From: a virus
IMG/VR virus record: IMGVR_UViG_3300037104_000911
Span: 1-64,000 of that record
Reading direction: 5' to 3' (one strand)
Length of the DNA stretch: 64,000 nt
The position numbers and the translations under genes are program-made. The notes below the pieces were generated by a model. It was not told the origin of the DNA. It ran no database searches and saw only the letters and a program-made list of their open reading frames with translations. Each line of letters starts with the position of its first letter. The stretch's first letter is position 1. Positions 1-64,000 of this stretch are shown piece by piece.

Positions 1-382
1 CTGTTATTCCACTATAACCTGAAATTCCTGAATCTCCACTTATACCTGATATTCCTGAGTAACCAGAAATTCCTGAATCTCCGCTTATTCCTGAATCTCC
101 AGATATTCCACTATAACCTGAAATTCCAGAATAACCACTATATCCTGATATTCCTAATCCACTATAACCAGAGATTCCACTATATCCAGAAACTCCCAAT
201 TCTCCACCCGCAGACCATGCGGAAGATCTAGCTGCTATTTTACTTGATGCTGCAGCAGCCTTAACCATAGCATTAGAAGCAGCATCACTTGCACTTTCAG
301 CATTTACAATAGCATTAGAAGCAGCATCACTTGCAGCAGCTATATCAGAAGGATTAAAGGTGGCACTAAGAAATCCAGGCAT
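1..382 (-). CDS. Tail-fibre protein with GYSG collagen-like repeats (partial, runs off left edge)
   Basis: The frame opens at an ATG at 380-382 and stays open to base 1, so the C-terminus is missing. The first ~60 residues are Ala/Ser-rich (ASDAASNAIV-type repeats). From about residue 66 the protein turns into SGYSGISGYSG and SGDSG collagen-like repeats, the same repeat found in the neighbouring fibre genes. Its N-terminus (MPGFLSATFNPSDI) resembles that of the gene at 1662-2159 (MAGYLSMTFDPANI), so the two are paralogues. The start overlaps the stop of the upstream small gene (TAATG), indicating translational coupling. Likely a fibre or fibre-linker subunit; the role is inferred from repeats and context. 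Confidence 0.8.
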   Translation of the reverse strand, partial: MPGFLSATFNPSDIAAASDAASNAIVNAESASDAASNAMVKAAAASSKIAARSSAWSAGGELGVSGYSGISGYSGLGISGYSGYSGISGYSGISGDSGISGDSGISGYSGISGISGDSGISGYSGIT

Positions 383-543
383 TAGTTCTCCTTACTATCT
401 ATCTTTAAAATCTTAAAACTTCCATCTTTATTAATAGTATTTTTTATTGTACTTCTTAATTCTCTTACTTTAATACGCCAATCTCCTTCATATCCATAAG
501 ATACATTAGTAACAACTGTAAATGTAATTTGTTTTGTTTCCAT
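382..543 (-). CDS. Small hypothetical protein, 53 aa
   Basis: ATG at 541-543 follows an AGGAG ribosome-binding site, and the TAA stop shares bases with the ATG of the next fibre gene. The product (METKQITFTVV...) looks like a small beta-strand-rich protein with no family I recognise. Tight coupling to the fibre gene suggests a structural or fibre-assembly role, but this is only context. Confidence 0.6.
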   Translation of the reverse strand: METKQITFTVVTNVSYGYEGDWRIKVRELRSTIKNTINKDGSFKILKIDSKEN

Positions 544-554
544 TTATATTACTC

Positions 555-1589
555 CTATTTTTTAGCAAGAAGTTCATTATAAAGTTCTATATATGTCTTA
601 ACATGTTTTTCTCTATCAAAGTTTTCTTTAGCATATTTAATTGTATCTTCTTTTAATGTACTTTTTGGAGCTTTTAAATCATTCCAACATTGTATAATTT
701 GATCAGCAATAGAATGAAGATCGAAAGGTTTAGCATGATATTTTGTATATTCTCCATTATAACTAACAACAGGAATACCATAAGACATCATTTCCATTGT
801 TACTCGACTAGCAATTCCAGAATAATTATTATTAAATCCAATATCTGCCCCTGCTTGAAATGGTTTTAAATTATTATTTGCAAGCTGTATATTTTCACAA
901 GCTGTTTCTAATGCTCTTTTATGACTTCTAACAAACATATTTCTCCACATTCCAATTGGTTCTAATAACAAAGAAAATATATTTAATCTTGCTTCTGGTA
1001 TCTTTTCAATTATATATGGCATCGACCATATAATATGCATTGGAAGTTTTTCTACTCTTGGAGTATCACAAGAAATTATTGCTGGGTGATTATCATATTT
1101 CCAAGGAACAACATCTTGTAATTCTTCAAGATCAATACTATTAGGAATATATCTACATCTTCCAACTTTTTCATCATATAACTTCATAATATCATATTCA
1201 TGAGTATTAAGACAAACTGTTGCATCCATAGTCCATAATAAATTAATATGTAAATTAAAAGAATCACTAACCTTTTCCCATTCCTTAAATACCATATGTT
1301 CAGTAGGACCATGTAAAACAGCTACGGTTACTTTCTTTGTTTGTATTTTTTTCATTTCTACATCATCAGGAAAACTAGAATGTAAAACCCATACATCTGC
1401 TTTCTTTGCTTCTTCCCATGTAATAGGTTTGAAGCCTTTATCATCTCTTTCAGAAGTAGGTGTAGCTTCGTATGAAATAGCAAGTTCTGACCTTTCTCCA
1501 GCACGAGTTTCATATTTACATTGATTCTTTACGGATTCATACATTCCACTAATTCTTGGACCCCAATTGCTCCAATGAACAATAAACAT
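555..1589 (-). CDS. GT-B glycosyltransferase (family 4-like)
   Basis: 344 aa. The C-terminal half has the usual donor-binding pattern of group 1/GT4 glycosyltransferases: YIPNSIDLEEL, then SRVTMEMMSYGIPVVSYNGE near residues 260-280, matching the family signature in which a conserved acidic residue is followed by 'G.PVV'. The N-terminal half has HSSFPDD and VAVLHGPTEH segments typical of the acceptor Rossmann domain. It is cytoplasmic with no signal peptide. Lying among tail-fibre genes, it could glycosylate virion proteins or modify host surface sugars; the substrate cannot be read from sequence. A second GT-B enzyme lies at 58621-59559. Confidence 0.8.
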   Translation of the reverse strand: MFIVHWSNWGPRISGMYESVKNQCKYETRAGERSELAISYEATPTSERDDKGFKPITWEEAKKADVWVLHSSFPDDVEMKKIQTKKVTVAVLHGPTEHMVFKEWEKVSDSFNLHINLLWTMDATVCLNTHEYDIMKLYDEKVGRCRYIPNSIDLEELQDVVPWKYDNHPAIISCDTPRVEKLPMHIIWSMPYIIEKIPEARLNIFSLLLEPIGMWRNMFVRSHKRALETACENIQLANNNLKPFQAGADIGFNNNYSGIASRVTMEMMSYGIPVVSYNGEYTKYHAKPFDLHSIADQIIQCWNDLKAPKSTLKEDTIKYAKENFDREKHVKTYIELYNELLAKK

Positions 1590-1616
1590 TCAATTTTCTC
1601 CTTTCTTTTATTAAAT

Positions 1617-1648
1617 AAAGGGAACAGGTGAAAAAACCCGTTCCCTTT
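1617..1648 (-). terminator. Rho-independent terminator
   Basis: A 9-bp stem (AAAGGGAAC/GTTCCCTTT) with an inner AACCC/GGGTT pairing, followed on the minus strand by ATTTAATAAAA. It separates the Ala-rich fibre gene from the glycosyltransferase. Confidence 0.7.
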
Positions 1649-1661
1649 ACTCAATTATTCC

Positions 1662-2159
1662 TTACGCTTTTGCTAAAGAACTGTAACGTACTTTGATGTC
1701 TCCTGCAGAAGTAATAATAACATTCTTTACAGCTCTGGAACCAACACCAGGATCTGTAAAGACTGCACTTGACAATCTTGCTTTAGCTGCTAAACCTGCT
1801 GAAGCCCCTGCATTATTTGCAGACGCTTTACTACCAGCATCAGATGCAGCAAGAACTGCCTGAGATGCTGATCCCACTGCTGCTACTGCTTTACTACCAG
1901 CAACAGTTGCTTTACTACCAGCATCAGAAGCAGCAAGAACTGCCTGAGATGCTGCTGCAACTGCAACAACCGCTTTACTATCAGCAACAACCGCTTTACT
2001 ACCAGCATCACTTACTGCTAATGTAGCCTGAGAAGCTGCTGCCTTAGCAACACCCGCTTTACTACCAGCATCAGATGCAGTTAGAACTGCCTGAGAAGCT
2101 GCTGCCCTTGCAGTTTCGATATTAGCAGGATCAAAAGTCATACTTAGATATCCAGCCAT
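1662..2159 (-). CDS. Ala/Ser-rich repeat protein, probable fibre shaft or linker
   Basis: 165 aa built mainly of repeats of the form AASQAVLAASDAGSKAVVA (about seven imperfect copies, residues 15-125), followed by a short beta-like C-terminal domain. The repeat periodicity suits a helical or coiled shaft. The N-terminus is paralogous to the fibre fragment at 1-382. No signal peptide. Its position between glycosyltransferase and methyltransferase genes in the fibre cluster supports a virion role. The plus-strand frames over this gene are low-complexity shadows of the repeats. Confidence 0.75.
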   Translation of the reverse strand: MAGYLSMTFDPANIETARAAASQAVLTASDAGSKAGVAKAAASQATLAVSDAGSKAVVADSKAVVAVAAASQAVLAASDAGSKATVAGSKAVAAVGSASQAVLAASDAGSKASANNAGASAGLAAKARLSSAVFTDPGVGSRAVKNVIITSAGDIKVRYSSLAKA

Positions 2160-2198
2160 AGTTTTAGTCTCCTTTTTTTAGAGTCGATCACCTAAAGT

Positions 2199-2750
2199 CT
2201 ATTCTTCGTTTCGACAGACTGCTACCATAGGATTTTCATAACTTGAAACCAGCGGTTCCATTTTGTAGGTTCTTAAATTAACACTTGCAAAAGCTGTCTT
2301 AAGCAAACCTTCAAATTCTTTTGGGCCATACTCTCTTATATGAGTATCTGCCTTTCTATATCTACTTAGTCTATTTGGAGTGGAAATAATTGCAGTCCCA
2401 TTCCAATTTAACATCTTTTTTACATTTAATAAAGCTTGTTTATCATGTTTAATATGTTCAATTACATCAATCATAACTATAAAATCATATGGACCATCAT
2501 CAATACCTTTTTGTATATCTCCAAATTTGAATTGTAGCTTTGGAATAGGAAAAACTTTCTCAGCAAAATTTAATCCACACTCATCCATTTCATATGCAGT
2601 AACATTATGAGCATTTACTGTAAGAAGATGAGTTCCAAAACCTGTACCAAAACCTATATCTGCCACATTACCTCTTACTATTTTTGATACTTGCTCATAA
2701 ATATCAAATTGTGGACTTAAAACATAACGTAGTCTATTCCAAAGTTCCAT
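2199..2750 (-). CDS. Class I SAM-dependent methyltransferase
   Basis: 183 aa. Motif I is VADIGFGTGFGTHLL (about residues 30-44). An acidic residue ends the next strand (AYEMDE). FIVMIDVIEHIKHD (about 90-103) is motif IV-like, and AIISTPNR follows. This is the layout of small UbiE/Methyltransf_11-type enzymes. The target is unknown; neighbours suggest a sugar or fibre protein. The start and its ribosome-binding site are duplicated 60 bp upstream (see the repeat feature); the start chosen leads into the full-length frame. Confidence 0.8.
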   Translation of the reverse strand: MELWNRLRYVLSPQFDIYEQVSKIVRGNVADIGFGTGFGTHLLTVNAHNVTAYEMDECGLNFAEKVFPIPKLQFKFGDIQKGIDDGPYDFIVMIDVIEHIKHDKQALLNVKKMLNWNGTAIISTPNRLSRYRKADTHIREYGPKEFEGLLKTAFASVNLRTYKMEPLVSSYENPMVAVCRNEE

Positions 2751-2835
2751 AGAAATTCACTCCTTATTATTTATTCTAGAAATATAACGTAGTCTATTCC
2801 AAAGTTCCATAGAAATTCACTCCTTATTATTTATT
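2724..2835. repeat. Tandem duplication (60-bp period) of the methyltransferase start region
   Basis: Bases 2724-2775 and 2784-2835 are identical. Each copy holds, on the minus strand, an AAGGAG ribosome-binding site, an ATG and the codons for MELWNRLRY. The outer copy therefore opens a 17-codon mini-ORF (2757-2810) that ends in TGA inside the inner ribosome-binding region. It is a recent duplication or a leader-peptide arrangement. Confidence 0.9.
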
Positions 2836-2853
2836 TGTTCTAGAAATATTTTG
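2824..2853 (-). promoter_or_regulatory. AGAACA-type promoter-like motif
   Basis: On the minus strand, TCTAGAACAAATAAATAATA lies just upstream of the duplicated methyltransferase leader. It is one of a dozen similar AGAACA plus A/T elements upstream of minus-strand genes in this window. Confidence 0.5.
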
Positions 2854-2856
2854 ATT

Positions 2857-3636
2857 TTATGATGGAATATCATCGTATGTTATTACAACTTTTAAATCAG
2901 AATCCAATCTAATATTTGTAATTCTATATCCACTTGTTCCAGGAGGAGAAATACTTGTTATTAAATTTGAAGTATCTGCTGAATATCCACTATAACCTGA
3001 AACACCATCAAGTCCAGAATAACCTGAAATACCATCAAGACCGCTATATCCAGAAACACCATCATAACCACCAAATCCAGAGTACCCACTTATTCCTAAT
3101 CCACTATATCCAGAGTACCCACTTATTCCTAATCCAGAATATCCACTATATCCTGAAGTTCCTGTAGATGATCCTAAACCTATTGTACCTACATAAATAT
3201 AACAACTTAATTTTGGAGGCATATTTGGAGGAACAGTTCCATAAAAGCTTAAAACACCAGATTCAGTATCTAAAATCCAGTCTCCTTGCCCAAAAGGAAT
3301 TGTAGCTCCAGTACTATCTTTCAAAAGATAATTAAAAGAACCATCACCATAATTAAATGGAATAGTATTAATTATATCAGGATGATAAAAGGCATTTGTT
3401 GTTCCTGGTACTGCTATAAGAACTTTATCAACCCATCGTTTTACTACTCCACTAATTTCTCCATCATTTAAAACAGGAGCAGTAGTGGGAATAGCATCTA
3501 CCCATATTTGATTGGATAGTACCGATGGTAGACCTTTTTTTGGCTCTTCAAAAAAGTCACGAAGAGTAGTAGTTTCACCCACTCCCATAGCTTTCTTAAA
3601 AAGCTTTGATGATTTTTGGTCTGTTGTTAATGCCAT
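2857..3636 (-). CDS. Fibre protein with C-terminal GYSG repeats
   Basis: 259 aa. Residues 1-150 form a non-repetitive beta-rich domain with an N-terminal KSSKLFKKAMGVGETT segment that may attach to the virion. Residues ~155-225 are collagen-like GYSGYSGLGISGYSG repeats, ending with a short cap (ITNIRLDSDLKVVITYDDIPS). The layout of attachment domain, collagen-like shaft and cap is typical of phage fibres. It sits next to the giant fibre gene and probably shares its transcript. Confidence 0.75.
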   Translation of the reverse strand: MALTTDQKSSKLFKKAMGVGETTTLRDFFEEPKKGLPSVLSNQIWVDAIPTTAPVLNDGEISGVVKRWVDKVLIAVPGTTNAFYHPDIINTIPFNYGDGSFNYLLKDSTGATIPFGQGDWILDTESGVLSFYGTVPPNMPPKLSCYIYVGTIGLGSSTGTSGYSGYSGLGISGYSGYSGLGISGYSGFGGYDGVSGYSGLDGISGYSGLDGVSGYSGYSADTSNLITSISPPGTSGYRITNIRLDSDLKVVITYDDIPS

Positions 3637-3652
3637 GTATAATTACCCACCC

Positions 3653-6600
3653 TTACGAAACAGTAATTGAACCAAAAGTTTTAGTATCTGCAGAAGGTAA
3701 ACCAATTCTAACGTAGACTTGACCTGTTCTAACGGAAGAACCAAATGTAACCTTATGAGATGTTGATGTTGAGTTTCCAACAACACAAGCTGGATCACCA
3801 TTATTAACTGGATCACCAACACCAGGATAAGCTGCATTTGCATCTATCCATCCAGTAACCCCTTCAACCTTAACATAAATTCTTAAATTACTTACAATTA
3901 CACTTGAACCAAATCCAGAAGAATTATTAAATACAATAGTTATAGAAGAAGCATTTGTTATACTTAAAGGATTAAATGTTACATAACGCCAATCAGTTCC
4001 CATTCCTGTAGAATAATCTGGACCTGCTGTAGGAAGATTATTGGTATAATTTCCTGTAGGTCTTCTATACAATCCATTGAGAAGTTGTAATTCTTCAACA
4101 TAAGTAGTCTTTAAACTTATAGTGGAATCATATGCGCTTGTATAACCCAATGCTGGAAATTGTCCAGATCCTGAAGTTTTTCTAGTAGATTCATTGCTAA
4201 CTGTATCTACTCTAATAGTGGTACTTTGAGCAATATTATAAGAAGTAGTTTTAGAATTATATCCATATAATGTAAATGCTGAAGTTTCAGAATATTTATT
4301 AGTAACAACCGTTACATTAATATCTATATCAATATTATCATCATCATTGTAAGGTGTAGCTGAAGGAGCAATATCAGGACTATTTGTAATCCCTCCAGTT
4401 GAAGTTATACTTGCAACTCTTACCTTAGCATAATGAGTATTAACAGCATTAGCTAATCTAAATTGAATTCTAATAGTTTCACCGACTGCCATTGAAACTA
4501 CACCAGATATATATCTTGTGATACCCGAACCTGATGATGCTATAGCTGAATTATTGCTAAGAGTTACAACACCAGGATCATCAACATAGAAAGATAAAGA
4601 ACTATCTCCTGTAATACTATGAGATAACATATAAGTATGTAAACCAACAGCAAGATTTACTAATGGTGTAATATTAGCAATTAGTTGTTTCCAAAATCCT
4701 TGTTTTCCTGCTTGACCCACATAAGGATCTGTATCTGCAGTAATATTTAACCAAAGGTATGCGCCTACATCACTTGCAGATGAAATAATTTTACTACCAT
4801 GTGATACTGTATCAACTTTAGCTTCTAATGTTCCATTATCTCCATCAAAGAAATTACTACAAGTTCCAACAGGTTTAAGAACATCAGTACATTTATCTTC
4901 AGTTTGAGAACCAATACTTGATCTATATGCTTGATAAGAGGATAATATCATTGATATTACTGATAAATAAGAAGGTTTAGCAGGAGCTAATTTATTAAGA
5001 ACAGAATCAATTTCAGATAGAGCTTCTTGAACATCATCATCTGTTGAGGATAAAAATACCCAACCTGTTGATGTAGTAATAATATCAGCTGGGTGACCAC
5101 TTGTTAATAAATCAGGTAGCTCAGAATGTGTATAAACACCTGCTTCTCCACTAAATCCAGAAATACCAACTCCTGAGAACCCACTTATTCCTATTCCATC
5201 TATACCTGAATATCCGCTTGCTCCTAAAGTTCCACTATAACCAGATATTCCTAGTCCATCAATACCACTATAACCGCTAAATCCAGACTCTCCACCACCT
5301 AGTCCATCAAGACCACTATATCCAGAAATACCTACTCCATCTATTCCACTGTATCCAGAAATACCTATTTCACCACTATAACCAGATATACCATCAAGAC
5401 CGCTATATCCTGAAATTCCTATTTCACCACTGTAACCTGACTCTCCACCACCTACTCCACCATAACCACTTGCTCCTGAATAACCAGATACACCATCAAG
5501 ACCGCTAGAACCAGAAGTAATTAGTAAACTCCAATAAGTTTCCCAATTAACTCCTACCCCTGGTTCATTAGTAGATGAAGGAGTATTTTCTAATATACAT
5601 ATATAGACATTACCATTATTTGTAACAATATTATTTACATGATAGGCAGGAGATGTTGTTGCTTCATACATTTCCCACTCAACAAGCATTGTATTGCCTG
5701 TATAAGCAAGATCATCAATTTTATAAAATTTATATGAAGTTGAATTAGCAAAATTTATTGTATTCCACCCAACATCAACAGATAATCCGCTAAATGGTCC
5801 TGATAGTTTTGTCCATGATCCATTTACACCATTTGTCGAATCATTTGAACCATAGAAATTTCCATCCTTTAATTGGAGTAAATCCCAACCTGCTAAACTA
5901 TATAATTTTAGTGTAGTAATTATTTTCTCATTACCCACACCAAAATCAATAGCCATATAAGTAAATTTTGAAGGCTGGTTTCCATCATCAACCAATATTC
6001 CATCATCTACATTTTGCTTTACCCCATAATAATTATTGCTATAATGAGGGTAAGAAATATTAGTAACATTTGGACTACTACTACCTGATGACCAAGATCC
6101 TAAATAAATAAGACCAATCCCACTATATCCAGAGGTTCCTATTTCACCACTATAACCGCTAAATCCAGACTCTCCACCACCTAGTCCATCAAGACCACTA
6201 TATCCAGAAATACCTATTTCACCACTAAATCCTGATGTACCTATTCCATCTATTCCGCTATAACCTGAAATACCTAATCCATCAAGACCACTATATCCTG
6301 ATGTTCCTATTCCATCTATTCCGCTATAACCACTATAACCAGATTCTCCACCACCTAATCCATCAAGACCGCTATATCCAGAAACACCTACTCCACTATA
6401 ACCAGAAGGTCCTATTTCACCACTAAATCCAGATATTCCTAATCCATCAATACCACTATATCCAGATATTCCTAATTCACCACTGAATCCAGAAATACCT
6501 ATTCCATCTATTCCGCTATAACCTGAAATACCTAATCCACTATAACCAGATATTCCACTTACTCCACTTACTCCTGATATTCCAGAATAACCAGAAGCAC

Positions 6601-8737
6601 CAGATAATCCATAAATAACTCCACCAGAAGAAACTGCAACATATCCAGCTGTTGCAGATAACCAAACTATTGTTAAATTATTAGTATCTACAAAGGTTAC
6701 AACTGGATAATCATAACGACCATCAACAGCTACATAGTGACCACTTCCATCATTAATAGCTATTTCTACGTTAACAAATTGATAACCTAAATTATGAGGC
6801 ACATTCCATGTTATAGCTGGAGAAGATTGATTAAATACAAATCCACCAGCAATTGCTGTTATTCCACTATAACCAGAAATTCCTGAATATCCACTTACTC
6901 CTGAAATTCCAGAATAACCTGATATTCCTGAATATCCGCTTACTCCTGAGTAACCAGATATTCCAGAATCTCCAGATATTCCAGAATAACCAGATATTCC
7001 ACTATATCCACTTATACCCGAATATCCGCTTACTGCTAATAAACTCCAGTAGGTTATCCAATTAACTCCAATTCCTGGTTCTGTATCAACTGAAGAAGAA
7101 TGTCCTAATATACATAAATAGGTATTACCATTATGAGTAACTATATCATTGAACCCATAGGAAGCAGGAACAGAAGGAAGATCAAAATATTGAGTAGAGA
7201 GATGCACCATATTTGATGCTTGTGCTGTTAAGAAAACTGTATAATTAATATTATCATTAGAACCAGAGACAGTAAAATCTTTAATACTTTGAGAATTATA
7301 TTTACCAACTGTAACACTTGCTATAACTCTAGATATACCAAGATCAACTTTCCACCAGTTGGGTAATTGTGATATATAAAACTGCCAATAACTATTTAGA
7401 TTTGAATCTGAACAATTTGAAGGATCTCCATTTAAGGTTGCCCCAGCTGTATGAGGCATTGTTTCATTATTCCACTTATTATTTACTGGAGAAGGAGCAT
7501 CACATACCCAAAGAGTTGCTTCAGAAACTAAATTACTATCCCAACCAGATATAATATCAAATCGTATATAACGATATTGAGGTAATCCTCCATTTGACCA
7601 TTCACCCTTATATATTAATCCAGCTCCTGAATAACCACTTACACCAGAAATTCCTGAATAACCACTTACACCAGAAATTCCTGAATAACCACTTACACCA
7701 GAAATTCCTGAATAACCAGATGTTCCACTATATCCTGAGTACCCACTGATTCCAGAATAACCTGAAATTCCAGAATATCCACTATCTCCAGAGATTCCAG
7801 AAAACCCACTTACACCAGAAATTCCTGAGTACCCACTTACACCAGAAATTCCACTATATCCCGAAACTCCTGAATCTCCACTTATACCAGAAATCCCACT
7901 ATAACCAGATATACCACTATATCCACTTATACCTGAGTACCCTGATATTCCACTATATCCTGAGTAACCACTGATCCCAGAATAACCAGATATTCCTAAA
8001 TAACCACTTCTACCACTATAACCAGATATACCACTATAACCAGATATACCACTATATCCACTTATACCTGAAACACTACTATAACCACTTATACCTGAAA
8101 AACCAGAATATCCTCGTAATCCTGGTTCATCTGAAAAGTTTATTGGTCTTGAGAAATCTTCTGGAACTGTTTCAAGATTAAATCTTTTAGCATACATTAT
8201 CTGCATTGTAATGTTTGCTTCTAATGGTTTTAAAGATTCAACACCACTTGAGAAAATATAAGTTTTAAGAGTCCATACTCCTAAACTATATGTTATTCTT
8301 CCATAATATTGATTATCAAATGAGTCAAATATTGGGTTAAGATCATCAGAATTTCTTAGATCACATCTGTTTTTTGGAGAATCAGTTGGAACTCCCTCAT
8401 CTGTTCCTGAGGATGATACTGAAATTTCTCCAGTCATATTTGTAGAAATATCATATGATGATACACCCGAAATTCCAGAAATAGGATTTGAAGATTGAAC
8501 ATTTCCGATTAATTTTCTACCAATAAAATCAGCTGTATTTCCTGAAATTCCACTATATCCAGAAATTCCATCTATTCCTCTTATTCCAGAATAACCTGAA
8601 AACCCAGTTACTCCACTATATCCACTAGTTCCTGAATCACCACTATGACCATAGGGACCTGAATATCCACTAATACCAGGGATACCACTAGGACCTGAAT
8701 ATCCACTAGTTCCTACAATTATAGTTGTTTTTTTCAT
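3653..8737 (-). CDS. Giant tail-fibre protein with GYSG repeats and carbohydrate-binding domains
   Basis: 1694 aa, the largest gene here. It alternates long GYSG/GISG/GFSG collagen-like tracts with globular inserts. Two inserts resemble F5/8 type C (discoidin-like) domains: one after GEWSNGGLPQYRYIRFD and one after LGSWSSGSSSPNVT. Each is followed by a short module with NGNTYLCILGHSS or NGNVYICILENTP and a WITYWSLL or WETYWSLL end, like small chitin/cellulose-binding modules. The C-terminal ~450 residues are repeat-free and beta-rich, a likely receptor-binding tip. No chaperone or autocleavage motif is recognised. It probably binds host surface glycans; a fibre role is well supported, the ligand is not. 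Confidence 0.85.
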   Translation of the reverse strand: MKKTTIIVGTSGYSGPSGIPGISGYSGPYGHSGDSGTSGYSGVTGFSGYSGIRGIDGISGYSGISGNTADFIGRKLIGNVQSSNPISGISGVSSYDISTNMTGEISVSSSGTDEGVPTDSPKNRCDLRNSDDLNPIFDSFDNQYYGRITYSLGVWTLKTYIFSSGVESLKPLEANITMQIMYAKRFNLETVPEDFSRPINFSDEPGLRGYSGFSGISGYSSVSGISGYSGISGYSGISGYSGRSGYLGISGYSGISGYSGYSGISGYSGISGYSGISGYSGISGISGDSGVSGYSGISGVSGYSGISGVSGFSGISGDSGYSGISGYSGISGYSGYSGTSGYSGISGVSGYSGISGVSGYSGISGVSGYSGAGLIYKGEWSNGGLPQYRYIRFDIISGWDSNLVSEATLWVCDAPSPVNNKWNNETMPHTAGATLNGDPSNCSDSNLNSYWQFYISQLPNWWKVDLGISRVIASVTVGKYNSQSIKDFTVSGSNDNINYTVFLTAQASNMVHLSTQYFDLPSVPASYGFNDIVTHNGNTYLCILGHSSSVDTEPGIGVNWITYWSLLAVSGYSGISGYSGISGYSGISGDSGISGYSGVSGYSGISGYSGISGVSGYSGISGYSGITAIAGGFVFNQSSPAITWNVPHNLGYQFVNVEIAINDGSGHYVAVDGRYDYPVVTFVDTNNLTIVWLSATAGYVAVSSGGVIYGLSGASGYSGISGVSGVSGISGYSGLGISGYSGIDGIGISGFSGELGISGYSGIDGLGISGFSGEIGPSGYSGVGVSGYSGLDGLGGGESGYSGYSGIDGIGTSGYSGLDGLGISGYSGIDGIGTSGFSGEIGISGYSGLDGLGGGESGFSGYSGEIGTSGYSGIGLIYLGSWSSGSSSPNVTNISYPHYSNNYYGVKQNVDDGILVDDGNQPSKFTYMAIDFGVGNEKIITTLKLYSLAGWDLLQLKDGNFYGSNDSTNGVNGSWTKLSGPFSGLSVDVGWNTINFANSTSYKFYKIDDLAYTGNTMLVEWEMYEATTSPAYHVNNIVTNNGNVYICILENTPSSTNEPGVGVNWETYWSLLITSGSSGLDGVSGYSGASGYGGVGGGESGYSGEIGISGYSGLDGISGYSGEIGISGYSGIDGVGISGYSGLDGLGGGESGFSGYSGIDGLGISGYSGTLGASGYSGIDGIGISGFSGVGISGFSGEAGVYTHSELPDLLTSGHPADIITTSTGWVFLSSTDDDVQEALSEIDSVLNKLAPAKPSYLSVISMILSSYQAYRSSIGSQTEDKCTDVLKPVGTCSNFFDGDNGTLEAKVDTVSHGSKIISSASDVGAYLWLNITADTDPYVGQAGKQGFWKQLIANITPLVNLAVGLHTYMLSHSITGDSSLSFYVDDPGVVTLSNNSAIASSGSGITRYISGVVSMAVGETIRIQFRLANAVNTHYAKVRVASITSTGGITNSPDIAPSATPYNDDDNIDIDINVTVVTNKYSETSAFTLYGYNSKTTSYNIAQSTTIRVDTVSNESTRKTSGSGQFPALGYTSAYDSTISLKTTYVEELQLLNGLYRRPTGNYTNNLPTAGPDYSTGMGTDWRYVTFNPLSITNASSITIVFNNSSGFGSSVIVSNLRIYVKVEGVTGWIDANAAYPGVGDPVNNGDPACVVGNSTSTSHKVTFGSSVRTGQVYVRIGLPSADTKTFGSITVS

Positions 8738-8790
8738 TTTTTTATATTTATCCTAAAAATTAAGTTTATTTTTATTATCCTAAAATAAAA

Positions 8791-11121
8791 TTATCCAACA
8801 ATCACGACTTTAATTGGAATTAGATTTGAAAGTAACCATAGTTTTATATGCGATGCATCAATAATTTCTACTTCTATATTTGTTGAATCAGACAATACAA
8901 CCTTTTTTGTAACATTATTATAACAAGTTACTACTACATCTTCTGATTTAATATCAGAAATATTAATAGAAGCAAAATATGGTAATGGGGGAGAACTTCC
9001 AGAGTTTAAAGGTATATATTGGAAAGTATTATTTGTAGAGTTTATTAAAACAACTAAATTAATTGTATTTGTTGAAACCCAAATTTGAAGGGTAGTAGGA
9101 TTTAGAAGAATTATTTTTTCTGGTATAACATGATAATTAGAGTCATAATTATAAAAACACGTAACTAGAGCTGTTGAATCTATAGAACCAATATCAATAT
9201 TTTTATAATAACTATTTCCTGAGTGAACCCAGTCTCCTGTATTTATTTTTGTAATAAAATTAGCAACAATTATTAAAATTTTTAATGATAAAATATTTGT
9301 TGTCATCCAAATTCTAATTGTATGTATTCCTGTAATTTCAATTTCATATGGAATTATTTTTCTATTTGTTGTTTTATCATAACATGTTAAAATTGCTGAT
9401 GTTGAATCAATAGTTCCTAAATCTATTTCAGCATAATCCAAATCAACATAGTATAATCCATTTGATAAAACCCAATCAGAAACAGATATATTTTTAATAA
9501 GATCTGTATCACTAACTGTAACTTTTATTACAGAAGTTGAATCAGTATTTATTTGTAAAAATGCTTCGTTGGTATTATATAATAATTCAGAAGTTGGTTC
9601 AAATTCTTCATCATTATCATAAAAACAATTCATAATTACATTTAAATTAGCAAAATATGAAAGATCAATATCTAACAAACTTCCTTCACCACTAAGAGAT
9701 AAATCATCATCAGTTATAATTTTTGTAACTTTATTGGTAGAACCAGATCCACCAGATCCAACACCAGATGAGTTTGATAATTCTCTCCATACTTCACCAT
9801 CGAATATTAAAGTTAAAATTTGTCCAGGTTTCCCTGTTAAATCATTACCGGAAGATAAATTAATATTAATATTATTTCTAATAGTTGTTACACTATTTAT
9901 AAAAATAATATATCTAATATCATCTTTTAGTCCACCAGAAAAGTTAAAAATTGTTCCACCAGCATTTGAAGTAAACCAAGTTCTATATGGTGCTAAATTT
10001 ACTGAAGTTGCATAATCTGCAAACTGTCCAATTGTTCTTGTAGACCCAGAGGTAGATTGAGATAATACATAACCTGTTCCAAAAATATCTGTAGCTACTT
10101 GCTTAATATTATTTGTATTTACTGGAATTTGTGATATATCTTGTTTAACTCCAGATCCAAGACCACTAACTAATACGACACAGGTTGAAGTTCCTCCTGA
10201 AACACAAACTCCAATCATTTGAGAATTAGTAGGTTCTACATTTGTTATGGTTCCCTCTTCAGAACCTGATAAATATACTTCATCTCCAACTACTATAGTT
10301 TTTCCAGATTCAATATTTATAGTGCATAAACCACTTATTTCAATTTTATTAGTTGAATATACAAAACATTGAGCATAAGTATTTACAGAAGAAGAAATAG
10401 CAGGATGAACCTTTTCATCACTTTCAAAATAAGCTAACTGTCCTATAGTACACGGAGAAGTATCATATGTATATTTAAGATCTGTTAATCTTCTAAATTC
10501 AGTATCTGTACCATAATATATTTCATTATCATCTAATGTATAAATAATTCTTCCTTTATCTGAAGATTGAAAAATTGGAAGGGTATTTTCTAAACCAATA
10601 TAAAATTTAGTATATTTTCTTTCTACTATTGGGTTGTCAGGATCATAATTATAAACTGAATCTACTTCAAAAATTACACCATTGAATGTAACTTTTACAA
10701 CTTTTAATAATAAAAAGTCTCCACTAGAAATAAAAGATCTTTGATCTGGTTGATCTGGTTTTAATATTCTAATTGATGCTTGAGGGGCAGGTTTAGACTT
10801 AACATAGTTATATTCTAAAACAATGTAATAATATCCTGCTACATTGAAAGGAGCAACATTATCAACATAAAAATCTGAATTTGACATATCAACTAAAAAA
10901 TCAGAATCAAATTTTATAATAACATCATCTTTATAACATTGACCAGGTCCGACTATAACAGTTGTAGCGCTAGTAGAATCCAAAGTTACATCAATAGCTG
11001 AAGGACTATGAAGACAATTTTCTCCTTGAGTTACCATTCTGGTTAACTTATTGATAATATTAGAATTATATGAGCTGAATGGATCGACACATCTTTGCTG
11101 GGTTGGAATTATATTAGTCAT
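8791..11121 (-). CDS. Large virion protein, probable fibre or baseplate component
   Basis: 776 aa and largely beta-rich. Residues 1-330 look like a baseplate/fibre attachment region. The C-terminal ~300 residues contain repeated domains of about 75 residues sharing DWV..G.YY, ID..S..VTCY/F and I.IW...N...L.VLI patterns (about residues 470-776, three to four copies). No GYSG tract is present. The start overlaps the stop of the endonuclease gene at 11118 by four bases. Structural assignment rests on size, composition and position; no named family is recognised. Confidence 0.65.
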   Translation of the reverse strand: MTNIIPTQQRCVDPFSSYNSNIINKLTRMVTQGENCLHSPSAIDVTLDSTSATTVIVGPGQCYKDDVIIKFDSDFLVDMSNSDFYVDNVAPFNVAGYYYIVLEYNYVKSKPAPQASIRILKPDQPDQRSFISSGDFLLLKVVKVTFNGVIFEVDSVYNYDPDNPIVERKYTKFYIGLENTLPIFQSSDKGRIIYTLDDNEIYYGTDTEFRRLTDLKYTYDTSPCTIGQLAYFESDEKVHPAISSSVNTYAQCFVYSTNKIEISGLCTINIESGKTIVVGDEVYLSGSEEGTITNVEPTNSQMIGVCVSGGTSTCVVLVSGLGSGVKQDISQIPVNTNNIKQVATDIFGTGYVLSQSTSGSTRTIGQFADYATSVNLAPYRTWFTSNAGGTIFNFSGGLKDDIRYIIFINSVTTIRNNININLSSGNDLTGKPGQILTLIFDGEVWRELSNSSGVGSGGSGSTNKVTKIITDDDLSLSGEGSLLDIDLSYFANLNVIMNCFYDNDEEFEPTSELLYNTNEAFLQINTDSTSVIKVTVSDTDLIKNISVSDWVLSNGLYYVDLDYAEIDLGTIDSTSAILTCYDKTTNRKIIPYEIEITGIHTIRIWMTTNILSLKILIIVANFITKINTGDWVHSGNSYYKNIDIGSIDSTALVTCFYNYDSNYHVIPEKIILLNPTTLQIWVSTNTINLVVLINSTNNTFQYIPLNSGSSPPLPYFASINISDIKSEDVVVTCYNNVTKKVVLSDSTNIEVEIIDASHIKLWLLSNLIPIKVVIVG

Positions 11122-12026
11122 TTTTTAATCTCCTTACAGATTAATTCTATGTCATTTTTTAGTTGATCTAGAGTTGGAATAATATCTTTATTTAAAGTTC
11201 CCCTATATCTTATAAATTTCCAACCCCATTCTTCAAGTTCTCTTTGTCTTTTTTCATCATATTCAAAATCTTGATGCCAATACGCTCCATCATACTCAAT
11301 TATAAGTCTAAGTGATGGAACTACAATATCTAGATTATAATTTAAAAAAGGAATATTTAAACGAGCATCTTGGTATAAACTACTAACCATTTCAAATAAT
11401 TTTTTTTGAGGTTTTGATATATTCTTAATAAAAGAGTTTAAATATGCAGCTCCACCATTTAACATCATTTGTTTATTTGCTTCTCTAGCTTTAGGAACAA
11501 TTACTTTTTGAAAATAGTCACTTCTCCAAAAACAATCTGGATTTTTCCATAGTTCTTTCATAATAAGACTTTTTTTAAGCTTATATTCTTCATTAAATGG
11601 ACCATTAGGATCTTTCCATACTTCTTTCATTTTTTCTGCTTTTCTTTTCTGAACTTTTGGTTCATTCATTATATATTTTGGATCTTTCCACTGTTTCTTT
11701 TTTGTTTCTGACATTTTATTTCTAGCTTCTTTTGAAACTATTCTATTTTTATTACTTTCTATTCTAATTTCTATAATTTCTGGATCAAGATTATAACATT
11801 TATGAGAACAATATGTAAGATATCCTTCTTTTAAATTTACATATGTTGTCATATTTTTACAACCTTCTATTTTACAAATCCCTTCATTTTCAACTTTAAT
11901 AAACTTATCGTAATAATCTTTGGTTCCAGATATAAAATGACTTTTTTTATTACATGGTTGAGCTAAGTGTTGAGCTAAAGCTCTCAAACTTTTAACTTCT
12001 TTTCCACATATTTTACATTTTTCCAT
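11118..12026 (-). CDS. Free-standing homing endonuclease, Vsr-like (EDxHD type)
   Basis: 302 aa. The N-terminus carries a zinc finger (CKICGKEVKSLRALAQHL) and a second Cys/His cluster (CKIEGC...CSHKC). The middle has repeated KKQWKDP/KEVWKDP DNA-binding segments. The C-terminal 90 residues form a Vsr-like nuclease: LDIVVPSLRLIIEYDGAYWHQ, then R..ELEEWGWKFIRYRG. Known relatives are intron-borne or free-standing phage endonucleases. It overlaps the downstream fibre gene by four bases and probably came in as a mobile gene. Confidence 0.8.
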   Translation of the reverse strand: MEKCKICGKEVKSLRALAQHLAQPCNKKSHFISGTKDYYDKFIKVENEGICKIEGCKNMTTYVNLKEGYLTYCSHKCYNLDPEIIEIRIESNKNRIVSKEARNKMSETKKKQWKDPKYIMNEPKVQKRKAEKMKEVWKDPNGPFNEEYKLKKSLIMKELWKNPDCFWRSDYFQKVIVPKAREANKQMMLNGGAAYLNSFIKNISKPQKKLFEMVSSLYQDARLNIPFLNYNLDIVVPSLRLIIEYDGAYWHQDFEYDEKRQRELEEWGWKFIRYRGTLNKDIIPTLDQLKNDIELICKEIKK

Positions 12027-12063
12027 GAGATCCTTGTCTTTCTTTGTGTATTATCTCTACTTT

Positions 12064-12093
12064 ATATTTTTAGTTTGTTCTATAATTCTGAAT
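12064..12093 (-). promoter_or_regulatory. AGAACA-type promoter-like motif
   Basis: Minus-strand TATAGAACAAACTAAAAATA followed by TAAAG lies about 45 bases upstream of the endonuclease start at 12026. Confidence 0.45.
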
Positions 12094-12118
12094 GAGTTAG
12101 AACGAAATTTTTGACGTA

Positions 12119-12152
12119 AAAAATGGGAGCATAGAGGAATATCTATGCTCCC
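12119..12152 (-). terminator. Rho-independent terminator
   Basis: An 11-bp stem (GGGAGCATAGA/TCTATGCTCCC, 12125-12152) followed on the minus strand by ATTTTTTACG. It ends the transcript of the endonuclease gene at 12201-12899 and insulates the fibre operon. Confidence 0.85.
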
Positions 12153-12200
12153 GTAAGTTTTTCAGTAATTGGGATCATTAAGTATAAAATGAATTAATAT

Positions 12201-12899
12201 TTATAATTTGTTCTTTGTTTTAGATCTAATCAGTCCATGTTTAATCAATTCAAATTTTAAATCTTCAACAGTAGGCATTTTTGAATCTATATTTATTATT
12301 TTCCAACCTTCTTGATTTAAATTATTAATTCTTACATGATTTGAAACTCCCAACATATTATTATGCCAAAAAGCATTTGGAAACTCAAGAATAACCTTAT
12401 ATTCATGTATTACAATATCTGTTATATATTTGAAATCTACTACTCCAGTTTGGGTGAGTTTTTCTATAAAAAAATTATTTCTAACATCTAGAAATTCTGA
12501 AACTAAATAGTTTAATAAAACTAATTTACTTTTTGAAATTAAATTTTTGGGATCATCATATTCTAATTTTTTTATTTGTTTAAGAGAAGAAGGAATATTT
12601 ATTTTTTTTACAAATGATAAGTCCAACTCTTCAAATTTTTTTCTATTGATAATTGGAGTTTTTTCAATTTGTGTTAAAATAGATTCTGGTTCTTCATCTG
12701 TAATAACATCTTCCTTCTTAGTAAATAGTTCTGTTTTTGAATATTTTGTTCTTACTTTTGATTCTTCACTTACTAATTTAGCATTTGGATATTTAGCTCT
12801 ATAAATTTCAATTGTCATATTATGAGCTTTTTGAAGATGTTGCATAGTTACTTTTCCAAACTCTCTTTTACATTCCATACATATTAGTTTTTCAGACAT
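12201..12899 (-). CDS. Homing endonuclease, MucR-like zinc finger plus Vsr-like nuclease
   Basis: About 232 aa from the ATG at 12897-12899, chosen because GGGTGGTGG lies just before it; a start six codons upstream (12917) is possible. The N-terminus (LICMECKREFGKVTMQHLQKAH) is a Ros/MucR-type zinc finger. The C-terminus has the EDxHD nuclease pattern (YITDIVIHEYKVILEFPNAFWH, then LNQEGWKIINID). The middle is a low-complexity linker. It is monocistronic between a divergent promoter region and a terminator, consistent with a free-standing mobile endonuclease. Confidence 0.75.
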   Translation of the reverse strand: MSEKLICMECKREFGKVTMQHLQKAHNMTIEIYRAKYPNAKLVSEESKVRTKYSKTELFTKKEDVITDEEPESILTQIEKTPIINRKKFEELDLSFVKKINIPSSLKQIKKLEYDDPKNLISKSKLVLLNYLVSEFLDVRNNFFIEKLTQTGVVDFKYITDIVIHEYKVILEFPNAFWHNNMLGVSNHVRINNLNQEGWKIINIDSKMPTVEDLKFELIKHGLIRSKTKNKL

Positions 12900-12933
12900 A
12901 ATCCACCACCCTTTCATTATTAGTTGAAAATAA

Positions 12934-12954
12934 TTTTACTATATATATTAATTA
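12934..12954 (+). promoter_or_regulatory. Plus-strand promoter-like motif TTTACTATATATATTAA
   Basis: This element recurs almost exactly at 30452, 33141 and 33430, and in weaker form at 29897 and 57415, each time just upstream of a plus-strand unit. Here it precedes the gene at 13030 and the NADAR, ligase and RtcB genes. Confidence 0.6.
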
Positions 12955-12964
12955 GTGAGATAAT

Positions 12965-12994
12965 AAATTTATAATTTGTTCTTTATAAAAATTA
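12965..12994 (-). promoter_or_regulatory. AGAACA-type promoter-like motif, divergent
   Basis: Minus-strand TATAAAGAACAAATTATAAA reads toward the endonuclease at 12899. A near copy sits inside the end of that gene at 12209-12214, so one may be a duplicate. Confidence 0.5.
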
Positions 12995-13029
12995 AAACTA
13001 TAAAATCTTTTTTTAAAAAGGAGAAAAAA

Positions 13030-13257
13030 ATGAGAGAATTTGGAAAAGTTAAAGAATTTTTTGCTTCAATGGTGGAAAAATTTAAGACAAAACGACAAGC
13101 TTCTAAGTACTTAAACAAATATGGAACCGAGTGGAATAAAGAACATGAGATAGATCCTAAAACAGTAGGAAAAAGAGTAGATAAAATAGTTATCAATACT
13201 CCAAGATCACATAAAAATAAAAACAAGAAAAAACTTCAAAGTAAAAAAAGGAAATAA
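13030..13257 (+). CDS. Small basic hypothetical protein, 75 aa
   Basis: ATG at 13030 follows AAAAAGGAG; upstream in-frame starts lack a ribosome-binding site. The product is Lys-rich, with a predicted helical N-terminal half (MREFGKVKEFFASMVEKF), a TVGKRVDKIVINTP segment and a polybasic tail. It could bind nucleic acid, but no family is recognised. It is the first gene after the plus-strand promoter motif, three bases before the NADAR gene. Confidence 0.65.
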   Translation: MREFGKVKEFFASMVEKFKTKRQASKYLNKYGTEWNKEHEIDPKTVGKRVDKIVINTPRSHKNKNKKKLQSKKRK

Positions 13258-13260
13258 AAA

Positions 13261-13740
13261 ATGCAATTTTCTAAGCAGACAAAATCTTTTTCAGGAAAAT
13301 TAGATTTCCTGAGTAATTTTTATTTGATTGATATTTTTTACAATGGAATAAAATATCCATCTGTAGAAAATGCCTATCAAAGTGCAAAATCATTTGATCC
13401 TACACACAAATTTAGAGCAGCAAATTGTTCGCCTGGTGCTTCCAAAAGATTAGGAAAACAATCTAAAATCAGAGAAGATTGGGAAACTGTTAAAGTAGGG
13501 ATTATGGAAGAACTACTAAGACAAAAATTCCAAAATAAAAACCTTCAACAAAAACTTCTTGAAGTAAAAGATGATATTGTTGAAGGTAATTATTGGCATG
13601 ATAACTTTTGGGGAGATTGTTATTGTGATAGCTGTAAAAAAATCAAAGGAAAGAATATATTGGGAAATCTTTTAATGAAAATACGAGGAGAACTAACTTC
13701 TAAGAAGCTGTTACAGATAATAATAGACCAAGTACTTTAA
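13261..13740 (+). CDS. NADAR-family N-glycosidase (YbiA-like)
   Basis: 159 aa. It matches the NADAR pattern: DFLSNFY near residue 15, GIKYPSVENAYQSAKS (about 37-52), KRLGKQSKIREDW, MEELLRQKF and a C-terminal WGD...GKNILGNLLMKIRGEL. Family members act on ADP-ribose or riboflavin-pathway glycosidic bonds, and some remove ADP-ribose from guanine in nucleic acids. Here it sits beside RNA-repair genes and 18 kb from a macrodomain, so a role in reversing ADP-ribosylation is a reasonable inference. The insertion CYCDSCKK within the C-terminal half is unusual. Confidence 0.85.
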   Translation: MQFSKQTKSFSGKLDFLSNFYLIDIFYNGIKYPSVENAYQSAKSFDPTHKFRAANCSPGASKRLGKQSKIREDWETVKVGIMEELLRQKFQNKNLQQKLLEVKDDIVEGNYWHDNFWGDCYCDSCKKIKGKNILGNLLMKIRGELTSKKLLQIIIDQVL

Positions 13741-13795
13741 GAACAATAGTTGTTTCAGTGAAAAATTATAAAGATATAGTTGAGAGGTGAATTAA

Positions 13796-14794
13796 ATGCT
13801 GGCATCAATTCAAAAAGTTCTGAAGGTTGACCCCATTGAGGGTGCTGATAAAATAGAAAAAATAAAAGTTCTTGGGTGGGAACTTGTAGCGGCAAAAGGA
13901 GAATTCAAAGAAGGGGATATTTGTGTTTATATTGAAATAGATACAGTAGTTCCTGATAAACCAGCTTTCGAATTTTTAAGAAAACATAATTTTAGAATTA
14001 AAACAATTAAACTTAAAGGTCAAATCTCTCAAGGAATTGCATTACCATTTGATCTGAAATATATTCCTTTTAAAGATTACAAAATAGGAGATGATGTTTC
14101 TGAGTTAATTGGAGTTGAAAAATATGAAAAACCAATTCCTCTTGGTATGGGTGGAAAAATCAGACGAGCAGGATTGCCCTTTGGAATTCCAATTACAGAT
14201 GAAACTAGGGTTCAATCAATTCCTGATATTATAAATGAACTGTATGGAGTTGAGGTTTATTTTACAACCAAATGTGATGGAACTTCAGCTACTTATGCAA
14301 TAAAAAATGAAGATTATCATGTATGTTCTAGAAACAATAGTTATTTTAAAGATGAAAAAAATGTTTACTGGAAAATATCTGATAAGTATCAAATTGAAGA
14401 GCAGGTTAAATCTTCAAAGAAAAATATTGCAATAAGAGGAGAAATTTGTGGACCAGGAATTCAAAATAACAAACTCAAATTAAAAGATCATGATTTATTT
14501 GTGTTTGATGTTTTAGATCTTGATAGTTATGAATATTATAATTATCCCGAGATTCTACAAATTTGTCATCTTATGGGATTAAATATGGTTCCTTTAGATC
14601 ATATAATAACTGAATTTAAATATACTTTAGAAGAGTTATTAGTTTTAGCTAAAGGACTATATAAAGGAACTACTAATAGAAGAGAAGGTATTGTTGGTAG
14701 ACCTGTTTCTAAAAAAATGATTTCTGCTTCAAATAAAGGAAGAATGTCATTTAAGGTTCTTAATAATGATTATCTACTAAAAGACGAGGAATAA
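13796..14794 (+). CDS. RNA ligase, Rnl5 (Deinococcus DraRnl)-like
   Basis: 332 aa. An N-terminal OB-like domain (residues 1-105) precedes an ATP-dependent ligase domain. Motif I is KCDGTSAT with the adenylated Lys at about 159. IRGEICGPG is motif III-like, HDLFVFDVLDL follows, REGIVGR is motif IV and SFKVLNNDYLL is motif V. An N-terminal OB domain followed by the nucleotidyltransferase is the DraRnl arrangement. It seals RNA 3'-OH/5'-PO4 breaks. Directly upstream of RtcB, it suggests a two-ligase RNA-repair unit, for instance against anticodon nucleases. Confidence 0.85.
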   Translation: MLASIQKVLKVDPIEGADKIEKIKVLGWELVAAKGEFKEGDICVYIEIDTVVPDKPAFEFLRKHNFRIKTIKLKGQISQGIALPFDLKYIPFKDYKIGDDVSELIGVEKYEKPIPLGMGGKIRRAGLPFGIPITDETRVQSIPDIINELYGVEVYFTTKCDGTSATYAIKNEDYHVCSRNNSYFKDEKNVYWKISDKYQIEEQVKSSKKNIAIRGEICGPGIQNNKLKLKDHDLFVFDVLDLDSYEYYNYPEILQICHLMGLNMVPLDHIITEFKYTLEELLVLAKGLYKGTTNRREGIVGRPVSKKMISASNKGRMSFKVLNNDYLLKDEE

Positions 14795-14796
14795 AT

Positions 14797-17062
14797 ATGT
14801 TTGAAACCACTGGTAAATATACAACCGCTAAAATCATGATTGATCAGGTAGATGAAAATTGCATAGGTCAAATCATCCAAATGATCAATCATGAAGCATT
14901 TACAAATCCAGTTTCAATTATGCCTGATTGTCATTCTGGAAAAGGATCTGTAATTGGATTTACTATGCCAATGGGAAATAAATTAGTGGCCAATGTTGTT
15001 GGTGTTGATATTTCCTGTGGTATGCTTTCTTGTAATGTTGGAAAAATAAATATCAACCATGAAGAACTTGATCAAAAAATTCGTGAAAGAATTCCTTTTG
15101 GAATTAATATTAATAAAAAAGGAAAGATACGATTAGATCAAGAGGTTCAAGAAATATGTAAAAGAGTTAATTGTGAGTTTGAATATGCTGTTAAAAGTTT
15201 AGGAACTTTAGGTGGTGGTAAATTGATTGCCTCCAGACCTTAATCTGAAATTCTCTCTGATTGACTTGGAAGTCCAGTCATGGATGACAGGGCGGAAGCT
15301 GTATTTAAAAAGATACTTGCACCGTGAGAGACTAAGCGAGAGAACACTTTTTTTAATAAAAAGTGATGCGATAGTCCGACCATAGTAGTAATGAGAACAA
15401 AATAAAAATACTATGGATTAAAAAAGTGAGGTGTATGTTTATTTGTTTGATTTGTTGGACTACATTTTCTACTTCAAGAAAATTAGCTTCTCATGTTAAA
15501 AATAATCACAAACTTTCTATAAGAGAATATAAGGAAAAATTTAATCTTTTATATTATTGTGAAGTTTGCGGAGAAGAAATATCCCACAATAAAACAAATT
15601 GTTGTAATCATTGTAGAGATAGAAATGGAGAAAATAATCCATTTTTTAATAAAACTTTTTCAAAAGACGCACTAGAAAGAATATCATCAAAAAATAGAAT
15701 AGCAACAACTGAAAAATGGAAAAATGAAGAATATAGATCTAATATAATTTCAAAAGTTTCTAAACCAAGACGAGAAGGATTTAAAGAAGAGCAATCTGCT
15801 CGAGTTATAAAATGGTATAAAGAAAATCCTGATCAAAGAGATATTAGATCTATAGCAATGAAAAATAGTTGGGAAAATGGATTAATAGTAAAAAATGAAT
15901 ATTCTTGTAACTCTAGTGTGATAGAAAAGAAATTATTTGAACAACTAAAACAAATAAATGAATCTTTTGAAGAAAAAGCTACATTGAAAATTAATAAAAA
16001 ATGGTTTTTCCCAGACATTATTGATAAAGAAAGAAAATTAATAATAGAATATTTTGGAGATTATTTTCACTGCAACCCGAAAATTTATAAAGAAGATTAT
16101 TACAATGAAAAAGTAAATAAAACTGCGAAAGAAATATGGGAAGCAGATAAAATAAGAATCGAAAAATTTCAAAATATTGGATATACTGTTATTGTTGTCT
16201 GGGCAGACGATTTTAAAGAAAATCCCACCATAATTATAAATCAAATCAAGTCACACCTCACTTAACATCGAATCATTTCATCGAAGTAGGTCGTTCACAA
16301 AATACAGATGATATTTGGATTACTGTTCATTCTGGATCTCGAAATCTTGGAAAAAGGGTTTGTGAATATTGGCAGGATAGAGCTTCTATAAAAGAATTTG
16401 GCGATCCTAAAGAAATAATAAAAGCTATTAAACAAATTCATCCAAAAAAAGAATGGAACATGCGAATCTTGAAATTTAAATCTGAGATGAAAAAAGTTAA
16501 AACTTCTGAGCTAGATTTTCTTGAAGGGAATGATGTAAAAGGTTATATGGATGACATGGAATTTTGTCAATCATATGCTTCAACTAATAGAAGAATCATT
16601 ATGGAGGAAATTCTTTTTATTTTAGGAAGTCCATCTATAAAAGATATGATTGAAACAATTCATAACTATATTGATTTGTCAGACAAAATCATAAGAAAAG
16701 GTGCTATTAGATCTTATATTGGAGAAAGAATGATTATTCCTTTCAACATGAGGGATGGGATTCTATTATGTGAAGGAAAATCAAATCCAGATTGGAATTT
16801 TTCAGCACCTCATGGAGCAGGAAGAGTTTATTCAAGAAGTAGAGCAAAACAAGAACTTGATTTAGAAAAATTTCAAGAAGATATGAATGGGATATTTTCA
16901 ACATCTGTTGGTAAAGGAACAATTGATGAATCTCCAGATGCCTATAAAGATTCAAAAATAATTGAAGAAGCAATTGAACCAACTGCAAAAATATTGGATA
17001 AAATAATTCCCATTCATAATATGAAAGATGTATCAGACGAAAAACCGTGGAAGAAAAAATAA
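14797..17062 (+). CDS. rtcB: RtcB RNA ligase, interrupted by a group I intron (exons 14797-15219 and 16271-17062)
   Basis: Joining 14797-15219 to 16271-17062 gives about 404 aa, close to E. coli RtcB. Exon 1 holds PDCHSGKGSVIG and GVDISCGM (metal-binding Asp and Cys) and ends in SLGTLGGG. Exon 2 resumes with NHFIEVG, then HSGSRNLG, APHGAGR with the guanylylated His, SRSRAKQEL and DESPDAYKD. The split falls inside the conserved GTLGGGNHF motif. RtcB joins 2',3'-cyclic phosphate to 5'-OH RNA ends using GTP and Mn2+. It follows the Rnl5-like ligase by two bases. Confidence 0.9.
15220..16270 (+). mobile_element. Group I intron in rtcB
   Basis: The 5' exon ends GGTGGT with U15219; an internal guide GCCTCC at 15229-15234 can pair with it, leaving the usual U-G wobble at the splice site. 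The intron ends in G16270. The core is visible: AGACTA at 15329-15334 pairs with TAGTC at 15372-15376 (P7), and a CACTTTTT/AAAAAGTG hairpin between them fits P8. GATAGTCCGAC matches the conserved group I P7/J8-7 end. It carries its own endonuclease ORF. Confidence 0.88.
15426..16265 (+). CDS. Intron-encoded homing endonuclease, Vsr-like
   Basis: 279 aa from a GTG at 15426; the ATG at 15435 behind GTGAGG is an equally good start. The N-terminal zinc finger (CLICWTTFSTSRKLASHVKNNH, MucR-like) is followed by a second Cys cluster (CEVCGEEIS...CCNHC), NUMOD-like repeats (GENNPFFNKTFS) and a C-terminal EDxHD-type nuclease (FPDIIDKERKLIIEYFGDYFH, then IGYTVIVVWADDF). It presumably cuts intron-less rtcB to spread the intron. 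The ORF stops five bases before the 3' splice site. Confidence 0.85.
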   Translation: MRCMFICLICWTTFSTSRKLASHVKNNHKLSIREYKEKFNLLYYCEVCGEEISHNKTNCCNHCRDRNGENNPFFNKTFSKDALERISSKNRIATTEKWKNEEYRSNIISKVSKPRREGFKEEQSARVIKWYKENPDQRDIRSIAMKNSWENGLIVKNEYSCNSSVIEKKLFEQLKQINESFEEKATLKINKKWFFPDIIDKERKLIIEYFGDYFHCNPKIYKEDYYNEKVNKTAKEIWEADKIRIEKFQNIGYTVIVVWADDFKENPTIIINQIKSHLT

Positions 17063-17258
17063 ATAAAATGGTTCCATCTAAATTTTAAAATAGAATGACG
17101 GGCATTATTCTTAATTTTATTTTTTAGAAATCATATTGTCATGTTCTTTGACAACCCGAATATTTAAGAAGTTATAATATATAAAATGACTATTTATAGT
17201 CTAATAGAAAGTAACCTTGTAGTAAAAGTAAAAGACATATGATGGAACCATTTTATTT
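17061..17258 (+). ncRNA. Candidate structured RNA closed by an 18-bp perfect inverted repeat
   Basis: Bases 17061-17078 and 17241-17258 are perfect reverse complements (core ATGGTTCCATC/GATGGAACCAT). Between them are possible CGGG/CCCG and GACTA/TAGTC pairings. It lies between rtcB and a small gene whose ribosome-binding site follows directly. The element holds no ORF of note. It may be a 5' leader structure or separate RNA; the function is unknown. Confidence 0.45.
17148..17178 (+). promoter_or_regulatory. Possible sigma70-like promoter
   Basis: TTGACA (17148-17153) and TATAAT (17173-17178) match both boxes perfectly, but the spacer is 19 bases, longer than the optimum. It would drive the small genes from 17281 onward. 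It lies inside the 18-bp inverted repeat pair. Confidence 0.45.
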
Positions 17259-17280
17259 TTAATAAAAAGGAGAGTAAAAA

Positions 17281-17457
17281 ATGACACAAAGAGAAATGTT
17301 TGAAAAAACATTTGAAAGACCAAAAAATTATTTTGCTTTATCATTTAGGGAACAGTGGGAAATTGATAAACAATTAGGAATTCTTGATTGGGACGGTAAA
17401 AGTTTATCAAAAGAGGATGATGAAAGGTTTTTAAATCATTATAATAAAAAGGTATAA
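17281..17457 (+). CDS. Small hypothetical protein, 58 aa
   Basis: ATG at 17281 follows AAAGGAGAG. The charged product (MTQREMFEKTFERPKNYFAL...) has no signal peptide or membrane segment and no recognised family. It is first of a run of closely spaced small genes (next start two bases after its stop). Confidence 0.6.
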   Translation: MTQREMFEKTFERPKNYFALSFREQWEIDKQLGILDWDGKSLSKEDDERFLNHYNKKV

Positions 17458-17459
17458 AA

Positions 17460-17630
17460 ATGAAAGCATCTGTTTATATTAAAGATGGAACTAAAGTTGT
17501 AAAGGAGTTTTCTGGAAATCCTGAATTATTTACTAAGTTAGTTTTTACCAGTGGAATTGAAATTCATACAGTTTATGATATAACTTTTTATCCACCTTAT
17601 GAAATCTCAAAAATTATTATTGAAAAATAA
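17460..17630 (+). CDS. Small hypothetical protein, 56 aa
   Basis: ATG at 17460 is two bases after the preceding stop; the stretch AAAAAGGTATAAAA serves as a weak ribosome-binding site. The product alternates hydrophobic residues (MKASVYIKDGTKVVKEF) as in a small beta-sheet protein. No family is recognised. Confidence 0.55.
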   Translation: MKASVYIKDGTKVVKEFSGNPELFTKLVFTSGIEIHTVYDITFYPPYEISKIIIEK

Positions 17631-17661
17631 ATACATCAAACTTTCAAAAAGGAGTTAACAA

Positions 17662-17994
17662 ATGAGAACTTCAAATTTTCAAAGAGCTGGAAAAAATCCA
17701 AAGTCAGTTTCTATAGCTGGTTTGGGTCCATCTTTTTTTAAAGGTAGAGAATATAGAAAGTTAGCTCCTAAATTTTGGTTTTTTAAAAAATTTAAAAAAG
17801 ATGGAGATGCAGCTTTTTATACTATACAATATAAAAAAGAAGTATTAGATACGTTAAATCCTAAAACAGTTTATGATGAATTAGGAGAAGATTCAATTCT
17901 TCTTTGCTGGGAAAGACCTGGTGAATTTTGTCATAGGCGTTTAGTGGCAGATTGGTTTAAAGAAAAATTAGGAATTGAAGTTAAGGAGTTATAA
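17662..17994 (+). CDS. DUF488-family protein
   Basis: 110 aa. The C-terminal LLCWERPGEFCHRRLVADWF is the hallmark of DUF488 proteins (a conserved CHR motif preceded by LLC.E), and the N-terminus has the usual variable strand region. The family function is unknown; some members sit with DNA or stress genes. A good AAAAAGGAG site precedes the ATG. It is two bases ahead of the YkgJ-like gene. Confidence 0.75.
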   Translation: MRTSNFQRAGKNPKSVSIAGLGPSFFKGREYRKLAPKFWFFKKFKKDGDAAFYTIQYKKEVLDTLNPKTVYDELGEDSILLCWERPGEFCHRRLVADWFKEKLGIEVKEL

Positions 17995-17996
17995 AT

Positions 17997-18491
17997 ATGG
18001 ATGATTTGGAAATTGGAAGAATCAGATCTTGTGTAGGATGTGGATTTTGTTGTATTAAATCTCCTTGTTCAGCTGGAGCTAGGCTTTATGGTTCAGCTGT
18101 AGTTAGATGTGCTTCTCTTGAATGGAGAGAAACAAGATACTATTGTAAGCTTATGGAACTTCCTGGTTCACAAGGTGAATCTTATAGAGAAGAATTATCT
18201 GCTGGAGCAGGTTGTTGCTCTAATTTAAATAGTTGGAGAACTGATGTTAAAGATAGATTTCCAAAAGATGATACTAATATTTTTTATCTAGATCCCATAT
18301 TTCAAGAATTTTTAAATTGTTTAGGTAGAGAATTTGTTTCATCTGATTCTATCAAGTTATCTTTATATTCAATGACAGATGTATTACAAAAAAAGGGATG
18401 GGCAAAAGAAAATGCGGTAAAAGTTTGTAGTCATATAATGAAACATATAAAACAAAATAGATCAAGATTTATGGAGAGTTTTATGCCATGA
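17997..18491 (+). CDS. YkgJ-type Cys-cluster protein
   Basis: 164 aa. The N-terminus has CVGCGFCCIKSPC, the CxxCxxCC signature of the YkgJ (Fe/Zn-cluster) family, with further Cys in VRCASLEW and YYCKLM and a CC at about residue 80. The family binds a metal or Fe-S cluster; its role is not established. Its TGA overlaps the next ATG. Confidence 0.7.
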   Translation: MDDLEIGRIRSCVGCGFCCIKSPCSAGARLYGSAVVRCASLEWRETRYYCKLMELPGSQGESYREELSAGAGCCSNLNSWRTDVKDRFPKDDTNIFYLDPIFQEFLNCLGREFVSSDSIKLSLYSMTDVLQKKGWAKENAVKVCSHIMKHIKQNRSRFMESFMP

Positions 18492-18724
18492 TGATTTTAT
18501 GTAGACATAAATTAGATATTGTTCAACCAGATGGTTATCAATATTGCAAAAAATGTGGGTTAGCTTTTTTAGCACCAAAAGTAGTTTGCGAACATAAATG
18601 GGTTAAAGATTCTAAAATTGAGCATGAAACATGGGGTAAAGTTTCAGGAATAACAATAATTTTACAATGTTCAGACTGTGGAGAATTATCAAGTAAACAA
18701 TTTGGATATACTCCAAATTATTAA
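18488..18724 (+). CDS. Small zinc-ribbon protein, 78 aa
   Basis: Two Cys pairs are present, CKKCG (about residues 18-22) and CSDCG (about 66-70), with extra CRH and CEHKW elements, consistent with a zinc ribbon. The start overlaps the previous stop (ATGA). No specific family is recognised. Confidence 0.6.
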   Translation: MMILCRHKLDIVQPDGYQYCKKCGLAFLAPKVVCEHKWVKDSKIEHETWGKVSGITIILQCSDCGELSSKQFGYTPNY

Positions 18725-18740
18725 GAAAGGAGGATTAAAA

Positions 18741-19052
18741 ATGTTCAAAAAAATTATAGCGATTATGGTGTGTGTTTGTTTTCTTTTTGCAACGATAGGG
18801 TGTGGAGGAATTACTAAAACACCAGTTCAAGGTGAAAAAGCAAAACTTGCACGGGTTACAGAAAAAGGAATTTTTGGTGGAGTCTGTGCTGGATGGGCAT
18901 ATTTTACAGGAACACCAACCTGGATGTGGAGAGCAGGATTTGTATTTAGTTGTATCGTTTTCGGAACTGGAATGATTGCTTATTTACTTTTATGGGCATT
19001 TATGCCAGCATTTGATAAAACTCCATATGACTACGATAAAAGAATTGAGTAG
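18741..19052 (+). CDS. PspC-domain membrane lipoprotein
   Basis: 103 aa. The start is the ATG at 18741, behind a strong AAAGGAGG; a longer in-frame reading into the preceding gene lacks support. A signal peptide (FKKIIAIMVCVCFLFATIGC) ends at a lipobox-like Cys at about 20. Residues ~38-95 match PspC: GIFGGVCAGWAYFTG, W.WR.GFVFS and MIAYLLLWAFMP, with one clear and one possible transmembrane segment. PspC proteins sense or support envelope stress together with PspA, also encoded here at 26386. Confidence 0.8.
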   Translation: MFKKIIAIMVCVCFLFATIGCGGITKTPVQGEKAKLARVTEKGIFGGVCAGWAYFTGTPTWMWRAGFVFSCIVFGTGMIAYLLLWAFMPAFDKTPYDYDKRIE

Positions 19053-19115
19053 AAAATAGGTTTAGTAACTACATAATTTAAACAATAAACTATTAAAAGA
19101 AAGAGGAGGAGAAAA

Positions 19116-19910
19116 ATGAAAAAAGTTGATTTTTTGATTATTGATGCACAGAATGATTTTTGTGACCCAAAAGGAAATCTTTTCGTTACGGGTGCAGATA
19201 AAGATTCTGTGAGGTTGGCGGATGTTATCAAGAGAATGAAAAAGCAAATCAATGATATTCATGCAACTCTTGATACTCATCATCTCATTGATATTGCTCA
19301 TCCAATTTTTTGGGTAGATAGCAAAGGGAATCATCCCAACCCATTTACTCTCATTTCGGAAGATGATATTTCGAATGGAAAATGGCGAACCACAAACCCT
19401 CAGTTTCAAAAAAGAGGAGTTGAATATGTGCAATATCTGAAAAAGAACAACAGATATATGTTATGTATTTGGCCTCCTCATTGTCTTATTGGAAGTTGGG
19501 GGCATAATGTTATAAAACCTGTTTATGAGGCATTTAATGAATGGGAAGCTGATTTTGCAATGGTTGATTATGTAACCAAGGGAAGTAACTTCTGGACTGA
19601 ACATTATTCTGCAGTTCAAGCAGATGTTCCTGATCCCAAAGATCCAGACACAATGTTAAATACAAGGTTGATTCAAACACTACAACAAGCTGATGTTATT
19701 GCTATTTCTGGACAAGCTTTGAGTCATTGTGTTGCAAATACAATCAAAGACATTGCAAATAATTTTGGCGAAGACAATATTTTGAAGTTTGTCTTGCTGG
19801 AAGATACTTGTTCCTCAGTTCCTGGTTTTGAGCAACTTGGGATTGATTTTGTCAAGGAAATGACAGGACGAGGAATGAAAACCTGCAAAGCAGCAGATTT
19901 CAATATTTAA
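19116..19910 (+). CDS. Nicotinamidase (isochorismatase-fold)
   Basis: 264 aa. The catalytic triad is visible: Asp10 in FLIIDAQNDF, Lys in DYVTKGSNFW, and Cys in GQALSHCVANT. The metal/substrate motif WPPHCLIGSWG matches the nicotinamidase signature, and DTHH...H supplies metal ligands. The enzyme converts nicotinamide to nicotinate. A phage nicotinate phosphoribosyltransferase lies 7 kb downstream, so together they can return nicotinamide toward NAD. AGAGGAGGAG precedes the start. Confidence 0.88.
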   Translation: MKKVDFLIIDAQNDFCDPKGNLFVTGADKDSVRLADVIKRMKKQINDIHATLDTHHLIDIAHPIFWVDSKGNHPNPFTLISEDDISNGKWRTTNPQFQKRGVEYVQYLKKNNRYMLCIWPPHCLIGSWGHNVIKPVYEAFNEWEADFAMVDYVTKGSNFWTEHYSAVQADVPDPKDPDTMLNTRLIQTLQQADVIAISGQALSHCVANTIKDIANNFGEDNILKFVLLEDTCSSVPGFEQLGIDFVKEMTGRGMKTCKAADFNI

Positions 19911-19924
19911 GGAGGAATAAAATA

Positions 19925-20674
19925 ATGCCAAAACTTATGACCGATAATATGGATCTTACGAAGCTTCCTGGTGGTGGAGGATTTCAATTTTCTCACATCA
20001 GACCAGAAAATCTTGGAGCAACTGAATATACACTTGTTTCCATTGTTTGTGATATAACAGGAAGTGTTAATGGATTTCAAGATGATCTTCTGAAATGTGT
20101 AAAAACTGTTGTTGATGCGTGTAAAAAAAGTCCGAGAGCTGAAAATCTCTTAATCAGATTTACAATATTCAACAATATTGTTGGAATATCTGAAATTCAT
20201 GGATTTAAACTTTTATCTATGATTGATCCAAATGATTATAAACCTTTTAAACCAAATGGTATGACAAATCTTTTCGATGCATCTTATGAATCAATTGGAG
20301 CAACCTTAGCTTATTCCAAAAATCTCATGGATCAAGATTTCAATGTAAATGGAGCAGTATATATTATCACAGATGGTGTAGATAATAATTCACAATTTAA
20401 TTTTTATTCCATTAAAAAACAAGTTGAAGATTCAAAAAAATCAGAAATCATAGAATCTTTAATTACGATTTTGATTGGAGTAAATACACAAGATTGTAGT
20501 CAATATTTAGCTAATTTTAAAAACGAAGCTGATTTGACACAGTATGTTGATTCTGGTGATGCAACCCCTCAAAGACTTGCAAAATTGGCTGCATTTGTAA
20601 GTAAGTCTATTTCGAGTCAATCTCAAGCTTTAGGAACAGGCGCTCAGAGCGGACCAATCAGTGCCACATTTTAA
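19925..20674 (+). CDS. TerY-like von Willebrand A domain protein
   Basis: 249 aa. The MIDAS motif DITGS is at 43-47, followed by GMTNL and ITDGVDNNS, the other two metal-contacting loops. A glycine-rich N-terminus (LPGGGGF) and Ser/Gln-rich tail flank the domain. TerY-type vWA proteins occur with a PP2C phosphatase and a protein kinase, both of which follow here at 21547 and 23085. No membrane segment. Likely a cytoplasmic scaffold or substrate of the kinase/phosphatase pair. Confidence 0.8.
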   Translation: MPKLMTDNMDLTKLPGGGGFQFSHIRPENLGATEYTLVSIVCDITGSVNGFQDDLLKCVKTVVDACKKSPRAENLLIRFTIFNNIVGISEIHGFKLLSMIDPNDYKPFKPNGMTNLFDASYESIGATLAYSKNLMDQDFNVNGAVYIITDGVDNNSQFNFYSIKKQVEDSKKSEIIESLITILIGVNTQDCSQYLANFKNEADLTQYVDSGDATPQRLAKLAAFVSKSISSQSQALGTGAQSGPISATF

Positions 20675-20695
20675 AATATAGGTCCTTTATTTTTA

Positions 20696-20725
20696 TCCCC
20701 CACTCTTATTTTATGGAGTGGGGGA
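20696..20725 (+). terminator. Hairpin terminator after the vWA gene
   Basis: A 10-bp stem (TCCCCCACTC/GAGTGGGGGA) with a 10-base loop, followed by ATTTATATAT. The T-run is weak, so readthrough into the phosphatase and kinase genes is possible. Confidence 0.6.
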
Positions 20726-20749
20726 ATTTATATATCAGGAGATTTAAAA

Positions 20750-20983
20750 ATGATTACAGAATATACTGTAGAGAATCTTAGCAAAGAAGATCTAAAAAAA
20801 CTTTTTAGAAAGCATAAAATAACTGCTAGAAAGCATGAAGGTGACGATCAATATTCATGGGCAGTTTTTGTCAATAATTCTCCAAAATTTTTAGGACTTT
20901 CAAGATCAGAAGTAGATTATTATAAAAAACTTGTCCTAAAAATAATTTTACCAAAGGAAAAAACGAATGAATCCAAGAATTAA
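20750..20983 (+). CDS. Small hypothetical protein, 77 aa
   Basis: ATG after CAGGAGATTTAAAA. Charged, probably helix-rich (ENLSKEDLKKLFRKHKI), no recognised family. Its end overlaps the next start by 17 bases. Confidence 0.6.
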   Translation: MITEYTVENLSKEDLKKLFRKHKITARKHEGDDQYSWAVFVNNSPKFLGLSRSEVDYYKKLVLKIILPKEKTNESKN

Positions 20984-21179
20984 AAAAATACTAGAAGAGA
21001 TGGAATACCAAAGATCTATTGAAGAAAAAGATGCAAAAGAATATGCCCTCAGGTCATTAACAACAGGAAGTATTAATGATAAAGAACAATATAAATCTAG
21101 AGCAATGACTTCATATATTAAAGAACAGACATGGACTCATGCACTAAGTATAGTTAAAAACCTTTCAGTAGGAGATTAA
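20967..21179 (+). CDS. Small hypothetical protein, 70 aa
   Basis: Helical, charged product (MNPRIKKILEEMEYQRSIEEKDAKEY...). The start overlaps the previous gene and follows AAAGGAAAAAACG. No family recognised; the next ATG is two bases after its stop. Confidence 0.6.
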   Translation: MNPRIKKILEEMEYQRSIEEKDAKEYALRSLTTGSINDKEQYKSRAMTSYIKEQTWTHALSIVKNLSVGD

Positions 21180-21181
21180 AA

Positions 21182-21544
21182 ATGGATCAAATAGAAAAAT
21201 TAATACATCATAAAAAAATATTAAATATTATCATTATAATTTTAATATTTCTTATAATTTTTCAGTTATGGTTTTTATATTATAAAATTTCTCATTATAA
21301 AAAAGAATTAATTAATATAGGTCAAACTCAACAATATCAAACCTTTTATTCTTCTGGATTACCAGATGGGTGGAGAATTGAACAAAATTCTATTACAAAA
21401 GAATGGCGATGGTGCAATACTAACGATTATTGCGATAGTTTTGTAGAAAATTCAAAAGAAAAAGCTATAGAAAGCGCTATTAAATTTCAAAAATTTAAAT
21501 ATGATAGAAACGAAGGAATATATTCAGATAAAAATTGGAGGTAA
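21182..21544 (+). CDS. Single-pass membrane protein, 120 aa
   Basis: A strongly hydrophobic stretch (ILNIIIIILIFLIIFQLWFL, residues ~14-33) forms one transmembrane helix near the N-terminus. The rest is a soluble domain with WRIEQNSITKEWRWCN and CDSF motifs, reminiscent of DUF1508-like small beta repeats, which is not certain. Position between the vWA and PP2C genes suggests a membrane partner of that system. Confidence 0.65.
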   Translation: MDQIEKLIHHKKILNIIIIILIFLIIFQLWFLYYKISHYKKELINIGQTQQYQTFYSSGLPDGWRIEQNSITKEWRWCNTNDYCDSFVENSKEKAIESAIKFQKFKYDRNEGIYSDKNWR

Positions 21545-21546
21545 AA

Positions 21547-22389
21547 ATGATAAGAGTTGACGCATATTTTACAAATGGTAATGTTCATAAAACTTGTCAG
21601 GATTATGCACTATACGGAGAAGACCCATTACCATATGTGATAATATGTGATGGGTGCTCTTCATCAAGATTTACAGATATAGGTGCAAGGTTGATTGCAT
21701 TATCTGCTAAAAAAGTTTTATTAAGTTCACTTAAAGATATGGAATTTGAAGATATTACCGATGATTTTTTCTATGACTTCAAAAGTAATATGTTGCACGA
21801 AATGTCTGTAGCACTAAGAGTTTTAGAAATACCAACTGAATGTATGGATTCTACTTTAATAGTTTCATTTATAAAAGATAGAATTATTCATACTATTTGT
21901 TATGGAGATGGTCAAAGATTAATAATTTTTAAAGATAACAATTATTGGATAAAAACTATTTCTTTCGATGGAAATGCTCCATATTATCTAGCATATCAAA
22001 TGGGTATAAATTATGAAAGAAATAGAATCTTTAAAAATTATGCTAAAAGTAAAGATAATTATTTAACAAGATATGTAGAAGTAGATCTATGCGGAAATAT
22101 AGAAAAAATACCAACAAAGTTTGATGACTTTATGATAGATCAAATGCCTATAAAAGATATAAAATCTTATCTTGTTATGTCTGATGGAACTGAATCTTTT
22201 GTGAATCGAGAAACAGGTGAAAGAATTCATTATCAACAAATTCTTAATGAATTTTCATCTTTTAAAAATACAAATGGTGAGTTCATAAAAAGAAGAGTTG
22301 GTCGAGCAATTGAAGATTTAGTAAAAACAAATATATATAATACCGATGATATTTCAGTTGCTGGATTTTATTTTTCAGAAGAGGAATAA
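21547..22389 (+). CDS. PP2C-family protein phosphatase
   Basis: 280 aa from the ATG at 21547 behind TTGGAGG. Asp19 (KTCQDYAL) and the VIICDGCSSSR motif at 31-41 (DGxSSS) are the metal-binding residues of PP2C. IICYGDGQRL-like and LVMSDGTESF (about 218) fit the later Gly-Asp and SDG motifs, and NTDDISV-like DDISVAGFYF near the end supplies the last Asp. It should reverse Ser/Thr phosphorylation by the kinase encoded next. This matches the phosphatase member of TerY-P triads. Confidence 0.82.
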   Translation: MIRVDAYFTNGNVHKTCQDYALYGEDPLPYVIICDGCSSSRFTDIGARLIALSAKKVLLSSLKDMEFEDITDDFFYDFKSNMLHEMSVALRVLEIPTECMDSTLIVSFIKDRIIHTICYGDGQRLIIFKDNNYWIKTISFDGNAPYYLAYQMGINYERNRIFKNYAKSKDNYLTRYVEVDLCGNIEKIPTKFDDFMIDQMPIKDIKSYLVMSDGTESFVNRETGERIHYQQILNEFSSFKNTNGEFIKRRVGRAIEDLVKTNIYNTDDISVAGFYFSEEE

Positions 22390-22392
22390 AAA

Positions 22393-22692
22393 ATGGAATG
22401 GAGTGGAAATTCAGAACAAAAGCAAAGAGAACGAATTAAAAAAAGGGAAGATATAGAAACAAATTGGAAACCATGGTTTGCTTGGTATCCTGTTAAAGTG
22501 GATAAAACAGAAACAGGAGAAGATATTAAAATGTGGTTTGAGTGGGTTGAAAGAAGAGGTATATGGATTTTACATGATCTTTTTAATTTTCAACCTACAT
22601 TAAGATTAATGGTTGAGTCTCGCGGTGGTGAATATAAAACCACAGATTATGATCATGGATATTGGGTTTGGAGGTATAGAAAGAAGGAATAA
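22393..22692 (+). CDS. Trp-rich hypothetical protein, 99 aa
   Basis: Contains about ten Trp residues (NWKPWFAWYPVKV, MWFEWVERRGIW, YWVWRYRKKE). No membrane segment or known domain. Start three bases after the phosphatase stop, so probably co-transcribed with it. Confidence 0.6.
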   Translation: MEWSGNSEQKQRERIKKREDIETNWKPWFAWYPVKVDKTETGEDIKMWFEWVERRGIWILHDLFNFQPTLRLMVESRGGEYKTTDYDHGYWVWRYRKKE

Positions 22693-22694
22693 AA

Positions 22695-22892
22695 ATGGAT
22701 AAATATTTTTTAAAAGCAGATTGGGAAAGTTTTTGGACAGAAGTTGCAAAAGAAATATGGGTCAACGCAGAAAGAGAAGCAGGATTTCGAACAAGATTCC
22801 CAAGGGATGATCCCGAATATTTATCTAAACCCGCTACTGGAGGATTTTCTGGTCACGGAGTTTCTGGAAAAATAGAATATGATAAAACTTGA
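22695..22892 (+). CDS. Small hypothetical protein, 65 aa
   Basis: Two bases after the preceding stop and overlapping the next start. Product MDKYFLKADWESFWTEVAKE... with a Gly-rich end. No family recognised. Confidence 0.55.
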   Translation: MDKYFLKADWESFWTEVAKEIWVNAEREAGFRTRFPRDDPEYLSKPATGGFSGHGVSGKIEYDKT

Positions 22893-23088
22893 AGAAGCGG
22901 TAGAAAAAGCTTGTAAAGAAAAAACATTGCTTGATGCTTTAACATTTATCTGTATTTGGGAATGTGGTAGAGCAATTAATCAAGCACGTTTTAATTATGG
23001 TTCAGGAGCAAATGGAGCAGGTTGGGATACTTGTTTTAAACTTTGCTTAGAATCTGTAATGAATAAATGGAAGGAATTAAACAAATGA
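22879..23088 (+). CDS. Small hypothetical protein, 69 aa
   Basis: Starts inside the previous gene and ends overlapping the kinase start. Helical with three Cys (KACKEK, ICIWECG, CFKLCLES). No recognised family. Confidence 0.55.
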   Translation: MIKLEEAVEKACKEKTLLDALTFICIWECGRAINQARFNYGSGANGAGWDTCFKLCLESVMNKWKELNK

Positions 23089-24782
23089 AAGTAATAATTC
23101 AAGGGAAAAACAAAACTGTTAATCTTGAACAAAATGACTTCCTTGCAGAAGGTGGAGAAGGTAAGGTTTACGAAAAAGACGGTTTAGTTTATAAGATTTA
23201 TACAGATAAAACAAAAGTAATAAAGTATGAAAAAATTCAAGAACTTTCTGTTTTAAATCTTAAAAACGTTGTTCGTCCGTTGGATTTTTTACTAGATTCT
23301 AAAAATACTCCAATAGGATTTACAATGGAGTCTATAAAAAATACTATTCCAATTTGTAAACTATTTACCAATGAATTCAGGAAGAACAATGGAGTTCAGG
23401 ATACATCAATTCAAAAACTTGTAGATAAAATGCAGGATATTATTTATTTTATCCATGAAAAAAATATTTTATTAGTTGATGGAAATGAAATGAATTATCT
23501 TGTAAGCAAGATTGGATTTGACAATCCGTTTTTCATTGATGTTGATTCATATCAAACCAAATCCTTTCCTGCAACAGTTATTATGCCAAGCATTAGAGAT
23601 TGGCAGACAAAAGGATTTAATAATTTAACTGATTGGTATTCTTTTGCAATTGTATCATGTCAATTGTTTATTGGAATTCACCCATTTAAAGGAAAACATC
23701 AAGTCAAAGGATTGGAAGAAAGAATGAGAAAAAATATTTCCATATTTGATAAAGATGTTCATCTTCCACCTACGGTTAGAGATTTTGGGCATATTCCATC
23801 TCAATATATGACGTGGTATAAAAAGCTATTTGAAAAAGGTGAAAGAATTCCCCCACCAATGAGTTCAGGTCTTATGAATGTAGTTCCTGTCAAAGTTAAA
23901 ATTGTTCAATCGACCAATAACTTTGAAATTTCTTTTATTAAAGAGTTTCCAGATGAAATTGTTGATATAAAATCAATGTATGGAACTCTTTATGTAAAGA
24001 CAATAAAAGAAATATTCATTGGAAATACAGGTTATAAGATAATAAATCCAAAAACAGATATTATTTTAGCTCAAGGATCCTTAAATCCTATTTTATTTAA
24101 TACAAGAGATAATAACTTATATCTTCTTGATTTAGTTAATAAAAAATCTGAAATTTTGTCCATTTCAAATTCAGATAGATTACTTATAAACAATACTTTA
24201 TATATTGTTAATGAAGGAAATTTATCAGAATTGAATGTTCATTATTTTAATAAAATTGTTGTTTCTATTAAATCAGTTTGGAAGATAATGCCAAAATCTA
24301 GTATACTTTTAGATGGTTTAGTTTATCAAAATGTATTAGGTAAAGCATTTTTGACAATTCCAGTTCCAGAAGAATCTTTGTCTTTAAGTTCATGTTATGA
24401 GTTTAGATTTCCAGAACTAGATGGATATAAAATAATTTCTGGAAAACATGAAAGTAAAATTTGTATGATTGTTGGATTTAAAAATGGTAAATATTATAAA
24501 TTTACTATTAAATTTTCTGATAATTATTCTACCTATCAAATAATTGAAACCAAAGAAGTTGATTTGGGGAATAACTTAAACTTCACAGTTTTATCTAATG
24601 GGATTTGTGTTTCCATAGATGAAGATGAAGAAGTTAATGTATTTTTTAATTCCTCAAAGTCAAATGTTACAAAGATAAAAGATCCTGATATAGATTCATC
24701 CATGACTTTATGTAAAGATGGAACTAAAGTTATGTTTTATCGTGGCAGAAGTTTATATTCATTAACAATGAAGAAAAAATAA
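23085..24782 (+). CDS. Serine/threonine protein kinase with long C-terminal region
   Basis: 565 aa from the ATG at 23085 behind AAGGAATT. The kinase domain spans residues ~15-260: a Gly-rich loop AEGGEGKVY (21-29), ATP-binding Lys37 in VYKIY, catalytic loop LLVDGNEMNYLV (Asp132, Asn137) and FIDVDSYQT in place of DFG. NLTDWYSFAIVSCQLF corresponds to the segment with the structural Asp-Trp. The HRD motif is altered. Residues ~280-565 contain repeating beta strands, possibly a propeller-like sensor. With the vWA and PP2C genes it completes a TerY-P-like triad. Confidence 0.82.
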   Translation: MKVIIQGKNKTVNLEQNDFLAEGGEGKVYEKDGLVYKIYTDKTKVIKYEKIQELSVLNLKNVVRPLDFLLDSKNTPIGFTMESIKNTIPICKLFTNEFRKNNGVQDTSIQKLVDKMQDIIYFIHEKNILLVDGNEMNYLVSKIGFDNPFFIDVDSYQTKSFPATVIMPSIRDWQTKGFNNLTDWYSFAIVSCQLFIGIHPFKGKHQVKGLEERMRKNISIFDKDVHLPPTVRDFGHIPSQYMTWYKKLFEKGERIPPPMSSGLMNVVPVKVKIVQSTNNFEISFIKEFPDEIVDIKSMYGTLYVKTIKEIFIGNTGYKIINPKTDIILAQGSLNPILFNTRDNNLYLLDLVNKKSEILSISNSDRLLINNTLYIVNEGNLSELNVHYFNKIVVSIKSVWKIMPKSSILLDGLVYQNVLGKAFLTIPVPEESLSLSSCYEFRFPELDGYKIISGKHESKICMIVGFKNGKYYKFTIKFSDNYSTYQIIETKEVDLGNNLNFTVLSNGICVSIDEDEEVNVFFNSSKSNVTKIKDPDIDSSMTLCKDGTKVMFYRGRSLYSLTMKKK

Positions 24783-24797
24783 GGAGATGAAAAAAGA

Positions 24798-25520
24798 ATG
24801 AAAAGATATTTAGTTACAATATTATTAATGTGTGTGTTATTAATAAGTTTTGGAATTTCTGATTTACAAGCAAAAGGTGGTGGAGGGGGTGGAGGATTTT
24901 CTGGTGGCGGAGGATCCAGGGGTGGAAGTTCAAGTTTTTCTGGTGGTGGAGGATCAAGATCTTCTGCCTCTAGTTTCTCTGGAAAAACTTCTTCAAGTTC
25001 ATCAGCTAAATCATCATATGATAGCTCAGCAAGAACTGGAGCTTCTCATGATAGTTCAAAAGCTAAATTTGATTCTTATAAATCAGTCAATAGTTCAGAT
25101 TATAAGTCCTCAGGTTTAGCTGCAACAAGAGCCACAAGAGAATCCGCTGTATATACAAATTACAGACCAACAGGTTATTATACACCACGATCAACTGTAG
25201 TTATTTATAGAGATAGTTATAGCAACAATTTTCTCCAAGTTGCTACAATGATGTGGTTATTTAACCATTGGGATACAGTTGATAAATCAAGATTTGAAGA
25301 ATCAAAACTAAGGGAACTTGAAGCAAAAGTAAGAGCAATGGAATTACAAAATATGAAAAAAGATCCAAATTATGTTCAACCTGGAGTTGATCCTGATCTT
25401 GTGTATAATGCACCTAAAGAAAAAGAAAGTTCTTTTGGTTGGGTATGGATATCTCTTGTAATTATTACCCTTGCTCTTTTTGGGACTATGTTGTATTTCT
25501 TCTTTAGAAGGAGATATTAA
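24798..25520 (+). CDS. Secreted or membrane-anchored Gly/Ser-rich protein
   Basis: 240 aa. A signal peptide (MKRYLVTILLMCVLLISFGI) is followed by a GGGGGGG/FSGGGGSRGG low-complexity region (residues ~25-60), a Ser-rich stretch, a conserved-looking YYTPRSTVVIYRDSYSNNF segment and a C-terminal transmembrane helix (WVWISLVIITLALFGTMLYF) with a basic end. Such Gly-rich proteins with a C-terminal anchor often lie in PspA-type membrane operons. The stop abuts the next ATG (TAAATG). Confidence 0.65.
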   Translation: MKRYLVTILLMCVLLISFGISDLQAKGGGGGGGFSGGGGSRGGSSSFSGGGGSRSSASSFSGKTSSSSSAKSSYDSSARTGASHDSSKAKFDSYKSVNSSDYKSSGLAATRATRESAVYTNYRPTGYYTPRSTVVIYRDSYSNNFLQVATMMWLFNHWDTVDKSRFEESKLRELEAKVRAMELQNMKKDPNYVQPGVDPDLVYNAPKEKESSFGWVWISLVIITLALFGTMLYFFFRRRY

Positions 25521-26174
25521 ATGTTTGATTTTAAAAATCCATTTAAAAAGGAAGAAAAAATACCAGAAAAAAGAAAAAAACCGGAAGATTATATTTTTAA
25601 TCCTTTGGAAGTCTACTGTGGTGATTTTGTAGAAGTCACCACAGTAGAGGACACATTCACTTGCAATGTATCTGAAATTATTGAACATAGCAGATATGCT
25701 GGTGGAAATTTATTTAAACATACGGATTATAAACTTGAAGATACTGGTAAAATCTGGGATTTAAGATTAAATTCAAAGATAAATTTTTCAGAAGTAAAAA
25801 GTCCTCAAGATTGTGATATGTTATTAATGAAAATATTTTACGAAGGTGAATTTGATGAAGGAATTCAAGATGCCGCAAAATGTAAAGAATTCATTAAGAC
25901 AAATGAGGATGGATCACAAATCATATTTGAAGCTTTGAAGTCTGGAAAAGAAGGATGGAATAGTAGTTTAAAAATAATTAAATCAGATGGATCTGAAGAT
26001 CGTAGAAACATTAAATATTGGGATTTTTTCAGAGAAGCAGATATAAAGTTAAATGAATTATTCTCTGGTCAAGTTTTCTTATTTGTAGAAATTGACCAAA
26101 GTGATGGATTCATTACAATGTGGGAAGGTCATCAAATTTTAAATAGTGATATAAAAACATATCATAAAAGTTAA
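25521..26174 (+). CDS. Hypothetical protein, possible DUF4178/DUF2491-like PspA partner
   Basis: 217 aa, soluble, with a Lys-rich N-terminus. VYCGDFVEVTTVEDTF and RYAGGNLFKHTDYKLED, then IWDLRLNSK, suggest a small beta-barrel repeated in DUF4178-like or YjfK-like proteins that accompany PspA homologues. The match is weak and based mainly on context (PspA lies 210 bases downstream). No catalytic motif is seen. Confidence 0.5.
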   Translation: MFDFKNPFKKEEKIPEKRKKPEDYIFNPLEVYCGDFVEVTTVEDTFTCNVSEIIEHSRYAGGNLFKHTDYKLEDTGKIWDLRLNSKINFSEVKSPQDCDMLLMKIFYEGEFDEGIQDAAKCKEFIKTNEDGSQIIFEALKSGKEGWNSSLKIIKSDGSEDRRNIKYWDFFREADIKLNELFSGQVFLFVEIDQSDGFITMWEGHQILNSDIKTYHKS

Positions 26175-26188
26175 AAAGGAAAATAAAA

Positions 26189-26362
26189 ATGGATGAAATG
26201 ATTCAGCAAGTAAAAGAAGTATTTACGACAATTGATAACGATAATGAATTTTTCAACACAGTTGCACGTCTTTGTAGAAAGGCTCGAGAAGCTCTTGAAA
26301 AAGAAGGTTTTACTCGACAAGAAGCGCTTTCAATAATCTCAAATTATGCTGCAAAAAAATAA
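26189..26362 (+). CDS. Small helical protein upstream of PspA, 57 aa
   Basis: ATG at 26189 behind AAAAAGGAAAATAA. All-helical product (MDEMIQQVKEVFTTID...ALSIISNYAAKK). It is 23 bases upstream of the pspA-like gene and may be a partner or regulator. No family is recognised. Confidence 0.6.
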   Translation: MDEMIQQVKEVFTTIDNDNEFFNTVARLCRKAREALEKEGFTRQEALSIISNYAAKK

Positions 26363-26385
26363 TAAAAAAAGGAGAAATTAAAGTT

Positions 26386-27063
26386 ATGAATTTATTTGAC
26401 AGGTTTTCAAATATCATGCGGGCGAATCTAGGAGAAATGTTATCTAAAGCAGAAGATCCCGAAAAAATGATTAAGTTGTATTTGGAAGATGCAAAAAATC
26501 AACTTGAAGCATTTTCTACAGCTGTTGGTGATGCAATTGCAACAGAAAAATTACTTCAAAAACAATATGATAATTTACTTTCCGAATATAAACATTGGGG
26601 AGAAAATGCTACTCTCGCTGTAAAAGCAAACAGAGATGATCTTGCTACAAAAGCTTTAGAACAAGAAACAAAAATTGAAGATAGAATTGAAAAGCTTAAA
26701 GGTCCTCTAGCAGATGCTCATGCACAGACAGTAAAAATGAAAGAAAACATGAGCATCTTAAAAGACAAGATTGAGGAAACTCAAGCAAACGCTGATGTTC
26801 TTATTTCAAGAGCAAAAGCAGCAAAAACAATGGTAAAATCTGCTGAAGCTTTCTCAAAAATTAGCGGTGGAAGTCCGTTAGATGAAATGGCTTCAATGGA
26901 AAAGAAAATTATGTCTCAAGAAGCACATGCCGAATCATTGGCAGACTTATCAGCTTCAAAAAGAGAAACTTTGGATGATCAATTTCAAGCACTATCATCG
27001 GGTGGTGCTGTGGCAGATAAACTAGCTGCCCTTAAAGCAAAAGTAGCTCAACCTTCTGCATAA
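26386..27063 (+). CDS. pspA: PspA/IM30 (Vipp1) family membrane-stress protein
   Basis: 225 aa, the usual PspA length. The N-terminal amphipathic helix NLFDRFSNIMRANLGEML and EDPEKMIKLYLEDAKNQL are diagnostic. Long coiled-coil helices follow (residues ~25-190), with MVKSAEAFSKISG in the hairpin region and a short Ala-rich tail. PspA proteins assemble on the inner membrane and limit proton leakage. With the PspC-like lipoprotein at 18741 the phage carries two Psp components. A strong AAAAAAGGAG site precedes the start. Confidence 0.88.
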   Translation: MNLFDRFSNIMRANLGEMLSKAEDPEKMIKLYLEDAKNQLEAFSTAVGDAIATEKLLQKQYDNLLSEYKHWGENATLAVKANRDDLATKALEQETKIEDRIEKLKGPLADAHAQTVKMKENMSILKDKIEETQANADVLISRAKAAKTMVKSAEAFSKISGGSPLDEMASMEKKIMSQEAHAESLADLSASKRETLDDQFQALSSGGAVADKLAALKAKVAQPSA

Positions 27064-27088
27064 ATAAATTTAAAAGAAAGGGTAAAAA

Positions 27089-28384
27089 ATGACAGAATAT
27101 AATACTCCAAAAATTAACACTAATGCGTTAAGAATTGGTTATTATACTGATAAATATTTTTTAAGAACTCAAGAAATTCTCATGAAAGATAATTATGAGA
27201 AGAATGTTCATTATCAATATTTTCCACGAAAAGATTGTGTTGTATGTGGAATAAAGCAAGTAATTCAAATTCTACATTCTTGTGTTGGATTCTATGAGGA
27301 TCGAACTCAAGCATGGGAACTGTTTTCTAAAATGCAAAAAATTGATCTTTATAATTGTAAAGATTATGAAGTTGAAGATTTCTTAGGTTTAAGAAATGAG
27401 TTAAATAAATTATGGATCCCAATGTTTTCTGAAATAGAAGTTCACGCTTTACATGAAGGTTCTGAAGTTAAAAGTATGGAACCTGTAATTGGAATCATTG
27501 GAAATCCAAAATATTTTGCTCATTTGGAAACTCCGACTTTGGGAATCCTTGCTCAACAATCAGCAGTCGCAACATCAGTCAGAAGGGCAGTTAACGCATT
27601 AGGTCCTGATAGAAACCTAATGTTTTTTCCAGCAAGATTCAGGCACTATGTATCTCAAGCTCCTGATGGATATGCCTGTTCTATTGGTGGTGTTAATTTA
27701 ATGTCAACAGATGCCAATGGAGAGTATTGGGGATATGATGGGATTGGAACAATTCCTCATTTATTAATTGCTGCTTATAAAGGAAATACTGTTGAAGCAG
27801 CTTTAAAATTTGATGAAATTATTGATCCTAACATTAATAGAATTGTTCTTGTTGACTGGGACAATGATTGCATCGGAACAAGTTTGAAATGTGTTGCTTC
27901 GATGTTAATAAAAGAAAAATATGGAAATGTTTATAGTTCACACCCATTTTCTGATCTTCTTGTTTGCAAACAATTTTTAAGAGATAACAGACATCATGTT
28001 GATGAAGTTATAGGTTCAGGAAAAGGGAAACTTTTTGGAGTAAGATTTGATACATCTGGATCTTTAATAGATGAATCTCTTCCTAAATCCAAAGAAAACT
28101 TTGGTGTCTGTCCTCAGTTGGTTTTTGAAGCAAGAAAAACATTTGATGATCTTGGTCTTAAAAATTTAAAAATAATTGTTTCTGGTGGATTTGACCAAGA
28201 AAAAATTGAATTCTTCAACAAATTCAATGCTCCATATGATATGATTGGAATCGGTTCTTCTATTGTAAATAAGTTTACAGTTGATTATACAGCAGATGCA
28301 GTCATGTTAAATGGAAAACCAAATGCCAAAGTTGGTCGTGAATTGAAAAATTGGAATAGAATGAATATTGTTACATTTGTATAA
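27089..28384 (+). CDS. Nicotinate phosphoribosyltransferase family protein
   Basis: 431 aa. The N-terminal RIGYYTDKYFLRTQEIL matches the NAPRTase start. FFPARFRHYVSQAP and the GIGTIPHLLI substrate-loop region follow. The C-terminal barrel holds GVRFDTSGSLIDE, KIIVSGGFDQEKI and APYDMIGIGSSI, all typical. It makes nicotinate mononucleotide from nicotinate and PRPP. A nicotinamide-using relative (NadV) cannot be fully excluded, but the nicotinamidase at 19116 supplies nicotinate. Adenylation and amidation enzymes are not in the window. Confidence 0.82.
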   Translation: MTEYNTPKINTNALRIGYYTDKYFLRTQEILMKDNYEKNVHYQYFPRKDCVVCGIKQVIQILHSCVGFYEDRTQAWELFSKMQKIDLYNCKDYEVEDFLGLRNELNKLWIPMFSEIEVHALHEGSEVKSMEPVIGIIGNPKYFAHLETPTLGILAQQSAVATSVRRAVNALGPDRNLMFFPARFRHYVSQAPDGYACSIGGVNLMSTDANGEYWGYDGIGTIPHLLIAAYKGNTVEAALKFDEIIDPNINRIVLVDWDNDCIGTSLKCVASMLIKEKYGNVYSSHPFSDLLVCKQFLRDNRHHVDEVIGSGKGKLFGVRFDTSGSLIDESLPKSKENFGVCPQLVFEARKTFDDLGLKNLKIIVSGGFDQEKIEFFNKFNAPYDMIGIGSSIVNKFTVDYTADAVMLNGKPNAKVGRELKNWNRMNIVTFV

Positions 28385-28393
28385 AAGAAAAAA

Positions 28394-28435
28394 TGGAGAA
28401 ACTTAATGTTTTATTAAATTCATTAAGTTTCTCCA
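28394..28435 (+). terminator. Strong hairpin terminator after the NAPRTase gene
   Basis: A 15-bp perfect stem (TGGAGAAACTTAATG/CATTAAGTTTCTCCA) with a 12-base loop, followed by AAATTTAATTT. The T-run is interrupted, so it may also act as an RNA-stabilising end. Confidence 0.65.
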
Positions 28436-28565
28436 AAATTTAATTTAAAAAAAGTTTACAACTCCTTGATTTATAATGAGAAAATATATTTTAAAAGTTT
28501 CTCAATTATGGAATGGTTCTTGTATATATATAATACAAAGACTAAATAAAAGAGGAGGAACTAAA

Positions 28566-28841
28566 ATGAATAAAAAAATAACAACCTTAATCATGACATT
28601 AGCAGTAGTTTTATTGACGGCAGGATTTTCAATCGCAGAAGGATCTATGACAACTGGTGGAAATTTTCCATATTTTCATTTAGGATGCCTCATAATTGGA
28701 GGTCTTATTATAACTTCAATACATTCTAAATTTAAAGAAATGAAACTTATTGAAAGTATTGGATCTTTTGCATTATATTTCATCATGGTTACTTTATTTA
28801 CTGATCCAGTTGTAGATACCATTAAATTATTATTATCATAG
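28566..28841 (+). CDS. Small membrane protein with signal peptide, 91 aa
   Basis: The start is at 28566 behind AGAGGAGG; a longer in-frame reading has no ribosome-binding site. An N-terminal signal or helix (ITTLIMTLAVVLLTAGFSIA) is followed by two hydrophobic segments (LGCLIIGGLIITS, FALYFIMVTLF). No recognised family. Located in the Psp/NAD region, ten bases before another membrane gene. Confidence 0.65.
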   Translation: MNKKITTLIMTLAVVLLTAGFSIAEGSMTTGGNFPYFHLGCLIIGGLIITSIHSKFKEMKLIESIGSFALYFIMVTLFTDPVVDTIKLLLS

Positions 28842-28850
28842 GAGAAAATT

Positions 28851-29057
28851 ATGAATAATAGTCTTTCTCTTTTTAATATATGCTCATGGGGATTTACAAT
28901 AAGTATCTCAAGTATTTTATTTACCTATATTGGAAGACAGATGGATGTAGCATTTAATACAGAACCTCAATTCATGATTGGATTATTAATATTAGCAGTA
29001 TCAATGTCTATCATGAGATTATACAAAGATGCGATAAGTAAAAAAGATAAAGTATAA
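28851..29057 (+). CDS. Two-TM membrane protein, AtpI/AtpZ-like
   Basis: 68 aa with two hydrophobic helices (residues ~9-28 and 40-58). YIGRQMDVAFNTEPQFMIGLLILAV resembles the conserved loop and second helix of ATP synthase protein I/AtpZ-like Mg2+/Ca2+ proteins (G..xD..f.T.P.f...G). The call is tentative. Confidence 0.5.
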   Translation: MNNSLSLFNICSWGFTISISSILFTYIGRQMDVAFNTEPQFMIGLLILAVSMSIMRLYKDAISKKDKV

Positions 29058-29076
29058 AAATTAGTAAAATTTAAAT

Positions 29077-29113
29077 TAAAAATCCATTATATTTTTCATA
29101 TAATGGATTTTTT
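29077..29113 (+). terminator. Rho-independent terminator
   Basis: AAAATCCATTAT pairs with ATAATGGATTTT around a TTTTTCAT-type loop, followed by TTTGTTTT. It ends the Psp/NAD unit. Confidence 0.85.
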
Positions 29114-29134
29114 GTTTTATATTAATCTCATTAA

Positions 29135-29258
29135 TAATTGGGGTAGAGATTCTGACGATAAACACCATCATCTTACTCGCACATAGGATGTATAAATGCC
29201 AATCGTCTAGCTGCTTTATGGTGTGCTGAAGGCTGGTTAATCAGATATCTACCCCAAT
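29135..29258 (+). ncRNA. Candidate structured RNA (about 120 nt) with long closing stem
   Basis: AATTGGGGTAGA (29135-29146) pairs perfectly with TCTACCCCAATT (29247-29258). A second TCTGA/TCAGA helix (29150-29154 with 29240-29244) lies just inside. CGAT/ATCG and CACCAT/ATGGTG interactions inside would cross, suggesting a pseudoknot. It is G+C-rich for this region and has no ORF. It sits between a terminator and the ribosome-binding site of the gene at 29293, so it could be a 5' regulatory leader or a separate RNA. Confidence 0.55.
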
Positions 29259-29292
29259 TCTTATAAAAAATAAAGGAGGAAGAGAATAGTAA

Positions 29293-29499
29293 ATGGAAGA
29301 ACTTCATATACTTTTAATAGTAGTTTCTTTTAGCTTAATGTCATTAATTTATTTTGCAGGAATGAAAAAAATATTTGATGAAATAGTAAAATTACCAAAT
29401 GTGTTAAAAACAATATTTTGGTTTACAATAATAGCAATTTCATTTTATTCTTATCTTTCAATTTATGTTTCATATGTTACTAAACTTTTAAAATTATAA
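29293..29499 (+). CDS. Small two-TM membrane protein, 68 aa
   Basis: ATG behind AAAGGAGGAAG. Two hydrophobic helices (ILLIVVSFSLMSLIYFAG and TIFWFTIIAISFYSYLSIYV). No family recognised. The stop is one base before the deaminase start. Confidence 0.6.
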   Translation: MEELHILLIVVSFSLMSLIYFAGMKKIFDEIVKLPNVLKTIFWFTIIAISFYSYLSIYVSYVTKLLKL

Positions 29500-29500
29500 A

Positions 29501-29881
29501 ATGAATTGTTTAACTCCAAAAATAAATATAGCTATTGAAGAAGCGCAAAAAGGAGATCATAAGCAAATGTTAGGTTGTGTTATCTTCAATAAGAAAAAAA
29601 TAATTTCAAAAGGACATAATTCATGCTTAAAATCTGTTAAAAACTTACATCCCAAATATCAAAAATGGCCCGGTTCAGTTCATGCAGAAGTGGATGCAAT
29701 AATAAAAGCCAAAACAGATTTAAAAGGATGTGATATGTTAATTGTAAGAATCAATAAAAATAAACAATTAAGGTTAGCTAAACCGTGCGAGAGCTGTATG
29801 AATTATATAAAATATATTGGAATTCATAAAATCTATTACACCATTAGTAATTACCCTTATATTCAAGAAGAAAAAATTTAA
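29501..29881 (+). CDS. Cytidine/deoxycytidylate deaminase-like protein
   Basis: 126 aa with the zinc-binding motifs HAEVDAI (about residue 64) and PCESCMNYI (about 95), in the correct spacing. GCVIFNKKKIISKGHN supplies the preceding strand and loop. At this size it is a compact CDA-fold member; dCMP, cytidine or tRNA deaminase activity cannot be distinguished. It may feed dTTP synthesis. Confidence 0.75.
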   Translation: MNCLTPKINIAIEEAQKGDHKQMLGCVIFNKKKIISKGHNSCLKSVKNLHPKYQKWPGSVHAEVDAIIKAKTDLKGCDMLIVRINKNKQLRLAKPCESCMNYIKYIGIHKIYYTISNYPYIQEEKI

Positions 29882-29896
29882 TTTAGTTATAAAAAT

Positions 29897-29915
29897 TATA
29901 ACTATATATTAATTA
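29897..29915 (+). promoter_or_regulatory. Plus-strand promoter-like motif (variant)
   Basis: TATAACTATATATTAATTA differs slightly from the element at 12934 and 30452. It lies about 33 bases before the three-way-junction RNA. Confidence 0.45.
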
Positions 29916-29947
29916 ACAGAATGAGTATTAATATATTCGTTCTCAAA

Positions 29948-30066
29948 GCCCCATACTGGAAGTCTCCTTCACAAATACTTCTTAAATTCAAAAGAAAGAT
30001 GTTTTCTTTGTAAGGAGAGCATGACCCCCATCATGTTTCTCCAGTTGGGGTGAGTCATTTTTTATC
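29948..30066 (+). ncRNA. Candidate three-way-junction RNA with terminator-like end
   Basis: P1: CCCCATACTGGA (29949-29960) pairs with TCCAGTTGGGG (30040-30050) with one bulged base. P2: TCTCCTTCACAAA (29963-29975) pairs with TTTGTAAGGAGA (30007-30018) with one bulge. P3: CATGA/TCATG (30020-30035). The 3' strand of P1 can instead pair with GACCCCC in P3 to give a stem followed by TTTTTT, an arrangement like a riboswitch expression platform. No known class is recognised. Confidence 0.55.
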
Positions 30067-30196
30067 TAACTAAAATGGGGGATAAATTAAAGACTGTTTT
30101 TTCAGAAGATTCAGAAGTTTGAAAATAGTTAAATATAATTAAGAGAAAGGTTATTTTTGTTTGTAGTTTAGTAAAATTCGAAAAGGAGGCGAATTA

Positions 30197-30316
30197 ATGA
30201 TTTTTGCGGTAAGTAGTAGAAGTTCTAACAACTTTTGTTTTAGCGCTGGGGGGTGCACTTGGAAAAATCGGAAAAGTTTTTTAGAAAAGATAATTTCAAA
30301 AACAAAAGAACATTAA
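30197..30316 (+). CDS. Possible 39-aa peptide
   Basis: ATG at 30197 follows a near-consensus AAAAGGAGGCG. The product is MIFAVSSRSSNNFCFSAGG... ending KTKEH. The ribosome-binding site is the only strong evidence. It lies downstream of the three-way-junction RNA and might be the gene that RNA controls. Confidence 0.35.
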   Translation: MIFAVSSRSSNNFCFSAGGCTWKNRKSFLEKIISKTKEH

Positions 30317-30390
30317 CACCTGAATCAATTAAAATGAATCTTCAGAAAAAAATAAGTAATATAATTATAATTACATAAAAAATTTTAATT

Positions 30391-30406
30391 CGGGGATTAA
30401 TTTCCC
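30391..30406 (+). terminator. Weak hairpin, possible terminator
   Basis: GGGGA/TCCCC hairpin in an AT-only surrounding, with a T8 run about 25 bases later. It lies just upstream of the promoter motif at 30452. Confidence 0.35.
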
Positions 30407-30451
30407 CAAGTTGAAATTTTCTTGTCAATTTTTTTTGTTAGTTTTAAAAAT

Positions 30452-30472
30452 TTTTACTATATATATTAATTA
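30452..30472 (+). promoter_or_regulatory. Plus-strand promoter-like motif TTTACTATATATATTAA
   Basis: An exact match to the element at 12934 and 33141, about 30 bases upstream of the large structured RNA, which it presumably drives. Confidence 0.6.
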
Positions 30473-30499
30473 CTATGAAAAGAATTTTTGTTTTATAAA

Positions 30500-31065
30500 T
30501 ATGGGTGGCGGAATTAGACGCTATGTAGATGATTGGATCTGAACTCCGCCTCTAAGAGGTCTATACCAAAAGTTCATGATTCTAACCGGATCATCACAAA
30601 GGTTACAATATTTCCGTGGAGAGGTTTCTGTAATGATAACTCGGTGAAGCGGGATGAGTGTAAAATAGGTGGAACCAGCGTCAGGTGGCTACCTTACCGT
30701 GTAGGGAAACCCTACCCCATATTTTATATAATAAACTTGATTGTAGCGGTATAGCAAGAATATACCTGCGGAAAAAGTCTCCGTCCGCGACAAATCCAGA
30801 TTCCTTAATGGGAGTTTGGTCTACGGGTATGTGGAGCTGCCTGAAATGTAAGAGATAAATAATCTGTTGTCGGTAGTGAAGAGTTGAATGTGAACAACTT
30901 TTCATTATACAGGTGGGTTATGTAATCTTAATGAATGAGCGGATCACACTCTGGGATACTTCGTGGTTATATTGAGGATCCTCAGACTCTTGAGCTACAG
31001 GAGGGAGCAAACTATAGATAGGTCAGACGGTATCGGTGAAAACCCGATCTACAATCAAGTTTTTT
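30500..31065 (+). ncRNA. Large structured non-coding RNA (about 560 nt), ROOL/GOLLD-like candidate
   Basis: This 560-base stretch is clearly richer in G+C than its flanks and lacks a credible gene. AAACTTGATTGTAG (30733-30746) pairs perfectly with CTACAATCAAGTTT (31049-31062), a 14-bp closing helix followed at once by a T-run, so the 3' end is defined. Inside and upstream are GGCGGA/TCCGCC (30507/30545), GTAGGG-AAA-CCCTAC (30701-30715), GGTATA/TATACC and ATCGG/CCGAT hairpins. A promoter motif precedes it. Size, ornate folding and phage location fit the ROOL/GOLLD kind of RNA, but I cannot confirm a named class. Confidence 0.65.
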
Positions 31066-31108
31066 AAAAAATAATAAAAAAATAAAAATAGATTAAAAGG
31101 AGAATAAA

Positions 31109-31255
31109 ATGGTTTTAACAATAGAATTTAAAAAAAATACTTTTTCATTTTTTCCATATCGGGTTAGTATCAAATCCAGTCCACTATCATTTCAGTGGTT
31201 ATGGTGGGTCTTTGATGTTAGTTTTAATGATTATAGGATTAGAGATAAAATTTAA
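31109..31255 (+). CDS. Small hypothetical protein, 48 aa
   Basis: ATG at 31109 follows AAAAGGAGAATAAA. The product MVLTIEFKKNTFSFFPYRVS...RIRDKI has aromatic-rich strands. No family recognised. It lies between two structured RNA elements. Confidence 0.5.
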   Translation: MVLTIEFKKNTFSFFPYRVSIKSSPLSFQWLWWVFDVSFNDYRIRDKI

Positions 31256-31265
31256 TTCAGATATA

Positions 31266-31338
31266 TGGGTCCGTAGATCAGAGGCAGATTAATCTGCGCA
31301 TAGTCGATCAGTTAGAGATTTATATCCTCTTGGACCCA
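31266..31338 (+). ncRNA. Candidate structured leader RNA upstream of the macrodomain gene
   Basis: TGGGTCC (31266-31272) pairs with GGACCCA (31332-31338); GAGG/CCTC and a GCAGA-TTAA-TCTGC hairpin lie inside. The 73-base span with a 7-bp outer helix recalls a tRNA but lacks proper anticodon and T arms. It ends about 22 bases before the macrodomain start codon, so a regulatory role is possible. Confidence 0.45.
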
Positions 31339-31360
31339 CTATCTTAAAAAGGAGCTAAAA

Positions 31361-31849
31361 ATGGAAACACGAAATTGGTATAAAGAAATCAGAATGGATC
31401 TTTTTGATCTTAAAAGAGATCCGAGATTTGTTTTCGCTCATTGTATATCAGCAGATGGAAAAATGGGTGCTGGAATTGCTGTACAATTTGTCAATGAATT
31501 TAAGTTACTGAGAGATTTTAGAAATCAGATCAAAATGAAAACATTGAAACCAGGTTTAAAAGTAGGAACTTGTGTAAAAGTTGGTCGGGTCCTAAATCTG
31601 ATAACCAAAGAAAAATTCATGCATAAACCAACTTACGATTCTTTAACTGCTTCTCTTGTGCAATGTAGAGAGATTTGTTGGGACAAGAATATCTCATACC
31701 TTGCTATACCAAAGATTGGGTGTGGATTGGACGGACTTGATTGGAAAAAGGTTCGAGAGATAATCTTAACAATTTTTGGAAATTTAGGAGCATTTGAACT
31801 TTGGGTTTGTTATCTAGACCCAATAACAAAGGGAGTAACAATAAAATGA
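31361..31849 (+). CDS. Macrodomain protein, TARG1/DarG-like ADP-ribose hydrolase
   Basis: 162 aa, a single macrodomain. FAHCISADGKMGAGIAVQF is the ADP-ribose-binding loop. VLNLITKEKFMHKPTYDSL is typical of TARG1/ALC1-type domains, and LAIPKIGCGLDGLDW carries the second loop and the conserved GCGLDGL. Relatives hydrolyse ADP-ribose esters, and the DarG antitoxin domain of this type removes ADP-ribose from DNA. Together with the NADAR gene it suggests reversal of ADP-ribosylation. AAAAAGGAG precedes the start. Confidence 0.85.
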   Translation: METRNWYKEIRMDLFDLKRDPRFVFAHCISADGKMGAGIAVQFVNEFKLLRDFRNQIKMKTLKPGLKVGTCVKVGRVLNLITKEKFMHKPTYDSLTASLVQCREICWDKNISYLAIPKIGCGLDGLDWKKVREIILTIFGNLGAFELWVCYLDPITKGVTIK

Positions 31850-32013
31850 AATATGATAGAGAAAAAGGAATCCAATCAATCATTGATCTTCAATCGTTTG
31901 TTGGTATAGATGAACCAAGAGAAAAAGCAGAAAAAGCATGGGATAGTTTTAGTGATGCAGCTAAAGAAAGTACTATGGCAGCCCATGAAATTTTCTGTAA
32001 GAAGAAAAAATGA
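31846..32013 (+). CDS. Small hypothetical protein, 55 aa
   Basis: ATG at 31846 overlaps the macrodomain stop (ATGA), indicating coupling. Helical, charged product (MKYDREKGIQSIIDLQSFVG...). No family recognised. Confidence 0.6.
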   Translation: MKYDREKGIQSIIDLQSFVGIDEPREKAEKAWDSFSDAAKESTMAAHEIFCKKKK

Positions 32014-32074
32014 TAAAATAAGAGTGAACCAAATAACTTAACATCTAACAAAAAAGAAAAAGGGGAAATATCAG

Positions 32075-32374
32075 ATGTTAATTAAATGCAAAGATTGCAG
32101 ACGTCATATAGAGTGCATGGAAGAAAAAGATGGTTTTGGATGTAATGATTATAAAAAATTTACTCCATTTGAATCATCTTTAAATGAAGAGATAGTAGAA
32201 CATCTTCATGAATTTATTCCATGCGCAGAATGTGAGAAAAAAGAAAATTGTGAACAAGGAAATCTTGGGTTCAATGAACCAGGAATGGGATGTAGAGATT
32301 ATAAGGATTTTGATCCCATTGATGTTGATTCATGGATGTTTGATGAAATTAAAGAAATATCTCTAGAAGATTAA
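32075..32374 (+). CDS. Cys-rich protein with two CxxC...C..DYK modules, 99 aa
   Basis: Two similar halves: CKDCRRHIEC...GCNDYKKF (residues ~5-30) and CAECEKKENC...GCRDYKDF (~50-80). The four Cys per half, spaced CxxC-x6-C-x8-C, suggest metal binding. The ribosome-binding site is AGGGGAAA. No family name is recognised. Confidence 0.65.
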   Translation: MLIKCKDCRRHIECMEEKDGFGCNDYKKFTPFESSLNEEIVEHLHEFIPCAECEKKENCEQGNLGFNEPGMGCRDYKDFDPIDVDSWMFDEIKEISLED

Positions 32375-32427
32375 TATTAAACTTAAGTAACCTAACATCT
32401 AACTAAGAAAAACGGGGGGAAATTATT

Positions 32428-32743
32428 ATGTTAAAAGAATATAGACCAACATGGTTTTGGTCAATTTGATTTAGAAGCAGGAAATGGAGATTTAAGTGAT
32501 CTAGAAGGACATACTTATAAATGTCTCAAATGTGGGTCAATAAATCAAGTTTATTTAGCTAGATGGTTTAATGATTCTATACAAGGAACATTAACTTGTT
32601 TCATATGCGCAGAAACAGAAGATTCTGCAAAAGGTTTATCATTAAACAATAAGAGAATTGTAGGTCTTATATCTCGGGCCCATTTTGTCCACTCAGCTTT
32701 GAATGAACAACCACATAGAATAAAAAAACATATGAACTTTTGA
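32428..32743 (+). pseudogene. Frameshifted zinc-ribbon-like gene
   Basis: A good start (GGGGGGAAATTATTATG at 32428) opens only 13 codons before TGA at about 32469. The +1-shifted frame from about 32444 to 32743 stays open for 100 codons without a start codon. It encodes GHTYKCLKCGSIN and LTCFICAET, a plausible CxxC/CxxC ribbon. The shared leader motif shows that the start is genuine. Either the gene is broken, the frame is shifted during translation, or there is a sequence error near 32445-32455. Confidence 0.6.
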
Positions 32744-32802
32744 AAAATAAGAGTAAACCAAATAACTTAACAACTAACAATGAGAGAAGGGGGAAAATAA
32801 TT

Positions 32803-33069
32803 ATGGTAAAGAAAAAAAGAGTATTAGTTAAAAAACAGATGCAGAAAAAGCGGAACTTAAAAACCAAAGGAAAGTGGGGAAACATGATGGTTCATCTTGA
32901 TGCTGGAAGAAATGCAGGAGCTCTATTTCAAACTCAATATGGATTAATTTCTGGTACAGAGTGGCTTGAAAAAGAAGCTAAAAGAATTGGAGTTCTACCA
33001 GGAAGAATTGTCGAAATAAAAGATAATAAGCTCTATGTAAACCGAGTTGCTGTAGCCTCAAAAATTTAA
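32803..33069 (+). CDS. Small basic hypothetical protein, 88 aa
   Basis: The start is the ATG at 32803 behind GAAGGGGGAAA. The N-terminus is strongly basic (KKKRVLVKKQMQKKRNLKTKG). A compact domain follows (GRNAGALFQTQYGLISGTEWL, GVLPGRIVEI). It could bind nucleic acid. Followed by a terminator. Confidence 0.6.
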   Translation: MVKKKRVLVKKQMQKKRNLKTKGKWGNMMVHLDAGRNAGALFQTQYGLISGTEWLEKEAKRIGVLPGRIVEIKDNKLYVNRVAVASKI

Positions 33070-33090
33070 ATTTTCTGTCTGTAGTAATAA

Positions 33091-33124
33091 AAATAACTCC
33101 ATCTACATTTGGAGTTATTTTTTT
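33091..33124 (+). terminator. Rho-independent terminator
   Basis: AAATAACTCC/GGAGTTATTT 10-bp stem followed by a T7 run. Confidence 0.85.
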
Positions 33125-33140
33125 GGTTAGTTTTATAAGT

Positions 33141-33161
33141 TTTTACTATATATATTAATTA
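33141..33161 (+). promoter_or_regulatory. Plus-strand promoter-like motif
   Basis: Matches the 12934 and 30452 elements; lies about 57 bases before the gene at 33218, directly after a terminator. Confidence 0.6.
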
Positions 33162-33217
33162 TTAATAAAATAATCATTTCATGATTTTAAACTTACTATT
33201 TTAAAAGGAGATAAAAA

Positions 33218-33418
33218 ATGTCTGACAATTTTAAAAAGGGAGATTCAATTGTTTACACAGGAACCGATAAGGGGTTTCATGGAAAACACGGGGTAGTAGA
33301 AAGTATTGAGCACGGAGATGTTGATGGATTCATCGTAAGATTTGAAGATGAAACCTCTTGTTTCTGCGGTGAAAAAAATATGAAACTATTAGAAAAGAAG
33401 GTAGGAAAATTTGGTTAA
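33218..33418 (+). CDS. Small SH3/KOW-like protein, 66 aa
   Basis: KKGDSIVYTGTDKGFHGKHGVVESI and GFIVRFEDETSCF resemble a small SH3-type barrel (KOW or DUF-like) that often binds nucleic acid or protein. AAAAGGAG precedes the start. The call is tentative. Confidence 0.55.
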   Translation: MSDNFKKGDSIVYTGTDKGFHGKHGVVESIEHGDVDGFIVRFEDETSCFCGEKNMKLLEKKVGKFG

Positions 33419-33429
33419 GTTTTAGAACT

Positions 33430-33448
33430 TTTTACTATATATTAATTA
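33430..33448 (+). promoter_or_regulatory. Plus-strand promoter-like motif (shortened by one AT)
   Basis: TTTACTATATATTAATTA, in the second copy of the duplicated promoter region, upstream of the gene at 33536. Confidence 0.55.
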
Positions 33449-33535
33449 TTAATAAAATAATCATTTCATGATTTCACTTAACATTGGGTGGAAAGAAACA
33501 ATGAGATGAAAATAATTTAAGAAAGGAGAAAAGAA

Positions 33536-34033
33536 ATGTCTTTCGAATTACAATTATCAGTGGGAATTGGTCAACATCAAAAACAAATTCAAGAAGATCC
33601 GATGACAGAATCTATATTTATATGCTCTGAAGCTTTTTTAACAAAATGGGAAGATGCTTCTAATCACCAAAAACTTCTAAGAATGTTTGCTTCCAACGAT
33701 CAGATGAAAAAATATAGATCTATTATGGATCTATTACTTTGCAGAATATTTCCAGAATATCTTAAAACATGTTTTCACTATTATCGTTTTGGTGGGAAAC
33801 AATTAAGAGATGTAGCATCTGAAGAAGAAATAGATTTACTTGATAAAGCAATATTTATTTCTTTAATCTCTGCAAGGGAAGTGGTTAAAAGAAGAATGCC
33901 ATTTAAAGGAAAAAGAGCATTTATAGGAGCTTGTCGGGAAGTAATTAGACAAGCTATTCCATATTCTACTGAGATAGCACAAAAACATGCTTCATCAACA
34001 TTGTTTATATCAAATGAATTGACGAAAAAATAA
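33536..34033 (+). CDS. Hypothetical protein, 165 aa
   Basis: Soluble and mostly helical (LLLCRIFPEYLKTCFHYYRFG, EEEIDLLDKAIFISLISAREVV). AAGAAAGGAG precedes the start. A terminator follows its stop. No family recognised. It is the last plus-strand gene before the convergent head module. Confidence 0.6.
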   Translation: MSFELQLSVGIGQHQKQIQEDPMTESIFICSEAFLTKWEDASNHQKLLRMFASNDQMKKYRSIMDLLLCRIFPEYLKTCFHYYRFGGKQLRDVASEEEIDLLDKAIFISLISAREVVKRRMPFKGKRAFIGACREVIRQAIPYSTEIAQKHASSTLFISNELTKK

Positions 34034-34066
34034 GACTCAGATTTAGGTCTGAGTCTTATTTTTATT
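34032..34066 (+). terminator. Rho-independent terminator
   Basis: A perfect 10-bp stem (AAGACTCAGA/TCTGAGTCTT) followed by ATTTTTATTT, ending the plus-strand region. Confidence 0.88.
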
Positions 34067-34114
34067 TAAGAGGTTTAAAGTTAAGTTAACACTATACGCG
34101 ACTGCCGTTAATTC

Positions 34115-35563
34115 TTAAGCACCAATTGTCATAGAAGCAATACCCGCTGATCTTACAAGAGCTGTAGCATATCTTGAAAGAATGGTCAAGCTGGGTGTAT
34201 ATCCTAGTGGATAAGGATGCAAAATAGCAGGAACATAAGGAGCATAGAAATAAACTGATCTAATTTCGTCTGTAGGAACATAAATTACAACCATGGTTCC
34301 CTGTAGAACTACAGAACTAGTTAGAACCTTCCATTTTCCACCAGCTACTGTTGCAGTACGATAACCAACATCACCATTAACTGAAGAGGTTCCTGTATAA
34401 GCGAAACCATTTAGATCTTCTAGAATAGCTGCATCTAGAGGATTACAGAGAATAGTATTTGCAGAGTCAATATTGGTATCTGTATAAACCTGTGCTGACA
34501 ACTGATTTAGGACAGGAATAATATTTTCATGCCAATATTTATTTCCCCATAGATATGAGGATGGAGCGGTTCTATCAAAGTTACCTTGATGGGTAGCTTT
34601 ATTTAATCTACTATTAGCTGTTAACAACGAGGTAACGATTTCTCTATCAATATCTAGAGCAATCTGTTGACCAAGTAGATTAACAATTTCAGCCTGCATG
34701 GAAACATCAAATAGAGCACGCATATCCTGCTCCATGTTAATGGTCCAATTTGACTGAATCTGACGATCTTTAGCATACAGTCTAATCTTATCAACTGTCA
34801 TGGTGATTTTTGGGTTGATTCTGTTTTCTTCAAGTGAACAAGTTACTGTATACTTAACATCTATAACTTTACCTGTAGCACTAGAAATAGAAAGAGTACC
34901 ATTCAAATAATCAACCATACCAGAAATAACATCTGAATGACCTGTAACAGTTACACCAGAACTAAAATGACCTTCAACAGCTGGAACGATAGAAACATCA
35001 GCCCATGTAGTTCCATCTGTTACTGCGATAATCTGGAAATCTCTCTCAAGATGGGCATTAGTATTATTAGTACCAATTGCTCCAAGTACATCAAAAGCTG
35101 TCTGAGGAACAGCTGCCGTTCCTGCAGTTGTGGTTCCCAAACCAGGACCACCAGAAATATCGGTGCCAATAACAGGTGCCTGATACTGAGTAGCATCATT
35201 TGCTGGAGAGAACTTAGCATTAATGAATGCTTTAACAGTTTCGGGTTTATCCATAGGGGAAACTGTAACAGCTTCTTTTGCTACGAGCTTAGGATAAAAA
35301 ACTCGGAGAATAGGCATAGTTAAGGTTTCATAAGGATTAATCTGAAACATTGAATTTTCAAGCAAACTTACTCTGGTACTTTCACATAGTACCCTAAAAA
35401 TTTCTTTATCTTTCTTTGATTCGAGACCTTCTGACAAACTTGTCATATATGTTTCAAATGCTTTATCATCCACTAAAATTGCTTTCATGTTTCCAGGTTT
35501 GGATGGGTCGATACCGGAAACTTTCTTGGTAGCCTTATAGGCCTCCATGAGTAGTTCCTTCAT
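34115..35563 (-). CDS. Major capsid protein, T4 gp23-like
   Basis: 482 aa. PILRVFYPKLVAKEAVTVSPMDKPE (about 83-107) is the signature region of gp23-type HK97-fold capsid proteins. IRLYAKDRQIQSNWTINMEQDMRA is the spine helix region, and VRSVYFYAPYVPAILHPYPLG-type text lies near the C-terminus. It follows the protease and scaffold-like genes, the T4 gene order. An N-terminal ~65-residue helical segment is probably removed by the prohead protease. No intron or intein is seen. Confidence 0.92.
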   Translation of the reverse strand: MKELLMEAYKATKKVSGIDPSKPGNMKAILVDDKAFETYMTSLSEGLESKKDKEIFRVLCESTRVSLLENSMFQINPYETLTMPILRVFYPKLVAKEAVTVSPMDKPETVKAFINAKFSPANDATQYQAPVIGTDISGGPGLGTTTAGTAAVPQTAFDVLGAIGTNNTNAHLERDFQIIAVTDGTTWADVSIVPAVEGHFSSGVTVTGHSDVISGMVDYLNGTLSISSATGKVIDVKYTVTCSLEENRINPKITMTVDKIRLYAKDRQIQSNWTINMEQDMRALFDVSMQAEIVNLLGQQIALDIDREIVTSLLTANSRLNKATHQGNFDRTAPSSYLWGNKYWHENIIPVLNQLSAQVYTDTNIDSANTILCNPLDAAILEDLNGFAYTGTSSVNGDVGYRTATVAGGKWKVLTSSVVLQGTMVVIYVPTDEIRSVYFYAPYVPAILHPYPLGYTPSLTILSRYATALVRSAGIASMTIGA

Positions 35564-35599
35564 AATTTATTTTCCTCCTAATTAATTTGGTTTTTCAAT

Positions 35600-35625
35600 A
35601 ACTTAGGGTATTATCCATACCCTAT
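35600..35625 (-). terminator. Weak hairpin between scaffold-like genes and capsid gene
   Basis: TAGGGTA/TACCCTA stem of seven base pairs without a strong T-run; possibly only attenuating. Confidence 0.35.
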
Positions 35626-35635
35626 TAAAAACTTT

Positions 35636-35665
35636 TTATTTTCAATTTGTTCTTCACTATTTATG
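35636..35665 (-). promoter_or_regulatory. AGAACA-type promoter-like motif upstream of the capsid gene
   Basis: Minus-strand GAAGAACAAATTGAAAATAA about 85 bases before the capsid start. It would allow strong separate expression of capsid protein. Confidence 0.5.
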
Positions 35666-35746
35666 GGATTAGCAATTACTTTTATTTTAAATTCGCTATT
35701 ATACTCTCTAGTTTCCTTCTCAAGCCATTTTTTGGATTCTAGTTAG

Positions 35747-36160
35747 TTACTGATTATTTTTTAGCTTTTTATTAAAAACTCTTACTGTTTCACCCAAATA
35801 AAAATTTAATTTATCTTCTGGTAATTCTTCTACTACATTCAAAACAACCAACATCTCTTTTTTAAATTCACCAATTAATAATCCAGAACCTAAAAGCTTC
35901 ATTATTCTTTCTAATAAAGTTTTAACTTTTTTCTTTACATTATAATCTTTCATTAAAATTTCTAAGTCTGCTTTTTCTAAATTAACTTTTTTCTTTTTAT
36001 TTACCAATAACTCATTCAAAGATTTTATTTCTTTTAATTTTTTTTGATAATCACTATTCATCAATGGAATTAATACATATAAAACTTTATTTGCTAAATC
36101 AATTTTTGATTTTTCTACTGTTTCTTTAAAATCTGGTATATTTGTTTTTGTTATTTTCAT
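35747..36160 (-). CDS. Coiled-coil head-region protein, 137 aa (scaffold-like candidate)
   Basis: Lys/Leu/Glu-rich, almost entirely helical, no Cys and no membrane segment. It lies between the protease and capsid genes, where T4 has scaffold gene 22, but it is much shorter. Two bases separate it from the next coiled-coil gene, and the two may form a split scaffold. Function is inferred from position only. Confidence 0.55.
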   Translation of the reverse strand: MKITKTNIPDFKETVEKSKIDLANKVLYVLIPLMNSDYQKKLKEIKSLNELLVNKKKKVNLEKADLEILMKDYNVKKKVKTLLERIMKLLGSGLLIGEFKKEMLVVLNVVEELPEDKLNFYLGETVRVFNKKLKNNQ

Positions 36161-36162
36161 AT

Positions 36163-36465
36163 CTATTCACCATTCAACATTTCTAATAGTTTTTTTCTTA
36201 TCACTGAATTTTCTTCTTTTAATGATTTAATCTTTTCTGTTGTATCTTTTTTTATTTCATCTGATTTAAGTAATAAGTTACTTAAATTTAAATCTTTATT
36301 TATTAACTCTTTTTCCATCTCTTCTATCTTTTTAAGCTTAGGTCCAATAATAGTTTTATCTTCATCCTTTAGTAATCTTGAAACTCTACTTAGAATATTC
36401 TCTACAAACATTTCTTTGTTTTGAATCTCTATATTCTTTACAGAATTCATAGATACTATTTTCAT
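36163..36465 (-). CDS. Coiled-coil head-region protein, 100 aa
   Basis: Helical heptad-rich sequence (IKSLKEENSVIRKKLLEML). Adjacent to the preceding entry and likely co-translated with it. Scaffold-like by position; no recognised family. Confidence 0.55.
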   Translation of the reverse strand: MKIVSMNSVKNIEIQNKEMFVENILSRVSRLLKDEDKTIIGPKLKKIEEMEKELINKDLNLSNLLLKSDEIKKDTTEKIKSLKEENSVIRKKLLEMLNGE

Positions 36466-36508
36466 AATTCGCTATAGTCCTTTTTCAATGTATTTTAAAA
36501 ATTATAAG

Positions 36509-36811
36509 TTATTTATTTTTTGGAATTGTTGCTAGTTTTCTTTTTAATTCTTCTTTACATTTTGCAAGACATGCTTGTCTTTCTTCATTATTAATTTTAA
36601 AAGTTCCACATCTATCAGAACATTTATCAAATGCTCCTCTGATTACTCTATAACCAGCCCAACCCAATGGTAACCCTGCAACGAATCCTACTGCAGACAT
36701 TGTAGTTTTTTTCGTACTTTCCTGAATCTCTTTAATTAACATTATTTTCTGCTCTGTAGTTAAATAATCACTCTCATAAATAATTTTTGCTATTTGTAAT
36801 TTTTCTGACAT
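36509..36811 (-). CDS. Small membrane-type protein with Cys pairs, 100 aa
   Basis: N-terminal amphipathic helix (MSEKLQIAKIIYESDYLT), a Gly-rich hydrophobic stretch (AVGFVAGLPLGWAGYRVI, about 40-57), then CSDRC and CLAKC pairs. It is a paralogue of the gene at 38904 (nearly identical first 17 residues) and shares this plan with several head-region genes. GGAGGAAT precedes the start. Confidence 0.65.
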   Translation of the reverse strand: MSEKLQIAKIIYESDYLTTEQKIMLIKEIQESTKKTTMSAVGFVAGLPLGWAGYRVIRGAFDKCSDRCGTFKINNEERQACLAKCKEELKRKLATIPKNK

Positions 36812-36824
36812 AATTATATTCCTC

Positions 36825-37259
36825 CTACTTTAATTTATCCTTTGCTTCTTCAGCTTTTTTCTTTTTAATTATTTCTCTAACTTTTTTTATTTTATCTTTA
36901 AGTTCTTTTTCTTTTTTTTCTAAAGCTTCTTTTTCTTTATAATATACTTCATCACATTTACTTTTATGATATGGATCTTCTTTGTATTTGTCTTTACATT
37001 TTTTCCAACTAATATTGTATTTTTTTCTTTTATCCCTATTTTCATTCCAAAGGGAAAGTAGAGTAACTAAACTAAGACCACCAACAAAACCAACAACTTT
37101 CCAATTAACTTCTTGTAATGGTGCTTCTGTTAAATTTTTAAGAAAATCACTATGTTTCTTATCTAGCTCACAAATTTTTTTTATAATACGAATTTTTTTA
37201 TCTTTTGAGATATTTTTATATTCCATTATAAATTTTTGAGTAATTAATTTTGTACTCAT
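36825..37259 (-). CDS. Membrane-type protein with Cys pair and Lys-rich coiled coil, 144 aa
   Basis: N-terminal helix similar in type to its neighbour (MSTKLITQKFIMEYKNISKD), a hydrophobic segment (VNWKVVGFVGGLSLVTLLSLW), then CKDKYKEDPYHKSKC and a long Glu/Lys coiled coil. Same plan as the gene at 36509. Role unknown; head-region location. Confidence 0.6.
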   Translation of the reverse strand: MSTKLITQKFIMEYKNISKDKKIRIIKKICELDKKHSDFLKNLTEAPLQEVNWKVVGFVGGLSLVTLLSLWNENRDKRKKYNISWKKCKDKYKEDPYHKSKCDEVYYKEKEALEKKEKELKDKIKKVREIIKKKKAEEAKDKLK

Positions 37260-37280
37260 ATTAATTTTCTCCTAGTAAAT

Positions 37281-37961
37281 TTAAATCCATCTATCAAAGA
37301 AAGTTATTATTTTAGATTCTACAAGACGATCAAAGTACTCAGGAAGATAACATTTTCCATCTGGAGTACAAATAGTTCCATTATCATTACATCTAAAACT
37401 TTCATGAAGAAATCTTTTAGATTCAAATCGAACCTCATTCATATCTACAACAGCTGCTCTATGTGAAGGTAAACTAACTAAATCATAACAAATAATATAT
37501 AATGGAGATTGAACAACATTGGTGTCTCCTTCTTTAGAAAGTTCTGCCATTCCTCTCATGCTCACACCCAAACCAACACCATCTTTCAACAACCCTAAAA
37601 TTATATATCCATTAGGAGTAGAGGTAGTTTCAAAATGCCCAATTAGTTCTTTTCCTTTCCACTCGTAATCTGTTATTATATGAGAAACTTCTTTTAAAGA
37701 AACAGTAGTTTGTCTTACACCATCATGTTGTTCTACTCCGCTGGGGCATGGGTGGTCTGCTTCCCCCATGAATGCTCTATTATTTATTCTTGGTCTACAA
37801 TTTCTCATAGCTTCATCTAAAACTTTACCGGGATATAATCTATGATTCTGATTTTCCTCATCTCTTGTTTGACATACCATTCTAAAAAGAGCTTTCTTAG
37901 AGTCAGATTTAATTAATTCTGCCTCTTGATATACAGCACCTTCAACTATTATTTTGGACAT
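37281..37961 (-). CDS. Prohead protease, T4 gp21-like (S80 family)
   Basis: 226 aa. NHRLYPGKVLDEAMRNCRP, AFMGEADHPCPSG with the likely catalytic His, GVGLGVSMRGMAE with the likely catalytic Ser, and DLVSLPSHR follow the gp21-type order. It should cleave scaffold and capsid N-termini during head maturation. It lies between the portal and capsid genes as in T4, although small membrane-type genes and an endonuclease are inserted around it. Confidence 0.88.
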   Translation of the reverse strand: MSKIIVEGAVYQEAELIKSDSKKALFRMVCQTRDEENQNHRLYPGKVLDEAMRNCRPRINNRAFMGEADHPCPSGVEQHDGVRQTTVSLKEVSHIITDYEWKGKELIGHFETTSTPNGYIILGLLKDGVGLGVSMRGMAELSKEGDTNVVQSPLYIICYDLVSLPSHRAAVVDMNEVRFESKRFLHESFRCNDNGTICTPDGKCYLPEYFDRLVESKIITFFDRWI

Positions 37962-37972
37962 ATTTTTATCTC

Positions 37973-38881
37973 CTAGTGTATACCAAATTCTAAATAAATT
38001 TGTTTTATTTCATCTTTTAATAAAACTTCAGTTATTATTTCAAATTTATAGTTAAATTTTTCTTCATTCACTATAGCTGCCTTAAATTTTTCAATATTTA
38101 CTTTATCTTTTAATTGGTCTGATGGTTTTATTTCATATAAACAATTATATTTTTTGTTTTTAAATTTAACTAAAACATCTGGATGATATCTGTGTTTAAC
38201 ACCATCATAATAATATAAAATCCAAAAATCTGGTCTTTTAAACCATTCAACATTATCATCATTATCTAATTTTCTAAACATTGCAAGTTCAAATGAAGAT
38301 TGATATACTAAAGTCATATTAGTTTTTATAGAAGTAAATCTTCCAGTTAAATATTTATATTTTCCTCCTGGTTTTCTTTCTGTTAGTCTACCTTCTAATA
38401 TTGCAATAGATAAAGATTTACTTAAAGTATCTCTCATTTCAGTAGCTTTTTCTTTACCCCAATATTCATCCCATGTTTGTCCTTTATGATAACTACCACA
38501 TTGAGCTCTTAATTCTGCTGCTTTTTCTTCCCCATGTAACTCAACATAAGATTTGTTTTTTAATTTTTTTCTTCTCTTTTCATTTATTTCATTTGCTGTT
38601 TCTTCTCCATACATTTCAATTAGAGAAATTCCTTTATTATATGGAGAAATTCCTTTATTCCAAGCTTTTTGACCTTTATGACTATCGCTATTTTTCTTTT
38701 TAGATTCAGATGAGTGATTTCTCCCAAACATTGCATTATTTTCACCAGCTTGTTTAACCTTATTCGTTTCGGAATTTCTTTTTCTTATTTCTGGACATTT
38801 ATTTGATCTTTCACTACAACATCTCTTCCCATTTTTAAAAGTATGTATTGCTTCATTTCCACATCCATAATCACATAACAT
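37973..38881 (-). CDS. Homing endonuclease with NUMOD3 repeats and TnsA-like PD-(D/E)XK domain
   Basis: 302 aa. The N-terminus has a Cys cluster (CDYGCGNEAIHTFKNGKRCC) and NUMOD3 motifs (NNAMFGRNHSSESKKK). The C-terminal ~130 residues have YQSSFELAMFRKLD, YHPDVLVKF and YEIKPSDQL, the E...PD...ExK pattern of TnsA/T4 gp4-like nucleases. It is inserted between the protease and a small head-region gene. The nuclease differs from the Vsr-like type in the other homing genes here. Confidence 0.78.
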   Translation of the reverse strand: MLCDYGCGNEAIHTFKNGKRCCSERSNKCPEIRKRNSETNKVKQAGENNAMFGRNHSSESKKKNSDSHKGQKAWNKGISPYNKGISLIEMYGEETANEINEKRRKKLKNKSYVELHGEEKAAELRAQCGSYHKGQTWDEYWGKEKATEMRDTLSKSLSIAILEGRLTERKPGGKYKYLTGRFTSIKTNMTLVYQSSFELAMFRKLDNDDNVEWFKRPDFWILYYYDGVKHRYHPDVLVKFKNKKYNCLYEIKPSDQLKDKVNIEKFKAAIVNEEKFNYKFEIITEVLLKDEIKQIYLEFGIH

Positions 38882-38903
38882 ATTTTTATTTAAGTCTCCA
38901 ATA

Positions 38904-39224
38904 TTATTTCTTTCTATTTTTTAAAGTATTTGCTTTAGCTTGATAGAATTGCTCCATACATTTTTTCCTACAAGTTTTTGCTGCTTTTCCAAATCCTAAT
39001 TTAGCACCAGCTATATGATTACAACTATCAATACATTTATTTTTTTTATTTGTTATATTAGTTAAAAAAAGACCTATAACCCCACCAGAATGCCACATTT
39101 TAGAAGCAGCAGATTGTTCTCCTTTTTCTAACTCTCCAATCTCCTTAATCAACTTTAATTTCTGATCTTTAGTCAAATATTTACTTTCATATATAATTTT
39201 TGCTATCTGTAATTTTTCTGATAT
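38904..39224 (-). CDS. Paralogue of the 36509 membrane-type protein, with unusual start
   Basis: Homology with the 36509 gene extends back to residues SEKLQIAKIIYES, but the equivalent of its ATG is ATA (about 39222-39224). The next possible start is a TTG at 39174-39176, giving 90 aa. A GGAGGAATG ribosome-binding site lies inside the end of the upstream gene. The product has a hydrophobic stretch (HSGGVIGLFLTNI) and Cys pairs CIDSC and CRKKC. Either ATA is used or the gene has lost its start. Confidence 0.5.
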   Translation of the reverse strand: MSEKLQIAKIIYESKYLTKDQKLKLIKEIGELEKGEQSAASKMWHSGGVIGLFLTNITNKKNKCIDSCNHIAGAKLGFGKAAKTCRKKCMEQFYQAKANTLKNRKK

Positions 39225-39229
39225 GATAA

Positions 39230-40273
39230 CTACATTCCTCCTTGGGTTAATTTTAACATAACAGATGCAACACCAGGTTTAACTTTTTTATCATCTTTTT
39301 CACTTGGAAATTTAGTAAATAACTTAGATTTATCTATTTGTTTTTGATCTTGTTTTTCTTTTACTTTATAATATCTACTCATAATACTATATGAATATTC
39401 TATAAATTTATAGAACATAACAATTATATCATCAATTTGATCTTTGAATGAATCTATATTTGAAATTAATGTTTCAAACAGTTCAATTGTTTGACTTACA
39501 AAATCTCTTAACTTCAGTAATAATTCATCAGAACTAAAAGATAGATGTTCTTCTACTGCTAATAATCTAGCATAAATCTTTTTTAATTCAAATATTCTTC
39601 CAATCTCTTCTGCTGTTTTAGGTGGAGGACCTTCCATTCCCATACCCATTCCACCCATAGCATTAGGATCTTGACCAGGTATCATTCCACCAGCTGCATT
39701 GGGATCCATTCCTCCCATAGCATTAGGATCCATTCCTCCCATATTAACTGCATTTGCAGCTCCTGTATTAGGATCTGGTGTTGTTTCCTCTTCTTCTCCA
39801 CCAGTTCCTTTTGGATCTATCATAGCATTAGGATCTTGATCTGGTTGTTGTGCACCTGGATCTTTTGACTTATCATCTTCTTTATCTTCAGATTTTTTAT
39901 CTTTATCTTTTACTTTTTTTTGCTCATTAAGTTCTTCTTCATCATCCCAATCATCTTCAAATTCATCCCATTTTTCATCTGTTTCTTCATCTTCATCAAA
40001 TTCAACTTCTGGTTTTTCTTTATAATTTTCTTTAGGAGGTAACTCTTCAATAACTTTTCTTTTTTTCTTTTTAGGAATTGATACAGGAGTCTCATCATCT
40101 TCACTATACATATCATTACTTTTATAACCATATCCACCTTTGGGTAAACCAGCTAATGGAACTTGAGTTTCATATTCCCCACCATAATCTAAATTAGGAA
40201 CATCCTCAACTTCATCAACTGCTTCTTTTATAAGTTGATCAATTTTATTTCCAAGTGGAAAAAGTTTTTTCAT
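39230..40273 (-). CDS. Acidic head-region protein with DPNAMGGM repeats
   Basis: 347 aa. The N-terminus is short and hydrophobic/charged. Residues ~45-140 are strongly acidic and Lys-rich, ~145-225 are Pro/Gly/Met-rich with DPNAMGGM-type repeats, and the C-terminal 120 residues are helical. The segment YGGEYETQVPLAG resembles YDGGGELQTHKDA in the gene at 46774. It lies between portal and protease, where T4 has core genes 67/68; an internal core role is a guess. Confidence 0.6.
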   Translation of the reverse strand: MKKLFPLGNKIDQLIKEAVDEVEDVPNLDYGGEYETQVPLAGLPKGGYGYKSNDMYSEDDETPVSIPKKKKRKVIEELPPKENYKEKPEVEFDEDEETDEKWDEFEDDWDDEEELNEQKKVKDKDKKSEDKEDDKSKDPGAQQPDQDPNAMIDPKGTGGEEEETTPDPNTGAANAVNMGGMDPNAMGGMDPNAAGGMIPGQDPNAMGGMGMGMEGPPPKTAEEIGRIFELKKIYARLLAVEEHLSFSSDELLLKLRDFVSQTIELFETLISNIDSFKDQIDDIIVMFYKFIEYSYSIMSRYYKVKEKQDQKQIDKSKLFTKFPSEKDDKKVKPGVASVMLKLTQGGM

Positions 40274-40310
40274 TTATTTATTTAACTCCTATTATTTTTA
40301 ATCTTATAAT

Positions 40311-40340
40311 TAATTTATTATTTGTTCTTTAATATGTTCC
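40311..40340 (-). promoter_or_regulatory. AGAACA-type promoter-like motif
   Basis: Minus-strand TTAAAGAACAAATAATAAAT overlaps the end of the portal gene, about 50 bases before the start at 40273. Confidence 0.5.
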
Positions 40341-43300
40341 CATTCCTCCGCCACCTGCAGGAGGTATTTCTCCCATTCCACCCATTCCACCCATTTCTCC
40401 ACCCTCAACCTCTTTATCAACTCCTAACGATTTTTCTATTTTTTCATCTATTTCAAATTTCTTAACTTCATCCCAATCAATACTTGTTAGATATTTCTTT
40501 TTAGACCAATCTTTAGGAACACCAATTCCTTCAAGAGTTTGAACCAGATTTGCTAAATCAGATAAATATTTAGCTTCTCTTTCAAATTGTAATGATTTTG
40601 GAGGAGGTAATGCTATACTAACATTATCAAGAATAGTTAAAGCTTTTTCAGGATCAACTATCTCATATATTTTTTTAATCAAATCATTTATTTGATGTGT
40701 AAAATATTTTTGATTATTTACAATAGTTCTAGCATACTGTACATTTTCTTCTGCTAAGGTGCTATTATGAACTATTATTCCAGAACTTAATGAAAAATTA
40801 TTATATTTTTCAACTGTAATATCTCCAGTATCTACTGTATAATCTAAAAATTCAACTGAAACTACTTTATGATTTAAATGACTACCCACACAATTCTCTG
40901 CATTTATACGAACCCTCTCATCAGTCTCTTTTGTTAATCCTTTATTCCAAGATCCATGAATCTTATTATATTCACTCAATATTGGACCTGAAATTATTCC
41001 ACCTTTATGACCACTTTCTGATAAAACCTTTTTTCTTTCTGGTGTATTATTAAGATCTATGAAACTTTTCTTATAACATTCTTTTTTTCCACATGTGATT
41101 ATTCCAGATTTTGATCCCTTTATATAACTATCGGTTCTTATAAAATGTATTTTACAATATGGACATATAAGTTCTAAACTTGGTGGATAATTATGTTTTC
41201 TTTTTTCCCACGATTTTAAACCATCTAATCTTTTTCTTTCTTTTAAACATTCTTTTTTCAAACAAGTTATTTGATTTGTTGCAATATGTCTAATAAAATT
41301 ATCTTCACATATTATACATTTTTCTTCTATATAATTTTCTAGTTTAACTTTCCCTCTCCCTGTTGATAGAAAATGTTTATTTTCAAGATGAACTCTAACA
41401 TGTTCTGAATCCGTTAAACCTTTTAAATTATCAGGATTATTATTCATTGGATTAAAATCTTCATGATGAACATTTAACTTATCACCATCTGTTACAATTC
41501 CCATTTCTTTAGCAATAACCCTATGAGCTAATTCCCAGGTATCTGTTCCAGGATGATAAACCATTACATATGGAGTTTTATGAAGAGTTGTCATAGCATT
41601 TGTTATTTTTGTATATAATGGCATAAGAGAATCATTTTCTTTTAAATCTTTTGCTTCAATAAAAGAACCATCCCTTAACATAAAATTATGATCTGGAGTT
41701 ACTATTTCAAATTCTCCATTATCTAAAGTAACTTTAACAACTCTAGCATTTTTTCTTGTAACTCCTGCCCAAACAATTTTTCCAGGAACTATCTTTCCAG
41801 TTTCTATATCATAGGAAAAAGTATATTTATTTTTTATTTCTCCATTTTCATTGAATTCATTAATCAATTCTTTTAATAAAATTCTTTTACTAGATAATAA
41901 TTTAATTGATGAATCTAAGTGTATGCACTTTGCATTCATGTTTTCTTCAATACCTAGGAAACTAGCAGGAACTCCAAGATTTGAAACTAAGGTATCTCTG
42001 AGCATTTTTATCTCATCAACTTTACCTCTTGTTTCAACCATTCCTTCTCCAAATGAAGTAACATCAACATAATTTTTTCCATCTTTAGAAGGTAGATATA
42101 TATCTTCAAATGTATTTATCATACTTGGAATTGTATCTACTGTTCCCAATGTATCAATACTAACTTTTCTTTTTCTAAATTCTTCTTTAATTTTTTCTAT
42201 AGCTTTTCTAGCATCTCTTGGTAATCCAACTTCTACTGAAATTTTTCTTTTTTCTGTTGACCTATTTATTCTATAAATAACAAGAGCTGTTTCAAGTGCT
42301 ATAATTAATTTAGCTGTAAATACACTAGGATCAAAAATAGATTCCCCATATGGATAAAACTTAGTTGATGGAACCATAAAATGCTGTATTTTAGAAGGGG
42401 GAACATATCGTATATTCATTGTTTTAGATGGATCAGATTCTCTCATCATTGTATTAATAATATCTTTAAGATCATTTGTATTAACTGTATCTTTATTAAG
42501 ATTTGGAATTTTTTTACTTAAACTCGATAAAATATTCTGACATATTGAATTAACCATCTGATTTTGAATCATTAATGATGGATTAAGAACTGCTTGAGGA
42601 AATATTAAATATCCAAAACATACTGGAAACATATCACTTTGAAGTTTTACAACTCTTTTTGGTTCATAATATAAAAGATGAACATCTGCTAAATCTATTT
42701 TCTTTTCTTTAGATTTCTTTTTATCATCTTCAAATGAAGAATAATCTAATATTACTTTCATTTTTTGTTTATCTTCACCTTCAGATATAAAAGACTCTAG
42801 ATTTTTATTGCTATCTGAATAATAACTTTCTGTTAATATTGCTGATCTACTAGTTAATGCTGTTTTTGCATCTGCAATTTCAGTAAAGAAATCTCCAAAT
42901 TGTAATGTATTTTTTACAATAATATCTAATGCATTTTCTAGTTTTAATTTTTCTATTAATTCTTTACAATTTCTTACATCTGAACTTACATTTTTTTCAC
43001 CTTCTAAAAATGTAGTTGGGTTTACTTCCAATGCTGTTTTAGTTATATCATCTGGAGCTAGAATACTATCTGTTAATACTGTTAATGCTCTGTGACAATA
43101 ATTTATATTATATACGATTCCTTCATATGTTTTATATCTCATTAATCTTGTTCCTTGACCTAATGCAGCAGGAGTCAAGGTAGTCGCTTGAGCAAATGAT
43201 GAAGGAACATCAAGTCCTGTTTTTGATATTAAATTTTTAACTAATTCGATGTACCCATTTCTTCCTATTTGACTTCTATAAGCAGTAATATCTTTTACTG

Positions 43301-43385
43301 CTGTATCTAATTTCAAATCAATATCTGAAGTATTCGTTCCAACAATTGTAGTTTTTAATTTATTAAAAACATCTCTTAGTGGCAT
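40329..43385 (-). CDS. Portal protein, T4 gp20-like, interrupted by an intein
   Basis: 1018-residue precursor; removing the intein (residues 487-874) leaves about 630 residues, near the gp20 size. The N-extein has TALVIYRINRSTEKRKISVEVG and LP-x-x-ARKAIEKIKEEFRKRK, typical of gp20-type portals, and GVPASFLGIEENMNAK directly before the insertion. The C-extein resumes at STLAEENVQYARTIVNNQK. The C-terminus is Gly/Met-rich. The portal forms the head-tail vertex and DNA channel. Confidence 0.9.
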   Translation of the reverse strand: MPLRDVFNKLKTTIVGTNTSDIDLKLDTAVKDITAYRSQIGRNGYIELVKNLISKTGLDVPSSFAQATTLTPAALGQGTRLMRYKTYEGIVYNINYCHRALTVLTDSILAPDDITKTALEVNPTTFLEGEKNVSSDVRNCKELIEKLKLENALDIIVKNTLQFGDFFTEIADAKTALTSRSAILTESYYSDSNKNLESFISEGEDKQKMKVILDYSSFEDDKKKSKEKKIDLADVHLLYYEPKRVVKLQSDMFPVCFGYLIFPQAVLNPSLMIQNQMVNSICQNILSSLSKKIPNLNKDTVNTNDLKDIINTMMRESDPSKTMNIRYVPPSKIQHFMVPSTKFYPYGESIFDPSVFTAKLIIALETALVIYRINRSTEKRKISVEVGLPRDARKAIEKIKEEFRKRKVSIDTLGTVDTIPSMINTFEDIYLPSKDGKNYVDVTSFGEGMVETRGKVDEIKMLRDTLVSNLGVPASFLGIEENMNAKCIHLDSSIKLLSSKRILLKELINEFNENGEIKNKYTFSYDIETGKIVPGKIVWAGVTRKNARVVKVTLDNGEFEIVTPDHNFMLRDGSFIEAKDLKENDSLMPLYTKITNAMTTLHKTPYVMVYHPGTDTWELAHRVIAKEMGIVTDGDKLNVHHEDFNPMNNNPDNLKGLTDSEHVRVHLENKHFLSTGRGKVKLENYIEEKCIICEDNFIRHIATNQITCLKKECLKERKRLDGLKSWEKRKHNYPPSLELICPYCKIHFIRTDSYIKGSKSGIITCGKKECYKKSFIDLNNTPERKKVLSESGHKGGIISGPILSEYNKIHGSWNKGLTKETDERVRINAENCVGSHLNHKVVSVEFLDYTVDTGDITVEKYNNFSLSSGIIVHNSTLAEENVQYARTIVNNQKYFTHQINDLIKKIYEIVDPEKALTILDNVSIALPPPKSLQFEREAKYLSDLANLVQTLEGIGVPKDWSKKKYLTSIDWDEVKKFEIDEKIEKSLGVDKEVEGGEMGGMGGMGEIPPAGGGGMGTY
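40764..41927 (-). mobile_element. Intein with HNH endonuclease domain in the portal protein
   Basis: 388 residues starting at Cys487 (CIHLDSSIKLLSS, block A), with a block B TPDHNFML. An HNH-type centre (LNVHHEDFNPMNNNPDNLKGL) and two zinc clusters (CIICEDNF...CLKKEC and CPYCKIHF...CGKKEC) follow. It ends with blocks F/G, ITVEKYNNFSLSSGIIVHN, followed by Ser+1. All splice residues (Cys1, His-Asn, Ser+1) are present, so splicing should work. Confidence 0.9.
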
Positions 43386-43426
43386 TTATTCTTTCTCCAT
43401 TTCTTACTCACTAATTATACAAAATA

Positions 43427-43459
43427 AGCGCACTAAATACTTTGGATATTTAGTGCGCT
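43427..43459 (-). terminator. Hairpin terminator upstream of the portal gene
   Basis: A 13-bp perfect stem (AGCGCACTAAATA/TATTTAGTGCGCT) followed on the minus strand by TATTTTGTATAA. Confidence 0.75.
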
Positions 43460-43474
43460 ATAAAAACTTTTTTA

Positions 43475-44092
43475 TTACTTTAATTCTTTTTTAGCTAATT
43501 CTTTATATTTTTTTATACAATTTTCTTTATCTAATCCTTGTTTTCCAGCACATTCTCTAGCAGCTTTACTCATATAATTACGATAGAATTTATATCCTGC
43601 ATAACCCGTAACTCCTGCTAAAGTTGCACCTATAGCATATTTTCCTTTAGGATATTTAGTATTTAAAGCTTTTAATCTTATTATTTTTTTATTTCCATTA
43701 ACTTTATCTTTAAGGTTCTTTATGATTTTTTTGTATTGATTAATAAGATCATTTTTTTTCATACTAAATTCTTGTTTTAAATTATCAATTTGTATTAATT
43801 TATTTTTAACTATGCTACCACTACTACCACTTTGTTGTCTAACTTTCAGTACATCTTCTCTTGCTTTTTTTATCAATTTATTATATTTTATAGTTAAGTT
43901 AGTTAAAGCTTTTTTAATTTTTTTTTCCATTTGCTTTTCAACATCTTGATGCATTTGTTCAACAAGAAGTATAAGTTCTTTAGCTTCTTTTATAGTAATA
44001 GATTCAGATAAAATTAAATATTCTTCGAGATACTCTAATTCTGAGTTTTTATCATACCGTATTTCTTTTAACAAAAATTCATAGAGTATCAT
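43475..44092 (-). CDS. Head-region coiled-coil protein with Gly-zipper segment and Cys pair, 205 aa
   Basis: Paralogue of the next gene: LYEFLLKEI...LEYLEEYLILSESITIKEAKELILLVEQMHQ at the N-terminus, then a long coiled coil (residues ~55-145) and a Gly/Ala-rich hydrophobic segment (YAIGATLAGVTGYAGYKFY, ~152-170). CAGKQGLDKENC and a Lys tail end the protein. Unknown function; possibly an internal or ejected head protein. Confidence 0.6.
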   Translation of the reverse strand: MILYEFLLKEIRYDKNSELEYLEEYLILSESITIKEAKELILLVEQMHQDVEKQMEKKIKKALTNLTIKYNKLIKKAREDVLKVRQQSGSSGSIVKNKLIQIDNLKQEFSMKKNDLINQYKKIIKNLKDKVNGNKKIIRLKALNTKYPKGKYAIGATLAGVTGYAGYKFYRNYMSKAARECAGKQGLDKENCIKKYKELAKKELK

Positions 44093-44114
44093 AAATTAAT
44101 TTCCTTGAATCCAA

Positions 44115-44657
44115 TTAAGCTTTAGCTTTAGCCATCTTCTTATTTTTAAATACTTTGTATGCACCATAACCTGCAGCAGCTGCAGCTGTTCCTGCTAAAG
44201 CATATTTTCCACCTTTAGCAGTCTTAGGATATTTAACTTTTAAAGCTTTTAATCTAATCAATGATTTATTTTTTGCAGCTTTATCACCCACCGACTTTAC
44301 TAAATTTTCAAATCTTTTAACAAGTTCAGCTTTTTTCACACTAAAAGCTTGTTTTAAATTATCAAGTTTTACATTTAGATTAGCAATAGTTTTAGTACTT
44401 TTTCCTTCTGCTTTAGCTAAAGCAACTGCTTTTCTAGCTTCTTTAATTTTTGCACTATAACTTGCTGATAATTTAGATAATAGTTTATGAAATCTACCTT
44501 CCATTTGTTTTTCAACATTTTGATGCATCTGTTCTACAAGAGCTATAAGTTTTTTAGCTTCTTTTAAAGTAATAGATTCAGTTAAAATCAAATATTCCTC
44601 AAGATAATCTAGTTCGGGACCTTCAACTTCTTTTAATAAAATTTCATATAGTAACAT
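44115..44657 (-). CDS. Paralogue of the 43475 protein, 180 aa, without the Cys pair
   Basis: The same N-terminal block (LLYEILLKEV...LDYLEEYLILTESITLKEAK) and coiled coil. The hydrophobic segment is KYALAGTAAAAAGYGAYKVF. The C-terminal Cys pair is missing and the protein ends in a short Lys/Ala tail. GGAGGAATT precedes the start. Confidence 0.6.
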   Translation of the reverse strand: MLLYEILLKEVEGPELDYLEEYLILTESITLKEAKKLIALVEQMHQNVEKQMEGRFHKLLSKLSASYSAKIKEARKAVALAKAEGKSTKTIANLNVKLDNLKQAFSVKKAELVKRFENLVKSVGDKAAKNKSLIRLKALKVKYPKTAKGGKYALAGTAAAAAGYGAYKVFKNKKMAKAKA

Positions 44658-44676
44658 AATTTAATTCCTCCATTTT

Positions 44677-44706
44677 ATATTTTTATTTTGTTCTATATAT
44701 TTTTAA
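44677..44706 (-). promoter_or_regulatory. AGAACA-type promoter-like motif
   Basis: Minus-strand TATAGAACAAAATAAAAATA and TAAAA, about 35 bases before the start at 44657. Confidence 0.5.
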
Positions 44707-44715
44707 GCATTGGTT

Positions 44716-45663
44716 TTATATATTTTTAGCTGCCATTTTTTTAGCAATTTTTATTTCTTTTTCTCTTTTTTCAATTTCAACATCTTTTTTATAAACAGTA
44801 ATATTATCTTTTTGGATTTGAATTTGAGTATTGGTTTTTTCTATTCTGTTACTAACTTTATCTTTACAATCTTCTGGATTTTTTTGTGTTGCACATTTAG
44901 CTTCCATTTGATTTAAAACTTCTAGTTGTTTGTTTAATGATATTAATTTATATTGAGACATACAAAGCTCTCTTGTAGGTCCAGTTTTATATACTCCACA
45001 TTTTCTGGAAGCTTGACTAAATATAGCTAATGCTGTTCTCCAAGTATTTTTAAGTGCAAAATCCATAGCATACCCAGCTGCAATTCCAGTGGCCATTCCA
45101 ACTGCAGCCGCTGCCATTTTTTGCTCAGATATATTAATAGATTCTTCTGCTATTTCTTTTAATTTGTTTTGATTACTTTCAATCCTATTTTTTACTTTAT
45201 CAATTTCTAGTTGTCCTTTTTCTCTACAGGAATTTTGATCTGAAGTCTTATTACAATTAACTAACATTTTATTTAATATAACTAATTTTTGTTGTAGTAT
45301 ATTAATTCTTTCTCTAGCCATACACATCTGTTTACCTGGACCTTTTGAAAAACCACATTTTCTATATGCTTTACTAAAAGCAAAATTTAACCCTTTCCAT
45401 GCAGCTCCTAAACCAAGAGTAACAAGTAAAGTCCATCCAAATGTTTGTCCTGCTCCAACTTTTGCATTATGAACTACAAATTTACCAAATTTATCAGTGG
45501 TATGACGTAAAACTTTTCCTTCAGCATCTTTCATTGCTGCACCACGATAAAGATTTTTCAATCCTTTTTTAGCTACATCTCTTACAGGTCCTAACTCATA
45601 ACTTGCTTCGGATAATGAATCTGTTTCGCTTAAATAACTAAGGTAATTTTCTAAAAGATTCAT
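44716..45663 (-). CDS. Head-region protein with two Cys/coiled-coil repeats, 315 aa
   Basis: Two homologous halves. Each has a hydrophobic segment (FGWTLLVTLGLGAAWKGLNF; AAAVGMATGIAAGYAMDFAL), then KCGFSKGPGKQMC or KCGVYKTGPTRELC. Each continues with a coiled coil carrying CNKTSDQNSC or CATQKNPEDC. The pattern repeats at about 140 residues. The N-terminal ENYLSYLSETDSLSEA is like the paralogues nearby. Probably a membrane- or tail-tube-interacting head protein; function unknown. Confidence 0.6.
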   Translation of the reverse strand: MNLLENYLSYLSETDSLSEASYELGPVRDVAKKGLKNLYRGAAMKDAEGKVLRHTTDKFGKFVVHNAKVGAGQTFGWTLLVTLGLGAAWKGLNFAFSKAYRKCGFSKGPGKQMCMARERINILQQKLVILNKMLVNCNKTSDQNSCREKGQLEIDKVKNRIESNQNKLKEIAEESINISEQKMAAAAVGMATGIAAGYAMDFALKNTWRTALAIFSQASRKCGVYKTGPTRELCMSQYKLISLNKQLEVLNQMEAKCATQKNPEDCKDKVSNRIEKTNTQIQIQKDNITVYKKDVEIEKREKEIKIAKKMAAKNI

Positions 45664-45676
45664 TTATTTTTGTTTC

Positions 45677-46123
45677 CTATTTTTGATTAATATTCTTCCA
45701 AAAATCTTCTTTTGTATCTCCACTCATTAATTCATCGGTTGTTGTTTTATATATTTCATCGTTTTCAAATTTAGTATTAAAATATTCCATTACATTAAAA
45801 AGAAATGTTTCTTCTGATCCATACATATTAATAAAAGATTTTTTCAAACCTGGACCAATCATTTTTAAAACTAAATATCCAAAATCTTTAGACACAGTTT
45901 TAAATTGACTTTCATTTATTTTCATTGCTTCTAATGAATAAACCATTATTTTTTCTTTATATATTATTTCAAATGCTTTATCCATATGTATTGTTAAAAC
46001 AATAAAGTAATGTTCATAAAACTTAATAAAATCTAAATTTTCATTATTCTTTATTTTTCTATAAAATACATATAATAAACAAAATAAAAAAATAAAAGAT
46101 AAAATACCATATATATGTATCAT
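45677..46123 (-). CDS. Single-pass membrane protein, 148 aa
   Basis: N-terminal hydrophobic helix (IYGILSFIFLFCLLYVFY, residues ~4-21) followed by a charged, helical soluble part. No family recognised. Stop and the next start are adjacent. Confidence 0.6.
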   Translation of the reverse strand: MIHIYGILSFIFLFCLLYVFYRKIKNNENLDFIKFYEHYFIVLTIHMDKAFEIIYKEKIMVYSLEAMKINESQFKTVSKDFGYLVLKMIGPGLKKSFINMYGSEETFLFNVMEYFNTKFENDEIYKTTTDELMSGDTKEDFWKNINQK

Positions 46124-46362
46124 TATTCACCATCCGTGATTATATCTATGGGAAACTCTTCATCTTTAACTTCTGAAATACTAATGCTTGAAATTTTTGA
46201 AGGTTTTAATATTACTGTACCAGATGATACCTCTAATGTTATAACTTCTTTATATTTCATTATTTCTGAAAATTCTAATATATAATTTGAAAAATCAGAA
46301 AAATCTTTATCAAATAAAATAATTGGTTCTGTATTCTCTTGATATATTACTATTCTCCTCAT
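46123..46362 (-). CDS. Small hypothetical protein, 79 aa
   Basis: Alternating hydrophobic/charged beta-like sequence (MRRIVIYQENTEPIILFDKD...). It overlaps the following gene by one base. No family recognised. Confidence 0.55.
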   Translation of the reverse strand: MRRIVIYQENTEPIILFDKDFSDFSNYILEFSEIMKYKEVITLEVSSGTVILKPSKISSISISEVKDEEFPIDIITDGE

Positions 46363-46378
46363 TTCTTAAATCAACCTT

Positions 46379-46696
46379 TCAGCTAGATATAAATTTATCT
46401 AACAATGATTTTGACTTTTCTTCAAGTTCTTCAATTTTAATATCTGTTGTTTTTATTAATTCATCATTTTTTTCTATATTTTCTTTAGTATAATATGGTT
46501 TTATAATAGGTTCTGCTAATTGTGTAATTTCTTCTATTGAATATTTATCTATTCCATCTGTTTTTATTTTCATTTTTATACTTTGAAGTTCTCTTTCAGA
46601 AACTTCAGCTTCAAATGGTGATCTAACAACTTTTCCCTTAACTAAAAAAATCTTATTTGGAGTATATATTCCAACTTTATATTTTTTATTTGCCAC
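46379..46696 (-). CDS. Small hypothetical protein, about 105 aa
   Basis: A GTG start at 46694-46696 is chosen because AAAGGAG lies eight bases before it; an ATG at 46717 would put that site inside the gene. The N-terminal half (YKVGIYTPNKIFLVKGKVVRSPF) looks beta-rich, the C-terminal half helical. No family recognised. Confidence 0.55.
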   Translation of the reverse strand: MANKKYKVGIYTPNKIFLVKGKVVRSPFEAEVSERELQSIKMKIKTDGIDKYSIEEITQLAEPIIKPYYTKENIEKNDELIKTTDIKIEELEEKSKSLLDKFISS

Positions 46697-46720
46697 TTTA
46701 TCATCTCCTTTCATCATAAT

Positions 46721-46753
46721 AAAAAGAGGGAGTTATTACAACTCCCTCTTTTT
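46721..46753 (-). terminator. Rho-independent terminator
   Basis: A 14-bp stem AAAAAGAGGGAGTT/AACTCCCTCTTTTT with a 5-base loop; the arm itself ends in T5 on either strand. Confidence 0.88.
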
Positions 46754-46773
46754 ATTATCTTTATCTATAAAAA

Positions 46774-47874
46774 TTATAATTTTGCTTTTTTCTGAGCCAA
46801 ATGTCCAACTGCTCCACCAACTACAGCTCCAAGAGGACCACCAACCATTCCACCTGCAGCTGCTCCACCTGCAGCTCCAGCCATTCCTTCTTTTACATCT
46901 TCTTCATCTTTATTTATTTTTTTTTTTTCGTCTTCTTCATCTTCATCTTCTTTTTCTTTTGGTTCTTTTTCTTCAAGATCATCTTCTTCAACCATAAAGA
47001 ACTCTTCTAGTTCATCTGCTTCACCCAGTTTATCTTTTTCATCTTCATCTTTCTCTTCTGCACCTTCAATCTGTTCTTTAAATAGTTTAAAAGCTTCTTC
47101 AATTTGATCAGATGCTGAATTATTTTTAATTCCTAAACCACTAGAATCTTCTTTCTGAACTTTTTTATCTACATCTAACTCTCCTTTTTCCTCTTCTGCT
47201 TCACCCTCTTCCTCTTCTGCTTCACCCTTATCTTTTTCTGCTTCACCCTCTTTCTCTTTTATTTCACCCTCTTTTTCCTCTTTTTCATCTTCTGCTTCTA
47301 ACATAAGCATTTCAAGTTCTAAATCTTCTACGATCTTATCAACTTCCTCTTCGGAAGCTAAACCTGTTCCTGCTTCTTTTGTCTCTTCATCTTTTGGGGT
47401 TTCAATTTCTTCCATTTCAGAAATTAGTTTTTCAATTACAGCTTGTTCCATATTTTCAGCTATTCCTTCAAATTCCCCACCTTCTTCCTTTTCAAATTCT
47501 TTGGGAACTTTAACTGCATCTTTAACTTCCCCACCTTCTTCATCATCTTCTAGCATAAACTCTTCAACGAGTTCATCTTCAAGATCACCCATAGTTTTCT
47601 TGACGTCCTCAGCTTCCTCACCAGTTTCAATTTCATTTTCCTCTGGTTCTTTCTCTTGAACATCCTGTTCTACAAATAATCTAGAATCAGAAGATTTCTC
47701 TTTGAAATAATATCTTTCAAGTACTGAAGAGGCATCTTTATGAGTCTGAAGTTCTCCACCCCCATCATAAGAAATAATTGGGTCAAGCATTGGACCTTTT
47801 ACATTAAATGCTTTAGTATCGTATTCAGAAATTGCTTCTTTTAAAAGCTCAACATAAGATATTTTCTTTTTCAT
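46774..47874 (-). CDS. Highly acidic protein with C-terminal glycine-zipper, 366 aa
   Basis: Residues ~65-330 are dominated by Glu/Asp/Lys low complexity. The N-terminus has SYVELLKEAIS and SYDGGGELQTHKDASSVLERYYF. The last ~35 residues form a glycine-zipper-like segment (GMAGAAGGAAAGGMVGGPLG, followed by AVVGGAVG) typical of membrane-inserting proteins. It is expressed from its own promoter motif and terminator. It could be a core or ejected protein, or it could resemble scaffold; this is not established. Confidence 0.6.
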   Translation of the reverse strand: MKKKISYVELLKEAISEYDTKAFNVKGPMLDPIISYDGGGELQTHKDASSVLERYYFKEKSSDSRLFVEQDVQEKEPEENEIETGEEAEDVKKTMGDLEDELVEEFMLEDDEEGGEVKDAVKVPKEFEKEEGGEFEGIAENMEQAVIEKLISEMEEIETPKDEETKEAGTGLASEEEVDKIVEDLELEMLMLEAEDEKEEKEGEIKEKEGEAEKDKGEAEEEEGEAEEEKGELDVDKKVQKEDSSGLGIKNNSASDQIEEAFKLFKEQIEGAEEKDEDEKDKLGEADELEEFFMVEEDDLEEKEPKEKEDEDEEDEKKKINKDEEDVKEGMAGAAGGAAAGGMVGGPLGAVVGGAVGHLAQKKAKL

Positions 47875-47906
47875 AATAAATCAATCCTCCTAATATTAAT
47901 ATTGCT

Positions 47907-47936
47907 TCATTTTCTATTTGTTCTTTATTTTTAAGG
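47907..47936 (-). promoter_or_regulatory. AGAACA-type promoter-like motif
   Basis: Minus-strand AATAAAGAACAAATAGAAAA about 45 bases before the start at 47874. Confidence 0.5.
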
Positions 47937-47962
47937 TGTTAGTCACTAGTTAGTTTCTCGGA

Positions 47963-49522
47963 CTAAAACATAGTTATTTTTTCTTCTGGTTTTATCTTAT
48001 CTAATGCTTGCATGTCATTTACATTTAACCCACTAAAAATTGTGGTATCGCTATCATTTACAATCTCTTCATCGGTTTTAGATTTATTTACTACCATATA
48101 TCCATTAAGAAATTTAAACATTGAAAAATCAACTTTAAAATCTAATGATAAATTAGCTATACCATTTCTATTTTTTCCAATATTCATATGAACTATATCT
48201 TGATGTTTATCTTTAGACATAATTATGATACAATCTGCATGCTCAACTTTTTTTATACCCTCTGACATCATAGCCATATTTAAATCTTTTGATTCTAAAT
48301 TTCCTCTATAAACATCTCTTGTTAGTTGAGAAGCTGTTATTACAGGAATACTATATTGAACCGCTATATCTTTAAGATTAGAGGTTATATGAGATAATTC
48401 TAACCTATATTGATCATATGCTATTGTATCTAATTTTAATAAATCTAAATAATCAACATATAAACTTTTAATAGAATTTGGACCATATATAGATTTGACA
48501 TCATCCATAATCATCATTATATCAGTTGGACTTATTGAAAATTTTGGATAATATTTAAATAAAACTGTTGTATTGTCTTTAACTATTTTATTTATAACTT
48601 GATTTTTCACATATCCTGGTGGGTCAGAAACATTTTCAGAATTAATCTCTCTCAAAAATTGAATATCTGTTTTTTCATACATACATTGATACATTCTCAT
48701 TAAAGATTCATCTACTAAATTTTCAAGAGTTATAACCAAATGAACTTTTGGTTTTCCATCATCTTCTTGAATCTCATAAGATGTTTTTTTAGTTAATAAA
48801 TCATTAACTATAAAATTCAACATCAAAGTAGATTTTCCGCCACCAGAACCTCCAGCAAAGATATATAGTCTTGATTTTTCAAATCCACCTTTAAAAACTT
48901 TATAATCTAGAACATCATACCCGGTTGCTATGGTATTTCCTTTATCATACTTCTTTTTTATTAATTCAACAACTTTATTATAATCATCATTCATAATATC
49001 TAAACTTGATGAAGCTTCTACTTCTACTGCTCTACTACTTTCCATTAAATCAGAGTACATTGATTTTACAAATTTTTCATAATCCGAAACAATGTTATCA
49101 GCAGTATCAAACGATCCAGCTTTTACAGTTTCTAAAAATTTATTTAACTCTGCATAATTTGATAATAATGATATTAATTTTTTTCTGGTTCTTACTTGAG
49201 ATATTCCATCATAAATTATAGCGTCTTCATAATTTTCATTTATTATAGATGTTAAAAAATCTTCCATGTTTCTGTGTTTTGCACCTGTTAAAATACTATC
49301 AACTATTGTTTCCGATAATTTATCTTCAAGTTTTAATTTACATATAGATTGTAAGCACTCCAATTTATTTTTTATAGATATAGGAATATTGGTTTTTTCC
49401 TTTTTTTCATAAAAAGAAATTATATTATATATATCTCTAAATAATGCTTTATTTTTTTTAATTAATGTATTCTTATTTAAAGTAAGAATAAAACATGTAT
49501 TCAAAAATAACTCAGTAATCAT
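47963..49522 (-). CDS. Replicative DNA helicase, DnaB/T4 gp41-like
   Basis: 519 aa. The RecA-like core begins near residue 195 with TIATGYDVLDYKVFKGGF. Walker A is AGGSGGGKST (223-232), Walker B is SLYVDYLDLL, and PVITASQLTRDVYR is the conserved Gln/arginine-finger region. The N-terminal ~190 residues are helical, as in DnaB-type N-domains. It unwinds DNA at the fork with the polymerase encoded 5 kb away on the same strand. Confidence 0.9.
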   Translation of the reverse strand: MITELFLNTCFILTLNKNTLIKKNKALFRDIYNIISFYEKKEKTNIPISIKNKLECLQSICKLKLEDKLSETIVDSILTGAKHRNMEDFLTSIINENYEDAIIYDGISQVRTRKKLISLLSNYAELNKFLETVKAGSFDTADNIVSDYEKFVKSMYSDLMESSRAVEVEASSSLDIMNDDYNKVVELIKKKYDKGNTIATGYDVLDYKVFKGGFEKSRLYIFAGGSGGGKSTLMLNFIVNDLLTKKTSYEIQEDDGKPKVHLVITLENLVDESLMRMYQCMYEKTDIQFLREINSENVSDPPGYVKNQVINKIVKDNTTVLFKYYPKFSISPTDIMMIMDDVKSIYGPNSIKSLYVDYLDLLKLDTIAYDQYRLELSHITSNLKDIAVQYSIPVITASQLTRDVYRGNLESKDLNMAMMSEGIKKVEHADCIIIMSKDKHQDIVHMNIGKNRNGIANLSLDFKVDFSMFKFLNGYMVVNKSKTDEEIVNDSDTTIFSGLNVNDMQALDKIKPEEKITMF

Positions 49523-49746
49523 ATTTGTTGACCTTTCCTTTTTAACCCAGTTAATAATTTTATTTTATCTGTATTTTTTAAACTAGCAGGTGGATTCCAA
49601 ATATCAAATTCAACTGGTCTTTTCACCCCAAAAATATTTTCAATCCAATCTAAGTCTTCTTTTCCACAACAAAAATCGCAATAATTATCACCAAAAGACC
49701 ATATATCATTTCCTGCTTTTTCACCATTACACTTTAAACATTTCAT
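49519..49746 (-). CDS. Zinc-finger microprotein with DWIENIFG motif, about 75 aa
   Basis: The ATG at 49744-49746 behind GGTGGAG overlaps the previous stop. CLKCNGEKAG and CDFCCGKEDLDWIENIFGVK give a DnaJ-type CxxC/CxxC pair followed by the DW.x.NI motif shared with four neighbouring genes. Its stop overlaps the helicase start, so the two are coupled. Function unknown. Confidence 0.65.
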   Translation of the reverse strand: MKCLKCNGEKAGNDIWSFGDNYCDFCCGKEDLDWIENIFGVKRPVEFDIWNPPASLKNTDKIKLLTGLKRKGQQI

Positions 49747-50123
49747 AACTCCACCCAATTTCCATCACCTGTTGAAATATTTATGTTATTTTTTTGAGTA
49801 TCATAAAAAAGACTTCCTGCTGGTTGATTACTATAACCAGAACATCCACTTATTCCACAATATCCTACATAACCTGAGATACCACTATAACCACCAGCAC
49901 CTCCTTGTGTACTATAATAACCAGAAAATCCACTATATCCAGAAAAACCTCCAGATGTGGGAACTATTAAATCAACCCAGTTTATTCTTCCTTTTCCATG
50001 ACATATACTACAAGGTGTTTTAATAGGACCATCTGGATTATCATCATCTACTAATATTTTATAACCATCATTACAATGAGGACATTTTAATTTTCCATCT
50101 TCTTGTATTGCACCACAGGTCAT
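49743..50123 (-). CDS. Zinc-finger protein with GYSG repeats, 126 aa
   Basis: CPHCNDGYK and CSICHGKGRINWVDLIVP form the DnaJ-like zinc finger and the DW/NW-type motif (residues ~14-63). Residues ~65-100 are GFSGYSGFSGYY...GYSGISGY repeats like those in the tail fibres, followed by a short cap. This links the zinc-finger family to the fibre repeats. It overlaps both neighbours by four bases. Confidence 0.7.
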   Translation of the reverse strand: MTCGAIQEDGKLKCPHCNDGYKILVDDDNPDGPIKTPCSICHGKGRINWVDLIVPTSGGFSGYSGFSGYYSTQGGAGGYSGISGYVGYCGISGCSGYSNQPAGSLFYDTQKNNINISTGDGNWVEL

Positions 50124-50389
50124 AATATTTCACCTTTATACATTCTTAACATTATATCTTTATCTATTTCTAAAGCTATTTCTTTTGCCATTTTTTCTGC
50201 AATTTCATTCATAGTTGATATTCCAAATGAATTAGATAAATCTAAATCAAAAGAAAATGAATGAAATCCTGGTGTAACCCCAAATATATTTTCAATCCAA
50301 TCCAAATCTTTTTTTCCATGACAAAAATTACACCAAAGAACTGATTCTTCTGGATTTGTAAATTTTCCATTGCAATTTGGACATTTCAT
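50120..50389 (-). CDS. Zinc-finger protein with DWIENIFG motif, 89 aa
   Basis: CPNCNGKF and CNFCHGKKDLDWIENIFGVTPG, then an amphipathic C-terminal helix (MNEIAEKMAKEIALEID). Same family as the genes at 49519 and 49743. It starts at the base following the stop of the TGT-like gene. Confidence 0.65.
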   Translation of the reverse strand: MKCPNCNGKFTNPEESVLWCNFCHGKKDLDWIENIFGVTPGFHSFSFDLDLSNSFGISTMNEIAEKMAKEIALEIDKDIMLRMYKGEIL

Positions 50390-51763
50390 CTAAAACCTCA
50401 ATAATCTATTATTTGTTAATTCAACAAATTCATCTTTAGCTAAACTTTTATTTACTATATATTGACAATATTCTTCGTCTAATTTCACCAACATATCTAA
50501 TGACCTTGAAATTGCTGTAGTTTTTGATTTTTGTTTTTTTGATTGTCTTCCTGAATTTATGTTCTTTGTTATTCCATTTACATCTTCGGTGAAATCAGCT
50601 AACTCTCCACTCATATATAACTCATATAAATCATCAACTCTAGATCTAAACATTTTTTCAACATAATCAAATAAACTTATCATATATAACATTGAATAAA
50701 TTTTATAATCATTATAGAATGTTCCAGTATCTGAATTATAAATATCTTTAGTTGAAGGTATTTCTTTTAAATTATTTTCTCTAGCAAATTCATTAATTCT
50801 TTTTTTATAAACTTCAACTACAGTTCCTTCTTCATTAAATCTCATATTTAAACAAATACCTCTTAAATCAGTTTTTCTAACTAAATCTCCATCAATCAAT
50901 GGAATATATCTTCCCATCATAAATCCTTTAAATATAGTTGATGAATCGTATGTTATATATAATTCAAGTCCATGTTCTTTTCTAACTACCTTTTTAAATA
51001 ACTCATAAAATAAAAGATCTCTATGAGTAGCTCCACCCAATATATGAAAGTGTAATTCTTTTCTATTAAATTTTAAAGCTTGATTAATAAGAGGAATTAA
51101 AGGAAGGACATAAATGATACAAGGAATAGTCATATCAGATCCCATATTTGCAACTATCCCGCCTGTTGCATGATATTTAAAATCATTAAACATATCTTCA
51201 TGATTTAAAATACTTGTATAAATATCCCAAAGTTTTGGAGTTCTAAAATGATGAATATATATGATTTTATCCCTTACTTCCTTTGGCATGGTTCTTGCTT
51301 TATTATAAGATTCAAAATTCATTCTATGAACATCATAAAAATTATCAAAAACTGTGCATCCTGGTCCAGGTGGAACATCTAAAATAAATGCTCTCTGATA
51401 TGTATCTTTATAATCAACAAGAAATTCATAATAAATTTTCATTAAAACTTCTGTTTCTTTTTTATTAAGCATCCCGATTGAAATTTGAAATGCTCCACTG
51501 TCAAGGTAGTAACTAGCATTTTCAGAAAATCCATAATCTCTACACTCTGTTAAACATTTAGCTTCAGCTGCTGAGTGCCTACTATAATTTTTTTTGTTTT
51601 TGAAATTTTGACCATATGAATGGAGAAACTTATCACATTTGTCAGTAAATATTTTTGCTATATCATCTTTTGTAAAATTGTTTTCGAATTCAGCTGCTTT
51701 CATGAATCTAAAAATTATATTAAAAAGAGTTTCAAATCCAGCCAAAGCATATCCACTTGCCAT
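50390..51763 (-). CDS. tRNA-guanine transglycosylase-like protein, candidate DpdA
   Basis: 457 aa. YYLDSGAFQISIG places Asp88 like the base-binding Asp of TGT (DSGGFQ). HILGGATHRDLLFYELF and ITYDSSTIFKG (Asp273) match the later barrel motifs, including the nucleophile region of archaeal-type TGT. Phage relatives (DpdA) insert 7-deazaguanines into DNA. A QueE-like gene lies 1.4 kb upstream on the same strand. TGT-fold is fairly secure; a DNA substrate is inference. Confidence 0.68.
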   Translation of the reverse strand: MASGYALAGFETLFNIIFRFMKAAEFENNFTKDDIAKIFTDKCDKFLHSYGQNFKNKKNYSRHSAAEAKCLTECRDYGFSENASYYLDSGAFQISIGMLNKKETEVLMKIYYEFLVDYKDTYQRAFILDVPPGPGCTVFDNFYDVHRMNFESYNKARTMPKEVRDKIIYIHHFRTPKLWDIYTSILNHEDMFNDFKYHATGGIVANMGSDMTIPCIIYVLPLIPLINQALKFNRKELHFHILGGATHRDLLFYELFKKVVRKEHGLELYITYDSSTIFKGFMMGRYIPLIDGDLVRKTDLRGICLNMRFNEEGTVVEVYKKRINEFARENNLKEIPSTKDIYNSDTGTFYNDYKIYSMLYMISLFDYVEKMFRSRVDDLYELYMSGELADFTEDVNGITKNINSGRQSKKQKSKTTAISRSLDMLVKLDEEYCQYIVNKSLAKDEFVELTNNRLLRF

Positions 51764-51903
51764 TATTCACCATCCTCTTCTATTAATTTCATAAGTTCTT
51801 CTAAAGTTATTGAACATTTTGCCCATTTAATATCATTTTCTAATCTAGTTATAATTTCTAAATTTTTCCAATGTCCAATTACCTTTACAATTATAACATT
51901 CAA
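51763..51903 (-). CDS. Possible 46-aa peptide coupled to the TGT-like gene (TTG start), or frameshift remnant
   Basis: The frame ends in TAATG, sharing bases with the next start, and can begin only at a TTG (51901-51903). In another frame an ATG at about 51914 reads MEFECYNCKGNW, the start of the zinc-finger family, and stops after 21 codons. A single frameshift would join the two into a longer family member, so this may be a broken gene. Confidence 0.35.
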   Translation of the reverse strand: MNVIIVKVIGHWKNLEIITRLENDIKWAKCSITLEELMKLIEEDGE

Positions 51904-52133
51904 ATTCCATCATAATAACCACCACATAGATGTGAAATTGGAATTCCTACAGCTTTGGACATATCATTCCATATGATTTCCCAGTGATCTTTATTAGGAA
52001 TAATATTATCAACCCAATCCAATTTTCCTTCACCATTACAAGTATAGCATTTTAATTTGTAAGCTCTCATATTTCTATTTAATTTTACACGCCATCCAGT
52101 TCCACCACATTCGTAACATTCAAATTCTACCAT
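51900..52133 (-). CDS. DnaJ-type zinc-finger microprotein, 77 aa
   Basis: CYECGGTGW and CYTCNGEGKLDWVDNIIPN form a two-CxxCxGxG finger followed by the family DWVDNI motif. The C-terminus (IPISHLCGGYYDGI) is unique. The start overlaps the stop of the next paralogue by one base. Confidence 0.7.
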   Translation of the reverse strand: MVEFECYECGGTGWRVKLNRNMRAYKLKCYTCNGEGKLDWVDNIIPNKDHWEIIWNDMSKAVGIPISHLCGGYYDGI

Positions 52134-52375
52134 TATTTTTTCTCCTCATTATAATAAGAAGAACAATAACTATCGCCACTTGTTGAATAATGCGCAAAAC
52201 AATAACTTAAACTTTCAGGATGAATAATATTATCAATCCAATCTATTTTTCCAGTTCCTTTGCAAACCCAACAAATTTCTGTATAAACTTCATTTATTAT
52301 AAAATTACCTTCTCCATTGCACTCATAACAAACATATTCACCTTTATTCTTCAATAATTCCATATATTTCGCCAA
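52133..52375 (-). CDS. DnaJ-type zinc-finger microprotein, 80 aa
   Basis: CYECNGEGNF and CWVCKGTGKIDWIDNIIHP: same plan as the gene at 51900. It overlaps the GroES-like gene end by 32 bases. Confidence 0.7.
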   Translation of the reverse strand: MAKYMELLKNKGEYVCYECNGEGNFIINEVYTEICWVCKGTGKIDWIDNIIHPESLSYCFAHYSTSGDSYCSSYYNEEKK

Positions 52376-52616
52376 GTTTCAAAACTTTAATTATTTTTCC
52401 ATTAAGAATAATATCTTGACCACCAAACTTAGCAAAAGCTACAACATCTCCAACTTTAATTGTTTTAGCATCTTCGCCTACACTAATAACTTTTCCATAT
52501 TTCTGTGGTTCAATTTCTACATTTTGCGGAAGAACTAATCCACCTTCAGTTGTATTTTCTTTTGGCATAACTACTTCAACAATAACATGATCATTTATTG
52601 CATTAATCTTTTTCAT
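52344..52616 (-). CDS. GroES/Cpn10-like co-chaperonin
   Basis: 90 aa. NDHVIVEVVMPKENTTEGGLVLPQN has the mobile loop with the hydrophobic GLVL tripeptide. YGKVISVGED, KVGDVVAFAKFGG and ILKLGEIYGIIEE match the Cpn10 barrel. It likely works with host GroEL, as T4 gp31 does for capsid folding. Confidence 0.88.
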   Translation of the reverse strand: MKKINAINDHVIVEVVMPKENTTEGGLVLPQNVEIEPQKYGKVISVGEDAKTIKVGDVVAFAKFGGQDIILNGKIIKVLKLGEIYGIIEE

Positions 52617-52866
52617 TTCTTTCTCCTTTGGTTGTTTTTTGCTTAAAATACTCTTTTCTTTTTTCTCTTTCTAATCTTCTTCTTGCTTCATTTTCTTTTT
52701 TTCTTCGAGCAATACTAGGTTTATCAAATTGAGATTTTCTTTTAAGATCTTTTAAGATTCCACTCTTATTAACTTTCTTTTTGAATCTTTTAATCATCGA
52801 CTCAATGTCTTCACCATCTCTTTTTACAATACATATTCCTACTTCATATACTTTATTGTAATACAC
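52603..52866 (-). CDS. rpsU: Ribosomal protein bS21 homologue
   Basis: 87 aa from a GTG behind GGAGGTGACAAATT. IESMIKRFKKKVNKSGILKDLKRKS and SIARRKKENEARRRLE match bS21 across nearly its whole length. Phage bS21 may replace the host protein in the 30S subunit and favour phage mRNA. It overlaps the co-chaperonin gene by 14 bases. Confidence 0.88.
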   Translation of the reverse strand: MYYNKVYEVGICIVKRDGEDIESMIKRFKKKVNKSGILKDLKRKSQFDKPSIARRKKENEARRRLEREKRKEYFKQKTTKGERNEKD

Positions 52867-52867
52867 T

Positions 52868-53095
52868 TTAATTTGTCACCTCCTTTATTTCTTCAAATGT
52901 TATACTTTTTATATCATTTAATGATATTTTTTCTTCAATTAAACTATTTACAATTTCATAAAATAACACACTCATAATACTTTCTTCAACATCTGCTCCA
53001 AGAACAAGAGAACCATGAATCATATTTTCTTTATCAAATAATGCTCTTAGTTCTTTTGTTTCACCATTTGTTGTTTCTATTAAAACTTTTTTCAT
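52868..53095 (-). CDS. Small hypothetical protein, 75 aa
   Basis: MKKVLIETTNGETKELRALFD... is a beta-alpha-type small protein with no recognised family. The stop is one base before the bS21 start and its end carries the bS21 ribosome-binding site, so they are coupled. Confidence 0.6.
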   Translation of the reverse strand: MKKVLIETTNGETKELRALFDKENMIHGSLVLGADVEESIMSVLFYEIVNSLIEEKISLNDIKSITFEEIKEVTN

Positions 53096-53103
53096 TTTTC
53101 CTC

Positions 53104-53799
53104 CTAAATAAAATCATAGATCACATGATCTCTTGAACTAAAATTTGCTGAATATTTTTCGCACATATCAAAAACAAATGGAGCATTTTTAATTAATTCA
53201 TCTTTTGACTTTCCCTGTGGCATTAACCAAATTCTGTTGGTGTTGAACTTCGTTTCTTTTAAAAAATCTAAAAATTGATGTATCTCTGGTCTATTCTCAG
53301 TAACAAGTTTGATTATAACTTTATCATTATCTTTAATGTTTTCAATTAAATTTTTATAAAAACTAAAATCTTCATCTGTAAATAGTTTTGGAGATAAAAC
53401 ATAGGTTACGTTTTTATTTTTATTTATTCCTTCAATCATTTTTTCAAGATTGCACCCATTTGTTTCAATATTGTAAAGATATGATTTAGTTAAATTGACA
53501 ATATCTATTGTTGATTGTAAATTAAATCCAAATCCGGGTTCACCACCGCTGATGAGGCAACCAAGATTATTTTCATCAATCATAAGTTGTATATCTTTAA
53601 TATTATAATTTGCTTCTTGCATCACCTGCATTTTAACGATTGTGTCACAAAAACTACATGCTGTTAACCCATTTTTTTCTAAATAACCATGAGCTCTATT
53701 ACATCTTTTAAATCTTAGAAGAAGCATTTTCTTTCCAGAATCTACGCTCTCTCCTTGCCATGTGTAATTTATCAATTCCAAAAGTCTTACTGTTTTCAT
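53104..53799 (-). CDS. QueE-like 7-carboxy-7-deazaguanine synthase (radical SAM)
   Basis: 231 aa. The Cys pattern C33-x14-C48-x2-C51 (RCNRAHGYL...ACSFC) is the unusual cluster-binding motif of some QueE enzymes. TWQGESVDSGK gives the QGE.x.G entry, CLISGGEPGF the radical SAM GGEP, and IETNGCN a later strand. It makes CDG from carboxy-tetrahydropterin. No QueC, QueD or GCH I is in the window. Together with the TGT-like gene it suggests deazaguanine DNA modification. Confidence 0.82.
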   Translation of the reverse strand: MKTVRLLELINYTWQGESVDSGKKMLLLRFKRCNRAHGYLEKNGLTACSFCDTIVKMQVMQEANYNIKDIQLMIDENNLGCLISGGEPGFGFNLQSTIDIVNLTKSYLYNIETNGCNLEKMIEGINKNKNVTYVLSPKLFTDEDFSFYKNLIENIKDNDKVIIKLVTENRPEIHQFLDFLKETKFNTNRIWLMPQGKSKDELIKNAPFVFDMCEKYSANFSSRDHVIYDFI

Positions 53800-53811
53800 T
53801 TAAAATCCTTT

Positions 53812-53841
53812 CTATTTATATTATGTTCTTTGATTCAAATT
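53812..53841 (-). promoter_or_regulatory. AGAACA-type promoter-like motif
   Basis: Minus-strand TCAAAGAACATAATATAAAT about 25 bases before the QueE-like start. Confidence 0.55.
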
Positions 53842-53842
53842 T

Positions 53843-54110
53843 TTATACTTGTATTAGTTTAATAATATCTTGTTCAACTTGCTCTTTAGTTGGAAATTTT
53901 TGAAAAATATTATACCTTAAAAATTTCCATCCTTCTCCTTCAATTTTTTCTTGTCTATTTTTGTGATATTCTTTATGTTCTTCAGTATCAAAATGATACC
54001 AACCATCAAATTCGATAGCTATTTTATATTCAACTAATGCTACATCAATTGAATAATTAAAAACTTGATACTGTGAGTCAGCAGAATATAAATTAGTTCT
54101 AAAATTTTAA
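53843..54110 (-). pseudogene. Remnant of a Vsr-like homing endonuclease
   Basis: An open frame without a start codon encodes YSIDVALVEYKIAIEFDGWYH and GEGWKFLRYNIF, matching the nuclease C-terminus of the gene at 11118. It begins immediately after an in-frame stop within the last codons of the polymerase gene. The N-terminal zinc-finger half is absent. It is most likely a decayed mobile endonuclease that once sat downstream of, or inside, the polymerase gene. Confidence 0.7.
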
Positions 54111-57100
54111 TAAACTTGTCTTAGGGATGAGTGGTTCGAGCATAAGATTATATCTATCAATCCAAGCAAATTTGAGCATATCCTTTTCATTAATAAAATA
54201 GTAATCAGGAAGCTCTTCAATATCATCTGGAAGAGTTATAACATCTAATTTTTTTCCACTTGATAAAAATTCTTTATTGTACTTATCAACAACTTCTTTT
54301 GGAGCTTTTTCTAAATCAATTCCTGAAATCTTAAATAAATATCCTCTACTACCAACAGTAAATGTGTTAAACTCAAGAGTGTTCCATGCAATCATCCCAC
54401 GAACGCCCTGTGGTTGTACCTTATAATCAGTCAATTTTTTACCAAATGATACAGGTCTAGATATTTCTTTTTTCCTTTCTTTTATTATTTTAATAAAATC
54501 AGACTCAACACCTTTTACAAATTTTAATAAAATAGGAAACCTAACAACTTTCGACTTTAAAATCAAATCTATTAATTCTTGTAATTTTATTTTGGACATT
54601 GATGGAAAATCGGATCTTTTTGTTTCTATCCCCATTCCCTTTATTTCATCAACTTTTTGATTTTCATTAAAAATAATATAATTTACATATCTTTTCTTTG
54701 CTAAAAATAATCCTCTTTTTATCACTAATTCGTTTTTTAATTCTAATCTATTATATTTAGGAAAATTTGAATGTCTAGAAACGATTGACCTTACAATTTC
54801 TGTATTTAAGTATGTTTGAATTTCAATACAATATTTTAGAACATCTTTAACTATTTCATCTTCCGGTTTATCTTTATTTAATAAAGAATCAACTACAACG
54901 AAAACACTATCAGTATCTCCTGTAATGATATATTTTGTTTCTGGATTAAATTCTTCTGAATACATATCATGTTTATTTATTATTTCGGGTCTGATTAGTT
55001 TTCCTGTTTTTAAATAATCAACATATGCATTAGATTCTACAATATTAGTTTTTAATGCTTCTTGACCACTTAACGTAATTGATCTTGCACAATCAATATT
55101 ATAAAATCTAAAAGCATTGTTCCCGAGCACTCCATAGAGTGAGTTGCTGATTATCTTTTCTGTTTCTTGTCTAATTTTGTATAGTTGCTCTTCATTTTTA
55201 TTTCCAGCTACTTTAGCATCAAACATTTTCTTTTTATATTCTTTTCTTGAAGCTAATCTCATCTCTAATATTTGACTATAAAAAGATAATTCCTTTTCAT
55301 GGTTCTTAAAAAAGCAACCATTTATTGTGCAAATTAAATTATCATCTTTAATCCTTTTTAATAACTGTTCTTTTGTAACCATACATTCTTTTTTTGTATT
55401 TAATGGGTCAATGATTACTTTCATTTCATTAGGTAAATTATCTTTATTATAAGCAAGATCATATCCTAATGTATAATCATCAAATTTCATAACATATGTA
55501 TTAACTCCAATATTATAAGTTAAAATTAAACTGGGATATAGAGATGTAAAGTCAAAATCAACAATATAATCATGAACTCCAGTTACTGGGGGTTTTACAT
55601 ATGCTCCTTCAAATTTAGAATCTTTTCCTTCTATAAAAGCATTCTTTGAAGAAAAACCTTTTTCTTTTAAATATGAAACAATCAATGAATCTAATTGACC
55701 CATAGCACCTTTAGCACCTGCAAAATTAGTTTTACAAGTTTCTCTTAATTTATTTTGAAGATCAATATGTTTCATTTTATCATTTAACATTGGAAGTAAT
55801 CTAACATCTTGCATATTATATTTAATTGCTTCGGATGGATTATTTCTAAACATTTCTGAGAAATTAAAACTATCTCCATATTTTCCAACCTTTAATTCTA
55901 AATTAGCAATAAAATCTAATTTATAGCTTTCTTTTTGTCCTTGTGCTGCTGTAAACATTTTATATAAATATAATAAATCTGTAACAACTATTCCTGCAAT
56001 ATTTACAGAATGTCTATGATAATCAATTTCAACTTCGCTAAATTTACTAATAATTGATACATTAATTCCTAAATTCTTACAACGATTTACAATATATGGA
56101 AGGTCAAATTCATCTGCAAACCATCCAGTAATTATATCGGGATCAATTTTCCTAATAGATAATAAACAAGCATTTATCATTTCTTTTTCATTTTTAAAAA
56201 CAAGAACTTCTTCATTTTTAGCTAAATCTATTTTTTCAACAGGAGTTTCAATATTTAAAAATTTTGGATCAACAACATATGTTTTATGACTTCCATCATA
56301 CCAAAACCCAATCATTGCAATTTCATTTTTAGCTTCTTCTGCTGTTGAATATTCTCTAGTTTTTGAATATGTTTCAATATCCAAAAATAAAGGATTTAAT
56401 TTAATATGAGTATCATCTACTGTTTTTTTTAAATAATAATCCTGACAATGTTTAACCGTAATTTTAATATCACCTTCATATGTAATCTTAGAATCTAATG
56501 TTGTTTTTTGTCTGTATGGTAACTTAACTTGAGTTAACTTATCATATTCTAAAATTAATGGAGATGAAGATCCTCTTAAAGTTTGATAACAAACATATGT
56601 ATCATTCTCTTTATGATAAATTTTATTATTATCTTTATCTCTAAAAATATATACTACTTCATTTGACTTATTCAAATATTGAACATCAATTAATCTATAG
56701 TCAGATGTATAATATTTATCAGGAATTTTATAATAAAAAATTCCTTTCTTTCCTGAGTCATTATCCACTGCTTTATTTTCTGAAAATTTAACACCCATCA
56801 TTTCAGCAGCTTTTCTAATATCGTTTTCAAACTTCGGTTCTTCTTCTCTATTTCTATTAATATAACTTGGATGTAGTGTTAATAATATATCAATACCTTT
56901 CCATTTAAAAAGACTTCCTCTGATTGAAGTTATTCCACTCCCATCAAATACACCAAATGCAACTCCAGCGGAACTTCCCATCAAAACAATTAACTTTGGA
57001 TTACATTTCTCAATAATATCAAAACAATTAACCTTGCATCTTTTAATTACTTCCTTTGATGGGTTCCCTGTTTTTCCATCTTTTGTTAATGTTTGACATA

Positions 57101-57347
57101 GTACTACATTTGTTAAAAGATAGTTTATATTATCTAAATGATATTTTTTAAAATATTTTCTGAATGTTTGACCTGCTCGGCCTATCAGAGGTACTTCTTT
57201 TTCCACTTCATCTTGACCTGGATTTTCTGCTACGAATACAATGTCAACATTTTGAAAGTCTTTACAGTTTGTTTCGAGAACACAGGAATTTGCAGAAAAC
57301 AATTCACACGACATACAGTCTGCTAATGAAGATTTTATACTAAACAA
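54099..57347 (-). CDS. Uracil-DNA glycosylase (family 4-like) fused to B-family DNA polymerase
   Basis: 1082 aa. Residues ~1-185 form a UDG: Cys11, Cys14, Cys84 and Cys104 match the Fe-S cluster positions of family 4, FVAENPGQDE is motif A-like and LLTLHPSY (HPS at 159-161) is motif B. Residues ~318-525 are the 3'-5' exonuclease (FLDIETYS; ITGWFADEFD; YNMQDVRL). The polymerase follows with DFDFTSLYPS (597-606), NSLYGVLGN and GDTDSVF. It should be the replicative polymerase. A read-ahead or uracil-repair role of the N-domain is inference. Confidence 0.88.
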   Translation of the reverse strand: MFSIKSSLADCMSCELFSANSCVLETNCKDFQNVDIVFVAENPGQDEVEKEVPLIGRAGQTFRKYFKKYHLDNINYLLTNVVLCQTLTKDGKTGNPSKEVIKRCKVNCFDIIEKCNPKLIVLMGSSAGVAFGVFDGSGITSIRGSLFKWKGIDILLTLHPSYINRNREEEPKFENDIRKAAEMMGVKFSENKAVDNDSGKKGIFYYKIPDKYYTSDYRLIDVQYLNKSNEVVYIFRDKDNNKIYHKENDTYVCYQTLRGSSSPLILEYDKLTQVKLPYRQKTTLDSKITYEGDIKITVKHCQDYYLKKTVDDTHIKLNPLFLDIETYSKTREYSTAEEAKNEIAMIGFWYDGSHKTYVVDPKFLNIETPVEKIDLAKNEEVLVFKNEKEMINACLLSIRKIDPDIITGWFADEFDLPYIVNRCKNLGINVSIISKFSEVEIDYHRHSVNIAGIVVTDLLYLYKMFTAAQGQKESYKLDFIANLELKVGKYGDSFNFSEMFRNNPSEAIKYNMQDVRLLPMLNDKMKHIDLQNKLRETCKTNFAGAKGAMGQLDSLIVSYLKEKGFSSKNAFIEGKDSKFEGAYVKPPVTGVHDYIVDFDFTSLYPSLILTYNIGVNTYVMKFDDYTLGYDLAYNKDNLPNEMKVIIDPLNTKKECMVTKEQLLKRIKDDNLICTINGCFFKNHEKELSFYSQILEMRLASRKEYKKKMFDAKVAGNKNEEQLYKIRQETEKIISNSLYGVLGNNAFRFYNIDCARSITLSGQEALKTNIVESNAYVDYLKTGKLIRPEIINKHDMYSEEFNPETKYIITGDTDSVFVVVDSLLNKDKPEDEIVKDVLKYCIEIQTYLNTEIVRSIVSRHSNFPKYNRLELKNELVIKRGLFLAKKRYVNYIIFNENQKVDEIKGMGIETKRSDFPSMSKIKLQELIDLILKSKVVRFPILLKFVKGVESDFIKIIKERKKEISRPVSFGKKLTDYKVQPQGVRGMIAWNTLEFNTFTVGSRGYLFKISGIDLEKAPKEVVDKYNKEFLSSGKKLDVITLPDDIEELPDYYFINEKDMLKFAWIDRYNLMLEPLIPKTSLLKF

Positions 57348-57359
57348 ATTTCAATCCTT

Positions 57360-57389
57360 TCTTTTTTAATATGTTCTTCATGTTAAAAT
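57360..57389 (-). promoter_or_regulatory. AGAACA-type promoter-like motif
   Basis: Minus-strand CATGAAGAACATATTAAAAA about 25 bases before the polymerase start. Confidence 0.55.
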
Positions 57390-57414
57390 TTTTTACCCAA
57401 TTCATTTAAAAACA

Positions 57415-57435
57415 CCATATTATATATATTAATTA
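57415..57435 (+). promoter_or_regulatory. Plus-strand promoter-like motif (variant)
   Basis: ATATTATATATATTAATTA, divergent from the polymerase promoter and about 45 bases before the plus-strand gene at 57477. Confidence 0.45.
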
Positions 57436-57476
57436 TAAACTAATATAATTTTAATAATTTTAAAAGGAGGTAGCTT

Positions 57477-58064
57477 ATGGTAAATGGCGGTCAGGAAATT
57501 TTAAGTCAGTTGTTTAATCAAACCAATAATTCTAATCTGGTAGGAAAAGAAACAATGGAAACGGACGATCACTTAAAACAAAATCTAACTCAACCTTCTA
57601 TTTTTTTGAAATCTTCTAATTGCCCAGCATGTGGAGGAACTGGAGATTGGAAATCTCAAATTTCAAAAACAATAACTAAAATAATTAAATGTAAACGTTG
57701 TGTAAATGGATTTATCCCTGTTCCTTGTAATAATTGTATTGATGGGTGGTCTGAAATAGGACCATGTAGAACCTGTCATGGAACAGGAATCTATGTATAT
57801 TATCCTACAGATAGATATCCTGAAGGTAAGGTATGTAGATTCTGTTTAGGAACAACAAAAATTATCAGAAAAAAAGTCATAACTATTCCAAAAATTCAGT
57901 GCTTAAAATGCAAGGGGACTGGAATTTTACAACAGTCAAAGTCATTTAATCCTGTTATAAAAGAAAAAGATATTGCACTTATAAAAATGATAGATAAGAT
58001 GACTTCAGTACTTTTTGAATCAAAAAATCCAGATGAAAGTATAGAAGAATCTTTAGTTGCTTAA
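57477..58064 (+). CDS. DnaJ-type zinc-finger protein, 195 aa
   Basis: Five Cys-pair modules of the DnaJ central-domain kind: CPACGGTGDW, CKRCVNGFIPVPCNNCIDGW, CRTCHGTGIYV, CRFCLGTTKI and CLKCKGTGIL (residues ~45-160). There is no J-domain. It is the only plus-strand gene between 34 and 64 kb and has its own promoter motif and AAAAGGAGG site. It may be a chaperone-like or RNA-binding zinc protein related to the small array at 49.5-52.4 kb. Confidence 0.75.
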   Translation: MVNGGQEILSQLFNQTNNSNLVGKETMETDDHLKQNLTQPSIFLKSSNCPACGGTGDWKSQISKTITKIIKCKRCVNGFIPVPCNNCIDGWSEIGPCRTCHGTGIYVYYPTDRYPEGKVCRFCLGTTKIIRKKVITIPKIQCLKCKGTGILQQSKSFNPVIKEKDIALIKMIDKMTSVLFESKNPDESIEESLVA

Positions 58065-58071
58065 TCAAAAA

Positions 58072-58119
58072 ATCAGATGACTGAGAACTTTTATTATTTG
58101 CTGATCTCAGTCATCTGAT
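58072..58119. terminator. Bidirectional terminator between convergent genes
   Basis: A 15-bp perfect stem (ATCAGATGACTGAGA/TCTCAGTCATCTGAT) with an 18-base loop. It overlaps the last codons of the minus-strand gene at 58094. Confidence 0.75.
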
Positions 58120-58624
58120 AATTACCTTGTAAATATTCTTTTATATTTTCTTTTTCTTTTTTTTGTTTTATTTTCTTAATTTTTTTTGGTTTTTCAGTTT
58201 TAACTAAATTCAATGCATTATAAATTCCATCTTTTTCTTCTGATTTATCAACTATATCTGATAATAATTTTACTTCATAATTCTTTAAGAATGGTATTTT
58301 CTTTCTTAATGCATCATATAACTTTTCGTTTCTTACTCTTGATATAAAAGGAATACTATTCTTTTGAACTTTAAAATCCTTAACACAGTTTTTCAGAAAT
58401 TTAAACAACTCTTCTTTTTCTAAATAATAAACACCCATATTATTTAAATGCTCATTTAAAAATGAATTTAGTTTTCCATTTAATATAAACATATTTAATA
58501 CATAAAATATTGTAATTGGTGAATTATATTTGAGTAATTCTTTTGGTATCTCAATCTTTTGATCGGGATTGAAAAGCCAAGAATTATACAGTTGGTACGG
58601 AGATTGTGTTTTTTCGTCTGTCAT
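58094..58624 (-). CDS. Hypothetical protein, 176 aa
   Basis: Mostly helical with a Lys-rich tail. PYQLYNSWLFNPDQKIEIPKELL at the N-terminus and NNMGVYYLEKEELFKFLKNCV suggest a folded helical domain. Its position beside the polymerase unit would suit a clamp-loader small subunit, but I see no supporting motif. Its start overlaps the glycosyltransferase stop. Confidence 0.6.
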   Translation of the reverse strand: MTDEKTQSPYQLYNSWLFNPDQKIEIPKELLKYNSPITIFYVLNMFILNGKLNSFLNEHLNNMGVYYLEKEELFKFLKNCVKDFKVQKNSIPFISRVRNEKLYDALRKKIPFLKNYEVKLLSDIVDKSEEKDGIYNALNLVKTEKPKKIKKIKQKKEKENIKEYLQGNYQMTEISK

Positions 58625-59559
58625 TTCATTTCCTTAATTAAATTTTCATAAAAATTATTTACTAAATCTTGATTTTTTAATTCAACTGGAGGTAATAACT
58701 TACTATTCAATACTAACTCTATTTTAGTTTTCAATTCATTATAATCAGAATATAAATAATCTCTTTCTAATAATTCAGGAAAAGCACATTTAGTTGGAGC
58801 TAATACTACAGTTCCATTCATGATTGCTTCCATTATAGAATAATTGAATGTATCTTCTTTACTACTAATTAAAAGAATTTTTCCTTCACTTAGGAATTTA
58901 TAATATTGTTCCCATGTATTACATTCTTGTCTCACTATTTTTCCAAAATCTTTTTCAACCACATCTTCTATTTCTTTAGTAATTTTCTGATTATTTGGTC
59001 TACATACAGAAATAATATCATATTTCTTCTCTTCTCTATATATTTGAAAAGGTGGAATTGGTAATCCTATAACTTTAACATTATCCCACCCCAATTTATT
59101 TTTATGATATTCGCTTCCTACAAAAACCTTTTTAAATAACTTTGAGTGACTGGTTTCACATTGAAATTTTGAATATCGAACTGGAGAAAAATAATCATAT
59201 TTATTTTTTGATGTAGCATGACAATATCCATATGCTTCCATAGGTCTATGATATAAAACATTTGAAAGAAAACCTGGGAAAGAAATGTCTAAAGATAATA
59301 AAACATCTTTATTTTTATCTATTTTTAGGTTTAAAAATTCATCTATTTGATTTAATTCAAATATTATTGCTTCATTTATTGGAGAAAACATTTCAACAGA
59401 TGTATTAAAATTTTTTCCGGTAATAATTTTTTCACCTAAAACTACTATTTCATCAAAAAAACTATTTAATTGTTTTTTTATTTCATAAACAAACCACTCT
59501 GAATATCTAAGTTTAACCGGAAGCATAGGAGATATTATCAATTTTCTCATTTTTCTCAA
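58621..59559 (-). CDS. GT-B glycosyltransferase
   Basis: 312 aa. KKVFVGSEYHKNKLGWDNVKVIGLP, YDIISVCRPNNQKIT and SKEDTFNYSIMEAIMNGTVVLAPTK match the C-terminal donor domain of GT4-type enzymes, including the conserved Glu in IMEAI. Acceptor unknown. It overlaps the upstream endonuclease by 47 bases and is coupled to the gene at 58094. Confidence 0.75.
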   Translation of the reverse strand: MRKMRKLIISPMLPVKLRYSEWFVYEIKKQLNSFFDEIVVLGEKIITGKNFNTSVEMFSPINEAIIFELNQIDEFLNLKIDKNKDVLLSLDISFPGFLSNVLYHRPMEAYGYCHATSKNKYDYFSPVRYSKFQCETSHSKLFKKVFVGSEYHKNKLGWDNVKVIGLPIPPFQIYREEKKYDIISVCRPNNQKITKEIEDVVEKDFGKIVRQECNTWEQYYKFLSEGKILLISSKEDTFNYSIMEAIMNGTVVLAPTKCAFPELLERDYLYSDYNELKTKIELVLNSKLLPPVELKNQDLVNNFYENLIKEMK

Positions 59560-60379
59560 ACTCCAATATTTTTTCTTTTATTTTTTGTATATCTCTTAAT
59601 TCATAATCCCATATTACTAATGTATCATAACCTTCTTTTTTAAAATGATCTATTCTTATTTTTTCATCTTCTTCTTTATGCCAATGTTTACCAAACAATT
59701 CTATTATCTTTTTTTCGCTTTCATTTATAAAATCAGGATTTTTTCCATTTATCCATAATTTAAAATCCCCAACAAAAATATACTTTTCTGGAATAATTTC
59801 ATCTAGTATATTTAAAATTATTATCTCTTGTTTGTTTGGAATTTGTATTTTATAATTTTTTATCGAGTTTTTAAATTTTTTAAGAAAGTCTTCATCTTTA
59901 AATAATTTAATACGAATACATCGCATCTTTTCTTTTGATTCTTTTGTATGTTTTTTTCCATAAAAAGCTGGTTTTCCATTGTTTACTTCATTGACCCATC
60001 TTTTTGTTTTTTCACCTATTATTTTTTTACTTTTATCTGAATGGGTTTTTCCAAACATTCCATTATTTTCACCAGTTATATTTATATTACCCTTTAATGA
60101 TTTTCTTATATTTTCACAATGTTCAGGAGATTTTTTATTTCCTCTTGAACCTTTACTTATATTTTCACAATGTTCAGGAGATTTTTTCTTTCCTTTTGAT
60201 GAGTTGCTCATTTTTTCTCTAGTTTTTTGTGACTTTGGTCTTGGAATTCCTTTATTTGAATTTCCTATTTTTTCTTTAATTATAGGACACATTGAAAGAT
60301 TTTTTTCACATCGCCATCTTCCATTTTTAAATTGATATTTTCCATCTTTTCCACATCCAAAAGAACATTTTTCAACCAT
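59513..60379 (-). CDS. Homing endonuclease with NUMOD3 repeats and Vsr-like nuclease
   Basis: 288 aa. CSFGCGKDGKYQFKNGRWRC at the N-terminus; repeated KSPEHCENI(S/R)K segments and NNGMFGKTHSDKSKK are NUMOD3-type DNA-binding motifs. The C-terminus has WINGKNPDFINESEKKIIELFG, KHWHKEEDEKIRIDHF and YDTLVIWDYEL, the EDxHD-type fold. The overlap into the glycosyltransferase start suggests insertion. Confidence 0.8.
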   Translation of the reverse strand: MVEKCSFGCGKDGKYQFKNGRWRCEKNLSMCPIIKEKIGNSNKGIPRPKSQKTREKMSNSSKGKKKSPEHCENISKGSRGNKKSPEHCENIRKSLKGNINITGENNGMFGKTHSDKSKKIIGEKTKRWVNEVNNGKPAFYGKKHTKESKEKMRCIRIKLFKDEDFLKKFKNSIKNYKIQIPNKQEIIILNILDEIIPEKYIFVGDFKLWINGKNPDFINESEKKIIELFGKHWHKEEDEKIRIDHFKKEGYDTLVIWDYELRDIQKIKEKILEFEKNEKIDNISYASG

Positions 60380-60388
60380 GATAAACTC

Positions 60389-60418
60389 CTTTTTATATTT
60401 TGTTCTAATAAATTAATG
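60389..60418 (-). promoter_or_regulatory. AGAACA-type promoter-like motif
   Basis: Minus-strand TATTAGAACAAAATATAAAA about 22 bases before the endonuclease start at 60379. Confidence 0.55.
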
Positions 60419-60450
60419 AGTTAGTTTTCTTATTAGACATATGGTTGAAT

Positions 60451-61197
60451 TTAACCTTGACATATTTTTAAACCTTTAGAAAAATTTATTATTTTGTTTA
60501 CTAATAGATCTTCATCTTTTAATTCAGATTCCCATATAACCAAACAACGATATCCAACATCTTTAAATGTTTTTATTCTTTCATTTTCATGTTCAATATT
60601 AGTTTTTGTATCTATTCCCTTTTCTTTTCTAAATTCTTCTCCATGCCATCTATCACCAAAAAATTCTATAATTGTTTTATCTTTTTCATTAATAAAATCT
60701 GGATTTTTTCCATTTATTTTAATTCTATTTTCTGGTTTTCCATTTCCAACATATCTATAATTAAGAGATAAATTTTTTAGTAAATCTATTAAATAATACT
60801 CCGGTTTATTTGGTTTTTGTTTATCTAATTTATCTTGAACCTGCAAATCAATTCTTGCATAAACATCCCAAGTCATTCTTCCAATAGTACAAGCAACTTT
60901 TAAAGATATTTCTTTAAGTTCTGGAGTTGAATTAAAAACTTTTTTATTATTTTCATCTCTAGTTACAATAATCCAATGACTTAAACTAGATTTTTTGATT
61001 ATGCGATCAAGTTCTTTTCTTACAGCTTCAGGATCTCTATCTATAATTTCCGAAATTTGAATTTTAGTAATATTTTTAAAAGTTTGAAGACAAAATACTG
61101 TTCCTTCATATAACAATCCTTCCCATGGTGTGTTCTCTGGTTTCACTATTCCCCTTAATGGATTTTTTCCTTTCATTTTAAACATACACCCTTTCAC
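60451..61197 (-). CDS. Vsr-like endonuclease with helix-turn-helix N-terminus
   Basis: 248 aa from a GTG overlapping the previous stop (GTGA); ATGs a few codons later are alternatives. Residues ~30-75 look like a winged-helix/HTH (TKIQISEIIDRDPEAVRKELDRI). The C-terminus has INGKNPDFINEKDKTIIEFFG, DRWHGEE and YRCLVIWESEL, the same nuclease as the gene at 59513. The HTH replaces the NUMOD3 repeats. A free-standing mobile endonuclease is most likely. Confidence 0.75.
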   Translation of the reverse strand: MKGCMFKMKGKNPLRGIVKPENTPWEGLLYEGTVFCLQTFKNITKIQISEIIDRDPEAVRKELDRIIKKSSLSHWIIVTRDENNKKVFNSTPELKEISLKVACTIGRMTWDVYARIDLQVQDKLDKQKPNKPEYYLIDLLKNLSLNYRYVGNGKPENRIKINGKNPDFINEKDKTIIEFFGDRWHGEEFRKEKGIDTKTNIEHENERIKTFKDVGYRCLVIWESELKDEDLLVNKIINFSKGLKICQG

Positions 61198-61370
61198 TTT
61201 ATTTCATCTGTTACTTCATAGCATTTCTCTTTTTCATTAAACTTTAATCTTTTTAAATAACCATTCCATGATTTTATCACTTTTACTTTTTGATCTTCTG
61301 TTTCCATAATTACATCTACATCAAAATAAGATTTAACTCCAAAAATGTTTTTAACGAAAAGTGACTCCAT
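61194..61370 (-). CDS. Small hypothetical protein, 58 aa
   Basis: ATG at 61368-61370 behind AGGAGTACATATC. Product MESLFVKNIFGVKSYFDVDV...YEVTDEIK. No family recognised. It is coupled to the endonuclease by a GTGA overlap. Confidence 0.6.
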   Translation of the reverse strand: MESLFVKNIFGVKSYFDVDVIMETEDQKVKVIKSWNGYLKRLKFNEKEKCYEVTDEIK

Positions 61371-61388
61371 AATGATATGTACTCCTAT

Positions 61389-61631
61389 TTAAAATTTTAT
61401 ACCTTTCTTTTTCCAACTCCAAAGAGCATAGACATCAAAGAATAAAATATAAATACTTTGAAGAAGTAAATAATAATAATTATTTAAACAAGAAAAAACT
61501 ATCCAAAAAATTGTAGCTATAGATAAAAACCACATTCCTAATCTTCTAGGTTCCCATGAGATCAAAGGAATTCCGATTAAAGTTAAAACAGTTCCACAAA
61601 TTTCAATTGATTTTAGAAAATCCATTTGCAT
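61389..61631 (-). CDS. Three-TM membrane protein, possible half-length PnuC-like
   Basis: 80 aa with three hydrophobic helices. The last segment, LLQSIYILFFDVYALWSWKKK, resembles the end of PnuC transporters (lq..F...n.YG.W.W.kk), and the first two resemble its preceding helices. At about one third of PnuC length it would have to oligomerise. Its link to NAD salvage is speculative. It overlaps the deacetylase gene by 19 bases. Confidence 0.5.
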   Translation of the reverse strand: MQMDFLKSIEICGTVLTLIGIPLISWEPRRLGMWFLSIATIFWIVFSCLNNYYYLLLQSIYILFFDVYALWSWKKKGIKF

Positions 61632-62092
61632 CGACCTTCAAAAAGAAAATACTTGTTTTCAAATTTCCATAAATTTTTTTGACTAGGATAAACTTTTTCT
61701 AATAAATGTCTTTTATCTTTGAAATCAGAAACTTTATGAATATATGGAGCATTCATGTTTATGGAATAGAAAATAACATCAACTCCTTTTCTAGCTAACT
61801 CTTCTCCCTTTGCACCATATAGTCTATGGTCAGGATGTATTTCTGTAGTAGGGTCTGGAAAAAATAAAGTTTGAAGTGGAGTTAATAAATTTGGAGGAAC
61901 TTCTTTATTGAAAAGTTGACCTTTTACTGGAACATATTTATTTAAAGTTAAAGCTTCCTTTTTTCTTTCTTCACTCATATCACAAGTATAGATAATTATT
62001 GGATTAATTTTCTTTACTAACAACTCATATAACCCTATAATTTCATCATCACAATGAGGAGATACAATCACATATTCATTTTTTTCTTTCAT
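61613..62092 (-). CDS. PIG-L/LmbE-family deacetylase
   Basis: 159 aa. SPHCDDEIIG (residues 11-20) is the metal-binding PHxDDE motif and EIHPDHRLYG the second HPDH motif. Family members remove acetyl groups from N-acetylglucosamine derivatives. It is short for the family but both motifs are complete. Two glycosyltransferases in the window make a sugar-modifying role plausible. Confidence 0.78.
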   Translation of the reverse strand: MKEKNEYVIVSPHCDDEIIGLYELLVKKINPIIIYTCDMSEERKKEALTLNKYVPVKGQLFNKEVPPNLLTPLQTLFFPDPTTEIHPDHRLYGAKGEELARKGVDVIFYSINMNAPYIHKVSDFKDKRHLLEKVYPSQKNLWKFENKYFLFEGRCKWIF

Positions 62093-62103
62093 TTTAATCC
62101 CTT

Positions 62104-62724
62104 CTATAATATTTCATCAACAAGTCCATATTTTAAACAAACATCTGCTTTCCACCACAAATCATGTTTTAAAACTTCATTCAATTTTCTAGTTGGAACT
62201 TTTGTATATTTACTATAAATATCTTTCATAATTCTCATTAATTGTTCAATATTTCTAATATCATCTTTAACTTCATTATATTTTCCTAAAGCACCAGCAG
62301 ATAGTTGATGAATCATCATAAAAGAATTTCTTTTTATATATCTTCTTTTTCCAACAATTGATAGAAAAGTTGCAGCAGATGCACAATTTCCATCAACGAT
62401 AGTATTGATTGGTGCTCTACATTTTAAAATTGTATCCATAGCAGATAACGATGAAACTATTTCTCCACCTGAGCTCATAATATATAAATTTATCGGAGAA
62501 ATAAAAGATTGATTTCTTTGAATTTGTTCTTGTATATAATTATTTTCTAAAATTTTTATTTCTTTATTTAAATTTAAAATAGATTTTGAAGTAATATCTG
62601 AGTAAAAATAAATATTACCTCCAGTAACTATAACCGTAGATTCTTCAAGTTCGGGTTCTGGATCATTACATCTGATTACTTCTTGAATAGAAATAGATTC
62701 ATTTCCCCAAATTCCTTTTATCAT
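62104..62724 (-). CDS. ClpP-like serine protease
   Basis: 206 aa. SSGGEIVSSLSAMD, DGNCASAATFLSIVG with Ser116 in the GxxASAA context, SFMMIHQLSAG with His139, and WWKADVCLKYGLVDEIL match ClpP order and spacing. No partner ATPase is visible here. It could act in head maturation or with host ClpX/A. GCGAAAGGATT precedes the start. Confidence 0.85.
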   Translation of the reverse strand: MIKGIWGNESISIQEVIRCNDPEPELEESTVIVTGGNIYFYSDITSKSILNLNKEIKILENNYIQEQIQRNQSFISPINLYIMSSGGEIVSSLSAMDTILKCRAPINTIVDGNCASAATFLSIVGKRRYIKRNSFMMIHQLSAGALGKYNEVKDDIRNIEQLMRIMKDIYSKYTKVPTRKLNEVLKHDLWWKADVCLKYGLVDEIL

Positions 62725-62740
62725 TTATAATAATCCTTTC

Positions 62741-62770
62741 GCCTTTATATTATGTTCTTTATGATATAAA
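62741..62770 (-). promoter_or_regulatory. AGAACA-type promoter-like motif
   Basis: Minus-strand CATAAAGAACATAATATAAA about 28 bases before the ClpP-like start. Confidence 0.55.
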
Positions 62771-62794
62771 AATTTGCTATGTATTTATTATTGT

Positions 62795-62834
62795 CGTAAA
62801 AAATGGGACTAGACTTAAAAATCTAGTCCCATTT
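62795..62834 (-). terminator. Rho-independent terminator
   Basis: AAATGGGACTAGA/TCTAGTCCCATTT, 13-bp stem, then TTTTTTACG on the minus strand. It overlaps the end of the gene at 62823 and resembles the terminator at 12119. Confidence 0.88.
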
Positions 62835-63110
62835 ACCCATTGCTTTTCTTTTTTTTATCTCAGTTGATATTTGAATTCTTATTTGTGCAACACAAGGATG
62901 TGTTATAACTTTAGCTCTAAAAACTGATCCTGTGGTATAATTTAATATAATTCTTAAATTATCATTTGAAGTTGTAGAAACAGATCCTAAAAATTTTCTT
63001 AGTTGACCACAGCACCATTCGGGATCAGATTTCCATTTACCCAAAAGTGATCTTCTGACTTCTTGCCACTCTTTATTTTTAACTAAGTTTTTAATATTTT
63101 TTTGCGCCAT
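62823..63110 (-). CDS. Hypothetical protein, 95 aa
   Basis: Basic protein (WQEVRRSLLGKWKSDPEWCCGQL...). No recognised family. Its last codons form the terminator stem. An AAAAAGGAATAAAA site precedes the start. Confidence 0.6.
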   Translation of the reverse strand: MAQKNIKNLVKNKEWQEVRRSLLGKWKSDPEWCCGQLRKFLGSVSTTSNDNLRIILNYTTGSVFRAKVITHPCVAQIRIQISTEIKKRKAMGKWD

Positions 63111-63123
63111 TTTTATTCCTTTT

Positions 63124-63312
63124 TCATTTCACAATTAAACAATCCCCATATGAATTATAGGGATCAAAAGCATATTTACAATATTCATTATCATTACATT
63201 CACTACATGTGCATTCTGTTGGTTCAACAGCTAAGTTAATTAATATTAACCTTTCATCATCAGTCATTTCTCTCATGTTTTTAATTGTCCTATTGTATAG
63301 TTTTTTCTCCAT
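63124..63312 (-). CDS. Small Cys-rich protein, 62 aa
   Basis: The C-terminal half has CTCSECNDNEYCKYAFDPYNSYGDC, six Cys that could bind metal. The start overlaps the previous gene. No family recognised. Confidence 0.6.
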   Translation of the reverse strand: MEKKLYNRTIKNMREMTDDERLILINLAVEPTECTCSECNDNEYCKYAFDPYNSYGDCLIVK

Positions 63313-63646
63313 TCTCTAAATATAAATCAAATGGAGATATATAGTATTTTCCAATTAAATAATCTGCATAATTTACAGATCTCTTTTGAAAATACAATTT
63401 TACAAAAGATTCATCTATACTTCTATATTCAATGTAATAACAATTCTTTAAACTTAATTTATATTTTTTATCTTCTGGAATATAGAAATTATTGAAGATT
63501 AAATCCTTTTTATCAAATTCAATATAAGGACCTCTTTCTCCAATCACTATTCTTCTATATCCAGTTATTATTTTAAGGTTTGATTTTGTGTATAAATCAA
63601 TGATATTTGATGTTAATGAAATTAATAATCTAGCTTCATAATTCAT
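63290..63646 (-). CDS. Hypothetical protein, about 118 aa
   Basis: The ATG at 63644-63646 (MNYEARLLISL) is preferred because longer starts run into the tRNA gene; GGGTGA lies before it. The product is beta-rich (YRRIVIGERGPYIEFDKKDLI). No family recognised. Confidence 0.55.
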   Translation of the reverse strand: MNYEARLLISLTSNIIDLYTKSNLKIITGYRRIVIGERGPYIEFDKKDLIFNNFYIPEDKKYKLSLKNCYYIEYRSIDESFVKLYFQKRSVNYADYLIGKYYISPFDLYLENGEKTIQ

Positions 63647-63658
63647 TATTTCACCCAT

Positions 63659-63729
63659 TCTCCCACCAAGGAGTTGAACCTTGTCCACATGCTCCCGAAA
63701 CATGGATGCCTCCCATACACCAGTGAGAG
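63659..63729 (-). tRNA. tRNA-Pro (anticodon CGG)
   Basis: Minus-strand cloverleaf: acceptor CTCTCAC/GTGGGAG (one G-U), D stem GTGT/GCAT, anticodon stem CATGT/GCATG around loop TTCGGGA (anticodon CGG, purine 37), T stem CAAGG/CCTTG with loop TTCAACT. No CCA is encoded. The D stem has wobble pairs. It is the only convincing tRNA in the window. Confidence 0.82.
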
Positions 63730-63736
63730 TTATTAT

Positions 63737-64000
63737 TTACCATCCTGTATAAGTTCTTCCTTTATAAAAATTTTCTGGAAGTTCTTCATTGTCTTTCCAC
63801 TTTTTATTTTCTATTCCATTTGTAATCCAAATTTTTCCATATTGACTATTTTTAATTCCACAATGTTTTTGACTTTTTAATAAATCTCTTATTTTTCTTT
63901 TTTCATCTCTTTTTAGTTCTCGTTCTTTTTTGAGTTTATCAGATTTTTCATTATTTTTTGATTTTTGAATTCTTTCAAGTCTTTCGTCTTTTGATACTGA
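63737..64000 (-). CDS. C-terminal part of a homing endonuclease (runs off right edge)
   Basis: The open frame covers the last 264 bases and stops at 63737. After a Lys/Glu-rich helix it has HCGIKNSQYGKIWITNG and ENKKWKDNEELPENFYKGR, the characteristic C-terminal DNA-binding motif of T4-type phage homing endonucleases. The N-terminal catalytic domain lies outside the window. Confidence 0.72.
   Translation of the reverse strand, partial: SVSKDERLERIQKSKNNEKSDKLKKERELKRDEKRKIRDLLKSQKHCGIKNSQYGKIWITNGIENKKWKDNEELPENFYKGRTYTGW

Follow-up and report, generated by a model that had tools for sequence, protein, structure and literature searches.

A phage-encoded structured RNA with a T-loop-capped, covarying core that appears to represent a family outside Rfam

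The DNA analysed here (the window) comprises 64,000 nucleotides of an IMG/VR virus record of 66,817 bases, from the genome of an uncultured jumbo phage. It carries a gp23-like capsid gene at 34115-35563 on the minus strand, which is distantly related to the capsid genes of the jumbo phages phiR1-37, LPJP1 and AR9. The window also has 18 copies of CCACTATATCC and 16 of CCACTATAACC, probably repeats within a tail or structural gene. The original prediction had placed an unassigned RNA of ∼560 nucleotides in a gene-free, G+C-enriched block at 30500-31065. The block is indeed devoid of recognisable genes: its largest open reading frames, which overlap and occur on both strands, encode 73-74 amino acids and bear no sign of function, and the G+C content reaches 42.4% across 30501-31000 compared with 29% for the window as a whole. 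A tRNA-like element closed by TGGGTCC/GGACCCA adjoins the RNA at 31265-31345; ARAGORN makes no call on it, and it is possibly a degenerate tRNA or a tRNA mimic.

The plus-strand promoter motif that had been reported ahead of the block is real. Its 13-mer core, TATATATTAATTA, is found six times in the window (at 12942, 29903, 30460, 33149, 33436 and 57423), whereas a third-order Markov model predicts 0.06 occurrences. All six copies are on the plus strand and intergenic, with none inside genes. Four of the six can be seen to be part of a longer TTAGTTTTAWAARTTTTTACTATATATATTAATTA-like sequence, and the 13-mer is also present in the related contigs L002 and L015. Position and number suggest that the motif is a promoter of the phage's own kind. 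Between the RNA and 33145 the window has no further copy. Sigma-70-like sites near the block are present at chance level only, and a T4-late-like TATAAATA at 30494 was rejected as a late promoter, 20 such sequences being seen on both strands versus ∼29 expected. Directly behind the copy of the motif at 29903 lies another gene-free block that is structured (29925-30070) and forms a strong hairpin; the stretch 29890-30090 folds at −50.9 kcal/mol.

The minimum-energy fold of the block has an energy of −178.8 kcal/mol (z −4.36), which was equalled by none of 100 shuffled sequences. The perfect 14-bp closing helix of the original prediction, AAACTTGATTGTAG pairing with CTACAATCAAGTTT, is exact on reading the sequence and also appears in this fold. 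The T-run at the 3′ end is likewise present, and its first three T double as the end of the P1 helix; a simple terminator scan left it unflagged because the stem encloses ∼300 nucleotides. The view of a single ∼560-nucleotide block stands as regards a structured RNA and is corrected as regards its extent and organisation, the transcript being likely ∼580-585 nucleotides long with two domains (Table 1). The 5′ domain is closed by AAATATGGG (30497-30505) and CCCATATTT (30716-30724) and shows a weak 28-nucleotide similarity to the corresponding domain of the relative L017. The 3′ domain (30733-31062; z −5.1) is the conserved one of the two.

Table 1. Features of the RNA locus in the window, with the basis of each assignment.
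Feature	Positions	Strand	Basis or remark
Candidate phage promoter motif TTAGTTTTAAAAATTTTTACTATATATATTAATTA	about 30438..30472	+	13-mer core six times, all intergenic
Putative ncRNA transcript	30480..31066	+	promoter, fold, T-run; gene-free, G+C-enriched
5′ domain	30497..30724	+	minimum-energy fold; z −2.6
P1, 5′ strand	30733..30746	+	pairs with 31049-31062; covaries in homologues
P2 hairpin GGTATA-GCAAGAA-TATACC	30748..30766 (30748-30753/30761-30766)	+	position conserved
P3 hairpin TGCGG..CCGCG	30767..30789 (30767-30771/30785-30789)	+	conserved; three pairs with double changes
J3, A-rich joint ACAAATCC	30790..30797	+	A-rich joint here in all members
Variable insert with further hairpins	30798..31025	+	fold; length varies among members
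Putative pseudoknot 3′ strand, bases before P4	31026..31031	+	P2-loop pseudoknot supported in family
P4, T-arm-like hairpin ATCGG-UGAAAAC-CCGAU	31032..31048 (31032-31036/31044-31048)	+	continuous with P1 in all members
P1, 3′ strand	31049..31062	+	reading and minimum-energy fold
T-run, possible transcript end	31060..31065	+	sequence
First gene after the RNA, an ORF of 48 aa with a Shine-Dalgarno sequence	31109..31255	+	

Searches by sequence alone yielded no homologue, whether by blastn against phages or by blastn and nhmmer run on the capsid-related loci and on complete contigs, nor did a protein-neighbour search with a macro-domain protein. Related contigs do not conserve the genes that surround the window copy, so synteny was unusable for finding further copies. 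Reading of the gene-free blocks in the 23 contigs whose capsid gene is related gave one candidate, L017. This contig and the 3′ end of the window RNA have TATCGGTGAAAANCCGRTC in common, and in both genomes the RNA is antisense to the capsid gene and located to the same side of it. A copy was not detectable in the other 22 contigs, many of which are fragments; strongly folding gaps in L018, L004, L002, L008 and L014 were explained by ORFs, terminators or repeats and are not relatives. Past the capsid gene on the minus strand, L002 carries ∼15 alternating AGTGAACCA and AAGAAACCC motifs with variable spacers of 8-9 nucleotides (11540-12100), and L008 carries an extended tract of short repeats resembling AGCGAAGC (11500-12900).

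A scan of IMG/VR with TATCGGTGAAAANCCGRTC and looser forms, a motif of 17-19 nucleotides covering P4 only, identified L067, L143, L248, L244 and L282, together with L225 and L266, which are nearly identical to each other. The DNA upstream of the matches carried the rest of the architecture, which was absent from the query. L143, L248, L244 and L282 were picked among intergenic matches partly by a pairing closing helix, and L266 partly by P1 pairing. The IMG/VR contigs L064/L017, L067, L143 and L248 are clear relatives and L244 is a likely one; L282 and L266/L225 are weaker, probable relatives. Matches inside genes were taken as chance, as were those of the same scan in 84,980 bacterial and archaeal genomes, which fell in genes or lacked the context. 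Matches in L119 and L142 lie within tRNA arrays and lack the core, those in L281 are tRNA-like sequences, a model match in G002 is a tRNA, and L207 was discarded on reading its sequence. Patterns for P2/P3 and for the 5′ domain recovered no further member. In the rejected L281 contig, two phage tRNA-like sequences lie in tandem on the minus strand (around 5536-5678), and their T-loop is UGAAAAU instead of UUCRANN. In L067, several more structured, G+C-rich intergenic stretches lie between small ORFs at 800-2430, two of which precede copies of one leader-like sequence, GATGGTGNGAGGAAAGAAAG.

The window copy has the marks of the family: P1, a P2 separated from it by a single base, and a P3 beginning with TGCG. 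In every member including the window, P4 consists of a 5-bp stem and a 7-nucleotide loop UGAAAAN (a T-loop motif) and joins P1 without a linker. The sequence of P1 differs between relatives, being AAGGCAGTG in L017, GCTGGCAG in L067, TAGCGAG in L143, AGAATAGGAATG in L248 and GTGATG in L244, and in all five its complement directly follows P4. P2 begins with GGT and is paired in all six aligned sequences, with double changes at three pairs; P3 begins with TGCG in five of the six and in members often reads TGCG..CGCA. P1 spans 6-14 bp among members and the core about 85-330 nucleotides, with few conserved bases outside P4, and the variable insert, ∼230 nucleotides in the window, is shorter in relatives. 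Some members are small, at about 112-174 nucleotides.

The P2 loop is complementary to the bases just before P4, as GGGTG/CACCU in L017, GGGG/CCCU in L067 and L244, GCAAC/GUUGC in L143 and, shifted by one, AGGAAC/GUUCCU in L282. This pseudoknot pairing is good in L017, L067, L143 and L244, and three pairs form in L248. The pseudoknot is putative in the window copy, in which two of the five pairs form.

The core alignment (A2) contains six sequences, hand-trimmed to the core and fitted to the structure. Over its 28 pairs, pseudoknot included, 94% of cells are paired and 17 pairs are changed on both sides. The covariation score is 0.71, compared with 0.26 after shuffling and 0.06-0.13 with the strands slid. 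Because the trimming by hand followed the structure, all these figures lean towards it. P1, P2, P3 and the pseudoknot all covary, double changes being found in six of seven P1 pairs and four of five pseudoknot pairs. Hairpins of 5 bp with a 7-nucleotide loop were also collected from the fetched DNA, 12,812 in all. The context of P1, P2 and TGCG accompanies the loop UGAAAAN at five distinct loci (window, L064, L067, L143 and L248), and any other loop at only two. The fold of the L067 relative has a z of −5.0. Neither of the two refuting outcomes named in the original prediction was observed: homologues exist and do covary, and a protein-coding frame through the block is not conserved.

A covariance model built from A2 scored L067 at 52.7 bits, L244 at 43.8, L143 at 34.7, L282 at 33.7, L266/L225 at 31.3, the window at 28.7, L248 at 22.4 and L017/L064 at 19.7. 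The model copes poorly with long inserts, and its alignments of L143 and the window are out of register over part of the core, so these scores are no fair test of L143, the window, L017/L064 and L248. The tRNA-like sequence of L281 with the same T-loop reached 25.9 bits, and the P4 hairpin alone scores ∼16.

No Rfam model matched the window at gathering, and at E ≤ 10 only chance matches to unrelated small RNAs were obtained; ROOL, GOLLD, OLE and HEARO, the classes named for comparison in the original prediction, were not among them. L017 and L067 likewise have no Rfam match at gathering and, at E ≤ 10, chance matches only, with neither ROOL nor GOLLD among them, and the other members, at E ≤ 1, gave only neighbouring tRNAs, an abiF RNA and a tmRNA-like stretch. 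The tmRNA-like sequence in L143 (3448-3546; RF00023, 26 bits, E 4e-7, below gathering) is ∼100 nucleotides long, begins with GGGCGTGATGGGTTTCGATTGGG, seemingly lacks a tag ORF and adjoins a tRNA-Arg. An abiF RNA (RF03085; 38.1 bits, just over gathering) is located at 2965-3000 of L319, where the L266 phage has a tRNA island. A self-splicing intron, a ribozyme or another known catalytic RNA, or else a spacer structured by chance, is the least probable of the explanations weighed. The complex fold would suit it, but Rfam is silent, the RNA lies between genes and not within one, and covariation across phages speaks against chance.

A large structured RNA behind its own promoter is supported by the fold, the promoter motif and the covarying homologues. 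A sigma-70-like promoter (TTGACA-17-TAAAAT) likewise lies ∼70 nucleotides upstream of the L143 copy. Since distant relatives in at least four other phages retain the fold, tRNA-like end and pseudoknot included, despite their differing sequences, the RNA family is real. The best explanation of the block is a structured non-coding RNA that the phage encodes and that belongs to a family outside Rfam, most likely free-standing and acting in trans during infection (probability about 0.5). Transcription from the phage-specific promoter would produce an RNA of two domains. Comparison across the family shows that P1 of the 3′ domain encloses the junction at which P2, P3 and P4 meet, that the P2 loop pairs in a pseudoknot with the nucleotides immediately preceding P4, and that P4 with its UGAAA T-loop runs unbroken into P1, like a T-arm into the acceptor stem of a tRNA. 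The T-loop may accept a base from another part of the RNA and so lock the fold, with the A-rich joint as the obvious candidate donor. Pseudoknot and T-loop together could give a compact, nuclease-resistant RNA that would fill a niche like that of ROOL and GOLLD, and the P1/P4 stack may present a tRNA-like surface to a tRNA-binding partner (a processing enzyme, the ribosome or a tRNA-directed defence nuclease). The T-loop that the two tRNA-like sequences of L281 have in common with the family agrees with this reading. Counting against it are the two-pair pseudoknot of the window copy, the missing CCA end, a P1 of 6-14 bp where tRNA has 7, the Shine-Dalgarno sequence and small ORF found within 20-70 nucleotides after several members, and the lack of a detectable copy in 22 of the 23 capsid-related contigs.

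Alternatively, and as the chief competing explanation, the RNA may be a cis-acting leader, riboswitch-like or an attenuator, of the downstream small ORF and operon, in which P1 followed by the T-run would act as the switching helix. A variable P1 around a conserved core is usual in riboswitches, as are T-loops (PMC3764141). The order of promoter, RNA, Shine-Dalgarno sequence and small ORF is found in the window and in L143; a start codon with a Shine-Dalgarno sequence follows P1 by 19-68 nucleotides in five of eight members, and the stretch up to 33145, free of further promoter motifs, also agrees with a leader. However, the varying core length and the scarcity of conserved bases beyond P4 do not favour this, the L282 RNA is followed by a tRNA-like sequence and not an ORF, and phage genomes are dense, so that a downstream gene is expected anyway. 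The genes downstream are moreover not homologous between members and have no common function. A free-standing RNA is for this reason preferred, a leader being rather less likely.

Large structured phage RNAs such as ROOL and GOLLD are abundant yet unexplained. The free-standing RNA proposed here, known from sequence in a few members that are all metagenomic, occurs in phages with no other detected relationship. The core motif as defined allows others to search for the family, its small members suit structure determination and genetics, and the tRNA-like P1/P4 end provides a concrete, testable link to tRNA biology.

ROOL forms an octameric nanocage. Like the RNA family described here, ROOL (RF03087) is large, phage-borne and structured, lies in a gene-free stretch, has pseudoknots and is often near tRNA genes (PMC12286853); its sequence and fold differ, and the present family has a shorter core with a wider spread of lengths. 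The ROOL model scored 130 bits, at gathering, on the RNA of the L. salivarius megaplasmid pMP118 (location from PMC5643018), on which the A2 model reached at most 5.9 bits. GOLLD (RF02032) is similarly phage-borne, with a conserved 3′ region, a variable 5′ region and tRNA islands nearby (PMC12286853), but its model of 416 positions, for which the control lacked a match, is silent in the window and three family contigs. The suggestion that the RNA is a divergent ROOL or GOLLD, which had been raised by its size and phage location and to which the tRNA neighbourhood of several members and the 3′/5′ division would lend weight, is hence very improbable. The evidence favours the other option of the original prediction, a new class: a family separate from ROOL with its own defined core, the distinction from GOLLD depending on a model that has no positive control.

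Phage ICP1 and Staphylococcus phage K express abundant long non-coding RNAs from gene-free gaps (PMC7567579, PMC9241854). The present RNA is alike in its setting, whereas the A2 model has no match in those RNAs. Cobalamin riboswitches have T-loop hairpins that resemble the UGAAA T-loop. UGAAA is also the sequence of the T-loops L2 and L5 of the FMN riboswitch, which take up a base from elsewhere in the RNA (PMC3764141). The likeness to both riboswitches ends at this hairpin; their remaining fold and conserved bases are absent here, and neither is matched in Rfam searches.

There is an architectural parallel to tRNA and the tRNA-like domain of tmRNA, in which a T-arm of 5 bp with a 7-nucleotide loop is continuous with the closing helix. 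ARAGORN and Rfam make no tRNA call at the block and no call of a tmRNA, with its tRNA-like domain and tag ORF. The block does not fit a tRNA cloverleaf of 7-bp acceptor, anticodon loop and CCA or discriminator end, the 14-bp P1 of the window being followed by the T-run; with no CCA and a P1 that is not 7 bp, the RNA does not belong among the tRNAs. A narrower form of the preferred explanation is a tRNA decoy, whose P1/P4 stack would titrate tRNA-cleaving host defences or tRNA-processing enzymes. T-arm geometry in every member and tRNA genes or tRNA-like elements close to the RNA in L143, L282, L266 and L017 are consistent with it. Nevertheless, a decoy appears improbable, as P3 has no conserved anticodon-like loop, CCA is missing, the T-loop is UGAAAAN and not UUCRANN, and proximity to tRNAs is common in phages. 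The trans-acting RNA may, more tentatively, be an overgrown tRNA-like cloverleaf with large inserts and an extra 5′ domain, possibly serving as a scaffold or tRNA mimic. Differences from tRNA include a P1 of variable length, P2 and P3 without a linker and a long insert at the variable-loop position. The order of P1, P2, P3, insert and P4 nonetheless parallels that of acceptor, D-arm, anticodon arm, variable loop and T-arm, and the P2 loop, at the place of the D-arm, pairs with the variable-loop position.
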